Shown one piece after another: positions 1-64,000 of a DNA stretch of 64,000 bases. This DNA comes from Arabidopsis thaliana (lineage: Eukaryota > Streptophyta > Magnoliopsida > Brassicales > Brassicaceae): NCBI RefSeq assembly GCF_000001735.4, contig NC_003070.9, positions 26,397,971-26,461,970 on the forward strand, given 5' to 3'. The notes below the pieces were generated by a model. The model was not told the origin of the DNA. It worked only from the letters and a program-made list of their open reading frames with translations, and ran no database searches. The position numbers and the translations under genes were made by a program. Each line of letters begins with the position of its first letter. The first letter of the stretch is position 1.

Positions 1-2737
1 TATACTAAGGTATGCTTTTAGTGAAAGGATTAAAATTCCTTACAACCCATCTCAAACTTGTATTGAATAAAATAACTGGTCTAATGTGTTTTTAAATTAA
101 AGTGTTGTAGTATAATCTATAACCTTTTTTTTTTTTTGGCAAAGACTATATATTCTATAACTATGTCATAAAAACAGTCAAGATTTTTTGTAAGTATTTA
201 ATTTTTAAATATGCATCATTTTCATTTTGATAATATTCTAGCTATTAAATACGATAATTGAGATTATTAATTAAATTTTTGAATTTATGTATATAGTTTG
301 TTTATCTGAATTCACCTATCAAAATGAATTCACGTATATTGTTTGTAATTTTATTGTCTAATTTATTTTCGAAAACAAAGTCTTCTAATTATTAAAATTT
401 CAAATCCGAAACTACAAAATTTATAACATCCAAAACGCTAATTGTATTTCGATAAAATTGTCTCAATTGATTTCTTTCTAAAATTTTATGAATTAAAATT
501 ATTTTAAAAAAAATTAATAAAATATCATGGTTTCAATAATATTAATTTATAGAGGTTTATGTAGCTAAAGCCAAGATAAAGAAAGCGAGATTTTTACATC
601 TCTAACTACAATTGTGTACCAATCACCACCAAAACTTAGTCTATGCGTTATTTATTTTGTTTCAGGAGAGCCCTGTTCCGGATCCATCTGAGCTTTTCAC
701 AAATATCTACGTAAAAAGGTTTCGGAGCTTGAGTTAACTTACATTTCTTCTTCATATCCTTTGGACTACATGCACTTGGATATGTTCCTCCACTCAACTC
801 CTGAGATATGCATTTCCTCTTTGCAATTCGCAGTCTTTTGGAGCATAGAAAGGAACTGAGGGCAACACTTTCCATAAACTATAGTCGCGATTATTCCCCA
901 TCACATATCTCCTCTCTAACATTCATTATAACCGCAAACTCATGCAGGAGAATCCGGTTCAATAAATCCAAGACAGTGCAACTAAAACTTGCTCCTGTCA
1001 TTTTAGTTTTCTCAACTCAATTCAAATGTAAAGCCTTTTTGTTTCAGTTTCTCGATTCCATTTTTGGCAACTTTTCGGGATTGTTATCAAAACGTCGATT
1101 CTTTAATTGAAGGGAAAACTATTGTCTCCAAATGTTGTTTTCTTACCCACAGACAACAAACAGATAAATGAGGACGTTTTTGGTCCTATGAAAAATGAAA
1201 ATATATTTGTTTTGTGAAAGTCTAATTTTAGAACAAAATGAAGCATAAAATTGGTTTGCCTCAAAGTTAGGATAACATCAGAAACAAGAAGCAAAGGCAA
1301 AGAGCTCTGCTTATTACTACAACTGTCTTTGTTTGTCTTCTACTTAGCTGTCGGAATGTAGTAAAAATCTAAAGCAAGTGGAGAGGTGAAGACAAAACTC
1401 AATAAACCCGTGTTGTACTCGCCACGCAAAGCATAGTTTTGAAATTCGTAAATCGTAATATCTTCATACCCAAACAAACACTTTTATAATACCAAATCGA
1501 ATAAAGAGAAAAGCATCTCTATGACTCTCTCTATCTACCTTCTCCGTCCGTATCCAAAACGACATCATTGTTCCACCACCTAACTTCAATTTAATTTGCT
1601 TGATCTATTACTACTAATATCTTCATCTTTTTTTTTACTATATTTGTTCATAATTTTAAGAAATAATAAACACATAGATGGAAGTGTTTACATGCTTCTA
1701 ATTTGTTTGGTTGGGGATTTTGGCATGAACATGGCGGACAAATTGTAGTGCTAATAGTAAATGCAAAGAACTCAAGTAATCATAACAAGGTTGGTTCTTT
1801 ATTCCTTTGTGACCTTAGTAGTATTTGGTAGCCGATAGACCCAGTTGAAACCTAACATTAGTTAACTCACACAGTCACACTAAACATGGCGACGTTATCT
1901 TAAATTAAATATTACAGAATATTTTCCATCACATACACAAATAAAAGGAGATGTATTCTCCGTATAAAAACATATAAGTAGATTTCATCGTTACGTATTC
2001 GAATCAAACGATTATACACTGCACGCGGCAACACTAACGAAATGGATTTAAGTCTAAAGTGCAAATGAATATATTTGTGATAATGTTATTGAGTGGCGCT
2101 AGTCGCACACTCAACACTACAAAACGTCGACAATAACGAAAACAAAACATTATTAAGTGGCACCACACACGAGAATATTCGTAGTGAGACACGCTTCTTA
2201 CTCGTTATTCCAACAACAAAAATGTTAAACATAACAATGTACTCTTTTTTTTTTTTGATAAAAGATCAACACAAAATAAAAATACCTTTTAGATTCACTT
2301 TTTCCCGATATTTAGATAACAATCTGTTAAAATCTAGAAATCTAAATTATTTGTGGTTACCAATCCATTTACTTTTAAGAAATTTACTGATCCAAAAACA
2401 AGCGTGTGGTGCACGTGAGAAAGTAGGGTTTGATCAAACCAATCAAAAACTCAAAAGGCTTCTCATCGTTTAGTCTCAGCCGTCGATCTCCTTTTATCGA
2501 GCCCATACAAACTTTCAAGACAAAACATCATCCAGCTGTTTCCATCGAGTTCACAGCTGGCAAAAACCTATCACAAGTTTCCAAAAGCCACCATTAAATT
2601 TCACTCTTACGGTACACCAACACACAGATAATAAAATTTTAATTAATTACCGAAATCTTCAATTAATCCCATCAGTTAGAATAGGTAATTACGTTGGGAT
2701 TGATCATTCAAAACGACTAAAAACCCACATAACTATT
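1..2737. other. intergenic, AT-rich, mostly without genes
   Basis: Low-complexity AT-rich DNA with many stops in all frames. The only coding-like stretch I can argue for is the RALF-like fragment listed separately. The plus-strand open frame at 2093-2473 has unremarkable composition and no recognisable domain. The last 200 bases are the proximal promoter of the GT8 gene. Confidence 0.6.
648..875 (-). pseudogene. possible RALF-like peptide fragment
   Basis: A 75-codon frame with an ATG at 875. Its second half, with the core ACSPKDMKKKCKL followed by a Pro-rich spacer and ICEKLRWIR, resembles the end of short RALF peptides, where CSPK..xC...ANPY.RGCEKI.RC is typical. The region before it (CISQEL) sits where RALFs carry YISY. 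The last cysteine of the family pattern and a clear signal peptide are missing, so this is a degenerate copy, a divergent gene or a chance likeness. I see no splice partner that supplies a secretion signal. Identity is inference from motif spacing. Confidence 0.25.
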
Positions 2738-2762
2738 CACGCGCTTTGTGTGAAAGCGCGTG
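2738..2762. promoter_or_regulatory. perfect 10-bp palindrome with two CGCG boxes, 5-bp loop
   Basis: The arms cacgcgcttt and aaagcgcgtg are exact reverse complements around the loop gtgtg. Each arm holds a CGCG box of the CGCGTG/CACGCG type bound by CAMTA calmodulin-binding transcription activators. It lies 195 bp upstream of the GATL9 start codon, near the likely transcription start. CAMTA control is inference. Confidence 0.45.
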
Positions 2763-2956
2763 TAAACCAAACTTCTCTCTTAAGCCAAATAAAAGAGAGA
2801 CTTGTCCTTCTTCTGCTTCATCTTCTTGCTTTCTTCACTTCTTTAACTCTTTGAGTTATTTATTTCCAGAAGCTTCATAGTTTCTGGAAAATGCTAATCC
2901 ACTAGCGGAATAAAAGACAGATCTTTAATCCACTTTAGAAACCGCGTTTTCTGAAA

Positions 2957-4129
2957 ATGCGGTTGCGTTTTCCGATGAAATCTGCCGTTTTAGCGTTTGC
3001 TATCTTTCTGGTGTTTATTCCACTGTTTTCCGTCGGTATACGGATGATTCCGGGAAGACTCACCGCCGTATCCGCCACCGTCGGAAATGGCTTTGATCTG
3101 GGGTCGTTCGTGGAAGCTCCGGAGTACAGAAACGGCAAGGAGTGCGTGTCTCAATCGTTGAACAGAGAAAACTTCGTGTCGTCTTGCGACGCTTCGTTAG
3201 TTCATGTAGCTATGACGCTTGACTCGGAGTACTTACGTGGCTCAATCGCAGCCGTACATTCAATGCTCCGCCACGCGTCGTGTCCAGAAAACGTCTTCTT
3301 CCATCTCATCGCTGCAGAGTTTGACCCGGCGAGTCCACGCGTTCTGAGTCAACTCGTCCGATCTACTTTCCCGTCGCTAAACTTCAAAGTCTACATTTTC
3401 CGGGAAGATACGGTGATCAACCTTATCTCTTCTTCAATCAGACAAGCTTTAGAGAATCCATTGAACTATGCTCGGAACTACCTCGGAGATATTCTTGATC
3501 CATGCGTAGACAGAGTCATTTACCTAGACTCGGACATCATCGTCGTCGATGACATAACAAAGCTTTGGAACACGAGTTTGACAGGGTCAAGAATCATCGG
3601 AGCTCCGGAGTATTGTCACGCTAACTTCACAAAGTACTTCACTTCAGGTTTCTGGTCCGACCCGGCTTTACCCGGTTTCTTCTCGGGTCGAAAGCCTTGT
3701 TATTTCAACACGGGTGTGATGGTGATGGATCTAGTTAGATGGAGAGAAGGAAACTACAGAGAAAAGCTTGAAACTTGGATGCAGATACAGAAGAAGAAGA
3801 GAATCTACGATTTGGGTTCTTTGCCTCCGTTTCTTCTTGTCTTCGCAGGGAACGTTGAAGCAATTGATCATAGGTGGAACCAACATGGTTTAGGAGGAGA
3901 CAATGTACGAGGAAGTTGTAGGTCTTTGCATAAAGGACCAGTGAGTTTGTTGCATTGGAGTGGTAAAGGTAAGCCATGGGTGAGACTTGATGAGAAGAGA
4001 CCGTGTCCGTTGGATCATTTATGGGAACCGTATGATTTATATGAGCATAAGATTGAAAGAGCTAAAGATCAGTCTTTGTTCGGGTTCTCTTCTTTGTCTG
4101 AGTTAACAGAAGATTCAAGCTTTTTCTGA
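2957..4129 (+). CDS. GATL9: GT8 galacturonosyltransferase-like protein
   Basis: Single-exon gene for a 390-residue type II membrane protein of glycosyltransferase family GT8, GATL clade, expected in the Golgi and linked to pectin or xylan synthesis. A hydrophobic signal anchor spans about residues 8-28. The metal and nucleotide-sugar motif DSD is at 191-193 in [12 protein letters not shown], and the C-terminal HWSGKGKPW motif that binds UDP-sugar is at 333-341. Lack of introns and length near 390 residues are usual for GATLs, which are shorter than GAUTs because they lack the long N-terminal stalk. The first ATG is used; a second in-frame Met at residue 7 would keep the anchor. A five-codon uORF (2891-2905) precedes it. 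I recall this as At1g70090 (GATL9/LGT8). Donor and acceptor sugars are not shown by sequence. Confidence 0.93.
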
Positions 4130-5060
4130 AGAGTTTGTGTAAGTCAACAACATTCTTTTTACTTGTTATTGTAGTTTTGGGTTATTACAAATACATTGTT
4201 GAGGATTTATTTTTTGACTGTTGGTTGTGTAAAAATTGACTTGTGTGAGAGAAGAGTTTGTAGAAGCTATTGATGAGGACTAGTTAGAAGAATTCTTTGT
4301 TTGGAATTTGTATTTTGTTGTGTTCTTTCCCTAAATGGTTATGTTGATCTCAATTTTCTGTATTTAGAGTCTTTTCAAGAATATGCAGCGAGTGTGTTGT
4401 TAGCATGAAATAAACCCCAAGTTTGTTAAACTATGTCATTGTAGATTACATATAAGATTACATCTTAGAATGGTTAGAAGTTACTTGCTATGGTAAAGAA
4501 AAGAGTTATTTGAATCTGTCCGCAATGATGAAGCAGTGTGAGATAAATGAAGAAGAATGGAGACATTAAAGGCTTGGCTCCTCGGAAACATAAGTTTTCA
4601 AACTGGACACACAATTGTAAGTATGTAACTGTTCACATATTTAAGTCTGCTCCATAGTCAAACTTCAAAGTTCAAAGAACTCATCTTCTTTTTTTTTTGG
4701 GTCAAGACATAAAATAACTCATCTTAAACGGCAAGATTTGGGCTGTTAGTGGGCTGGATTGGGTTGACCTGTTAAGTAATACGATGTACGTATTCCTCGT
4801 TTCTAAATGCTTTTTGAAAACGATAATGAAAATGTTAAATCACACATTAGAAATTTGTGAAAAGGATGTCCGTACCTGCATTGGTTTAATGTTTGTATAT
4901 GACATTCATATAGTAAAAGAATGTGAAAGTACCTTCGACTTTGATTGTTATCAATATCGACTATTTTTAACTATCAACATTAGTCAGTTAAACTAGTTAA
5001 TAATCGCTTTTGTCCCCGCCTAATAGTTTAGTTAGTACAACACTTTCTTACTTACCATCT
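4130..5060 (+). other. 3' UTR of GATL9 and intergenic
   Basis: Holds the 3' UTR of the upstream gene to roughly 4.4 kb, then AT-rich spacer. No coding-like frame stands out. A pyrimidine-rich stretch from about 5.05 kb marks the 5' UTR of the next gene. Confidence 0.5.
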
Positions 5061-5349
5061 TCCGACAAAGGTCCCACTGTCTCTTGTCTTCATTCTCATC
5101 CTTGTATCTGATCTGATCTCTTCTTCTTCTTTTTCTTCCTCTCTCTCTCACTCAAATCTGTAATTGGGATTTTTCGACCCAAAATTAACAACTCCTTATA
5201 AGTTTTCTTGATAGGTCCTCTTTGTGTTTTTTTCCTCACAAAGTTTCCAACTTTGAAATGTATTTGTGAATCTTCACTTGTTACTACTTTTTGTGTCCAT
5301 CATTATTTTGGAAGTAACACAATTGTGTGGGCTATCTTCACTTTTTCAG

Positions 5350-5744
5350 GTAATCTTACAAGATTGCCACTAGATTCTCTTTTTTGTTTTTCTTTTTGGA
5401 ATTGTAATGATAACTTTTCTTAGTGTCAATCATTGATGAGTGTTTGGCTCTCTCTCTTTGCTTATTCAATTATTGAAGCTCACTCTCAATTAGTTATATT
5501 TTTTTAAGAAGAATCTGAGTTTGCTCACCAAGAGGTTGAAAAATGCTGAAGTTGAAAGTGTCTATTAATTACTAAACCAAGATTATATGTGTTTTTCCTC
5601 TCTTTACTACAATTATTCTGCTTTACAGTGAAGCTACTATTGGATGCTAAAAAATTGGTATAGTTTTAGCTCAAATCCAAGTTGATTCTGGCTTTGTTCA
5701 AGTTTGAAAGTGATAAGAATTTTCTTTGGTTTTGTGTGGATTAG
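5350..5744 (+). other. probable 5' UTR intron
   Basis: A tttttcag/gtaatc donor at 5350 and a tggattag acceptor ending at 5744 bracket AT-rich, T-rich DNA between the pyrimidine-rich leader and the ATG at 5766. Leader introns are common in this kind of gene. No transcript evidence is available here. Confidence 0.5.
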
Positions 5745-5765
5745 GATTCTTTCTGGTGAGCATTA

Positions 5766-7862
5766 ATGGTGGATATGGAAGTTGGTATTGCCAGTGGTGA
5801 AGATAAGGTAATACCCATTTGTCTACTCCAACGTCATTTTGATGTGTTTGTGCCTAATTATTGACATTACTGTCAATGTCCTATGATCTGTTTTGCATTT
5901 GTGTGGTTTCTTGATTTGTCATAGTTAGTTAGGTGTTATATGACTTGTTTGTGGATTGATAAACAGATAACGACCGCGGCTTCATCGAATCAAGAACTGC
6001 AAGTGTCTGTTTCGTTTGGTAAGTTTGAGAATGATTCACTTTCATGGGAGAAGTTTTCATCTTTTTCTCCAAACAAGTATTTGGAAGAAGTGGAGAAGTG
6101 TGCAACTGCTGGATCAGTAGCTCAGAAGAAGGCTTATTTCGAATCACATTACAAGAAGATTGCTGAGAGGAGAGCTGATATCATCATGGAGCAGGAGAAA
6201 CTTTTGGAGAGGAATGCATCTTTCAGGCCGAATATTCAGAACCGGGAAAGAACAGACGATAGTGACAATGACGAGTCAATGATGATCGAGTTTAGTACCG
6301 GTTATGGATCTAACGGTGAAAGTACTTCAGAAGAAGATAAGCTTGTGACCGTCATTGTTACTGAAGTGAATGAGACATGTAACCATAAGCCTCTTGAAGA
6401 AACTATGGATTTCAAGGAATGTCGAAGCTCGGTTGATACTGGGGATGATCTGAGTACCCTGAAGTTGGAGGAGAAACTTGAAGAGATTGTTCAAGTGGAG
6501 GATAAAGAGAAAGTAGAAGAGGTTATTTGTATGAAGGAAGAAGTAAAAGAAGATGTTCCATCAAAGGATACTGGAGAAATGAGTGAAACACTAATGAAGG
6601 AGACGAAGAAAGAGAAAGATCATAATCCAATCAAGAAGACTGATAAAAATGTGCGAACTAACCATATGAGAGCCTCTCCCAAGGTAAAACACCATAAGCT
6701 TCCTCATATAGTTTTATGTGTAATGTCTTTAAATGACTGTGTCTTCGTCTTACAGTCTAACCAGGTGACGAAGAAACCGGTAACGAGCAAGGTTGTAAGT
6801 GGTAGGAAAACTCAACCAAGCAAGGAAAAAAGCATGACAAAGGCAACAAATAAAGCAGCATCACCTGTTTTAAAACCTCCAGGGTTTTCAACTCCAAGAG
6901 TGTCTAAGTCAGCTTCAACAATAAGTTCAATGTCTACTTCTCGCTCTTCAGTAAAGAAGGAAAGTGTCTCAACTTTACTGAGAAAGAAACAAACCGCTCC
7001 AAAGTCATTGCCCATTTCTCTCAATGTGGATCAGTCGGTCTCCGATCCTACTGCTGTTCCAACAACAAGAAAATCGTTGATCATGGAACGAATGGGAGAT
7101 AAAGACATCGTTAGACGTGCATTTAAGAGTTTTCAGAAGAGTTTCGACCAAATGAAATCTACTGATGATGGGCAAGATACAGCTCCAAAGCAGGTATAGT
7201 CTAATAGTGTTTCACCAAGTGATAAAGATTCTACTGGTTTATAACTAAATATCGATTCATACTTCCAATGTTTGACACCAGGTTCTTGCAAAGGCAACTG
7301 CTGTTCAGAGGTTAGGTACAACTGGTCAGAAAAATGTCAGGTATAACAGAGACATGCATCACCATCTAGAGTTTTCTATTACTCATCGTGTCTTGTTTGA
7401 ATCCTAAATCTGTTTTCTTGTAACAGGCTTGCAAAATCAGATGGCACGGAGAGAAAAGGTCCTAACTCTCACCGTTCTTCATCTGTTGTATCAAAAAGCA
7501 ACGGGACAGCCGAGAAACAGAAGGACGTAAGATGTTTTATGAGCAAGCCAAACCATGTTCACCTTATCCTCTGATATAACAAGTTTAACAATTCCTCAGA
7601 TAGCTAATATTTCTTCTTCAAATTCAGCCTTCTAGGCTTGGCACAAGAGCTGTAGAGAGGATACATTTACAGGCGAAACCGAAGGTATTAACTGAGAAGA
7701 AAACCGTGTTGCATATCTTTCATTAGTGTATGATCTCTGAGCATTGTTGTCTGATATCAGGCAGAAGCAAGCAATGTCAAAACTCGGAGGCAAAGTCTAA
7801 ATCCAAAAGAAAACCCCATTCAAGGACCTCTCCCAAAAGGCTATTCAGACAAAGTACTATGA
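5766..7862 (+). CDS. WVD2-like/TPX2-related basic protein, seven coding exons
   Basis: Coding exons 5766-5807, 5967-6683, 6756-7193, 7282-7340, 7427-7526, 7628-7684 and 7761-7862 join in frame to give 504 residues. Residues about 29-82 contain the conserved block found near the N terminus of WVD2-like and related proteins (WEKFSSFSPNKYLEEVEKC, then GSVAQKKAYFESHYKKIAER). The middle is acidic and lysine-rich; the rest is a Ser/Lys/Pro-rich basic tail typical of microtubule-associated proteins. I do not see a complete canonical C-terminal TPX2 domain, so microtubule binding is inferred from family likeness. The 5' leader seems to have an intron near 5350-5744, ending just before the start codon. 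The short first exon encodes only MVDMEVGIASGEDK. I recall At1g70100, once described as neurofilament-like. Confidence 0.85.
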
Positions 7863-8267
7863 TGTAGCAGTCTTCATTTCACGAACTTTGATATGTAACA
7901 GGTGACTATTGTTTTTATCTGATCTTCTGAAGCACAAGGCTAAGGGCTCCACCAACATTTTTCAGCAAAAAGATCAAATATCTCCAAACTTTCAAATGAT
8001 GTTTGTTATATAGAGAAGTCATTACGTTTGTGGAGAAGTAAGTATTATACAGTCTTGTGTCAATGTATGTGTATAGAGTCTGTAGACTATAAACGTGAGG
8101 ATGATGTTATTAACATACTTGAATATCAATCCTGTTATTTCTCGTGGAAGTACTGTTTTTTTTAATATACATTCTTCTTATATACTTGCAAATTTATTAG
8201 AATCAGCTTCAGACTTACATTTTCAATAGAAATCAAGAACCTGCGAGACCTTATAGGTTTAAATCTT

Positions 8268-10353
8268 TTACCGACCATGAGAGACAAAGGATTCAGTGAA
8301 GGTCAAGGGAGCGATGGAACAGGACTCTGGAGAATCAGCTGCTTCACCTGAGATTTCAGTACCTCGATGAACTTCTCGAGTTTGCACAATGTCAAGTAAG
8401 TTATGAGGAAGCTGAGCCACACTGTCCAATAATTGAATGACGCTAGACATGTTTGGTCTGATGGCTGCTACTGGATGAGAACAGAATAAGCCAAGTTTCA
8501 GAACAAGTGCCGCTTGCTCCTCAACATATTCCTGACCAATCTTATGATCAAGAACCTGCATGATATCTTCATTCTCCCAACACTCTAGCACCCAATCAGT
8601 CAGTACCATCTCTCTTTGTGATGCTCGTGGCAATATGGGTTTTCGCCCGCAAGCAATCTCTAGCATCACTATTCCAAACGCAAATACATCTGATCTTGTA
8701 CTTGCCTTTCCTGTTCTTGAGAGCTCAGGTGAAATATACCCAAGTGTACCTTCCAAGTAACAACATTTTGAGTGAGAAGTTCCTTTTTGGGGCTATAAGT
8801 CTCCAATACAAATAAGTAGAATATTTAAAGGTACCTGCCACATGAGAGGTCTGAGGATCAGTCCCATGATCGCAGAGCTTCGCGAGACCAAAGTCACCAA
8901 GTTTAGCATTCATATTAGCGTCAAGAAGGATGTTGGCTGGTTTAATATCCCTGTGGATAATGACCTGCACCCATTGTTGGTGCAAATAATAAAGTCCAGA
9001 AGCTACGTCTTTGATGATCTTGAATCTCTGTGACCAATCAAGATTCCCAGTCTGTTGATGGTAAAGGAACTTATCAAGACTTCCTTTGGCCATACAATCA
9101 TACACCAAGTAGAGTTCACCTTTGTGTCTGCAGTAGCCTTGAAGCCGAACTAAGTTAGGATGTCTGAGACGCCCAATGGTTGCAATCTCAGCAATAAACT
9201 CTCTCATTCCTTGTCTTGAGTCATGAGAAACCATCTTCACCGCTATCTCTACGTTGGACACTGGTAAAGTTCCTTTATAGACTTTCCCAAATCCTCCTTT
9301 ACCAAGAACCTCAGTATCCTTGAAACCCTTTGTAGCAATATGCAGATCTTTGAAAGCAAACCTATGAGGACCAAACTGAACTTCCCAGTCCTCAAGAACT
9401 TCCAATAGCTTCTTCCTCTTCAGGAAAAGCCATAAACTGAGACTCAAGATAATGAGTATGATGACTCCTGATACAGTTAAACTGATTGTCAAAATCCCAT
9501 TTGGACTCTGGATCCATGGCTGATTATAACGAGGAATTTTGGGAAGGCGAGAGGGGTCTATATCTGGAGTAGTCCCATTCATCTTGAACGTCCATCCCAA
9601 TATATAGTGAGATGCAGTTAGGTCCCCTGTAGTTGAAGTGAATCCAACATACATAAGTTCAAGCAAATATGGAGAAAGATCCTTTTCAAGAGAAAGAAGT
9701 GGAATCTTTGGCTTAGGGACATAAAGAGGATGAAGTGTGACATTAATCTGTTTCTGTTTACTGTCATACTCAATCCAGATTTGCATAGGTTGTCCACTGT
9801 TAAGCAAGAGACTTCGAAATGTACCGTTATCCATGTAATAACCCGCTAAAGCAACTGTATCTGAAACTAAAGTATTGATATCAATGCCAACATGGTTAGC
9901 ATCTTTGTCCTCGAATTGTTGGTCAACTTTAGTATCGAGCTCAACAGCTACTATATGATTTTTTGGATCTCCCATGTTGCTCCTATTGAAAAGTCCAAGG
10001 TAAGTGGTGGGAAAAGTAGGAGACAGATCTCTCGTTGGACAGATAACAAAGGCAATTCCATATCCTCCATATATTCCATTATGAAACTCAATAGAGAAAA
10101 CGAAAGTGGTGGAGAAGGAAGAAACTGTACCGTTCACTGAGTTCTTGAATCGAAGTTGGTCATTATAGAAAACTTGACCAGTTGTTTGTGGTGTAGAATT
10201 TGTGAGTCTGATCAGACCATTGTTGTTTATATATGCTGATCCACTGGTGTACATATTTCCACTGGTGTTGAACTCTACACCGTTTGGGTTTGGTCTCTGA
10301 CATACGACGCTCTCGGGGACGAAGAACAGTACCAGAAACAACAACAACACCAT
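8268..10353 (-). CDS. LECRK51: L-type lectin receptor-like kinase (clade V)
   Basis: Two exons, 10353-8835 and 8749-8268, encode 666 residues. A signal peptide (1-18) is followed by a legume-lectin domain (about 25-260) with the metal-ligand block VAVELDT (E138, D140) and NHVGIDI (H154). A transmembrane helix spans about 287-310. The kinase has the glycine loop GKGGFGKV (351-358), the catalytic Lys363, HRD (467-469) and DFG (487-489), so it is an RD kinase. The intron splits the Gly codon just before TLGYISPELS in the activation segment. The start is the ATG at 10353; the open frame runs seven codons further up but without an ATG. A 5' UTR intron is likely (donor near 10613). It forms a tandem pair with the gene at 11773. 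I recall At1g70110, LecRK-V.1. Ligand unknown. Confidence 0.92.
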
Positions 10354-10950
10354 AATCTTGATAAGATAACACAACCAAAATATTCATGACAATTGCCAAG
10401 AAAACATCTTTAGGGAGAGTCAACACAGAGAATCATTCAATACCATTGAGCCAGCAACATAAATATATTTCTGAAAATTATAAAATTCGATTTTGCCATT
10501 GAACCGTTCTTTTAAAATAAAGTATGCAACATAGTCTCTGGGAATTTTAAGGCATAAAGTCTCTTCCTTTCTTGATTACTTTATACACAAGAAAAAGAGA
10601 GATTTAGAGACTTACCAATGCTTTGAGAATCAAGCGACTCTGTTACAAATAGTTGAAGACAAAATGTTTGTTTCGTTTCTAATTCGACTTCTGGTTTCGG
10701 CTTCTGGTTACCAATACTTTACTTTTTACATGTTTCCTTTCTTTTTCCCCTTTACGTTTTTGTTATTTTTCCTCTCTTTTTTTGCATATTTATTTGATTC
10801 TAGATATTCATCGCCGCAAATTGTGTATTATTAAGAGATATTCATCGCCTATAAAAATTATTATCAATTAGATATTCATATAAAACCAGATTTCTAAACA
10901 AGAGAATAATTATTAAACCTTCTCAATCATCTTCCTTCAATCGTGACACA
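10354..10950. other. shared upstream region of two divergent genes
   Basis: Lies between the minus-strand lectin kinase and the plus-strand small membrane protein. It carries the 5' UTR of the kinase with a probable leader intron; a gtaagt-type donor read on the minus strand sits near 10613. The rest is T-rich promoter DNA. Confidence 0.5.
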
Positions 10951-11627
10951 ATGAGTGACACACGAAGAACATCAGGAGACACCTCCGGCGAGCTCCGGTT
11001 ACTAGGTTTACTAATTTTGGCCTGGGCAATATTGCTAGCTTGTGGTTTGCTAGCGAACCAAGAAACTCCTGTCGCGCCGAATATAGAAATAGCTTCTATG
11101 GATTTCACTGTGCGTAATATTACACAAACTCGTCTCAGTGCAAATTGGGATTTATTGATAAGGGTCCCCAGTAACCTTCCTAATGCCTATATATGTCTCC
11201 AAGGAGACATTCAAGCTTCATTGTTTTACAAGACTATTAATCTTGTTACCTCATCTGCACAAAGGTTATATATAATTTATTCGATTATAAATTAATCTTA
11301 TAGTATTTTATTTAAAACTGTTTATAATTCTGACAAAAAATTGCTTGCATATAAAATAGGTATATCGATCTCAAATCTGGCACAGCTCAACAAATTAGGG
11401 TTTCAGTAGAAGAAGATATTGACGGTTTGATTAGGAAAAGGATTATCAAAGATATCAAAGAAAAGAGAGAAGTGAAGTTCGGATCGCAGTTGTTTCTAAC
11501 GGATTGTAGAAAAGGGACCACAGGAGTTATGAGCTATGCGTGCGATATAACCATGTTGCGGTTCGAGCCAGGTTCTGAGACCAAGGCGTCTAAATTTGGA
11601 GACAACCCTAGCTGTTTTAATTTTTGA
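10951..11627 (+). CDS. small single-pass membrane protein, unknown function (DUF1163-type)
   Basis: Exons 10951-11264 and 11360-11627 join inside an Arg codon to give 193 residues. A charged N-terminal tail is followed by one hydrophobic segment at about 17-36 (LRLLGLLILAWAILLACGLL) and a soluble beta-rich C-terminal part. The layout (short cytosolic tail, one helix, then a domain with SMDFTVRNIT and WDLLIRVPS) resembles the NDR1/HIN1-like LEA-2 fold, where a similar strand follows the helix. I recall this as a DUF1163 family member, At1g70120. It sits on the plus strand between two minus-strand lectin kinases and ends 146 bp before the stop of the second, so that pair is convergent. Role unknown. 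Confidence 0.75.
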
Positions 11628-11772
11628 TTAGTTATTTTGCAAAGATTTGATTTTACTCTTTCTTTAAAATTAGAGTCAATCTATGTAATTCTCACTTGTT
11701 ACTATTAATTAATGGAAACAGAGAAACAACCATTTCATACAATCTCAACCCTACAATATAAATGATCATTAG

Positions 11773-13831
11773 TTAGCGTCCACTAGAGAGAAACGATTCC
11801 GTCATGACCAAGGAAACGTTACTACTCGCTTCCATAGACTCAGTCGTTACACCTAAGGTATCAAATCCTTCATTGATTATCCGAGAATTCACAAGGTCTA
11901 GCAAGTTATGAGGAAGAGTGGCTACACCGTCTAAAAATTGGATCACGCTTGACATGCTTGGTCTAGTGGCTGCCACTGGATGCGAGCAAAGCAATCCCAG
12001 TTTCAAAACCAAAGTTACTTGTTCCGCAAGATACCTGTGCCCTAGTTTCTCATCAACTACCTGCAGTATGTCTCCACTGTCCCAACAGTCTAGTACCCAA
12101 TCAGTCAAAACCATCTCGCTTGGTGATCCTCTTGGCCCAATGGGTCTTCTTCCGCAAGTAATCTCCAACATGAACACTCCAAATGCAAAAACATCAGAAC
12201 TTGTGCTTGACTTCCCTGTTCTCGACAGCTCCGGTGATATATATCCAAATGTACCTTGCGTCCAAAGTAACAACACAAAACCCTCAATAAGTCCAGAGAT
12301 CTTGATTGATTGTTTATAATGATCATAAAAACACAAACTTACCTGCAACATTCGAGGTTTGAGAGTCAATCCCGTGGTCACATAGCTTCGCAAGTCCAAA
12401 ATCACCGAGCTTCGCGTTCATGTTTTCATCAAGAAGAATATTTGCTGGCTTAATATCCCTGTGAATAATCACTTGAACCCACTGCTGATGCAAGTAGCAG
12501 AGTCCCGAGGCTACGTCTTTGATGATATTGAATCTCTGTGACCAATCAAGAATTTGATTTGGTTGATTATAAAGAAACTTATCAAGGCTTCCTTTGGGCA
12601 TAAAGTCATACACCAAGTAGAGTTCTCCTTTACGTCTACAGTACCCAAGAAGACGAACTAAATCTGGATGTCTAAGTCTACCAATGGTAGCAATCTCAGC
12701 TAAAAACTCTCTCATTCCTTGTCTTGAATCATGAGAAATCTTCTTCACCGCGATCGGTATACTAGACAGCGGTAAGATCCCCTTGAAAACTTTTCCAAAA
12801 CCTCCTTTCCCAAGTACCTCACTGTTCTTGAAACCTTTCGTGGCGATGAAGAGATCTTTGTAAGTGAATTTATGAGGACCAAACTGCACCTCCCAGTCCT
12901 CAATAACTTCCAAGAACTTCTTCCTCTTCAAGAACAACATAACTCCAAGAATCAAGACGATAACTAGTGTAACTCCTGAAATACTTAAACTAATCGCCAA
13001 GATCTTAGAACTCAACGACCGTTCTTGATCTTCATCGGGGACTTTAGGAAGACGAGAGAGATTTATATCGGAAACTGCTCCTTTGTTGTTGAAACTCCAG
13101 CCAAGAATGTAGTGAGAAGAAGTTGGACTTCCCACTGAAGTAAAGCCAATGTACATATACTCATGTAGATATGGAGAAAGATCTTTCCGCATCGAAAGCA
13201 GAGGAATCTTAGGTTTAGATATCTTAATAGAATGCATTGTAACATCAAGCTGTTTAGTTGAGTTGTTATACTCAATCCAAACCTGTATAGGCTTCCCACT
13301 TGCAATATCTAGATTCACCAATCTACCATCATCTTTGTAGTAACCAGCCGAACAATTTCTATCCATTTTCGAGCTATCGATATTGATACCAACGAGGTTG
13401 ACATCTTCACCATCCGGTTTATCGCTTTTAGCGGTATGAAATCCAACCGAAACAGAATGGTTAGAGTGGTCGATATTTGGAACTGAATTCAAGCCTTTTG
13501 TAGGAGAGATGTTGAAGGAAAGTCCACAACCGGCGATTGTTTTACGTACTGCGACGATAGCAAAGACGAAAGTGGTGGAGAAGGATGAAACAGTGCCGTT
13601 TGGTGAGTTCTTGAACTGGAGTGGGAACTGGTAAAGAACTTGACCAGCTCCTCCTTGTGTCTTTGAAGTTATGAGTTTGAACAAACCGTCCGGGTTTAGA
13701 TCCGCAACTCCATCGGTGTACAAGTAACCGTTGAAGCTAAACTGTCCACCGGTTGGGTCTGAGCATTGAGAAATTGAAGCCATATAGAAGAAGAATAAGG
13801 AAAATAATAACATCTTTAGAAGCAGAGACAT
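11773..13831 (-). CDS. LECRK52: L-type lectin receptor-like kinase (clade V), altered lectin site
   Basis: Two exons, 13831-12343 and 12254-11773, encode 656 residues. Signal peptide 1-23, legume-lectin domain about 27-250, transmembrane helix about 276-301, kinase with GKGGFGKV (341-348), Lys363, HRD (457-459) and DFG (477-479). The intron interrupts the same Gly codon as in the neighbour and both second exons are 482 nt, so the two genes are tandem duplicates. In the lectin domain the block that should read VAVEFDT is VSVGFHT (Gly120, His122), and the His of NHVGIDI is Leu136. The residues that hold Mn and Ca in legume lectins are therefore replaced, while the kinase looks active. A TATA-like element lies at 13891-13900. 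I recall At1g70130, LecRK-V.2. Confidence 0.9.
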
Positions 13832-14717
13832 GATTCATTAAATTTTGTTGGTGATTTGTGGAATGGTTAAATTTGATTCCTTTTTAGTGTGTTTATATAA
13901 GCATTTGATCATACTATTATCTTAATCAAGATTGGTCCATGTTAAACACGTTCTTCTTCTTGACTACGCGTTGCTATTGAGGAAAAGGCAGAGAAAGTGT
14001 TGTGGACTAGTGATCAATATAAAGTTGCCATTTTGCTTTAAAGCTCAAATTATTAAAAAGTTTGAAACCAAGAATGATAGCTCCAAATTCGTCTAAGGGA
14101 GAAGTATATGTTTTGTTCATATACAAAAATCAACTCCTGCATCCTTTAAAAAGCTTCTGCTTTTGTTTACTCAAATTAAGAAAATTTTAAAAGTCAATAA
14201 AGATGGATAAAAAGTTCACACCATATAGTCTTTATAACGTTGAAGTTTCATATTTACAAGCATCAAACTGGTAGGTTGTTAGTTAATAGATAAACTTATG
14301 TTAATTTAGTCTTCATCCACAAATTTAGTGTTAGTTGATAGAGAAACATAAAAAAGAGGCTATGTTAGGTGAAAATATTAACTCCTACATCTAAAGCTCT
14401 GGAGAAATTTTTTTAAAAAGAATTCAATAAAGCCAAGTTCACACTATATAGTGGTTCACTTTCACATTTAGAATTATCAAACAATTTAGTATTATTAGTT
14501 CTTACGTAAACAAAAGGTCTATGTGAAGTTAAAGAAGACATGTTCATAAACATGGAAAGGTCTTAAAGCAAAATTGTTTATTTATACAAGGAACAAATTA
14601 TACTCAAGTCCAATGCTTTGGACTGATAAATCTATAAACAATTCAACATCTTTCAATGCTAATCAATACCCAAAATGCTTCTACTATTTAGTATTTACAT
14701 ATAACAAATCTTGACTC
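13832..14717. other. intergenic: lectin kinase promoter and FH8 3' UTR
   Basis: TATA-like ttatataaac at 13891-13900 read on the minus strand serves the lectin kinase. The rest is AT-rich with no coding-like frame, grading into the 3' UTR of the formin gene. Confidence 0.5.
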
Positions 14718-17078
14718 TCACATATCAGAATCCGACCCACCAGAATCACTCCAAGCTCTGTCCGACATGAAATTCGGAGGCAAAACCGGGAATTTCACCG
14801 CATTCCGCTGCGAAGAAGGCGATATCGGACTACCAACCTTCCTCCTCTGCATATTTCTCATAATATCTAAGCAAACTTTATCAACCATGGCAAGAAAATC
14901 TCTAACGATAACAAACAAATGAAGTGGATTCTTCCCCTTTGTAACAGCTCCTGCTTGATAATAATCCGTTGTACGTTTCACAAGCTCCATCACTTTCCTC
15001 TCTTCACCTTTCGCTATTTTCACCTCTTCCTCTACCGAATCAAGAAACGTCATCATCGTTTTCACAAACCTCCCTCCTTCTCCATCTTCACATTCTCCAA
15101 TCACCGTTTTCGCATCTTTCGCTCTAACCGCAAGAGCAGAACAAGTTGCAACAACCGTTTCATAGTCCACACAAGCAGCTTTCTTCACGTTTGAAAACTC
15201 AGAGCTCAATCCACCAACAACTGGTAAACCAAGCTTCAAGTACTCTTTCTCTTGCTCTTCTTTCGACATAACCTGAAGACTACTATTACCACCATTGTAG
15301 TTACTACTACCGCTTCGTGTTAAGCTATGGCTTCTTCTATTCATAACACAACGTTTTCCTTCCGATCTAACAACTTCCTCCACTACAAAGTTAAGCAAAG
15401 AAGTCTTCCCATCAACGCTTTTAACATCCGAAAGCTTCAAAAGCGCGGTTAGATTAAACGCTTGAGCGTTTCCTCTCGCGGTACCCGCGTTCATTCTGTT
15501 TCCAGCTTTAAGTATTGCCTCCAAAAGCTTCACAAACAAGCCACGAGATCTCAGCTCTTTACAAGCTAAATCCAACGTTTGTAAACATTTGCTATGATGA
15601 GCCATCTCTGGATAATAATTAGCCCTAAAGAGAAACGCGTTTAGTCTCGTAAACGCGGTTGGCACGGATTTAAGAAGATGAAACAGAAACGTCTCCGCAT
15701 CAGCAAGCTTTGCCGTGTCACCGTCGAATTCAAGAATGGCTGATTGTTCTTCTTTCGTTGGAGCTATTCTAGCTAACCTCTCAAGAGTGTCTGGCACGAA
15801 ATCGTTTCCTTCTATGAGTGATTCAACAAGCTCTTCACGTGTCATACCTAATGATTTGAGCACAATCGCTGTGTTTTGAGACTTTCTCGGATCAAGTATG
15901 AATATTTGCGTTGATTTAGGGTTTTTCTCATCGCCTTGTTCTGGTGATTTCTTCCCCACGGCAACGTATCCAAACAGAGCTTCCATTAAATCGCCATCGA
16001 AACTGAGAAGAAACAAAAACAAATTAGGGTTTTTTCAATTGATTGAAGCAAAAGCCCTAACTTTCGAAATAAATATATACCTGAATGATCCACGATCGAT
16101 TTTGTCCCAAACCATTGAATGATCGGAATCAGGGTTTACTTTATCCCAATGTAAAGGCTTCAACTTTACTTGTTTCGAAGTCTCTCCTCCACTTGCTCCT
16201 CTAACCGGCGCAGGTGGTGGTTTCGAAGCTGATGATGATAAAGCTCCAACCTTTTTCACCGGTGGAGGTGGCGGTGGCGATGGTGAAGAACCCTTCTTAA
16301 TCGGAGGAGGTGGCGATGGCGTTGGTGCACTCTGTTTCACCGCAATTGACGGTGGTGGCGGTGGTGGTGTTGGTTCACTCTGTTTCACCTGCGGTGGCGG
16401 CTGATGATCTTCGTTATGGATAACACTGTGAGAAGTAGATGATCTTCCTCTAAGAAGAGGAATCTCTGTAACGGGCTCTGTTTTCTTCTTGTTCTTGTAA
16501 TAAATAACTTCTTTCTCGTCTTCTTCTTCTCCGGTGACGATCTGTTTCCTGAAACTCCCACTTCTTTCTCTCTGACTCTGTAGCTTTCTCCAATACAACA
16601 CATCAAGACCATTCTCATCAAGAATCAAACCTTTCACACCACCAAACCTCGTGAATCCTTCTCTAGCCAAAGTAGTCGTAGTCACCGCCGCCGACGTCAT
16701 CGGAGGAGGAGGATACGGAGGTAAAGTGTTTTCGACTCTGACTGGTCCAACTCTGTCTCTCCGTCTCCGTGCGATGATACATCTTTGGAGGCAGAAGAAG
16801 AAAACTCCAGCTACAAGTAAAGTACTTGCTGCTGTTATAAGGACAGCTTTGGTGATTGTTTTTTTATCCGAAGATGATGAATTATTCGACGGCGGAGATG
16901 GGTTTGACGAAGGTGGAAGAAGCGGTGGTGGAACAGGGGAGAGTGAAGAGATGGGGAAGAAAGTTTCGATATTTTGAGGAGAATCAAATTGAGAAAGTGA
17001 TTGGAATGGTAAAACGACGATGAAGAAGAAGTAAATTAGGGTTAAATTAGGCCATGGATGATTAAACATGGCAGCCAT
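14718..17078 (-). CDS. FH8: class I formin, actin nucleator
   Basis: Exons 17078-16081 and 16002-14718 encode 760 residues. A signal peptide (about 1-30) leads a short Pro/Ser-rich extracellular segment, a transmembrane helix (about 77-98) and a basic stop-transfer run. Next come the class I signature [11 protein letters not shown] (157-167), an FH1 region with poly-Pro blocks (about 227-292) that recruits profilin-actin, and the FH2 domain from about 305 (LKPLHWDKV at 307-315). The FH2 core [13 protein letters not shown], then [16 protein letters not shown], lies near residue 500. The intron falls after SF at the end of the FH2 lead-in. Class I formins nucleate and bundle actin at the plasma membrane and can touch the wall through the outer Pro-rich part. 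I recall At1g70140 (AtFH8), reported in tip growth. Confidence 0.95.
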
Positions 17079-18756
17079 TAACGATTTAGCTCATTTAGAG
17101 AGATAGAGAGAGATCAATAAAGGAAACAAAAAAAAAAATGAAAACACGTCTTTGTTTAATTTTCTTCAAATTTACAATTCCCAAAAATCTCAGGAACTTA
17201 AAACGGGAAGATAATTTAAATAAATGATTCTTTTTGGAGGTTTTGGTTTAATGTGGAGTTGAAAGCAGAAATTAGTTGATCTGTTCTTCTTCTTCTTCCC
17301 GGGTCGGTGATAAATTTTGTGATTGACGAAAATACCCTTGTTAGTGGGATTGGGTTGTATGTAAATATAAGGGTGTTTTAGGTAGTTTGACTAGAATCGT
17401 TTTCGTGAGATGGACTTTTATGGAGCTGGTGCGGTTGATGTGTGTTATCGTTGACTTTGTCCAAAAGTAGTGGCGTTGCTTATTTTTTGTGCTCTTTCTA
17501 GAAATATTTTTGACGCTTTGGAAGTCTAACACTAAAAGCCAAAAACATTCCCATTTAGATACGATTTCAATTGTTAACTTTAAGTGCAAATTTATGTTTT
17601 CTATGGGAAATTGAATGAATTCACATTTGAGAATATCGACAAAATGTGGGTTGCAAGTTTGGAACTTGAGAACGTTATAATGATGTATAATCGGGAAATT
17701 CAATTCCTTAGAACTAACAAATACCGAATACCAAACAAATTAATAGGATTTTCCTTAAAACTCAATTGAATTCTTAATTGATAATGTATATGTACTTACT
17801 ATTAATAACTTGACCTCTTTTTTCCGAGTAAATAAATTATTCATCAAAATATACTATTTCCAACGTAATTTCAGTCGGTCAAAGGAATATGGAATGAAAT
17901 CAATGATAGTGGTAGTGGATCATCACCATTCCTAGAGAAAATTAAGTTCAAATTAAATTATGGTAATGCGTATGGAACATGCATTTATGAACGTGTAAAA
18001 CAAAAAGGCATGGTTTAAAAAACAAAAAAGGTAATATTCTTTAGGAAATACATCCGAAAATTTCTTAAATGTGCAAAAGTATTGGAAAATAAAATTTACA
18101 TTCAATATTTGGGTGAAATATATAGTCAATATTTCCCTAATTAAATCGTAATTTATTATAATTTACATTCATAAACAAGTATTTTTACATAGTATAATTT
18201 ATTAAGGCTTCAAATGTCCAATTTTTTAGATATATGAAAACCATATTAATTTTTATTCCAATTATACATGCGTTCTCGCTTTCCATTGTTTTTCTCTAAG
18301 TAGATGGCATCATCTTTGGCAATCCATAAGCGTATCTGATTAAATCGTCGTGAATAAATCTTAAGGCATCATAGTGTGTATAACATATGGAGAGCATACA
18401 GAGGAGCCGCTAATAAAAGATGTGGTCAAGTACGTAAATGGGTTTCCAGAGGTGATGGTATTTACTTGGTGAGAAATGCTGAACCCAAGGGGCTTCGATT
18501 TGTATGGCTTAAATCATGAGTGTTTATTTCATCTTTTCTAGCTAAAATTAATTATTTATTTTGTCTTTCTTGTTTACTAAATCATCATTCTAATATTGCG
18601 GGTTTAGAATATACAACAATAAATTTACAAAATTAAGATCTTTTAGGATATTTATATACATTATTGTATCAGTCCTTTTTAATACTTTTTATAGGGGTTT
18701 TTTTTCTTTGTTCAAAATACTTTTTCTAGGTTAACATTGTTAATATGAGAACAAAA
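17079..18756. other. intergenic with one orphan coding-like fragment
   Basis: AT-rich. The first 250 bases are the FH8 5' region. A short coding-like frame at 18361-18519 is listed separately. The right end runs into the site II array of the MYND gene. I see no transposon ends. Confidence 0.5.
18361..18519 (+). pseudogene. orphan coding-like fragment, family not recognised
   Basis: Fifty-two codons plus a stop have ordinary amino-acid balance in otherwise AT-rich, stop-dense DNA: WRAYRGAANKRCGQVRKW, then GDGIYLVRNAEPKGLRFVW. There is no ATG in frame and no obvious upstream exon. It looks like the terminal part of a gene copied or left here. I cannot name the parent family. Confidence 0.3.
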
Positions 18757-18851
18757 TGGGCCTTGCGATAAACAAAATTGTGGCTTACGATAAGAACTAA
18801 TTGGGCTTTACGATAAGAAAACATTGGGCCTTATGATTAGAAAAATGGGCC
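18757..18851 (+). promoter_or_regulatory. tandem array of five site II (TGGGCC/T)-like elements
   Basis: Units resembling tgggcyttacgataag start at 18757, 18780, 18802, 18825 and 18846, a period of 21-24 bp. Four carry TGGGCC or TGGGCT and the second is diverged (tgtggc). Site II elements bind TCP factors and drive growth- and organelle-related genes. The array lies 77-171 bp before the MYND gene start codon. Confidence 0.6.
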
Positions 18852-18927
18852 TTAAGAGTTACCGAGATTCTTTAATACTTTTTTCGTCCCGAGAAGAAAC
18901 GGCGGTTGTCTTGGTCGTCGACGGCGG

Positions 18928-21551
18928 ATGGAGTGTGCCGCGCGTGGTTTTGCGACGCGGTGTGTTGGTCCACCGACGCGGAGGTGTGGTCAGTGTGGTG
19001 CTGTAGCTTATTGCTCCGTCTCTCATCAGGTTTTAACTTCTGCTTTAACTCTCTCTTAAGCCTTCTTCTTCTTCACAGTGATGATTTGATCGGTCGCTTG
19101 TAGTTAGGTGGATAAGCAAATTAGGATGTTCCTTGTTGAATTTGTTGATCTTTATTTTGTTTGTAGATTTCGCATTGGAGCTATCACAAGGAAGAATGTG
19201 AGAGATTAGAAGAGCAAATGCGTCGTGTTGATCTTTTAAATGATTTTCCATTTACATTTACAGAAGAAGCTACAATTCAGGTTAATCATCACTTTGAATG
19301 ATAGTGAGGAATCAAATGCCTTTTGGTTAGTAAAAATTCAGCTCAAAGTTTAAGTTTTTGGTTTATTCGTTCTTTAGGTTAGTCAAAAACATGAGACTAG
19401 GTGCTCGTTCTTCATCAAGAGGGGATTACATCGTGTTGGAATGTGGATGTATGAGTGTAACTGTGGAGCTTTGGCTTTTGATAGGTTTCATTGCTTATTT
19501 TTTCTCTTTACTTAATGAGAATCACGTTTTGGTTTGAAGCTATTGTTGGTTGAGCTGACTACTATCTTTTTCTGACAGTTTTAATATTGAAGGGTGGCAT
19601 TTGCCGAGCTCTTCTTGTCCATGTCGTGGTATACTTCATTTTCACTTCTCTGTTTATGGTTTTACTGAAAGAGTTTGTTTCTATAGAGTTCTGATTTTGG
19701 ATTACACAGGGCCTTTATCTCCAATAACTAAACAGCTATGTACTTGGAAGGATTATTTCGAGTGGAGAAAGTTACCTCTAGATTCACCTGTAGCTCTACT
19801 TCTCCACTGGGTAATAACAGTTTTTCTGATGAGTAATGTGATTTCAAGTATGATTAGAATGCTTGAGGTTTTCTTTTTTTTGACTCGTAGAGCTTGCTTT
19901 TATTTCAGCCACTTACGATATATCATGCAGTTCAAGCCATTGGGATGGGAAATTTGACTCCCCAAATAAGTGATGAACTTCGTATACATTATCTTGGTAT
20001 GTTTCACTCTGTAACTCTTCTGCTTTTTGAGGAACTGTATCCTCTCTGAGGTTGCTATCATGTTCTCGTTGTTCTGTTAGGCAGTTTTTGTTAATTGCCT
20101 CCACTTCCTTTATATTAGTTTAGTCCCTTAATATTGGCAAAAGAATCATCAGAACCACTATGGTGTAAAATTCTGATATATGATTTGCTGATAGTTTGAG
20201 CTTCTGAAGGGCCTCAGAAGGAACTTGGGCAACTTGGTGTTTTTGCTGAGCTGCAAGCGCTCTTCCCTGGTCTGCGCATTTATGTAGATTTGATTGGACC
20301 TGACGTTCCACAACATATGTGAGTCCTGCATTCCACAATCTATTTGATTACTTTGTATAACACTAGTTCTATTTTAGTTAGGAAGAGTAAAGATATGTTT
20401 TTCCTTTTAATCACTCTTCTTTAGAGTTCTTTAAGCTATTCAGTGACAACATTATAGCTGGATTTTCTTTGTATGTGTTGAACTATTGACATAATTTGAT
20501 GGATCGTTCTCTATTTGCTTTCTCGATGAACAGGGATGGAGAAATGATCTCCCTTTGCAGATATTCCCCTTGCATGGGAAAAGAATGTGAATGTAAAAAT
20601 TCAAGCAAAATTCTCAATTCCGGGAGCAAACCTGCTTTGGTTTCGGCTGTGTCATTACAGCTCCGTAGAGGGTTTTACCATGATCGTTACAATGACATAA
20701 CAAAGGTACCCCTTTCTACTAGTCTAGGGGCAAAACAATGATTTACTATACTGTTCTTATATGTAATGTCCATTTTCGTGGACCTTGAATTGTTTGTTTC
20801 CTAAAAGATGTAATAATTTCTGATTGACCATCTCGGCAGGATTCATTTCCTCCACACATAGTGATTGCTCCAAACGCAGGCATCGCTGCATATCCAAGCT
20901 GGTTGCCAACTATTGTACGTTTTTCCAGTAGCTAATGTCACATCCAATAGTTCCCAGGATACACAGAGAGAGCATATGTTTGTTATTCATTCATGTGTTG
21001 GTGTGAATAATTTCAGGAACTGATAAAGGAGATACAAGTCCCAGCAGTATTCTCTGATTACTGTGAAGAAGCTTGTCATCTGGCTGCTTGTTGCATTAAA
21101 ACCATCACAGGACAACCTCTATCATCACCTGTAAGTCTAAATTATAGGTTCATTGTCCTATTTAACTATTTCAAGTCTATGTTTATTGATATGTGGGTTC
21201 CTCCTGCATATAGTCAGGCTTATGTCTCATCAAAACTGTATACGTAGAATAGAGAGTCGACACATATACTATATAATGAAGTTGAAGGAGACAAAAACAT
21301 CTCTTTTTTCTTCATCTTTGGGGCCACACAAAACAGACACACTATTGTCCACTTCTCCAATCAACCTTTGTTGGAAAATGATGTTTTGCAGATAAATTCT
21401 TATATATTTCTTCAGAATCATATTGATATGAATGTAACGATGTATCTTTGAAATGCAGATTGAGTTGAATCCATTTAGACAGCCAATGGCAGTAGAGGAG
21501 AGTACTCTGTTTATCCCTTGCTACTCAAACTGTTTCATCTTCGCAATGTAA
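18928..21551 (+). CDS. MYND-type zinc finger protein with Mss51-like C-terminal region
   Basis: Eleven exons: 18928-19029, 19167-19280, 19378-19484, 19579-19628, 19710-19810, 19909-19996, 20210-20318, 20534-20705, 20840-20914, 21017-21130 and 21459-21551. They give 374 residues. The N terminus holds the finger: C12, C20, C23, C29, H33, then W, H and C in [10 protein letters not shown]. The later part ([40 protein letters not shown]) resembles the region that follows MYND fingers in Mss51-like proteins and plant relatives. A protein-protein contact role is inferred. The first cysteine pair of the finger is irregular (C3 and C12 instead of C-x2-C). Start: the only ATG that keeps the finger in frame after the site II promoter. 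I recall At1g70150. Confidence 0.87.
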
Positions 21552-22188
21552 AAATTCTCCAACATTATTGATCAACTCAATGGTTCACTGTTATGGTCTG
21601 GATCGACGATAGAGATACTGTTCCGGTGTATGGACCAACATTATCTATACAATGAATGTAGAAAATGTCACATCATTTTGTTATTGGTTGTTGTAGTTAT
21701 TTATGTGGATAGGACCATCAAGTGCATACATACAATCATTGTAGTCTTAGGTGAATATTATGCTATATATCATATAGCATTAGTCATTTCAAGTGAAACT
21801 TTGCAATTATCTTTGTCAGATGTCATGAGCAATTGAACAATGAACCAAACTGAACCAGATGGTAAAATCCGGTTCTTGGAGATATTCATTCACAAACCAA
21901 GTTTGTGTCTACGTGGAAGATGAAACCAAAGCAAAGAATCTTCAAACTTCTTGTTTCTAAGAAAAGTCTAAAACCAGTTTGGTCGATTTCTTCCACATCC
22001 AAAACTAACTCAATATTTTATCTCCCCCAAAGTCCAATTTTCCAAAAAATCCAAAACACACAGAGAGAAAAAAAACTGAAACATCCCAAATGGATCATCA
22101 TCTTCAACCATAACAACACGAAACCCTTCTTCTCCAAAATCCCCAAAACCTTGAAACAAAGTCTCAAAATTTCACTTCGTGGATCCGA
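21552..22188. other. 3' UTR and spacer before the secreted unknown
   Basis: No gene seen. The short open frames at 21630-21836 and 21905-22228 have no domain; the latter overlaps the next gene's leader and is out of frame with it. A ccaaaatt/aaaccctt-type leader sequence precedes the ATG at 22189. Confidence 0.45.
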
Positions 22189-24375
22189 ATGTCTCAGAAC
22201 CCATCACTCTTCTTCCTCTTATGTCTAGGGTTAGGTTTTTGCGTTGACCTGGGTCAATCCCTGAAAGTTCCTTTCAGCGTTAACGATGTTCTTCCGATGC
22301 TACCTCGTCAAGTCTCATGGCCTGTTTTGAACAGTTTCCACAACGCTGTGGATTTGTTGCCGGTTTTTATTGGGTCAGTTACTCCTAATAATGTATCTAT
22401 TGAGTGGAAAGGTGCTTGCTTTAATGGTAATGAAGCTCGTCTTGATATCACCGGTAGTGATCGTGACGTCCCTGGACTTGGTGGTGGTGTTCTTCATCTC
22501 AAAGTTGGTTAATTTCACTTTCTTCTTCATCAATTTGTTCTTAATTTGTCTTCTTAATGTTAAAGTGTTATACTTTCAACGCTCATATGCTCAGATTTCG
22601 TAAAGTTTTTCCTTTTATGGTAACAAATTCAAAATTAGGAGACTGTTGTGTAGTTGCTGCTAATTCGAAATTGTATGTTATTCTGGATGAAATTGAGTTG
22701 TTTGATAACATTTGGGAACTAATTTTGCAGACATCCAAGGCACATAGCTTGACATGTATGGATCTTTATGTGTTTGCAACGCCATACAGGATCACTTGGG
22801 ACTACTATTTCTCTGCTAGAGATCATACTTTGAACTTTGATTCTTGGGAAGAGAAAGCTGAATTGGAATATGTAGGTTTTTGATTTAGTTAATCTTCTTT
22901 ATAGTCTTAAGAGGGTTTGTGGTGTTTGTTTTCATGGTGATTTCTTCGATGAGTAGGTGAAGGAGCATGGCGTTTCAGTGTTTCTAATGCCATCAGGAAT
23001 GCTTGGGACGTTGCTATCTTTGATTGATGTGTTACCTCTTTTCTCCAATACTGCTTGGGGACAGAATGCGAATTTGGCGTTCTTGACGAAACATATGGGT
23101 GCTACCTTTGAGAAACGGTCTCAACCTTGGCGGTCAATGATTAACCCAGAAGATGTGCATTCTGGTGATTTCTTGGCGGTGTCGAAGATTCGAGGTAGAT
23201 GGGGTGGTTTTGAGACGTTAGAGAAATGGGTGACTGGGGCTTTTGCTGGTCATACTGCTGTTTGTTTGAAGGATGATTTGGGGAATCTTTGGGTTGGTGA
23301 ATCAGGACATGAGAACGAAAAGGTAGACCTAAACATTTTGAAGTTAGTGGATAGAAAGAGAGATATTTTACTATCTTTTTCCCCATAGGGTGAAGAAATC
23401 ATTGTTGTGATCCCTTGGGATGAATGGTGGGAGCTGACTTTGAAGGATAATTCAAATCCTCAAGTAGCTTTGCTTCCTCTACATCCTGATATCCGGGCAA
23501 AGTTCAACAATACTGCTGCGTGGGAATATGCACGGAGTATGTTGGGCAAACCGTATGGATATCACAACATGATATTCAGCTGGATCGACACTCTAGGCGA
23601 TAACTACCCCCCTCCCCTTGATGCTCACTTGGTACTTTTTAATCCCTGATATTCTTAAAGATCTATCATCATTAAGATCATCATGGTAATCAACAAGCCA
23701 CATTGAACTTTCAGGTTATTTCTGTCATGTCTATGTGGACTCGTGTACAACCTGCATATGCTGCTAATATGTGGAACGAGGCACTTAATAAACGACTCGG
23801 TACTGAGGTACAATATCCAGTTTCTATTGTTCTTCAGATTAGGACGTACAGGCTAACTAATAAGTTTCCGTTGTACAGGATCTGGATTTGTATGGGATAC
23901 TTGAAGAAACAGCGAGGCGTGGAATGTCATTTGATGAGTTACTCACCATCCCTGAACAGGATGAGTGGGTTTATAGCGACGGTAAATCGACAACATGTGT
24001 TGCTTTCATCCTTGCAATGTACAAAGCTGCTGGTATATTCGACCCTCTCGCTGATCACATTCAAGTCACTGAATTCACTGTGAGTTTCTTTTTTTTTCTT
24101 TTCAATATCAAATCTTTCCATTAACATTACTCATGAACGTTTATCTTCTTTCGTATTTTCAGATCCGAGATGCGTACACTCTGAAGTTATTTGAGTCTAA
24201 CCAGACTCGGTTACCGAGTTGGTGCAACACCGAGGAAGGGAAGCTTGACTTCTGTCAAATTCTAGGTGAATACAGAATGGAGTTACCTGGTTATAACACC
24301 ATTTACCCATATCCAAACATGAACCAGAATTGTCCTTCTTTACCTCCTAATTATGAGAGACCTTCTAAGTGTTAG
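22189..24375 (+). CDS. secreted protein of unknown function, possible permuted papain-like (YiiX/NlpC-P60) fold
   Basis: Seven exons (22189-22503, 22741-10=22731-22871, 22957-23322, 23389-23631, 23715-23807, 23879-24079, 24163-24375) give 523 residues. The second exon is 22731-22871. Residues 1-24 are a signal peptide. No named domain is obvious, but the order of motifs is telling: SGDFLAV (222-228), FAGHTAV with His251, a Gly-Glu turn VGESG (Glu267), YARSMLGKPYGY, and finally STTCVAFILAMYKAAGIF with Cys426. In YiiX/LRAT-type permuted NlpC/P60 amidases the catalytic His comes first, in a GH.a. context, a pY segment follows, and the Cys opens a helix near the C terminus. The match is by pattern only; catalysis is inference. 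I recall At1g70160, a paralogue of At4g27020, described as unknown. Confidence 0.85.
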
Positions 24376-24888
24376 CAAAGTTAATTAACATGTATGTCTA
24401 TCTCTCTCCCTCTGTCTGTTTGTGTTTGTATACTTTTGGTTTATATATTTAAGCTTACCCTTTTAGTTAGAGGGAAAGTAAACCACGTTTTTAGTACAAT
24501 CTTCGTGTGAATATATTATATGATGCTCTTATCATATTCAATGTTATCTCCTTGGTACCTAGCTCTGCTTCATTCTTCAATAGTAAGAATTTGTCAACAA
24601 TGACTTGGAAGTGGAAACAAAGTATTTAAATGGACCAACCTTACCTATGATTATGGATTATTTACCAGGAAGCTACCAAATTGTGACGTCCTTAAAAACG
24701 TGTAAGTTGAAGATTGGTTGATGACTTTCCCGACCAAACCAACTCCAACTTGAAACTAAACAAAAAGCAAAACTTAGTTCAACGTCTTTATTTGACTCCG
24801 CCACCTTCAGCTCCATCAAACCGGTTTAAACCGGAGCCAAGTCTTTCAGTTGCACAAGTCTTCTTTAATCTTGATGACCTCTATTTAA
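24376..24888. other. 3' UTR and spacer
   Basis: 3' UTR of the upstream gene followed by spacer that ends at the left edge of the MITE-like element. Nothing else seen. Confidence 0.5.
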
Positions 24889-25717
24889 CGGGTGTTATTG
24901 GTTTCTAACTTTGAAAGAGTTTTAATAATTTTAAAAGAATATAAATAATAGATAAAATCAAAGATTTTAAATGATTATTAGAGAGTTTTGTATAATCTCT
25001 TTGATTAGCTTTTCCGTAATCTTGTAAAGTCTTCCTAACTTAAAAAGATTTGAAATGATTACTTGAGATTTTATCTATTTGAAATATTGTTTCTTTCATA
25101 TTTTATAAAATTGTCTCGTAGAAAAGTTCTACATAGGTTTTGTATATGTCAAAAGTGTACTACTCTCCCAAAATATTTTACTGTGCTTTTGTTAAAGTTT
25201 AGAGGTACTTAAGTTCTCATATAAAAAATTTACACATAGTTCATAATTATATAGAAAGATTAGAGAGAGGGTTTAAAAGTTACGTTCATGATATTTCTTG
25301 AAAAGATTAGAGAGATGTCATAACGTTACATAGATTGGTTTTTATTTAATGGGTAAGAAGATGATCCATGTCAATTCTAAAAATCATTCACAATCTCTCT
25401 ATTCTTATGATACTTTTTATGATTTTATTTTGTGAAGAAAAATGTATAAAATCATAAACCAATAACACAATAATTTAAATCATTAACAATCCTAATACTT
25501 TTGTTTTAATTGAATAACACAAAAAATTCAATGACTTTACTAAAGTATGAATTCAATAACTCCAAATTTATAAAGATTTTAGATTACATTTTACAAATCA
25601 GAAACTAATAACATTAAATTTTAATAATCTTAAACAATCTTAATTGAATAACAAATGATTCTTCCTAATATTATAAATCATTAAAAATCCATATAAATCA
25701 CAAACCAATAACATCCA
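24889..25717. mobile_element. MITE-like non-autonomous DNA element (PIF/Harbinger-type signals)
   Basis: The left end gggtgttattggttt and the reverse complement of the right end (ggatgttattggttt) match at 14 of 15 bases. The trinucleotide taa flanks both sides (24886-24888 and 25718-25720), which fits the TWA target duplication of PIF/Harbinger MITEs. The interior is 829 bp of AT-rich DNA with no coding capacity and repeated subterminal motifs of the type aaaccaataaca. It sits 318 bp upstream of the metalloproteinase start codon. Family naming is inference. Confidence 0.5.
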
Positions 25718-26034
25718 TAAGTTTGAACGTGACTAAGACCAATAGATGTTTCCATTGGAATCATTCACCATTTTTCTTCTTAATTAAAAACTAGAAAATT
25801 GACAAAAGACACGCAAACGATTCCAACGACCTCTCACCCGCCAACACAAAACGCAAACGCAGACCTCGATTTATATATCTTATATTTAAAACCATCTTCT
25901 AAACGGCTTTACCTGTTTTTTAGCTTTAATCTCTCTTCTCTCTCTCAAATTCTCTCCTAAAATCCTAAATATTACCTTCTCCATTTGTTTCTTTTCTTCT
26001 TTTTTGGGTGGCTACCTATAATCCGAAAACCACC
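25718..26034 (+). promoter_or_regulatory. promoter and leader of the metalloproteinase gene
   Basis: Short interval between the MITE-like element and the ATG. A TATA-like tatatcttatatttaaa stretch near 25874-25890 is followed by a CT-rich leader (ctctcttctctctctc) at about 25930-25950, a typical plant core-promoter layout. Confidence 0.5.
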
Positions 26035-27171
26035 ATGAGGTTTTGTGTTTTCGGGTTTTTATCGCTTTTCTTGATTGTTTCTCCTGCCTCCGCCTGGTTC
26101 TTCCCTAACTCCACCGCGGTACCACCGTCTCTACGTAACACTACACGTGTTTTCTGGGACGCTTTCTCCAATTTCACCGGTTGTCACCACGGCCAAAACG
26201 TTGATGGTCTCTACCGTATCAAAAAATACTTCCAACGTTTTGGTTACATCCCTGAAACGTTTTCGGGAAATTTCACCGATGATTTTGATGATATCCTCAA
26301 AGCCGCTGTCGAATTGTATCAGACGAATTTCAATCTTAACGTTACCGGTGAGCTTGATGCGCTTACCATTCAACACATCGTGATCCCGCGTTGCGGTAAT
26401 CCTGACGTGGTCAACGGTACTTCGTTGATGCATGGCGGGAGAAGAAAGACCTTCGAGGTCAACTTCTCCCGCACGCATTTGCACGCGGTTAAACGCTACA
26501 CGTTATTCCCAGGCGAGCCACGGTGGCCGAGAAACCGCCGTGACTTGACCTACGCGTTCGACCCGAAAAACCCGTTGACGGAAGAGGTCAAGAGCGTGTT
26601 CTCACGCGCTTTTGGTCGTTGGTCTGACGTCACCGCGTTAAACTTCACTCTTTCCGAGTCTTTCTCGACGTCTGACATCACAATCGGATTCTACACCGGC
26701 GACCATGGTGACGGAGAGCCTTTCGACGGCGTTTTGGGAACATTAGCTCACGCTTTCTCTCCTCCCAGCGGGAAATTCCACCTAGACGCAGATGAGAACT
26801 GGGTGGTCTCCGGAGACCTAGACAGTTTCCTCTCCGTAACTGCTGCGGTTGATCTTGAATCAGTGGCGGTTCACGAGATCGGTCATCTTCTAGGTTTAGG
26901 ACATTCTTCAGTTGAGGAATCCATCATGTATCCAACGATCACGACAGGGAAACGTAAGGTTGACTTAACCAATGATGACGTGGAAGGAATCCAATACTTG
27001 TACGGTGCAAACCCTAACTTCAACGGCACAACATCTCCACCGTCGACCACTAAACACCAGCGAGACACTGGTGGCTTCAGTGCCGCCTGGAGAATCGACG
27101 GTTCATCGAGATCAACAATTGTTAGTCTCTTGTTGTCAACCGTCGGATTGGTCTTGTGGTTCTTACCGTAG
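26035..27171 (+). CDS. MMP: matrix metalloproteinase, GPI-anchor type (At2-MMP)
   Basis: Single-exon gene for 378 residues, the intronless form usual for plant MMPs. Signal peptide about 1-20; peptidoglycan-binding-like propeptide with the cysteine switch PRCGNPD (Cys110), which keeps the zymogen off by binding zinc. The catalytic domain has the zinc site [11 protein letters not shown] (280-290; His280, His284, His290, Glu281) and the Met-turn SIMYP (Met298). A structural zinc/calcium loop [11 protein letters not shown] precedes it. The C terminus is Ser/Thr/Pro-rich and ends in a hydrophobic tail ([19 protein letters not shown]), which fits GPI anchoring at the cell surface. The open frame extends nine codons upstream from a GTG; the ATG at 26035 gives a standard signal peptide. 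I recall At1g70170. Confidence 0.95.
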
Positions 27172-28797
27172 ATAAAGTTTTTTTTTTCTTACTTCAATTC
27201 TTTTAGTTTGATTTACCTCATATCTTATTCTTTTTTTATTAAAGGATGGGGATATATATACACACATATTTAGACATTGGTTCCTTTTCTACAGTTTTTG
27301 ATTTCACATATACTACTTGTATATAAATTACTTTATGTCCTATACCTATGTTTGATTTCGTGTTATACATTTTCTTAGCTTTCTTTACCCAAACATTTTA
27401 GCGCGTTCTTGTGTGTGAACCCTTGAAGCTTGGGTGTCCTTAACTTATCATAGATATTCCATCTTTTGTGTGACGTCTCTCGATCCATATTGTTACGATC
27501 GACTCATCAATCATCCACTGGAAATTTCAAAGAATATAATGACCTTAGTAGTCTAGTTGAAGAGTCTCCATCGATTCAGCTCTGTTTCATCACCTATGTG
27601 CTTGAATCTGTTGAGAGTGATCTTAGTGCGGCAACAAGTTAACAATTGTTCATCACTTTAGGATCTATTACCTTCAATCCTCTATTATCGTCTAAAAAAA
27701 CTCTGTTTTATATTGGAGATAATTCTCTTGGATTTTTTGATATTTTTCCCTCGTATGATTGCAAATTAGAACTTTGACTCTCTTCTTGGACAAACGGGAT
27801 GGATCCCTCTCCTTATCATCGTCCCTTGTTGATTACCACTTCATAAAAATATTTGTTGGATATTAGTCGGAATATATCTATGTAGAAAACTTGTTAAACT
27901 AAAACATTTCTGACGGTTTTTTCGATGAACTGTTTACCAATTTCCGGCAATATATTTTTGAGAAAGTTTAAATGTTCACAAACTGCAAGTGTATAAATCA
28001 AAAAAAAAATGAGGAAACGAAGATGGGTGGAATTGTTGGATTTGGATATATAGTGAATGTTTATCAGATAGTGAATGTTTAGTCAAGTTATAGGACTTAT
28101 CCGGTGATAGGACACATAAACCCACAAACAAACTTGTGCTCTTTTTTACCATTTAAGTTCATCATACATTTTGAGCTTTGTTAAATTTACGGTTCTAAAA
28201 TCAATTTTTTGGACTACTTTATATATCGATAAGTTAATACCTATATATTTTAATAATATATAACAGTCTCATTTTTATTAAATTTTTTATTATTATTATA
28301 CGCTTCGATTTAATTTCCCAAAAAAGGACATGATAATTATAAAAGAACTATGGGGTCAAACGTGAAAATAATGAAAAATCCAAACCTATCTCGTAAAATT
28401 TGCGTAGCGATTGATGAGAGCATGTGAAGAAGCCACTAGATGAGTCAGGTCTCTTTGGTTTGGCACTGCGCAGCACTTTCAAAGCCCAAGCAAGAGTCCG
28501 TCGTCACGAACGTCTTCTTCGTCTCCACCGATTCTTCACGTATTTTAATACTTTTCCGATTTGTTTTTTTTTTTCCCGTTTTGAATCTCATCGGAATTTT
28601 CCCCCGGAATCTTATGGTATATTCTATTATACCTTTTTTACAGGAACCTGTTTACTCTCTTTCTGTGATTTTTGAGTAGATTCGGCTTCGTACGATTAGG
28701 GTTTGAAGGAGGTGATTGTGGTGTCTTTCGTTGTTTGTGGTTTTATATCACTGTAAGTTAGAATTGGCTCCAGTTGATTTTCCTAGGGTTTTCACAA
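27172..28797. other. 3' UTR, spacer and leader of the SAM-domain gene
   Basis: The left part is 3' UTR and AT-rich spacer. From about 28.4 kb the composition changes (CG-containing, pyrimidine-rich), consistent with a leader for the ATG at 28798. Two overlapping frames there (28424-28679) are mainly hydrophobic T-rich translations without a domain and I treat them as untranslated or uORFs. Confidence 0.45.
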
Positions 28798-31127
28798 ATG
28801 TCGGAAGGTTCGAGACGGAGTAGGGTTACTATAACTCTAGGTCGTAGCGGTCAGGTACGTTGAAGGTCTCATCTCTCAGTTTTTGTGTTAAAGGAGTTTG
28901 ATTTGGTGAATCTGGAAAATGAAAGCTTTAGAATTGTTTTATAGAGATGAGTTGGTGTAGGATTTAATGAGTTTTTGAGTCTAGAAAAGTGCTTATTTTG
29001 GTGATGTTTTTCTTTTGCAGGTGGTGAATCGAGCTGCAAGTGATATAGATGATGGGTATGAGTTACCTAGAGTTGGGACTAAGCGGTCTGTCAAAGAGAG
29101 ATTAGGGAATCCGTTAGATAGTTCTGTTTATGGTGGAGAAGAGGTGGTCAGTAAAAGGTGTTAACTTTTTCCCTCTTATGTGTACTACTGCTGCATATTG
29201 ATTGTCAGGAGCTTCTTAATCTGTGATGTTGCTCTTATTATCATGATATCTAGGACCTTTTTTGTTTGTTCACGGGGTTGTGAATAGATGAGTATTGAGA
29301 ACTCTGGAGGAACTGATGGATTGTGTGTTCTATGCTTCGGTTTTATGGGTTTTGAATTTGGTTACTTGTTGCTGCAAGGTACACTAGATTAAAGTTTTTG
29401 GTTTTCTTTGTTTATGCAGGCAAAGAGGGGAAGCAAGTTTCAGTGGAAATGGTATAGATGTGAATTACTGGATACACACTAGCGCATGTTTGCTGATTTC
29501 TGACCCACCCCTCTTTGTTACTAAGATTTGCAGATCAGTCGAAATGATCTCCGATTCAAACTGATGCAAAAGAATGCCCAGAGACGAGCTCAGAGCGATG
29601 AAGGCTGCACTATGGATCTTCGTGAAAAGCTCTCAAGGAGTGAGCAGCCTCCTCGTAGCCTTGATACAAGACCTCGTATGGCTGAGCCGAGGGATCGTCC
29701 TTTATCTTCATCAAGAACTGCTCGTGGTTCCTCTCAGATGATTTCATCAAGTAGTTCGCACCCTGCATGGGCTCTGGAAGATTTACGACGAAGGTCTCCA
29801 GAGAGATTTGTGGATACTTCCAGGGGTCGATCGCCGCCAAGAAATGCTGGAAGTTTCATTGGCATTCCAAGGGAACCTTCCCCTCCAAGAAATGGTAGAA
29901 GGATGATTGGCAGTGCAAGGGATAGATCACCTCCAAGAAGTGATGGAAGGATAATTGGCAGTCCAAGGGATATATCACCTCCAAGAGATGCTGGAAGGAG
30001 ATTTGGCCCTCCAAGGGATCAGTCACCGCCAAGAAATGCTGGAAGGGTAACTGGCAGTCCAAGGGATAGATCACCTCCAAGAAATGCTGGAAGGAGAATG
30101 GGCCCTCCAAGGGATCAGTCACCGCCAAGGAGCACCAGAAGCTTCAGTAGTAATTCTAGGGCTCTGTCCCCAGCTAGAAATATGGGAAGCTACATGAGTT
30201 CTTCTCAGGGTTTTTCCCCTCCTAGGAATCCTAGAAGCTACATGGGTTCTTCCAGGGGTTCTCCCCCACGTAGTAACATTGAAGATTTTCATGGACGAAG
30301 CAGGATGCTTGATAATATGAGAGCATCGCCATATCCTGTTAGAGGTGTACTAAATGGTCAAGCGCCATCAAGTGGTGCTCCTTTCGCCAGGCCAATGTTA
30401 CCTCCTCCAGTCCCAAACCCACATCCATTGCCTCCATTGAGCCAGCTTCCTCCACTTGGAAGTATTATGCAGAACAGTCCCTTCTCTGTAAGATCTTTAT
30501 TCTTCTTCTCAATTTGTGGATGAATTTTCTCTCTTCTTACTCTTTCTATACATTGGGTGAGTACTTCATATTTACCTCGTGTCATTCTTAGACCCATAAA
30601 ACCTTTGTGATCAGATAGTCAAAACTTTATGCCTTCTTCTTATACATATGTTATAATATGGCATGTATATCTACTTGGTGGAACAACAGGTGGACGAGCC
30701 TCTATCAGTTGATGGCTTTCTAAATTCAATTGGACTTGGAAAATACTCCCTTGCCTTTAAGAGAGAGGAAGTAAGTGTACCATTATTTTCTTATCTTAGA
30801 GCTTTGTGATTTTGGCTATTGTAGGTTCGTTATTGCTTTTCCATGTTAGTTTTTTGTCTGAGCTCTGTTTCGTCATTGTTCTTCAATAACAAACTTGACT
30901 AATATGACAACAGGTGGATATGACCACAATAAAGCAGATGAAAGAAAGTGATCTAAAAGATCTCATCATACCAATGGTACTTTCCTTTTGTTTCTTATCG
31001 ATCGAAAACAATTGAGATTGATCTGTTCTTTTAGTAGATTTCTTGAAGTTGGTATCACTCTATTGATGCAATGCAGGGTCCAAGGAAGAAGATTCTTCAG
31101 GCTATAGCGTCCCTTCCAACAAGGTAG
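28798..31127 (+). CDS. SAM-domain protein with SPPR repeats
   Basis: Seven exons (28798-28854, 29021-29150, 29420-29451, 29534-30487, 30690-30770, 30914-30976, 31077-31127) give 455 residues. The N-terminal part is basic. The large exon encodes a Ser/Arg/Pro-rich region with 16-residue repeats of the form RDRSPPRNAGRRMGPP between about 29.82 and 30.26 kb, a likely target for SR or proline-directed kinases and for RNA-related partners. The C terminus is a sterile alpha motif split over three short exons: DGFLNSIGLGKYSLAFKREE, then MTTIKQMKESDLKDLIIP and GPRKKILQAIASL. The exon 2 donor at 29151 (gtaaaa) is chosen over the one at 29158 because only it keeps exons 3 and 4 open. SAM domains usually pair or polymerise. 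I recall At1g70180. Confidence 0.87.
29820..30260 (+). repeat. degenerate 48-bp coding repeats (SPPR units)
   Basis: About nine units encoding [RD]-x-SPPR-x(8-9) follow each other in frame; the middle five are exactly 16 codons each and very similar, the outer ones diverge. Codons such as ccaagaaatgctggaag recur. Copy number could vary between accessions. Confidence 0.75.
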
Positions 31128-31683
31128 CAATGAACGGATCTCGCCTCTAGCTGCTTCTCACTCTTTTTGGTCTTGTTAGCCTCTATGCGGGTCGAAACTA
31201 TGATAACTTTTTTGAGATCCAACCCGAAACTTTTCTCTCCGGATGATTGTAGGCAGCAGAACTTTCTTTTGTAATTCTCTCTGTTATGGATTTTTTCTTT
31301 TTCTGGTATACAATTTGTTAACCCAAGCACAGCCTAATTGTGAAATGTCGACGGTGTTTTGGTGTAATCCAAACACTCTTTTGGTTGGTATATATCTCTG
31401 AATCTCAACGTGAAAGTAAAATAGGTTTTTATCTGTCATTTACGTTGACCATGTAAGTCCAACTCCATTGATTCTCGTAGTAGACTATTAGGATTCGCAA
31501 TTAGAAGATTAAGAACATATGTTTGAATTGTGTAAAGAAGATTTGTGAGTGTGAAAAAAAAGAATTAGAACTCGAGTCAGAAACATTTGTAATTAGCAGT
31601 GAAATAGATATTACCTGTTGTGGAATAAAACAACAATAGAGAGAAACGACCGCGTAAGAGTAAAAGAAATAGTTTGAGAAAAA
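31128..31683. other. 3' UTR and spacer upstream of the U5 gene
   Basis: The 3' UTR of the SAM-domain gene runs to about 31.4 kb; spacer follows, up to the snRNA promoter. Frames read here on the minus strand (31097-31330, 31501-31846) have no domain; the last overlaps the U5 gene. Confidence 0.5.
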
Positions 31684-31735
31684 GTCCCACATCGCTAAGC
31701 TGAGAGTTTGTTCCAAGAGAAAGATGCATATAAAA
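31684..31735 (+). promoter_or_regulatory. plant snRNA promoter: USE and TATA box
   Basis: The upstream sequence element gtcccacatcg (31684-31694) is an exact match to the plant snRNA USE. A TATA box (tataa, 31729-31733) follows after 34 bp. That USE-TATA distance marks RNA polymerase II snRNA genes (U1, U2, U4, U5); polymerase III genes have one helical turn less. Confidence 0.9.
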
Positions 31736-31763
31736 CAAGGCCTTGGTCCTTCGATTATAATCA

Positions 31764-31884
31764 CGCAGCCATGTGGTGAGCACAAAGCGAACTATTCTTT
31801 CGCCTTTTACTAAAGAATACCGTGTGCTCTCCACGCTAAGTGGCATACGCCTATTTTTGGAGGGTCCTGCTTTCGAGTGGGCCC
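31764..31884 (+). ncRNA. U5: U5 spliceosomal snRNA
   Basis: The invariant U5 loop I cgccttttactaaag is at 31801-31815, closed by the stem gagcac/gtgctc inside gtgg/ccac. The Sm site atttttgg is at 31853-31860 and a terminal stem-loop gggtcc...gggccc follows. Downstream, CA-n7-AGTTGAA (31887-31902) fits the plant snRNA 3'-end box. U5 loop I holds the two exon ends together in the spliceosome. All core parts are present, so this looks like a working gene. The exact 5' end is uncertain by a few bases because it is set by distance from the TATA box. Confidence 0.92.
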
Positions 31885-32645
31885 AACAATTGTTTAGTTG
31901 AAAATTTGGAATTATTTATACGTTAGAGCTTGTAAGTCAGATGTTTACTAAGGGCAATAAATCATTTGCTATTTCTTTGTAAAATTGCCTAACGACAAAT
32001 TTGTTGTGTTAGCTTTTTCCATATTTTATTGTTGTAAGATTAACTTACCAATTTCTATCAATCACACTACACCACCAAAGTAATAAGCTCTTGAAGATAA
32101 TAAGTTTCAATTATATTGGACAATTTTTATCTTCCATTATTGACAAGATTTATTTGAATAAATAATAGTTTGTTTGTTATTATTTAAATCTATTAGTTAT
32201 TATTACCAATATTTTTAAAACCGGATCAGAAGGTGAACTGTAACTCTTTTGGGTCATTGGGTCAATCGTTCGGTCCGGTTGAACCACATGTCAATTAATG
32301 TATAGTTTTTTTTATTTCTTATGAATCTAATATTTTCTATAAATATATGATAGTCTAGTATTTGATTTATTTTAGAAATCTTTTACTGTAGCTTTTTACC
32401 AATTTAACAAACAAACGTAAATACAATTGTTTTTAAGAAAACGTTTTGGGCCAAAAAGTATACTAATCGGGCCTAGCCTATTTTTATTGGGCTTTTAGAT
32501 ATTTTATCTGATCAGAGAGACTCTTCCCAATGTCTCTCTGTTTAGGGCATCTTCTCCAGATGAACCAAAAACCCCAATTCGTTACCATTGCTCTGTTTTT
32601 CAAATCTGTGAACTCATAATAGAGCTTTTGAAGAAGTGCTTAAAG
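31885..32645. other. spacer and bL12m promoter
   Basis: AT-rich spacer with no gene to about 32.4 kb. Site II motifs TGGGCC at 32447-32452, CGGGCC at about 32468 and TGGGCT at 32488-32493 then mark the promoter of the mitochondrial ribosomal protein gene. Confidence 0.6.
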
Positions 32646-33272
32646 ATGAGCTTAGTTCTCAGATTCAGGCAACATTTATCTCAAACCTCATCCAGATTAT
32701 CACTTCTTTCTCGAATCGGCGGTTACCGGAGTTACACCCAACCGGCGAAGATTGAAGATGAAGAAGAAGAAGAATTCGATCAGAGAAAGCTCCCAACAGA
32801 TTACGATCCAGCTACTTTTGATCCAACAGAGCATCGAAGTCCACCAACGGATCGTGTATTCAGACTCGTAGACGAGATCTCATCTCTAACATTATTAGAA
32901 ATCTCCGAGCTTGGTTCGATTATAATGAAGAAGAAAGGTATGACGGAGTTACCAACAGTCGCTGTTATGAAACCTGGAGCTGGTGGTGGTGTTGGTGTTG
33001 GTGGTGGTGGTGGGATGGTGAGTCAAAGTGGTGTGAGTGAAGAAGCTAAAGTGGAGAAGACAGTGTTTGAGATAAAGTTGGAGTCTTTTGAAGCATCTGC
33101 TAAGATTAAGATTATTAAAGAGTTAAGGAGTTTTACTGATTTGGGTTTGAAAGAAGCTAAAGCTTTGGTTGAGAAGACTCCTGCTATTTTGAAAGCTGGT
33201 TTGTCTAAAGAAGAAGGTGAGAAGATTCTTGAGAAGTTGAAAGCACTTGGTGCTAAAGTTGTGTTGGAGTGA
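32646..33272 (+). CDS. mitochondrial ribosomal protein bL12m (L7/L12 family)
   Basis: Intronless gene for 208 residues. The Arg/Ser-rich, acid-free start (MSLVLRFRQHLSQTSSRLSL) is a mitochondrial presequence. An L12 N-terminal dimerisation segment (about 75-105) leads to a Gly-rich flexible hinge (GAGGGVGVGGGGGM) and the C-terminal L7/L12 domain, with FEIKLESFEASAKIKIIKEL, the LGLKEAKALVEKTP helix and the LKALGAKVVLE end. This stalk protein recruits elongation factors to the large subunit. The open frame extends six codons upstream without an ATG. The promoter carries site II motifs, as is usual for organelle ribosome genes. I recall At1g70190. Confidence 0.93.
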   Translation: MSLVLRFRQHLSQTSSRLSLLSRIGGYRSYTQPAKIEDEEEEEFDQRKLPTDYDPATFDPTEHRSPPTDRVFRLVDEISSLTLLEISELGSIIMKKKGMTELPTVAVMKPGAGGGVGVGGGGGMVSQSGVSEEAKVEKTVFEIKLESFEASAKIKIIKELRSFTDLGLKEAKALVEKTPAILKAGLSKEEGEKILEKLKALGAKVVLE

Positions 33273-34543
33273 TCATCTAAAGGTTCGATTTTTCTGCTTT
33301 TGTTCCGTGTATGAGCTCAAGATACAAAGCTGATTAAGGTTTTATAAAGGGTCATAGTTGTTACACTTGCTCTTTCTTTCTCATTGCTAAATTGGTTTTG
33401 TTGAGAGATGGATCTTTGTTAGTTCAAGAATGTATCGCTGAATAATAGAAGTGTAGACTTTGTTTTAGTGTGTTGCTTTTGATCTTGGCGCAGAACTTTG
33501 TTCATTTCTAATCAAAGCTTGTTGCTTTGGCTCCTTCATATCGGTTTTGTTGATATCATGATCTTTGAGTAGCATTGCATTAAGTAGAAACGATTTGATT
33601 CAGAATTATAGACAATTGGTCAGGGTCAAATGATTCTAAGTTCTTAATCTTGTAACCTCTTTCAATGGGATACTTCAATCGTAAGATGAATCCGCGATAT
33701 TCAGCTACGTTGTTTGTAGCTATTTCCTAGACCTTGATGCAGTTTACAAGTCTGATTGGATATGGATGCAGAAACTTCACTTCATTACAAGTTTTCTTAA
33801 CATTGTAACGATAACTTCATACCACTCTTCTGTTCTTAGTTTTTAATACTGCTCCTGTGTCAGCTAGACCTGGATTTCCCTTTGATGAACCACTAAACTT
33901 TATAAAGCATGTTTGCTTTCTGGTCTAGAGTCACCTATGAATACTGTTGTTATACACCCAAAAAAACACTTATGGATGTAGGCTTCGGATTAGCGAGCTC
34001 TTTCAGGGAAGCAACTGGACCAGGAAGCTGAAGGATGTTCGTCCAGTGACGCAAGAATTTGATAGACATTATCTGGCTCGGAGGAGGTCACACGAGAGCC
34101 TATGCTCTATCAGAAATATGTCTCATATTTGTTTTGAACTAGAATATATGATAGATGCAGTAACCGCACTTCATTACAAGTTTTCTTGAAGTTGGAACAG
34201 TAACTTTATTGAATGAAACTTCAGCAAGAAAAAAAACATATTATTGAATGAATTCATACAACTCTGGTTAGAGTTTTCTCTAATCCGAAATTGAAACCGA
34301 TTAAAAGCCGAGTGAAAATCCGGTTTGTATTACCTGCCAAGTTTCAATTTTTAAGTCTGAAAATGTAGTTTATGAACGTTGCTGTCTCCACAAATTGATG
34401 AAGATGTAGAAAGAAAAAATAGCATTTCCCCACGTAACGTTATCACCTATTCATGTAACACTTTTATAAAAACAAATCGAAGATGGCTCACTACTAGCAG
34501 TTGATGAAAGATTATATCAAAATTTGATCACTTGTTAATGATA
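33273..34543. other. 3' UTR, RNase H-like fragment and RBD1 3' UTR
   Basis: 3' UTR of bL12m to about 33.5 kb. The RNase H-like fragment is listed separately. An imperfect direct repeat of about 56 bp occurs at 33765-33820 and 34154-34211, sharing the run cttcattacaagttttctt. The plus-strand frame at 33947-34189 has no recognisable domain. Confidence 0.5.
33627..33900 (-). pseudogene. RNase H-like fragment
   Basis: Two blocks on the minus strand match the plant RNase HI-type family. One, near 33900-33840, reads KFSGSSKGNPGLADTGAVL, close to the family's FDGASKGNPG...GAGAVL. The other, near 33726-33627, reads ATNNVAEYRGFILRLKY, close to TNNVAEYRALILGLKY. The order is right, but they lie in different frames with unrelated DNA between, so this is a broken copy. 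It seems closer to host RNase H genes than to retroelement RNase H, but I cannot be certain. Confidence 0.55.
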
Positions 34544-36381
34544 TCATTCATCATTGTTTGAGGTTGAAGCAACTTTAGCCGCATACTTGACTAAGACGCC
34601 AGTTAATAGAGCCTTCTCCTTCACCTTTAACCTGTGAATCATAATTGTCGAAATCAATCAATTTGAGTAGAGATTCTACATTGATTAGCAAAAATTGCTG
34701 TATGCTCTTTACCTCTTTGATGATCCAGGGATTTCTATCTTTGTCCCCTTTTTGGCTTGGCCTTTCACAAGAATCTTTGTCTTCTTCTTTTTCTCCTTCT
34801 TCTTTCCTTCAACTCTAGCGGGTTTTGCTTCTGGTTTATCAAAGCCAACTCCTCCACCCAAGAGTTTTTCTTTACCGAGAAGCTTTTGCTCTAGCCTACG
34901 GATTCTATCTACTCTATTTTCTTCTGAGGATGACAATGAACTGTTCAGAGGTTCAAGATTGTCTTCAGCAACTTCTTCTTCATCATCCCCATCAAGTTCA
35001 TCATTCAAGAGTGTTTCTGCTACAGCTTCCTCAGATTGTTCATCATCCAAGTGTGTTTCCGCTGCAGCTTCCTCAGATTTATTCACCTGGAATGAAACTA
35101 AAGGTGTCTCTAGTTCCTCATGTTCTCTTATCTCTCGCTTCACAACTTGTTTCTCAAACTTTAACTTGGTATTCGAATCACGTGTCATTTCAATGGGAGA
35201 AGATTCTATGCTACTAGAGATATGATTCCGCTCATCGTCTTCCACTTCTCTTTCATCTACCTCTTCTTCTGAATCATCCGATTCTTCCCCTGAACCCAAC
35301 AAAACCTCTTCTTCAACAACATCAGCACTAGAATCTCCTTCAAGACCAGAATACGGAAGCTTCTGCACCTTGAAACCGTTATCTAAGTACACTTCCTTCG
35401 ATACAGAATCATCAGAAGTAAACTCCACAACCTGACATTTGATTTGCTTTATAACCTTCCCAAATGCTAAGCTCTGTCCCGTGAACTGTTTCACAAACCT
35501 AAGAGAAAAAAATCAAAACTTTGCCTCATTACCACTTAACTATAAACACCACAAGTCTCATACCTGTTTGCATCAATCTCAGTTTTGAAATCAACATGAG
35601 CAAATCCTTTACACACAGGATCCTTAGTCTTCTTATTCCCAGACACAGCTGGTGTTATACTCAAAACGCCACTTACTTCTTTAAACGCAACCTTAAGATC
35701 TCTATGAACATTCTTCTTCTTAGGAAGATTAGTCACACGAACACGAAACCCAATTTGAGTTTCTCCAGTTCCTTTACAACACAACAAAGCTAAATAAGAT
35801 TCCAAACTATAACTCAATTAACAAAAAAAAGAAGAAAAGACGAAACCTTTGAGGAGATTATCGTCACGCTTAAGCTGTTGAGACTTGAGAGGATCATTCT
35901 TAAGCTTATTGAGATTAGCAGCTTGAGCTTTCCAACTTTGCTCAATTTCGTCGAGCAACTTATCTTCAATTAAAGTTTCGTACTTTTTACCTAAACCAAA
36001 TCCACGAGGCTTTTTCTCTAACCATTTCTTCATCTTATCCATTGGTAAGAACTCTCCTTCATCTTCTTCTTCTTCTTCTCCTTCATCTTCTCCATCAAAT
36101 TCACCCCAATCTTCATCATCTTCTTCATCATCATCGTCTGACTCCACAATAACGGAATCGCCACTTCTACGCTTGTTTACAGCGAATGAACAAAACCCAT
36201 TACTCCTTTTTTCAATAACTTCTCGAAAGCTCTGTCGAATTCTATGAGAAATTGAGATATACTTAGACGTAGTACGCGCAGAAGAAATCAGATACACAGA
36301 ACAAGAAGAAGAGGATGACTGAAAACGAGAGAGAGAATGAGAATGAAGCAAAACGGAGTTGCAGAGCGAAGCTCCGTTCAT
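34544..36381 (-). CDS. RBD1: chloroplast RRM-type RNA-binding protein
   Basis: Four exons (36381-35847, 35771-35564, 35498-34713, 34631-34544) give 538 residues. The Ser-rich start without acidic residues is a chloroplast transit peptide. An acidic stretch at about 80-111 follows. A single RRM lies at about 185-270, with RNP2-like VRVTNLP and RNP1-like CKGFAHVDF; it is split across exons 2 and 3. The long C-terminal part is acidic and then Lys-rich. The last exon encodes LKVKEKALLTGVLVKYAAKV and is easy to miss because the third exon can also run on to a stop two codons later. The start is the ATG at 36381; the open frame continues upstream without one. I recall At1g70200, RBD1, reported to bind plastid 23S rRNA and aid cold tolerance. 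Confidence 0.88.
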
Positions 36382-36560
36382 AGCTATGTGTTTTCTTTTC
36401 GTTATCCTCTTCTTCGCCGGAGAAGAAACTGAGTAGTCGCAACTTGCAAACAAAGCGACTTCAAAGAAATCACATAAATGGGCCTCTTACGGCCTTAATA
36501 AAAAGCCCATTACTTTGGAATACGATCCATTAGACCCATAAGTTACTTTCTGGCCTCAAT
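36382..36560 (-). promoter_or_regulatory. RBD1 promoter with site II motifs
   Basis: Site II-type motifs occur on either strand: aatgggcctc at about 36478, a GGCC at about 36493 and agccca at about 36510, then gaccca near 36534. They lie within 180 bp upstream of the start codon, as in promoters of organelle and RNA-processing genes. Confidence 0.5.
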
Positions 36561-39500
36561 CATACTCTGTCATAACTTGATGTAACACCATAAATGATAT
36601 GTTTGCTTGCTTACATTTAGCATGACTGACCAATAATTTATATGGAATCGTACGTAATGGATTTTATTGAAATATGTATGAATATGTGAGACAACATCTT
36701 TCAAAGGTCCCATGTTTTTATGAACTTCATGGTCATATTGATATACACTTTTTTGTGCTAATACTGTTTTGATTAGCTGTGACAAATCAAAGGACCCAGC
36801 TCGAGTCATGAATGGAAGTTGTGAGAATTTATCAGGAAAATAAAAAAAAAGACAGAACAAAAGCTGAAGATAATAAGAATTAAAAAGTAATTTGTAAAGT
36901 TAAAAAAAAATAAAAACAGAGCAGAAAATACAAAAATGCTAGGCTGTGTGTAGACCCAATAGAGGGATGGGGATTAAGCTTTGTATATATTTACGTGTCT
37001 ATTTTGGAAAATGGACCATTCTTGATTTGAAGTCATTAGATCTCTTCTTCTCAATGGGACCATTTCTTCATCCATGTTGGTCCGTTACACATGTGTGTGT
37101 TTCTGTAGTATAATACGTATCTTATATATACTTATAATCATACGGTTTATGACTTTTAGATTTTTTTGGGTTACACTTACATATATATGTCGTCTTAGGA
37201 TTTGGTCTTAAATATCACCAACGAATAATCAATCTATAACTTAAGTAGTACAATGAGATATAAAATATTTATATCATTGAAATAAATGCAACTATACGTT
37301 AGTATTATATAGTCAAACATGCGCAAGACTTTAACATTTTAATAGGCTCCCTATGATTGTTGTTAATTAGTCTTCATAAATATTTAATGTTAGGTTGAGT
37401 TGGCCTACACTATTGAGTTCTAAAGTCAGTCAAAAGTCAATACAATATAGTTTTTCTGGTTGCTATTTCTATCATCTTTTCGGAAGTTTAGTAACTTTAC
37501 AACTTTGAGGATATAAACATGTTTAGATAATGTCACTTATACACTTATATACTATATAGATTGAAAGTTTGAAACCACGATAGATATCTATAATTCTATA
37601 TGACTAAGAAAAAGAATTTTACATTATAGAGTTTTTCATTAAAGAATAGCCTCAGTCTGTCAAGCCGCCATAGTAGTTAAATGATCTCGACTAAAGTTAA
37701 TAGCTAAGATATAGACCAAACTAAAAAACTTAGTGGATAGTTAGATAAGCAGCAACTTAGGCACTATAACAATGATAATAACTACATAAAGCTTTTGAGT
37801 GTACTGTGTACATAATAAAAATTTGTTCGCAAATAGGTGCCTATATATTATCAAAACAAAAAGTGAGTTTATAAGATATGCTTTGGAAACAGAAAAAAAC
37901 TTGATTTCCCAAAATTAACGAAATAATTCACATTTAGGTTGAAAAACGTATATGTGATTCATTAATTATTGGGGACACATCTTCACTTCTATATTAAAAA
38001 TAGTTTCACATGTTTTGGGCATATATAGACGGTATACAAATGTAAATACTAAATATAACTAGATAAAGTCAAAGAATAGGATGTACTATAGTCGGTTTTT
38101 AACTAAGTGTTTGAAGTGATATCCTCTTAAATTTATTACAGTCATATTTTTCAATGTAATATCCTACGAATTCCATTTTAGGCTTCTTCTTGTTTTCATC
38201 AAAACAGTCCTCAGTTTTTATGTTTTTTTTCCTTCTATGCATGTCCCATTATTATTAATATTTTTGGTGATATGTGGTGTATGTCCCATTATTATGTGTT
38301 TTAAGTACGAATTATTTTCGTACCATTTAACTTTTTATATAGTTTTGACGAAGTGATAATATGATATAAAATGAGAAATACATGAACCATCGAAAACTAT
38401 TTCCTTAAACTCTAAAGGAAATTAACATAATATATAAGGATGATTGAATTTTTACATATTTACATATATTTTTATGAGAAATATTTTTTCCATATTTAAT
38501 GTATAGAAAAAATAATTTTAATACCAAAATTTGTAATTATATTTTTTTTTTTTTTGTATCGTTGTTATGTTATTACTTTTTGTTTTAATGTTAGATTATT
38601 ACTAGGGGCTGGTTTAAATCCTCATCTTGTTTAAATTATAGTTTATGTATTTATTACGTATTATATAAACACATAAAAACAAACTAACTGAAATTAATTG
38701 TTGACGTGGAAACATATATCTTAGAGAAATGATGACATGTGACTGAATTTGATCGGAGCCTGTATTCCACTAAACAAGAAAGATAAGGAGGTTACTTAAA
38801 CAAAAGAAGAAAGAAAAAAGAGAATCGAGACTAGCTAATAGAATTATTTGTAACAAGGGACAGAAATCGTGGTATAGCGAGTCATAATCAGCCAACGCCG
38901 ACCAAAGTCCAAAAAGATTAAAGATGAAAAAAGGGTCCCTTTGAACATTTTTCGTGTGCAAATCTCGATGGCAACTCGTATCAGATTGTTTAGAACTAGT
39001 GTGTAATATTAATTTAGAGGAATATTTTCCTAGCTAGGTTTTTTATTTTTGGGATTTTGCTTAACTATACACTCTAATAATAAAAAGTTTGATTGTGGAG
39101 ATTGTGATCAATATTATGGAGATTGTGAAAACTGAGCTATAAATTATAGTCAAAAGAAACTCAAAACCATACATTTTTATATTAACAGCTATTTTGCTAT
39201 GGTTATATGCTTTTTTCAATCCATGCAAAATAACATGTTTTGGAGATCATTTTTTTTTTTTCCAAACAATTCAACCTTCAGAAACTAAATAAAATTACTT
39301 CAACCAAGACCAAAGTGGAAATGAGAAAGCAATGATCTTTAGTTACTGTGTGCACAGTGTATGTGAAAAATGTCACTATTCATCACTCATCATGCAAGTG
39401 CTTGTTGATATGTTTGATTAGAGACTGAAAAATGTGAAAAAGTTACAATTCATGTTGTTATACATAAAATTGGAGTCTGGCGAAAAAATCGATCAATGAT

Positions 39501-41682
39501 CAGTGTATGAATATTATATAGGCCTCATTATCATTCCATTGAAATTGGTAGCTTCAATGATCTGAGTTCACCGATTTTTCAATGTTTTGATTATTCATTT
39601 TCAAGTTCTCCTTTAAAAAGAGGATTCTAGAAATGTTTCCTAAAACTAACTCAATGTAGAGAAAAAAAACATATATTGCTGAAAATGACTCGACCCACTT
39701 GTTAACTATTCATTATATTTCTAGTAACTCAACATGGACTCATGATCATCATTGTATATAACAAAAAAAAATGCATTATTATGATTACATATGCAAGAGT
39801 ATATCAATAGGGTCCGAGTTGACTATGCTACAGGAGAACGAAAAAAAACATTTCTTAACGAGTAGTATCAATTAATGTGACGATGATAGTATAAGATCAT
39901 GTCTAGTGATATCATACGTACCATATAATTAGATCTGAAATAACCATTCAACAACGATCATTGACTATAAGGCAATAGCTCCCATGAATCGTCTTGATTT
40001 TCTTTAAGAAAATAAGACATTAACAAAAATGACGAACCCTACCACGAGAATGTAGTCAGTCTGATAAATTGTTGTAGGTTGGGAGGTGCATATTTTCCCT
40101 CCTTTCAAATTTCAGTTTCTTGACTTCATTAATGTTAATATAAATAAACATATACTGCATGATAAAAATGTTAATTTAACTGTAAATGTGAATGCAAATC
40201 TGAATGTAAGCCATATGTTTTAAATATTGTCTACCTAAACAGAGAAATGAATTAGTAGCCCAACCTAGCCATAACAAATAAATAATGAAGAAGGTCTTCT
40301 TCCGCCGAAGATACCAAAAATATATTATCTTCTATTTCAAAAAGTATCCCATTTGTTTCTAATTTCTATGGTACAATGTAGTTGTTGAATTGTAATTTTC
40401 TCAATGTTAATTTCGTTATCTACGTAAGCATTGTCAACTATTTACATAGTACATACAAGTGATAGTTATATATTAGCTCTTCCATAATTTTTAATTCTTA
40501 TCAATATGAAAATATTGACAAATTTATACAAATCTGCATAGAAAACACATACAAAACAAATATGAAACAATGTTAAAAAAAAAAAAAAATATGAAACATT
40601 TTTTCTAATACACCTGAAAACTAAAATAAGGGGTAAATATATTAGAGGTAAGCGAAAAATCTACTACAATCTAAACCGAGATCATCCCAATGGTATAATT
40701 AAAGTCTAAAATCTAAATCGAAGGAGCAAAGTATTTTGTAAGGCACACGTGAAAGAAAGTAACTACGGGAGTGATTAATAAAAACGGGCCAATGATTTAA
40801 CACTTTTATGGCATAATTAAACCAAGAAGGGACCAAATAAATATGACATATTGATACAAAAAGGAATGTGAAGAAAATCTCCGGTTCTACGAAAAGGACT
40901 TCCACTACTCTTTCCCACACGCTCCAGACCACTGTTTGCTTTCCTCTGATTAACCAATCTCAATTAAACTACTAATTTATAATTCAAGATAATTAGATAA
41001 CCAATCTTAAAATTTGGAATCTTCTTCCCTCACTTGATATTACAAAAAAAAAACTGATTTATCATACGGTTAATTCAAGAAAACAGCAAAAAAATTGCAC
41101 TATAATGCAAAACATCAATTAATTACATTCGATTAAAAAATCATCATTGAATCTAAAATGGCCTCAAATCTATTGAGCATTTGTCATGTGCCTAAAATGG
41201 TTCAGGAGTTTTACATCTAATCACATAAAAAGCAAACAATAACCAAAAAAATTGCATTTTAGCAAATCAAATACTTATATATATACGTATGATTAAGCGT
41301 CATGACTTTAAAACCTCTGTAAAATTTTGATTTATTTTTCGATGCTTTTATTTTTTAACCAATAGTAATAAAGTCCAAATCTTAAATACGAAAAAATGTT
41401 TCTTTCTAAGCGACCAACAAAATGGTCCAAATCACAGAAAATGTTCCATAATCCAGGCCCATTAAGCTAATCACCAAGTAATACATTACACGTCACCAAT
41501 TAATACATTACACGTACGGCCTTCTCTCTTCACGAGTAATATGCAAACAAACGTACATTAGCTGTAATGTACTCACTCATGCAACGTCTTAACCTGCCAC
41601 GTATTACGTAATTACACCACTCCTTGTTCCTAACCTACGCATTTCACTTTAGCGCATGTTAGTCAAAAAACACAAACATAAA
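36561..41682. other. gene-poor AT-rich block
   Basis: About 5.1 kb with no coding frame I can support. All long frames have low-complexity or hydrophobic AT-driven translations. There are poly-A/T runs (for example near 38550 and 40580) and a repeated atgtcccattattat at about 38240 and 38281. I found no transposon termini, tRNA or hairpin precursor by eye. It may contain non-coding transcripts or distal control DNA. Confidence 0.45.
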
Positions 41683-41826
41683 CTACAAATAAAAAAACTC
41701 AAAACAAAACCCAATGAACGAACGGACCAGCCCCGTCTCGATTGATGGAACAGTGACAACAGTCCCGTTTTCTCGGGCATAACGGAAACGGTAACCGTCT
41801 CTCTGTTTCATTTGCAACAACACCAT
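41683..41826 (-). CDS. possible 47-residue small protein, divergent from CYCD1;1
   Basis: Reads MVLLQMKQRDGYRFRYAREN, then a Thr/Val-rich turn and a hydrophobic aromatic tail (VRSFIGFCFEFFYL). A TATA-like tatataaac on the minus strand lies at about 41890-41898, 65-70 bp before the ATG, so a short leader is possible. It points away from CYCD1;1, whose start is 218 bp away, so the two may share a promoter. The frame continues upstream through the TATA region, hence the choice of this ATG. I vaguely recall a small hypothetical locus (At1g70209) here. No domain recognised. Confidence 0.35.
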   Translation of the reverse strand: MVLLQMKQRDGYRFRYARENGTVVTVPSIETGLVRSFIGFCFEFFYL

Positions 41827-42033
41827 TTTTATAAATAAAAACACATTTAAATAAAAAATTATTAAAACCTCAAAAAATCTCTGTTTCTTGTTTATATATC
41901 CAAACAAATGAATGTGTTAAACCTTCACTCTTCTCTCCACACAAAATTCAAAAACCTCACATTTCACTTCTCTCTTCTCGCTTCTTCTAGATCTCACCGG
42001 TTTATCTAGCTCCGGTTTGATTCATCTCCGGTT

Positions 42034-42048
42034 ATGGGGAGAGAATGA
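42034..42048 (+). promoter_or_regulatory. five-codon uORF whose stop overlaps the CYCD1;1 start
   Basis: atg ggg aga gaa tga: the TGA shares two bases with the main ATG at 42045 (the string is aatgagg). Such an ATGA overlap allows termination and restart at the same spot and can tune cyclin translation. Confidence 0.6.
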
Positions 42049-44010
42049 GGAGTTACCGTTTTAGTGATTATCTACACATGTCTGTTTCATTCTCTAACGA
42101 TATGGATTTGTTTTGTGGAGAAGACTCCGGTGTGTTTTCCGGTGAGTCAACGGTTGATTTCTCGTCTTCCGAGGTTGATTCATGGCCTGGTGATTCTATC
42201 GCTTGTTTTATCGAAGACGAGCGTCACTTCGTTCCTGGACATGATTATCTCTCTAGATTTCAAACTCGATCTCTCGATGCTTCCGCTAGAGAAGATTCCG
42301 TCGCATGGATTCTCAAGGCGAGCCTATTCACTTTTTTTCTCTACCTCTCATTTTTTTCAATGCTAAAATACGCCGCCGGAGAGTGTGTAGACGCTAAAAT
42401 ACGCTGATCGAATCGTTACATGCAGAGAATCTTTTTTTTTACAGTAGTGTGGTATTGTTTGGTTTACAGGTACAAGCGTATTATAACTTTCAGCCTTTAA
42501 CGGCGTACCTCGCCGTTAACTATATGGATCGGTTTCTTTACGCTCGTCGATTACCGGTAAATGTTTTAAAAACGTCAACGTTAGTTAATTCTATTGTCTC
42601 TGTTTTTTTATTATATTGATATGACAAATAACAACCCCAAAAAGTCAGTTTTATTTCCCTTTTTTTTTTTCAATGGATCGATTTGTTTATTGACTTTTCT
42701 TCAGAAAAAAATGAAAACGACTAAAAATTTATTAGAGCAAAAAATTATAATCGGTATAGAATAATTTAGTAGAAATTAATCTTATATTGGAATGTACGTA
42801 AACGATAGAACAGGAGCGGGCTGGGGAACTTTTTTTCGTTTTTTAATTATTTTATTGAAATTTATATTTTCGATAAAAAATTACATTGACGTTTACATAA
42901 TAATAGTATACTTTTGCAGTAAACTTTCCACTTCATATATCGGCTTTATTGAAAACTTTGTAATCATAGTGTTAAAACGCTCCTACTACTATATAATATT
43001 TTAAATTAATTTTGTAATTAAACTTAATAGAGTATATAGTAATCAATGATTATATTAATCAGCTTTAATTTCTGTAAAATAGGAAACGAGTGGTTGGCCA
43101 ATGCAACTTTTAGCAGTGGCATGCTTGTCTTTAGCTGCAAAGATGGAGGAAATTCTCGTTCCTTCTCTTTTTGATTTTCAGGTAAACATATATTATCATT
43201 CTTTCTTTAACATTCTGAATTTACTCTGTTTTTTTAAGAAACTTTAATTTATGTATCTCTGTATAATGTAATGTAGGTTGCAGGAGTGAAGTATTTATTT
43301 GAAGCAAAAACTATAAAAAGAATGGAACTTCTTGTTCTAAGTGTGTTAGATTGGAGACTAAGATCGGTTACACCGTTTGATTTCATTAGCTTCTTTGCTT
43401 ACAAGATCGATCCTTCGGGTACCTTTCTCGGGTTCTTTATCTCCCATGCTACAGAGATTATACTCTCCAACATAAAAGGTACGTAATATTTGTATGATAT
43501 ATGATCCATAATGTCATTTAGGTAGCACATTTTTGGGTTGGTTCTAACACATGACCAATTAGTACAGAAGCGAGCTTTCTTGAGTACTGGCCATCGAGTA
43601 TAGCTGCAGCCGCGATTCTCTGTGTAGCGAACGAGTTACCTTCTCTATCCTCTGTTGTCAATCCCCACGAGAGCCCTGAGACTTGGTGTGACGGATTGAG
43701 CAAAGTAGGATTTGTTATATCACGTTTAGATGGAACAAGGGAGTAACAGATTGCTAATTAATGTCTTTTGGTTATATTTGACTTTCAGGAGAAGATAGTG
43801 AGATGCTATAGACTGATGAAAGCGATGGCCATCGAGAATAACCGGTTAAATACACCAAAAGTGATAGCAAAGCTTCGAGTGAGTGTAAGGGCATCATCGA
43901 CGTTAACAAGGCCAAGTGATGAATCCTCTTTCTCATCCTCTTCTCCTTGTAAAAGGAGAAAATTAAGTGGCTATTCATGGGTAGGTGATGAAACATCTAC
44001 CTCTAATTAA
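42045..44010 (+). CDS. CYCD1;1: D-type cyclin D1;1
   Basis: Six exons (42045-42317, 42470-42556, 43083-43181, 43277-43478, 43568-43704, 43789-44010) give 339 residues. The retinoblastoma-binding motif LFCGE (LxCxE) is at 22-26. The cyclin box follows: REDSVAWILK at the end of exon 1, then YLAVNYMDRFL, LAVACLSLAAKMEE and KRMELLVLSVLDWRLRSVTP. The cyclin pairs with CDKA to phosphorylate RBR and promote G1/S entry. The first intron has a GC donor (AAG/GCGAGC) with a normal AG acceptor; no GT donor nearby keeps the frame. The C-terminal Ser-rich tail (SSFSSSSPCKRRK) may hold nuclear signals. A uORF overlaps the start. The protein matches my memory of Arabidopsis CYCD1;1 (At1g70210). Confidence 0.97.
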
Positions 44011-44215
44011 AATTTGGGGAGTGAAAGTAGAGGACCAAGGAAACAAAACCTAGAAGAAAAAAAACCCTCTTCTGTTTAAGTAGAGTATATTTTTTAACAA
44101 GTACATAGTAATAAGGGAGTGATGAAGAAAAGTAAAAGTGTTTATTGGCTGAGTTAAAGTAATTAAGAGTTTTCCAACCAAGGGGAAGGAATAAGAGTTT
44201 TGGTTACAATTTCTT

Positions 44216-44542
44216 TTATGGAAAGGGTAAAAATTGGGTTTTGGGGTTGGTTGGTTGGTTGGGAGAGACGAAGCTCATCATTAATGGCTTTGCAGATTCC
44301 CAAGAAAGCAAAATGAGTAAGTGAGTGTAACACACACGTGTTAGAGAAAAGATATGATCATGTGAGTGTGTGTGTGTGAGAGAGAGAGAGAAGAGTATTT
44401 GCATTAGAGTCCTCATCACACAGGTACTGATGGATAAGACAGGGGAGCGTTTGCAAAAGATTTGTGAGTGGAGATTTTTCTGAGCTCTTTGTCTTAATGG
44501 ATCGCAGCAGTTCATGGGACCCTTCCTCAGCTTCATCATCAA
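44216..44542 (-). CDS. doubtful small open frame behind a G-box promoter
   Basis: An ATG-rich start (MMMKLRKGPMNCCDPLRQRA) opens 108 codons with no known domain; the later part is derived from a GT/GA microsatellite. An overlapping frame (44558-44358) gives FDDEAEEGSHELLRSIKTK, which looks at least as protein-like. Upstream on the minus strand are a TATA-like tatatata stretch near 44570 and G-boxes CACGTG at 44628-44633 and 44650-44655. A transcript is plausible, its coding nature is not established. Confidence 0.2.
   Translation of the reverse strand: MMMKLRKGPMNCCDPLRQRAQKNLHSQIFCKRSPVLSISTCVMRTLMQILFSLSLTHTHSHDHIFSLTRVCYTHLLILLSWESAKPLMMSFVSPNQPTNPKTQFLPFP
44366..44392 (+). repeat. (GT)n(GA)n microsatellite
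   Basis: A run of about six GT units continues directly into about seven GA units. Compound dinucleotide repeats like this often vary in length between accessions. Confidence 0.85.
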
Positions 44543-47500
44543 ACAAAAAAAAAATCAAGTTGCGAAGTATATATAATTTGTTTTTTTGTTTGGATTTTTA
44601 AGATTTTTGATTCCTTGTGTGTGACTTCACGTGACGGAGGCGTGTGTCTCACGTGTTTGTTTTCTCTTCAAATCTTTTATTTTGGCGGGAAATTTTGTGT
44701 TTTTGATTTCTACGTATTCGTGGACTCCAAATGAGTTTTGTCACGGTGCGTTTTAGTAGCGTTTGCATGCGTGTAAGGTGTCACGTATGTGTATATATAT
44801 GATTTTTTTTTGGTTTCTTGAAAGGTTGAATTTTATAAATAAAACGTTTCTATTATATGAAGGAAAAAGTACATTGAACTCAATAATGGTCGTGGAGAAG
44901 GTTAATAGCTACGTGAGAGGATAATATGAGTAGTGGTGAGATTTGATTTTGGTGTGGCCTGTGGGAGCACGAAGCATGTGAACATGTGTGTTGTGGATCG
45001 AGTGTATGTTTTATTGAACGACGAACGTAAAAAGACAAAAGAAAATTGTATTTGTTTAAGACCAAAAGAAAAAAAAAAGTATTTAATGTTCAAAATGTAA
45101 TAACCTTCCTCATTTTTGCCATAATTAAACACATTTCTTTGTTTTTGTTTTTTTGGGCAAAAGATTAAGGGTTTTATATACCTATTTTAACAACAGTAAA
45201 TATACAAAAGAAAATCAAATTATGAAAAAAACAAATTACAAAAGAAGTAAAAAATAGTGGTTAATTTCTCTCTTGATTTTAGTAAAGAGGAACAATTAAT
45301 AGGAGCAGTAGCATACATGTGATGTTGATCTGTCTCCATGTCAGAGAAAGTGGTCTCACCACGAAACCATAACGTAGCTACACCGTTCTATCTCTCTCGA
45401 ACCCCTCAAACATTAGCCACACAAAAATACCATCTTTGACTATCCATTTATATATGTATGCACACGATTTTACAAGTAAAAAAGGAAATAAGAAGTGAAA
45501 GAAAAAGAAAAAAACTTACTGCAAAACAAAACATTTTACAAAAGTGTGTTTTAATCTTATAACTAAGTTGGTTTGTGCCGACAGAAGTGCACCCCACGTC
45601 GAGAAAATGTCTCCATCCTCATAATTCTAGTTGATTAGTTTAGTAATGTGATTTATTTATTTTCCATCGACGACATTATTTGTTCACCCTCCAATGAACT
45701 AATCACTCGTCTCATAGTCATATGCTTTATACTAATCATTTACTTATCTATCGGATTACAACGTTATCTACTTTCTATAAATCCTCATGACGCTCCTCTT
45801 CTGTTTATTTATTATTTTGGTTTACCTCACTTTTCCCATTTTTCAACCATACACTGATAATATTGACATAAACAAATTTTAAATCCAAATATCAAACATG
45901 CACTGTTACCATTTTGATTCCACTCAAATGTACGTAAGGAAATGTGTTACTGCTTTTACTCTCGTACTAGTCACTATTTATTAACTTTTTCTTTCCTTTT
46001 ACAAAAGGTTGGCATGGTTTTGTAAAATTCATGACATGAATTATGAATATAAATGGTATGTTGTAAGAGCAGAGCATCAATATGACATGACAACCTGAAC
46101 GTGAACCAGATGGAGTTATAAATAAATACGTACAAGATAACTATTACAGGAATATAAATACAAAATATCTTTATAAGAGAAAGAATAGAAGCTTCACCCA
46201 CTACTATTTAATCTAAAATGATGCAAAAGTAAAGAGAGAGTATGGTTAGGTGATTAGCAACTGCTAAATGCTAATTATAAATAAATAATGACCAGCCCAC
46301 ACATTTGGACATATTAATCATCGGGGGATTACCTTTATCATTGTTTATTAACTTTTTATTTATTTTAATTCTCTTGCGGGTTTTGATTAGGACACACGGG
46401 GACACAAAGGGACCTAAGCTTATATATCAGCGTATAAAGACAATCATCTTTTAATTACTATCTTAATTGATCCTTGTCCTGTTATTTGGTACACGCGTTT
46501 GCCATTAGTTGCATACCTTTTTGTATCATACACTTCACGAGCACTTGGTTTCTCAAACAGAATATACATTAATTTTCTTATAGAATAATGGATAATGACA
46601 ACTAATGGGAATGGGGTAGAGACAAAACAATGAAATTATATGACAGGAGTTGCATTCATTTTAATTTATAGAAAATGGGCAGATTTATTAGTATTACTTT
46701 ACATACACATGTAGTCATGTAGATGTATATGAGTTTGTATCGTGTATATAAGCGCATGTAGATCATGTGGATATTAGTAGGAATAAAAACAGAATATATA
46801 ATACGCATATTTTTAACCAAATCGCCTATTTATACATTCGTATTTCATAGCTATTTTGATCATTTCTTCATAATTATACACTACGTACATGTTACCATTA
46901 CATGCAATCTATATCAAACTCACGTTACTCACCTCTCCGACTACTAATCAAGTACGTAATGGGATTTAATTATAAGCACATACAAAAGCATATTTTAACA
47001 TTTGTTCTTAAAGCGAAACAGAAGAAAAAAGAAATGCGAGGGAATATATGCTAGAACATGTAGAAACAAAGTTTGCACATGGATTCTTTATTTGCCTTTA
47101 ATCTTTAGAGAAGAAGATACACTATATATTCATTAAAATAATCAAACTTTGGATGCTTGAAAAGTAGAAAGAATTATAAAGTGATATATGAGATGATATT
47201 TAGTGAAGGAATCATTAAAATAAAAAATAAAAGAAAAGAGAGAACAGAGAAGAATCAATGGTGGCATGGCCCGACTCGTAGGGCGTGAGAGAGTGAGTGA
47301 ACTTAGTTTCTCGAGGGAGCGTCTCTCATTTGTATTTTACTTTAGAAAAAAAATCGTGGGTTTGCTTTTTGTTGTTTATGGTCACAAACCAAGATTTAGT
47401 CACTATTGCACTTTCATATCTCTAGTGGACAACGACGTTTCCTCCTTCCCAAAGTCCTTTGTTTCATCATCAATCACTCTTTACCTAACCCAACCTATTC

Positions 47501-48359
47501 ATGTTGTTTACAAGGACACTCGCACACACGTGTGACCGAAGTTCGAACCATATAACCAGGCACAGTTAGAATATAGTTTCGATTCTTTTTGATTAATGTA
47601 AAAAGAGTGTAAGGAAAAAAGAGGATGAACGTGAGAGAAAGGAAATGAGCATAAAAGAAAACCAATGAGCATTGAGCACAGTGACTGAAAGCAATAAAGT
47701 AAGATTGTAAGTTTTTTTTCAGATTGAATTTTTTTTACAGAGACTTCAGCAAAGGGATGAAAAAGTAGAAAGTAGAAAGCGAAAGGCATTTTTTTTTTAT
47801 GGGGGCGAAAGCAAAAGCGGATTAGAGAGGAGAAAGCTTTGTTTTAGTTAAAGAAAGACAAAAAGGAATGTAACACTCTTTTAGATTTGACATTAAAGAA
47901 GCTTGCGAATGTGACTTTGTAGGAGCCATATATCAATAATACATTGAATCCACATCATAGCTATAAATTAGTCATTTCTCTAATCACCATGCTTAATAAG
48001 ATTTTCAATATGGGCATTGTTGTGATTTGGGCTATGACTTGGGAAAAGGCTAAAGACCCATTTGTAAAAAGTCGGTGACTTCACAATTTGTAGATCAAGG
48101 TCTTAGAATTTCACTATCCTAAGTCTTAACTAGTCCAAGCCATCCATTCACTAAAGCTTCAAGTCTCAAATCAGTGTAACAACAACATTCTCTGTGTTCT
48201 TGTCAATGTCAACACCAAAATTAAATCTCTGCAACTCAAAAATCTCTAAATCTTCTTCTCGTGAATCGAATTTACACATGGTATCACATCTAGGGTACTT
48301 CTAGGGATAAGAGACTTACGCTATTGCTCTATGTTCATTGAACAACTCCTTCAATATCC

Positions 48360-50039
48360 TCAGGTGTCACTGAGTTGCAACTTCTTTCTCTCCTGCCCCA
48401 GCTGTGACACAACAAAGAACTGTATAAATATGACATGAAACGCAAATATTACATTTATTACTTGGTATTGACACTTACCACATGCTTTACTCGTTCATTG
48501 ACCATACGGGGTCCTCCATAGACACAATCAGAATGATAAGGGCTACGAATAAACACATCTCCCATTACCAGCATTTCTTTGTTCACCCAGCGTATAGGAA
48601 GCCTGGAGAATGCAGCATCACATAACAATGAATAAAAAAAGAGTATATGCTAAAAGTCAATAGAATGATTATCATCATAAGCATAAAACCATTTGTCACC
48701 ACGGTTCTTAGATGCAAAACAGGGAAAACTCAAGGTCCACAACATAAGTAGCCTCTGACCATGTCGAGTTTTATATAATGTAACTCACCCCAAGGTAGCA
48801 AAAACTACATAATTACTTTCTTTGACAATTTTACTCCATTGTAGCTTATACTTTCAGCAATGCCATGACAAGTAGTCCAAGTGTCCAACATAAATAAACT
48901 CTAGTAAAGATTTGTGACTTGATAGCAGCAACAACTGAAGCATAGCTAAAGACACAATTCGTCAAATATATAGTCCCAAAAAGCTTGCATCTTCTAAAAA
49001 CCACAAGCAATAAAAACGCTATGCCATGACAAGTATGAAAACTCTAGTAAAGATGTGAGATATGATGCTAATTTACAGGCATTTTCACAGTAGCAACAAA
49101 TGAAGCAAAGCAAAAGACACAATCAACCATAGCGCAAATATTAGTTCCAAATAACTTACATCTTCTGGAAACCAAGAACAATACAAACACTAAATTGAAT
49201 CCAGATTCAAAAACTAAACGATTCACAGTTACTTATATAAGCAAGCATCTGATCCAACCCTCGTTGCTAACAGAAACAAAGCACAAATCTGTTCACAAAA
49301 AGTAGCAAAAGCAGTAACAATGTAAGCTATTGTTATCTTCTTCACACAAAGAACTAACAAAAACCATTAACAAGATTTCAAACACTACTGGATTGTATTA
49401 AAATCATCATCATCATCCATTCAATATAAAGAACCAAAGAGATCCTTACGTCTTAGAAATCGCGTCAAAGATCATCTGCCCTTCTGCGGTAACACCAAAA
49501 CCAATCTTCTCGACGTTACTGCATAATACATTAATCAAAATCAGTGATAAAATCGAAACAATCATAGAGATTTTCACAACAAATTGCAAAAACTATCACC
49601 TAATAGCATGATTCTCTTTCTCTATGAGTCCATCAAGATTAACCAAAGTATTTTTAGCGAGACGTTCCTTAACCCTCCCCAGATTCTTCATCTCCGTTAT
49701 GTAATTCACATTCACCATCCGTAAGGATTTCGAATCCAGAGGTTTAGGCTTCGTGCCTTCTTGTAAAATCACTAATCCGTCAAGGAATACGCGAAAACAA
49801 ACACAAGAAGATGAAATCAAGAAGGCGAAGTAGCAGAGATAAGAATCTACGAGCTGCGAGTAGCGATTTCGAAAAAGGATATCGAAAACGGCGAAGTTGG
49901 GTTCAGAATCATAAGCCAAGACGATGCCATTGAACTGATCTCCGGTGGTCAGCTTGACAGCGTATACCTTCCCCACCTCGAATTTCTCGTCCTCTCCTCC
50001 GCTGTCTACTTTAGCCACCGTAGCACTTGCTGGTTTCAT
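48360..50039 (-). CDS. LSM12-like RNA-processing protein, with an AT-AC intron
   Basis: Five exons (50039-49883, 49762-49600, 49518-49450, 48602-48479, 48401-48360) give 184 residues. The N-terminal Sm/Lsm-like fold reads FEVGKVYAVKLTTGDQFNG, IVLAYDSEPNFAVFEEGTKP, LRMVNVNYITEM. The C-terminal anticodon-binding-like domain reads NVEKIGFGVTAEGQMIFDAI, then LPIRWVNKEMLVMGDVFI. The order matches LSM12, linked to ataxin-2-type RNA complexes. Intron 1 (49882-49763) begins ATATCCTTTT and ends AC, with TTCCTTGAC at 49787-49779 as branch site: a minor-spliceosome AT-AC intron. Reading through it gives a 147-residue frame that breaks the Lsm strand. I recall At1g70220. Confidence 0.88.
48861..49189. 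repeat. imperfect tandem duplication inside intron 3 of the LSM12-like gene
   Basis: Copies at 48861-49018 and 49022-49189 share tgccatgacaagta, actctagtaaagat, then aaagacacaat, then catcttct with small gaps. It accounts for part of the unusually long (847 bp) intron. Confidence 0.65.
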
Positions 50040-50250
50040 GGCGGCGAACGAACTCTCCGGCGGTTTCTAAATCGCGGTTTTGAAAAAGTGACGGTTGCAA
50101 AATATCTTGGTTTATGGCGCGTGGACAATTAATAACAAACTGTAACCGTAAATGGGCTTCTGTTCAGAGCTATATAGGCCCATATAAACCTATCCTGGGT
50201 CGTCACTATTTAAGCTATTACCAGGCGTAATTTATTAATATAGCCCAATT
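50040..50250 (-). promoter_or_regulatory. LSM12-like gene promoter with site II motifs
   Basis: TGGGCT at 50153-50158, GGCCCA at 50177-50182 and AGCCCA at 50242-50247 lie within 210 bp upstream of the start codon. The three motifs match the TCP-bound site II type. Confidence 0.55.
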
Positions 50251-52418
50251 AGAGTTTAGACCAGCTTACTCTTGACTCTTGAGCTTTGCATATAAGTTTT
50301 TTTTTTTTTTACAGAAATTTCAATTATTTTCACAAAGTATATACAATACTATTCTTATCCACTGGTAGACCTTTTGTTACTTAATAAGATGTTTATGCTA
50401 GATTTATTTTTATTTTACTTTTATTTTATTTTATTTTATTTTTATGTCTTTTTGTTAACTGCTTATGATGCTAGATATTAAGAGGAAAATGAAGTGATCC
50501 AGCTGGCATAAATTAAACTAATCATTTTATATTTTGTCAAAAGAGAAATTATTGGAAGCTGGTGAGCTACTACATCACCATTATCTCCTGTCACTACTTT
50601 TAATTTTCAAATCCTGAGTGTCAGTCTTTGAATGTTGGTTCTAAATCTTTACTAGATTTGTTTTTTCTTTTCATAATAATATTTAAATTTAAATAACAAT
50701 TAACTGAAATCGCAGTGGGATGATTTGAATCTTGGTCATCTGACAATTTGTTTTTTTACCACGAATTTGGAAAAATTAAGTTTAATGTTTTGACCATTAA
50801 TTTTATTGATGATTTTATTAGGCAAAGATGATTGGTTTGGGTAACAATTTGAATGATCAGAAAGAGGAGGGCACATGGAAGAATGGAATGGACCGAAGTT
50901 AACGGAGATGAAGACAACAAGTCGAAACACTCATCGCAAAACAAAACTATATAACACATCTTTCATCACATGTTGTTTGAGTCTATCTTCCACATGCGTT
51001 CTACACATAATGTTTGTGTCCACTTTATATTATTGACATTTAACAGCTATTAATTATGATGTAGTGGACAATTACTATCTCAAAATTCTTGTTTTACTAG
51101 CAGCTAGATTATTAAAATTAGTGATTTATATGTAAGTTTTTGATCCACATTTTTTTTTCAGTATTGAAATTGATATATATGTGTAGACTAGCATTTCACT
51201 GTTATATTTACCCATACTTGATCATAATTAGGTCAAGTGTACTATTCAGTACAAACTGCATGCGTCGTGAATCTGTGAAATCTTATTTTGAACTACAAAT
51301 ACAAATGTATCTTTTATTGCTCTAAAAGTTTTTACCGTCTAGTAAAATGATTACATGTTGGTGGGTAAAATGAATCATCTCTGCGTTGACTATGCCATGA
51401 AATCATTGATGCCGTACAACAGGCATCACTGTTTCTATCATAAAAATTGTGTAAAAGTGTCAAACTTTACTAACGTCACTCATCTAACAGTTAAAAAAAG
51501 ATGTGTGAAGTGTCTAAAACTTTACTAACTTCATTTAACAGTGATTTAATTATTCCTCATGAGACATAAATAAATATTCGAATGATTAAGACTTCACTTC
51601 AGATAACGCTTAAGAAAAGTCTTTTGAACTACGTTGCTTACGTGTCACCATCTAATTATAGGATATTAGGATTAATTAACTTAATCAAACCACATCGCGG
51701 CATCTGTGTACACTGACAATTATACCCTGACACGAGCAAAGCCAGAAAGAATGTCATCGACGCACATTATCCAAGGCTAATTTCGTCATTTACCATATTC
51801 AGACTAAAGCCATCAGCGTCTGTACAATTTCAGACTGGCGGCCACTCACTGAACAAAGACAACTTCCTTCTCCACCACAAACTAATAAATTTGTATTGAT
51901 AATTTGATATAATCTTAATATATTTTAGCAACCAAATGATGATACTATGATAGTCCAAACATATTAATAAATCTCCTTAACAAACTTTTAAAACCTCATT
52001 AACGAAAAGTGAACAGAATCTTGAGTAAAAAAAAATAAAAAAAAAATCGTGCATATATTCATATGCGGTGGACAATTATTTAGAATTTCTCTACGCAACA
52101 AAAAAAAAGTAAAGAAAACCTACTTACAACTCCGGAAAATTATTTATATATTTTTCATGTGGAAAATATTGTAAATTAAGCACAAATAATAGCATTGACA
52201 TAGACAAATAATAAAGATTTTGAGTAAAATATACCTCCATGGTCCAAAAAGGACCAAAACCATTGAACCACTCGTCTCGTCTCTTCCACATAAAACAAGA
52301 ACAACAACCAAAAAACGATGTGACATATACTTAGAAACAAGCTCCATATCAATAATCAAAAACACGAAAGCCAAAATAAAAGAGAGAAAAAGAAGATAAG
52401 TTGTTCTATGTTCCTGAA
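50251..52418. other. intergenic, AT-rich
   Basis: No coding frame with a recognisable domain. Poly-T and (ATTTT)n-like stretches near 50.3-50.45 kb. The last 300 bases are the promoter and leader of AXY4. Confidence 0.5.
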
Positions 52419-53754
52419 ATGGGATTAAACGAGCAACAAAATGTTCCAAGTCAGAGGAAGATCATAGTTTTTATAGTCTTAGCTTTTATACCAATAGCTC
52501 TGTTTCGACTCTGTTTTAATAATCCATTCTCCTCCATTAAAGACACCTCTCTTCAAGACTCTGCAGCTAACGTTGTGATCACTAGCTTCTCTTCATCTTC
52601 TCAAGGTAATTATTCAACTTCTTCAATATTGTGTATATCCAAAAACTGAATGGATTTTTTTAACTTTAGGGTTGTTTTCTAAATCTGCAGAAGAAGAAAG
52701 CCAAGAGAGTTTTGATCATATACAAGATGAACCTTTATGCGATTATACGCAAGGGAACTGGGTCAGAGACGAGATTGGTCCACTCTACAATGGTTCAACA
52801 TGTGGAACAATCAAGGATGGTCAGAATTGTTTCCGCCATGGTAGACCTGATTCCGGTTATCTTTACTGGAAATGGAAACCAAACGAATGCGATATACCGA
52901 GATTCGACTCGAACCGGTTTCTTGATCTTATGAGAGATAAGCATCTAGCTTTTATCGGTGATTCCATGGCTAGAAATCAGCTTGAGTCTCTTTTATGCTT
53001 GCTCTCTACCGTCTCTAGCCCTGATCTCGTCTATAGAAACGGAGAAGACAATAAATTCAGAAGATGGCGTTTCGAGTCACACAACGTCACTGTCTCGGTT
53101 TACTGGTCCCCGTTTTTGGTGGCCGGTTTAGAGAAATCGGGAAACTTGGACCACAATGTATTGCACATAGACCGCGTGGATGAGAGATGGGGCAATGATT
53201 TAGAACGTTTTGATACGGTCGTAGTCTCTGTGGGACATTGGTTTCTGCATCCAGCGGTTTACTACGAGTCTGGTTCGGTTTTGGGATGTCATTCTTGTGA
53301 AACAAGTAACTGTACCGAGGTAGGGTTTTATGATGTATTTAGAAAAGCGATAAGAACAACGTTGAGAGCGGTTGCTGGAAGTGGTCGTGAGGTGATCTTG
53401 ACGACATTTTCGCCATCACATTTTGAAGGACGGCCTTGGGACAGTCTCGGCGCATGTAACATGACCAAGCCGTACGAAGGGAAGGTTTTAGAAGGTCTGG
53501 ACTTGGACATGCGCAAAATAGAAATTGAGGAATATACGGCGGCTGCGGCTGAGGTGAGGTTAGAGGTGTTGGACGTGACGGCTATGTCGGTACTGAGACC
53601 AGACGGACATCCTGGTCCGTACATGTACGCGGACCCGTTCAAGAACGGTGTACCGGAGAGAATTCCTAATGATTGTTTGCATTGGTGTCTACCTGGTCCT
53701 GTCGACACGTGGAACGAGATCATGATCGAGATGTTGCGGCGATGGAAGGTTTAA
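52419..53754 (+). CDS. AXY4: xyloglucan O-acetyltransferase, TBL family
   Basis: Exons 52419-52605 and 52691-53754 encode 416 residues of a Golgi type II protein. A short cytosolic tail leads to the helix at 14-32 (KIIVFIVLAFIPIALFRL). The TBL domain begins CDYTQGNWV, the catalytic GDS motif is IGDSMARNQ (152-154) and the C-terminal DxxH is DCLHW (Asp390, His393), giving the Ser-Asp-His triad. AXY4/TBL27 puts O-acetyl groups on galactosyl residues of xyloglucan side chains. The upstream open frame lacks an ATG before 52419. A second acceptor 21 bp upstream (exon from 52670) also keeps the frame and would add seven residues (LFSKSAE region). The 416-residue form matches what I recall for At1g70230. 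Confidence 0.95.
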
Positions 53755-55004
53755 ATGATGAACATTGATTGTTGAAGATCCTATGATATCATTCATTTAC
53801 ACGCATATGACAAAAGAACAAAATGTGTAATAATTTTTTGGGATTTCAAAAAGTAGCTAGGTAGTTTATTTTCTTGGATTAGATACGAAAAAAACAGACA
53901 TGGATGATACTCTTTTTTGTTGGTTATTTCTTCCGTTCTTCAAACCATGGAGGAGTACAAAAAATAGTTGAACATTTATTTATTTTTTGCAATATATTCA
54001 AATTAAGTAATTACATGTCATGTATACGTAGCTTTTTCTTGATTTGGAATAATCTTTCAATTATTGGCATTAAACTGTCCATGTACTACAGTAGCCACTA
54101 GCATGCCCGTTCTATTATATTAGGGCGTAGATAGCTGTGATAATGATTAGAATTCCAGTTGTATAACGGACTGCGTCAAGACAAAAAATAGTAAAAGTAA
54201 TTAATGGAGTTGTTGTAACTTGTAATAATTATGTCATCGCAAAGAACATTGTTATAACAATTTGAATAGCATTTGACCTATTAACTGGTGTATTAGATTT
54301 GAGTAAATTATAAGAGAGTTTTGTGGAAGCAAGTGGCAACTGGCAAGAAAGGGATGGGCACCGTGAATAAGAGGATATTTGAGATGTTCTATGCAATTTT
54401 GCAGGTATTTTTTGGGGTTTGTATTTGTGCAGAGCATAAATAGTAAGACCTAGAGATATGTTTTTTGTCTTCTATTTCCCAAACTTTTTTTTTTGTCTTT
54501 CAAGAGACAAACGATATTTTGTCTCTTTTTTCTGTTCAGAAGAGAATCTTCATTTTATTTGCCCTTTTCTAGTTTTCTTCCCCCAGATTTTGTTTACTCA
54601 ATGTCACAAAAAAAAAACAAAAAAAAACGATGAGATTAATAAAAATGGGCTTTTAGTGATTGGGCTTTGAGATTATGGGGGAGTACTTTTTAGTGATTGG
54701 GCTTCCTTATGGTTGTAACTTGTAAGGTACGATAGCTTTTGATTATTGAATGAAAACAGAGAGAAAGACTTTTTCTCTTTTTCCTTGAATGATCGGTTAA
54801 CAATTCTTTGGATTCAACGATTATCAAAAGTCAAGACGACGATAAGTTTCGGTATATTCTTGTTTTGGCTTTATCTCTTTGACTTCATATGTTTTGGTTT
54901 TGAGCCACTGAATTATATAATATTACAAAACCTCTAAAGCAAAATTAAAAGTAATTCAAAGAAAAAAAGCTCGACCTTCCATTACCATTTACCAAGAAAG
55001 AAAA
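53755..55004. other. 3' UTR, spacer and promoter of the LTP/thaumatin kinase
   Basis: No gene seen. A 17-bp direct repeat (ttttagtgattgggctt) occurs at 54651-54667 and 54688-54704, each with a TGGGCT site II motif. Short frames at 54458-54670 and 54746-54937 lack domains. Confidence 0.5.
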
Positions 55005-58000
55005 ATGACAACGGCGATGATGATATTCGCGGTTTTGGTTACAGTGGTGGAGGTGGAAGCACAGACTGAGTGCGTGAGCAAGATAGTTCCCTGCTTCAGG
55101 TTCTTGAACACGACAACAAAGCCGTCGACGGATTGTTGCAACTCGATCAAGGAAGCGATGGAGAAAGATTTTAGCTGTCTCTGCACCATCTACAACACTC
55201 CTGGTTTACTCGCTCAGTTCAACATCACTACAGATCAAGCTCTCGGTCTCAACCTTCGATGTGGAGTCAACACTGATCTATCCGCTTGTTCCGGTACTTT
55301 AATTCTCCAAGATCTTCGACCGTTGCAATTATGAATCTGAGATTTGCAATATGATAGGTGTTTTGTTTAATTTACAGGTTCTGGTGCTCCACCACCACCA
55401 CCTGATCTATTTCCTCCACCTTCAGCTCAAATGCTCCCTCCACCTCCAGGTATATAAACCAAACTCTTCACCTACGTACTCCTTGCTAGTTTATAATTGA
55501 GTTTGGTAATATGTTATTTAATTATTAAGTTTCTGTGTTATAGCAAAAGGTGCTTGTAAGAGTCGTAACTTTAGTTTGGGCAGTTTTCAACAGTCACAAC
55601 ATTTAGTTTGGTCAGATATGTACTTAAGATCAGTATGTAAGTGTGTGTGTCTTGTCTTAATAAAACAACAAGTTTCAGATTCAATAAAGAGTTCTTTCGT
55701 TTACTTTGTTTTGTTATAGGCTTCTCTTTGTGCTTCCCACTAGGCCCTAGAATCAATAAAGCTCTGATATATATATATATTCATTATTAGTAATGTTTTG
55801 TTTAATTATCAGCTTCGTCACCTGCACCTCCATCGCCACCTTCTTCATCCCGACCACGTCCATTGCCACGTCCATGTATAAACCAAACTCTTCACCTACT
55901 CTTTATATTATACGTTTAAAATCTCTGCAATATATCTTGAATTTTTTTTTGTTATATGTAGCAATGTCAAGGAGCTTTACGATAGAAAACAAATGCCAAT
56001 ACACCATATGGCCTGCAACCTACGGCTATAGGAGATCACTAGAAACAACCGGTTTTGTTCTTGAGAAAGGAGAGACGCGTACCATCAAAGCGCCGTCATC
56101 ATGGATAGGTCGTTTCTGGGGTAGGACACTCTGCTCCACCAACTCAACAGGGGGTTTCTCATGTGCCACGGGAGACTGCACCTCCGGAAAAATCAAGTGC
56201 CTCGGTATCCCCATAGATCCAACAACAGTGGTCGAGTTTAACCTCGCTTCTTACGGTGTCGACTATTATGTCGTCAACGTCTTCAATGGTTACAACCTCC
56301 CTTTGCTTGTGACCCCCGAGAACAAAAACTGCAGAAGCATTGAATGCGTTATTGACATGAACGAGACATGTCCCTCGGAGCTAATGGTGAACAGTAGTGG
56401 CCTTGGATCGCACCATCCAATAGCCTGCATGACCACTTGTCAGAGATACCAGTTGCCAGAGCTTTGCTGTATCGGACTCTCTTCTGGGGTGGTCGTACCA
56501 CCGGGAATATGCAAGCGGACGATCTACTCGCGGACATTCAATAACGTGTGCCCAAGCGCTTATAGTTACGCCTACGACGTTGATAACAGCAGTTTCACTT
56601 GTCCAAACTTCTCCAACTTTGTCATCACGTTTTGTCCGTCTAGCTCAACGGTCCCAGAGGCAGGAAACATCAATAGCTCAACGGTCCCAGAGGCAGGAAA
56701 CATCAAAACTGGAACAGAAGCAAAAGGTAAGTTTTTCTTTTCTTTGACCTACGGGAGAATGTATCATTTTATTTTTTGTTAATCGAAATAATTTCTGTAA
56801 TACATTTGCAGGAAATATTCCATTGAGGTTAAAACTCATACTTGGTACACTTTAGAAGAAACCTGGTGAAATTACTCTCAACTATCTTACTCATTTTTGA
56901 TGTATATAACACCTAAGTTTTAAGGCTTATTCTCTTGTAGGAGTTTCATCAGTATTGGCTACAATGATCATTATTGTGATTGTGGGAAAGGTTAGAGCAA
57001 ATAATATGAGAAAGAGTGATTTGAATGAGAAGAACATGGAAGCAGTGGTAATGTTGAAACGATTTAGTTATGTACAAGTCAAGAAGATGACAAAATCATT
57101 TGAGAATGTTCTTGGGAAAGGGGGATTTGGAACTGTCTATAAAGGGAAGTTACCTGATGGCAGCCGAGATGTTGCAGTGAAGATCTTGAAGGAGTCAAAC
57201 GAGGATGGAGAAGACTTCATCAATGAAATAGCTAGCATGAGTAGGACATCTCATGCTAATATCGTTTCTCTACTTGGATTCTGTTATGAAGGGAGGAAGA
57301 AAGCTATAATTTACGAGTTGATGCCGAATGGATCCCTCGACAAGTTCATCTCCAAGAATATGTCGGCGAAGATGGAATGGAAAACGTTATACAACATTGC
57401 GGTAGGTGTGTCTCATGGCCTAGAATACTTGCATAGCCATTGTGTATCAAGGATTGTACATTTCGATATAAAGCCACAGAACATACTCATAGATGGAGAC
57501 TTATGCCCTAAGATTTCGGATTTCGGTCTTGCTAAGCTTTGCAAAAATAATGAAAGCATCATTTCAATGCTACATGCAAGAGGCACCATAGGGTACATTG
57601 CTCCAGAAGTGTTCTCCCAGAATTTTGGAGGAGTTTCTCATAAGTCTGATGTGTATAGTTATGGAATGGTGGTTCTTGAGATGATTGGAGCAAGGAACAT
57701 AGGAAGAGCTCAAAATGCTGGATCCAGTAATACTTCAATGTACTTTCCAGATTGGATTTATAAAGATCTTGAGAAAGGAGAAATCATGAGTTTTTTGGCA
57801 GATCAAATAACCGAAGAAGAAGATGAGAAGATAGTAAAGAAAATGGTATTGGTGGGTCTGTGGTGTATTCAGACCAATCCATATGATCGTCCACCAATGA
57901 GCAAAGTTGTTGAAATGTTAGAGGGAAGTCTAGAGGCTCTCCAGATTCCACCTAAGCCTCTTTTATGTTTACCCGCAATAACAGCTCCAATAACAGTTGA

Positions 58001-58118
58001 TGAAGACATTCAAGAGACTTCAAGCTTCTTGAAACCAAGTCAAGATACTTCATATTATTCCGAACAAATAGTTCAAGATATTGTAGAAGAGAATCAAGAT
58101 AGCTCAAGATCTTCCTAA
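55005..58118 (+). CDS. receptor-like kinase with LTP, proline-rich and thaumatin modules
   Basis: Six exons (55005-55293, 55378-55449, 55813-55875, 55962-56726, 56812-56844, 56941-58118) give 799 residues. Signal peptide about 1-19. An eight-cysteine LTP/2S-albumin domain (C..C..CC..CLC..C..C) spans about 20-97, a Pro-rich hinge 98-141, and a thaumatin-like PR5 domain about 143-370. A duplicated [11 protein letters not shown] stalk precedes the helix at about 410-425. The kinase has GKGGFG from 466, Lys488, HFD (571-573, so non-RD) and DFG (591-593). The thaumatin-kinase part resembles PR5K/LRK10L-type receptors; the LTP module in front is unusual. All five introns are phase 1. Intron 2 holds three AATAAA signals that could end a short LTP-only product. 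I recall At1g70250. Ligand unknown. Confidence 0.9.
56642..56707 (+). repeat. 33-bp tandem duplication in the receptor stalk
   Basis: Units at 56642-56674 and 56675-56707 differ only at the last base and encode [11 protein letters not shown] and [11 protein letters not shown] in frame, between the thaumatin domain and the membrane helix. Confidence 0.95.
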
Positions 58119-59096
58119 ACCAAGGCTAGCCAGAGACGAGTGTTATTCTTACAAGCTGTTTAGATTTTGGGATCTCTTACCGGTTTGTTGTTAATATCCA
58201 AATTAGATTTTGCGAGCATTCACCATTGACCATTCTTGTGTAAATGAAAACCCAAAATATTAGATGCTTATAATAGAAGATAAATGTAGACATGAGACAT
58301 CCGACATTCACTGAAATGGGTCAGTTTGTTTTCTCAGGTGTTCAAATTCCACCCCGTGACTTGTTGTATTTAATCCTTTAGACCAGTCTCAATCTGTTTA
58401 AGTTATTAAACTTGGCCTACATGACGGTGCCGGTGCACCTTTAAAGCGTATAGACGTTATATATTGAGGCGAATATACATTGACTTTTCTCTTTGAGATT
58501 TACATTTACTACGTAAAAAATATTTCAAATAATGCTCTTTTAGTCACTACGGCTGTGGCATTATGTAAGAGCCGTTGAAGAAGTGTTTTTTTTTTTTTGC
58601 ACATGAAGAAGTGTGTTCAACATCTAAATTTAGGTAGAATTATAAATAATATAAATAAAATGACTAATCAAATTTTAGTATCATTTCATTTTGTGTTAGA
58701 AACCTATAAAATTTAACATACGCGACTTTAATTATATGCGACTTTTCTCGCATTGAATAACTTCAACAATGTAGCTATTTACACTAGATGTTGAACAACA
58801 AAATATGAAAGATATTTACATTAGTTTTAATGGCAGGAATACAATAGTTGATCCATGAATTGGAGATTATTCATTACATAGAAACATAAGAAGCGAGCTG
58901 TAGATATTCAAAGACATGTATATACATTGGGCAGGTTTTGCTTTTCGGACCAAAAAGCCTACTTCAGCAATCTCCCATACGACACTGACCACTTAACACT
59001 CTCACTCGCATTTCTCCTTATTCACGCCATAAAAAACGAAGAAAGGGGCCAAAAATATATTTAAGCGACCCTCATATTCTATATATAATACAAAAT
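58119..59096. other. convergent 3' regions of the kinase and UMAMIT36
   Basis: 3' UTR of the receptor kinase from the left, AT-rich spacer, then 3' UTR of the minus-strand transporter. No coding-like frame. Confidence 0.5.
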
Positions 59097-61368
59097 TCAT
59101 ACAGGACTTTCTTCCTGGTTAATAAGTAATGGAACTTTGTATTCATCTTCATCGCGATGATGAATAGTTTTGATGGATTTTCTTTCTTCATTTGAACTTT
59201 GTTTTTCTTCGCTTTCCTTCAATTGTCCCCAAGACACTGTGAAATATCCCACACCAGCTATGGCTGCTCCTAACACACTGCACCCATATGCACCAACATA
59301 TATAGCTTAATACTCATGCGTGATAATATGCTAATTAGTATTTAGAATATTGATTAATGAATTTGTTCACGGACCTGCCGTAGTGAAGACTGTTGACGAA
59401 GAAGCTGGTACCAAAGAGTGTTGCCCAAAAGATACCAAAGGGTTTGAACAATGGCACGTAATAAGGTCCTTTCATTTGGGTGCACTTTACGTGTACACTT
59501 GTTCGTATTACACTTCCGAATGTTCCCTGTTTTTTACACATCATTATAGTCACCAATATTAGAAACGTTAATTACAATCGATGGCTTTATGTATTTGATC
59601 TTTTAAAACTCAATCAATTATAAGTAAACTGAACATGTAGTCTTGAGTCTTGATCTAGCGTAATCGTTATATCACTACTTGGATTCAAATGATCAAATCT
59701 AGTGAAATGCATGTTATTAACAAAAAAAAAAAGTAGATTTAATTACCGTGGCGATAATGAGATAAAGATCGAAGTTAGGTTGGATCTTCCATGCACTAAG
59801 GTCTCTTTCCATAAATAACGAGAATAGTAGACATTGGATCGTCCCGACTATGCTGTAAAACGAAGCCACTTTCATCACATGTGGATACTTTTTTACCGTC
59901 CCTGTCTGCCAAAGACATGCAAAAACAAGAAATATATATTAACCTCAAAGGTAACTAACATGCATAAGGATAACGATGGTTTCCGTAATGGAAGATTGAG
60001 TACCTGAACAACATTGAACAGGGAGACAGAAAAAACAGCGACGGCCAAAAAGATACAGCCGAGAAACCAATTGTCGGGGAGGTTGTAGTAGACCAAAAGT
60101 TTAGGGACTGATTTAAGAAAACGATTTGGGGAAGCAGACGAAGCTGGTCTTATGAATGGACCTTTGTACAACTCTTCAACAAAAGCTCCGCTTAACGAGA
60201 CTATTGTTCCCATCAGTTTAGCCCTCGTACTCGTGTTTCTCCAATCCAATTTGCTCCTTCTACACATGCATGTATATTTATTATATATATATTTGAAAAC
60301 ATTCATATAATTTATGTGGAGAGTTTGACATGGTGATGAGAGATGTCTTACCCGAGAATAATAGAGAGCAGGAAGGAGAAGGACGGGATTTGCAATCCCA
60401 TTGCACATACTACTATTGGTGAGCTGAAGCGTAGTCCCACAAATGCCAAGTTTTGGAACATAAATATCCTTCACATATTTAAAATGTTACAATATAATCA
60501 GTGCATGTGCATATGCATGAATAACATTTTATGTACGTTCAATGCATGCAAATGCGTGTGTTCTCACAAGTGAGTAAACTATTATATGAACCAACATATA
60601 CGTCACACAAGTTTTTATTTCTATTTTAACACAAATAAAACATGGTGTGTGGTATACGCCGCTCACATAGAAACGTCAGGATGTGGAAAATAATAGAACA
60701 TATTAGGCCTAGTTGTTTATTTTATAACCGAGTAAACGGCACGCGGTTTTGTATCTTTTTGAATATGCATGACGTCGCAAATCCATGCCATAGAATATTC
60801 ATCCAACCAATTAGTGGTTGATACATGTACGTATAGATTTTCGAAACATGGACCTCATCTTTTGATTTGGTTTTAGGACCACGAAGTTACTGTTATTGCA
60901 AAATAATATTAGTACGTAAGAATCTGGTCTGCGACTCATATAATCAATATGATAACTTCCTAAGAAAACATTATTTAATAAAGATAGATTATGTACCCAC
61001 CCGGTGAAACCTAGAAAGAAAACGCGAACGAGGAGTGGCCAAGAGAAGATAGATTGTTCTGTTCTGCAAGTATAAAATATCATCATACAAACCAAAGATC
61101 AGAAAAGAACCAAGATTGATTAGTACTAACATATATACTATGATATAAAATACTGAACGTGGACCGACCTCTCATTCCTGTGAAATAAGAAAGAAAATGG
61201 AAGAAGAAGAATAGATCCAAAAGCGTTTGTGTAAACAACGAACACAAAAGGACTCATCCCTCCCGTCAACGCCGTTTTCGCCATTATCGTAAGAGCAATC
61301 GTGCATGCTTCCATTATAGCCATTGCTACAAAGGGTACCAACTCATCTCTTCTAACCTTCACCTCCAT
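59097..61368 (-). CDS. UMAMIT36: UMAMIT (nodulin MtN21/EamA-type) transporter
   Basis: Seven exons (61368-61169, 61063-61001, 60468-60352, 60259-60004, 59905-59747, 59526-59375, 59277-59097) give 375 residues with about ten membrane helices arranged as two EamA repeats, as in amino-acid exporters of the UMAMIT family. Typical pieces include FVVYTNAFGSILLLPFSFLF, IVVCAMGLQIPSFSFLLSII and LFGTSFFVNSLHYG. The cytosolic tail ends KVPLLINQEE. Exon 3 is a near-perfect helix pair; exon 6 and 7 junction falls in the last helix pair. I recall At1g70260, which was also named RTP1, an ER-located negative regulator of resistance to Phytophthora. The transported substrate is not shown by the sequence. Confidence 0.9.
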
Positions 61369-64000
61369 CTATCTCCCTCTTGTCTTTCAAATAAGAAAAC
61401 GGCACGATGTCTCCTAGCTCCAAGGATTTAGGGAAATAAATATAAGTAGCGAGAGAAAGAGAGAGGTAAGGAGATCTTCAATGCTATTGGAGAAAGATAT
61501 GATATTATTGGTTTAATTTCTCTAATCATATATAGGGAGGGAGGAATTATCATACATTACTTTTTTATTTATCATTATCTATTATTCAGATATAACCTTT
61601 CACGAAGCGGTGAAGCTACTTTACAAGCGTGATGTAGCTACACGAGTGACTCCCCCATTGCACTAAGGGTGAGAAGCTTACGTCATTTTTTTTTTGTTTT
61701 TTGTTTCACATATCAGAATGTGTGTGTTCAGACAAAAAATCCAAATAGTTTGATGCTGTTTAAAGATCATTTTATTTATGTAGTTACGTCGCGTTTCGTC
61801 TTATAAGTTAGATAACGTATATAATTATAAGTTAGAGAGCATGATTTAGAACGTACGTGGGTTCTCCTAATACATAGTCAGACTTAATTATGATCATACG
61901 CCAACTAAATCAGCGAGAGTAAATGTAGACCATACGTTATTTACTTCAAATTTTATCGTAAACTTTTTTAACAATTTTCTATAGAATTTACAAACGGATT
62001 TATTGTTTATTGGTCTTACGACAACAGTTTTACGAGGACAATGTCATGATGGGGAGTCATTCTGAAACCAATTCTACAGCAAATTTGAAGCTTTAGACGG
62101 ACGAGTCATTCGAAAATGATGATACTTGATTCCTTATTTGATGATTAATTGCTTTGAAATTTGAAGTCTCTATGCTCCTAACGACCTGGTTTAGACACTT
62201 CCAGCACAACCCTTGCCAGCTACAAAACTCAATGACTCAAGCAGCTCAAGAATTTAGAAAAGTTGGAGTGAAAGATTCACTTCTCTCAACAGTACACTTG
62301 CCTTCTTGTTTTATGGATATATACGTCATTATTAAGTTTTTATTTTTGATGAAGCTTCATTTTAAAGTTTGCTCAACTACTTCTAGTCTCTCTTAACTTC
62401 CTCATTGATATATTCGAAAACAGAACTCTCACCTAATTTCCTTTGTAAAATCAACTAGATTTGTTTTTTACAAAACTAACGTCTAAAAAAACATCTCCGA
62501 TGTATTTTGCTAATTGAGGTTATGGATTATTACTAAACAAAAGGCCATAAATTAAACCAATAATATGTATTCGTAGTAGTTACACATTGGACTAGTAACA
62601 TCTCACTGAACATCTACATTGGACTAGTAACATCTCACTGAACATCTACATTTTTCTTTTGTACGAAGTCCCTAATTTTGAACGTATCGTGAGATACCAC
62701 ATTAACTTCCACTAACCAATTTAAAATTACAATTGCAAGCAGAGATTTTTTTGTTCAAAAGACCATTGAACGTGAACTAATATTTAAAGCGAATAAAAAC
62801 AAAAAAGATACGACAAGGCATTTTGCTGACATATGCTACGTAAAATCCTATAATTGCGATCAGCACATTAATTTATAGTTTTATACAGTGGGCCAGGTGA
62901 TTTATCTACTCTTGGCTGAGGTTAATTAAGGACCCACATTAGGAAAATATAAAGATGATGGGGTCTAAATTGAATAATGATAAAATAGATGACTTGATAT
63001 TTTTGTAAAAAAGAATTGAAGAAAGGTATCATTTCTTGTCAACTCTGCGTTAGACTCCAAGTATTTGATACTGTAATGGTTAGTGGATTCAGATTCATCC
63101 AACAAAAATGTTAGGTTATGATGTCTCTAGGCTTTTTTTTAAATTTGTCTCCCTAATTCCTAATATTAGGTCTGACGCTAGGCCGGTGAGTTTCTGATGA
63201 TGCTTACATAGACTATAGTCTTTAGGAAAAACCAACATTTTATTGATTTAAATCATACCAATTCGTAGACAAAAAAAGTCATACACAGTTGATTACTTAC
63301 ACAGCTATCGATGCTAATAGTATTTAAGAATGTTAGCGAATGTTGCGGTAAATGCTGTAATATTCCCAATTAATACGTAAATCTTAGACATAAGTTGATC
63401 TCCAAATGGGTTCCAAACTCTGACCATTGGGTCAAATTGAGTGACCATACATCTTAAATGATGAAAGCAATTTATATAAACTTTTTCTTTGGATTTAAAA
63501 TTGTATAATTTGTTCGGCCACGCCATCGAAACAATAAATATATCAACAGAATAAACATGTCATGGCTATTGTATTAGATATTTGGATATATTATTTGGTT
63601 CAACAATTAAGGAAAAATCTGTTTTTTGTATAAATATAAATGTGACTCTTCATTGTGGTATTAGGACGAAATTATGAGCATTCCCTTGGTTAGGCTTGAA
63701 CTTTGAATTATACTTCAAGTACAATAAACAACATGTATTTATATGAACAACTCGCTCAAAAAATAGTATTGATACGGAATTACTAATGAAAAAACAGTTT
63801 TTAGTTTTCTTTCTTATTTTTTTATGTGGATTTATACAATTTCTACTTGCTTTGTTGGGCTGTCTACTTAGGCCCAATGTTTTCTAAAATAGTATAACCT
63901 CTTCAATTCCTCATGTCTAAAATAGAGGATTTGATTGGTTGACACTTGACACTAGGAGAGATTGTTGCTATTCCTCATACTATATTTGGCACAAAGGTAT
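61369..64000. other. UMAMIT36 upstream region and intergenic DNA
   Basis: The first few hundred bases are leader and promoter of the transporter. The rest is AT-rich with no gene I can support. The minus-strand frames at 63314-63526 and 63650-63877 have no recognised domain. Site II-type tgggct and ggccca near 63857-63876 may belong to a gene beyond the window. Confidence 0.45.
62585..62648. repeat. exact 32-bp tandem duplication
   Basis: Two identical units at 62585-62616 and 62617-62648 begin cattggactagtaac and end gaacatcta. Being exact, the duplication is recent. Confidence 0.97.

Follow-up and report, generated by a model that had tools for sequence, protein, structure and literature searches.

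Gene Structure and Domain Composition

The window, a 64,000-nucleotide stretch of Arabidopsis thaliana chromosome 1 (C1:26397971-26461970), contains on its plus strand a six-exon locus for a putative receptor kinase; all genome searches described below covered this one plant genome (119.66 Mb). Exon 1 (55005-55293, 289 nt) encodes a signal peptide and an eight-cysteine LTP_2 domain (aa 1-96). It is followed by two proline-rich exons with phases 1-1, exon 2 (55378-55449, 72 nt), which encodes a linker, and exon 3 (55813-55875, 63 nt). Exon 4 (55962-56726, 765 nt) codes for a thaumatin-like domain (Pfam match at 55988-56638) and the juxtamembrane linker, exon 5 (56812-56844, 33 nt, phases 1-1) for the start of the membrane span, and exon 6 (56941-58118, 1178 nt) for the rest of the span and the kinase (Pfam match at 57099-57920). 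The introns of 84, 363, 86, 85, and 96 nt are all of the GT-AG type and all in phase 1. The joined frame of six exons comprises 799 codons, with the first stop at 58118. An initial annotation made from the letters alone had given internal exons of 72, 63, 765, and 33 nt separated by five phase-1 introns, and it was right in every number.

Pfam analysis of the 799-aa protein identified LTP_2 (residues 10-95, E 1.2e-16), Thaumatin (PF00314; residues 151-367, E 7.8e-61) and PK_Tyr_Ser-Thr (residues 461-734, E 1.9e-51), in this order, so that the LTP, proline-rich, thaumatin and kinase modules indeed share one open frame, as the initial annotation had it. The eight-cysteine pattern of the LTP part is complete (C23, 30, 44, 45, 58, 60, 86, and 95), and the preceding leader is a predicted signal peptide by hydropathy and homology. 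The thaumatin part contains 16 cysteines. One hydrophobic stretch found with a simple 19-residue hydropathy window, residues 399-427, is likely the membrane span. The kinase retains the VAVK and DFG motifs and carries HFD instead of HRD.

Introns 1, 4, and 5, as well as the intron before the thaumatin exon, have same-phase counterparts in hand-modelled relatives from the same genome, so the exon model is more than splice-site guessing. Exons 1-6 very probably form one mRNA.

Intact thaumatin exons located at most about 2 kb from a PR5K-type kinase occur three times in the genome, on C5, C4, and C1. By chromosome, family and position, we take the locus at C5:15.293-15.296 Mb to be AtPR5K1 (At5g38280) and that at C4:10.087-10.090 Mb to be AtPR5K2 (At4g18250). 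The window gene is presumably At1g70250, because three such loci fit the three PR5K genes in print and its position supports this assignment. The printed genes are At5g38280, At4g18250, and At1g70250, the last of them named AtPR5K3 (PMC6822995).

At1g70250 was also curated as AtLtpVIII.1, an intronless LTP of 19+90 aa (Boutrot et al., 2008; PMC2277411). The annotation “Putative receptor serine/threonine kinase, protease inhibitor/seed storage/LTP family protein” is given for the best Arabidopsis match of a potato transcript (PMC4762390), in a passage that does not state an LTP domain for the potato protein. Osmotin- and thaumatin-like proteins in general can carry kinase and LTP-type domains (PMC6822995, citing reviews). 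Literature searches of open-licence papers for the order LTP, thaumatin, kinase gave nothing, and the open-licence literature yielded no explanation of the fusion's origin. Both the locus and its component parts already appear in print; its treatment as an LTP-bearing PR5K was not met in the open-licence literature, though the annotation line names both parts.

The LTP Part and Its LTPG-Type Relative

A genome search with exon 1 gave 17 matches, including the exon itself. The best other match, at C1:23252372, is 68% identical, and the next ones are 39% identical and lower. The gene at C1:23252372, by its position presumably At1g62790, consists of exons of 307, 48, and 95 nt separated by introns in phases 1 and 1; it encodes a signal peptide with an eight-cysteine motif (8CM), a proline-rich middle exon, which is matched by exon 2 of the window gene, and a GPI-type tail exon. 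At1g62790 is listed among the GPI-anchored LTPL (PMC6726743) and is reported from expression-database data to rank second to LTPg5 in its induction by fungi and P. syringae (PMC7084707).

All four LTPG-type genes modelled by hand (that at C1:23252372 and three more) have introns in phases 1 and 1. The first donor follows the eighth-cysteine codon by 4 nt both in the window gene and in C1:23252372, and by 13 nt in the other three LTPG-type genes. The window gene is devoid of the C-terminal GPI-anchor signal of LTPG and has the membrane span and kinase in its place; a search of 55294-56000 for the LTPG GPI exon gave no match better than E 1.1. Comparison of the 1,000 nt upstream with the LTPG-type locus revealed no plus-strand match at E <= 0.05.

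By sequence, the best solved relative of the LTP part is DIR1 (E 8e-05). A single-sequence model of this part reached a pLDDT of 78.7, and its 12 best Foldseek hits, all with E > 0.1, are nsLTPs, some of them identified as such by the allergen name. When the 17 LTP matches were compared with 103 kinase matches, an incomplete list in which 103 of 1,384 candidates were scored, a single LTP match had a kinase match at a distance of 43 kb or less. The proposal of the initial annotation that an LTP domain stands ahead of a PR5K-type receptor is supported, and the combination occurs once among the matches examined.

The Thaumatin, Linker, and Kinase Part

PR5K1 and PR5K2 share an organization of signal-peptide, thaumatin, linker, 33-nt, and kinase exons, with introns in phases 1, 2, 1, and 1. 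The stand-alone thaumatin-like protein (TLP) gene at C1:6945850, which we take from its position to be At1g20030, has introns in phases 1 and 2. At1g20030 has been termed a PR5K-like GPI protein (PMC6726743). A phase-2 intron follows the thaumatin exon in PR5K1, in PR5K2 and in the TLP of locus L059. It is absent from the window gene, where thaumatin domain and linker form the single exon 4, and parsimony suggests that it was lost here rather than gained elsewhere. Between the thaumatin domain and the membrane span, the linker contains two perfect 33-nt tandem repeats in frame (56641-56706, plus strand; 10 protein letters not shown).

Four kinase-related loci without thaumatin (L005, L008, L063, and L064) were inspected by eye. 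A small exon can be made out at the equivalent position before the membrane span in L005 and, at L064, in two genes out of three; L008 shows an open frame at this position. A second thaumatin exon upstream of PR5K2, at C4:10.091 Mb, was considered as part of a PR5K with two thaumatin domains, and this was rejected, since the exon ends in its own stop and is taken to be a separate gene.

Probable Tandem Duplication of the Proline-Rich Exon

Two copies of a duplicated unit, with approximate limits, align to each other on the plus strand. Copy 1 (55360-55475) comprises the end of intron 1, exon 2, and the start of intron 2; copy 2 (55795-55903) comprises the end of intron 2, exon 3, and the start of intron 3. 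An identical 23-nt stretch occurs at the start of intron 2 (55453-55475) and again at that of intron 3 (55877-55899). The ends of introns 1 and 2 score 16.0 together, and the best of 11,485 other AG sites 15.5, a small margin because T-rich intron ends resemble one another. The bodies of exons 2 and 3 show only a loose likeness. Exon 3 is best explained by tandem duplication of exon 2 together with the flanking splice ends, and it is these ends, not the exon bodies, that bear the evidence.

Intron 2 contains a dispersed repeat (55484-55688) that is 86% identical to C5:10339990 and C5:10315681, and a second, short one (55717-55769). Both sit between the two copies of the duplicated unit.

The Probable Fusion Joint

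The window gene probably originated by fusion of an LTPG-type 5′ part to a PR5K-type gene, giving one PR5K-class receptor kinase gene with an N-terminal LTP domain. The LTPG-type signal peptide, eight-cysteine domain, and proline-rich exon, presumably together with the promoter, which we assume, would have been joined to the PR5K-type gene, while the GPI-signal exon of the LTP gene and the signal-peptide exon of the PR5K gene would have been dropped. Exon 3 would have been added by tandem duplication of exon 2, and the phase-2 intron behind the thaumatin exon would have been lost. A single fusion, a single exon duplication and a single intron loss thus suffice to account for the pattern.

The joint very probably lies in intron 3 (55876-55961, plus strand), whose 3′ end precedes the PR5K-type thaumatin exon. 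The opening 34 nt of the relative's second intron (C1:23252372) align to the start of window intron 3 with a score of 26.0 (30 of 34 nt identical; the local alignment extends to 52 nt) and to the start of window intron 2 with a gapped score of 20.5. A comparison of 10,456 GT sites, taken from both strands of the window and from loci L057 upward except L065 and L066, gave just two further sites above 13.5, namely 55870 (24.0, overlapping) and 55858 (14.0), both beside the intron 3 donor. Beyond its first 34-52 nt, intron 3 was compared with eight candidate introns, and none scored above chance except, marginally, the TLP intron of L059, whose score against the 3′ part was reached in 9 of 300 shuffles, uncorrected for the eight tries. 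As this 3′ part has no clear match, the sequence gives no direct view of the joint on its PR5K side. Compared with PR5K1 and the TLP, exon 4 is one codon shorter at its start, as would be expected if the acceptor had been remade.

Since both parental introns were in phase 1, the frame would have been kept at the joint. The five equal phases are thus best understood as inherited (introns 1, 4, and 5), copied (one of introns 2 and 3) and joined (intron 3), with one intron of unequal phase missing.

Age and Mode of Duplication

The LTP exon differs from its LTPG copy by a Ks of 0.55 (0.36-0.85). For the kinase, Ks is 0.62 to PR5K2 and 0.67 to PR5K1; for the thaumatin part it is 0.90 to PR5K1 and 1.52 to PR5K2. 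A Ks of 0.55 corresponds to about the age of Brassicaceae. The value for the LTP copy would set an upper bound on the age of the fusion.

Boutrot et al. classed the LTP part as type VIII, together with one sequence from rice and others from wheat, a grouping that would suggest an old origin (PMC2277411). This grouping was made without the closest relative, because 31 GPI-anchored LTPs were set aside in that study (PMC2277411). In a survey of cabbage nsLTPs, the At1g62790 orthologue is given two introns, of which the first is placed at 4 nt, like that of the window gene (PMC6089208). At1g70250 is not named in the text of this survey, but this carries little weight because proteins with several domains may have been excluded.

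Whole-genome or segmental duplication was considered as a source of the LTP copy and is weakly rejected: neither of two neighbouring frames has a match near C1:23.25 Mb, the nearest chromosome 1 matches on that side being about 0.9 and 1.1 Mb away. The two frames are a PC-Esterase (TBL-like) exon at 52900-53751, identified by Pfam, and a presumably transporter-like exon without a Pfam family at 59097-59306.

Thaumatin Cleft and Possible Function

In the thaumatin cleft of the window gene, R and E are kept and two aspartates are replaced by V and N. The cleft columns were taken from alignment to the cherry protein and, by osmotin numbering, are presumably those of the “REDDD” motif. In a set of 20 near-complete thaumatin matches that includes the window gene, the two columns carry an acidic residue in 16 and 17 cases (34 matches in total, 14 shorter fragments left out, stops masked). 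Both aspartates are also lost in PR5K2 and its neighbouring TLP, and both are kept in PR5K1. The initial annotation had joined two defence-protein folds, one lipid-binding and one glucan- or wall-binding, in the ectodomain; LTP-type and thaumatin-type domains are joined, but glucan binding is doubtful because of the two replaced aspartates. A single-sequence fold of the thaumatin exon reached a pLDDT of only 32.

After cleavage of the leader, the mature receptor would begin with the LTP domain, followed by a proline-rich stalk some 45 residues long and then by the thaumatin domain, the membrane span, and the kinase. It is possible that the LTP domain binds a hydrophobic ligand, or a partner carrying lipid, where the membrane meets the wall. 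The thaumatin domain, with its acidic cleft degraded, could serve as a non-catalytic spacer or a protein-binding surface, and ligand binding might alter receptor assembly so that the non-RD kinase signals. PR5K1 and PR5K2, which are HFD kinases too, have been reported active (PMC6822995). This whole mechanism, from LTP ligand and thaumatin spacer to assembly change and kinase signal, is put forward tentatively and is less likely than not to hold in full. A lipid-responsive receptor nevertheless appears the likeliest use of the gene, given the support for the LTP fold, the loss of the cleft, the listing of the likely LTP parent and of the closest stand-alone TLP as GPI-anchored, and the reported pathogen induction of At1g62790, with ligand and output conjectural.

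Alternative Interpretations

Alternatively, the region could contain a pair of genes. The first would encode a small secreted LTP and end in intron 1 or 2 or read through it; the second would be a PR5K starting from the ATG at 55793 or 55874 with a hydrophobic leader of its own. Translation from 55005 past the exon-1 donor runs for exactly 109 aa before a stop is reached, in agreement with the 19+90 aa of the intronless AtLtpVIII.1 curation, and intron 2 contains three AATAAA motifs. An unspliced plus-strand frame (55793-56782), open from 55760 and containing both ATGs, runs with hydrophobic residues into exon 4; its segment 55778-55816 is weakly similar to the PR5K1 signal peptide (E 0.014), and a scan turned up three candidate first exons, all of them short and with a donor in phase 1. 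This leader, however, lies in T-rich intron sequence, which yields F, L, I, and V by composition. The signal peptides of PR5K1 and PR5K2 are encoded by a separate exon with a phase-1 intron, and no clear exon of this kind is seen at the window locus. The exon-1 donor shares its position with the closest LTPG-type gene and its phase with all four modelled ones, exons 2 and 3 have LTPG-like splice ends and are both proline-rich in the fused frame, and 55294-56000 has no GPI-exon match better than E 1.1. Two genes are therefore improbable. Still less credible is the assembly of five independent symmetric 1-1 modules by exon shuffling, as the initial annotation had suggested. The five phase-1 introns and the internal exons of 72, 63, 765, and 33 nt fit such an origin, but neighbouring exons share a source, exons 1-2 coming from one LTPG-type gene and exons 4-6 from one PR5K-type gene with phases 1, 2, 1, and 1, and exon 3 is a copy of exon 2. 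The exon order common to the relatives largely refutes exon-by-exon assembly. The all-phase-1 pattern, the phases of which are real, is due in part to the absence of the phase-2 intron seen in PR5K1, PR5K2, and the TLP of L059, and an excess of phase-1 introns is general in signal-peptide genes (PMC1626468). What stands of the shuffling proposal is the pairing of two phase-1 introns at the joint, which kept the frame; the five-module version is highly improbable.

If the exons form one gene, the LTP part could have supplied only the leader, and perhaps the promoter, leaving the LTP domain idle. Replacement of the signal-peptide exon needs nothing more than a leader, no ligand is known, and the pr5k3-1 mutant was like the wild type in the growth and drought tests reported (PMC6822995). 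All eight cysteines, however, are kept, and the Ka/Ks of 0.36 (0.19-0.64) between the LTP exon and its LTPG copy speaks against this, with the reservation that the value is a mean over the two branches and may include a period that preceded the fusion. An idle domain is an unlikely explanation. The single fused gene remains the preferred reading. A bolder form of it, which we regard as a long shot, would have a GPI-anchored lipid-binding protein turned into the sensor of a lipid-sensing receptor by a single intron-to-intron fusion, with LTP-type regulation kept and the thaumatin domain, its cleft lost, acting as a spacer; polyadenylation in intron 2 might then also release a soluble LTP from the same promoter.

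Comparison With Known Systems

The fusion, if correctly read, is a well-marked case of a plant receptor gaining a new sensor, as the same genome still contains genes closely related to each parent, and the joint can be placed inside one 86-nt intron, the joined introns being of equal phase. If the single mRNA is true, the printed reading of the LTP exon as a separate intronless gene is corrected. The gene also makes it possible to test directly if ligand binding by a receptor can be the task of an LTP domain.

With the LTPG-type gene C1:23252372, the window gene shares the signal peptide, the 8CM (68% identity), the phase-1 intron 4 nt past the eighth cysteine codon, the proline-rich second exon, and a common start of the relative's intron 2. 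Unlike the window gene, this relative ends in a GPI-type tail exon and has neither thaumatin domain nor kinase.

AtPR5K1 resembles the window gene in its thaumatin domain (57% identical), 33-nt exon, membrane span, and HFD kinase (70% identical). It differs in lacking the LTP domain and the proline-rich stalk, in having its own signal-peptide exon and an extra phase-2 intron, and in keeping the cleft aspartates. In AtPR5K2 the exon layout behind the thaumatin exon, including the 33-nt exon, is alike, the HFD kinase is likewise 70% identical, and the cleft acids are absent as in the window gene; the LTP domain is missing and the phase-2 intron is present. A role in drought and ABA signalling was described for AtPR5K2, and none for pr5k3-1 (PMC6822995). 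The stand-alone TLP at C1:6945850 has, like the window gene, a thaumatin exon starting with MSRSF and a phase-1 intron after the signal peptide; unlike it, this gene continues with a phase-2 intron and a tail instead of a kinase, and its acidic cleft is intact.

The residues of the acidic cleft have been stated to be conserved in TLP-kinases (PMC3048497). The cleft comparison qualifies this claim: the window gene and PR5K2 both depart from it, and the acidic cleft is a usual trait of TLP-kinases rather than one that defines the class.

The thaumatin exons of PR5K2 (locus L030) and the neighbouring stand-alone thaumatin-like protein (TLP) gene (locus L031) have lost acidic-cleft residues and retain all 16 cysteines. 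Between this TLP gene and PR5K2, reading by eye revealed a short, decayed thaumatin-like start on the minus strand, upstream of PR5K2 (positions 3960–3890 of L058, the PR5K2 region on C4), which suggests repeated duplication in this region. Two thaumatin fragments also adjoin PR5K1 in the searched genome, at G000:C5:15291826-15292065 and G000:C5:15290947-15291093, the latter containing a stop; they are probably a decayed copy of a PR5K or TLP gene.

The juxtamembrane linker of At1g70250 (AtPR5K3) contains a perfect, in-frame 33-nt tandem repeat (56641–56706). The identity of its copies suggests a recent event, and the repeat could possibly vary in length between accessions. Intron 2 of the same gene carries three AATAAA motifs (55659, 55683, and 55755), two of them within or next to inserted repeats, as candidates for possible intronic poly(A) sites.
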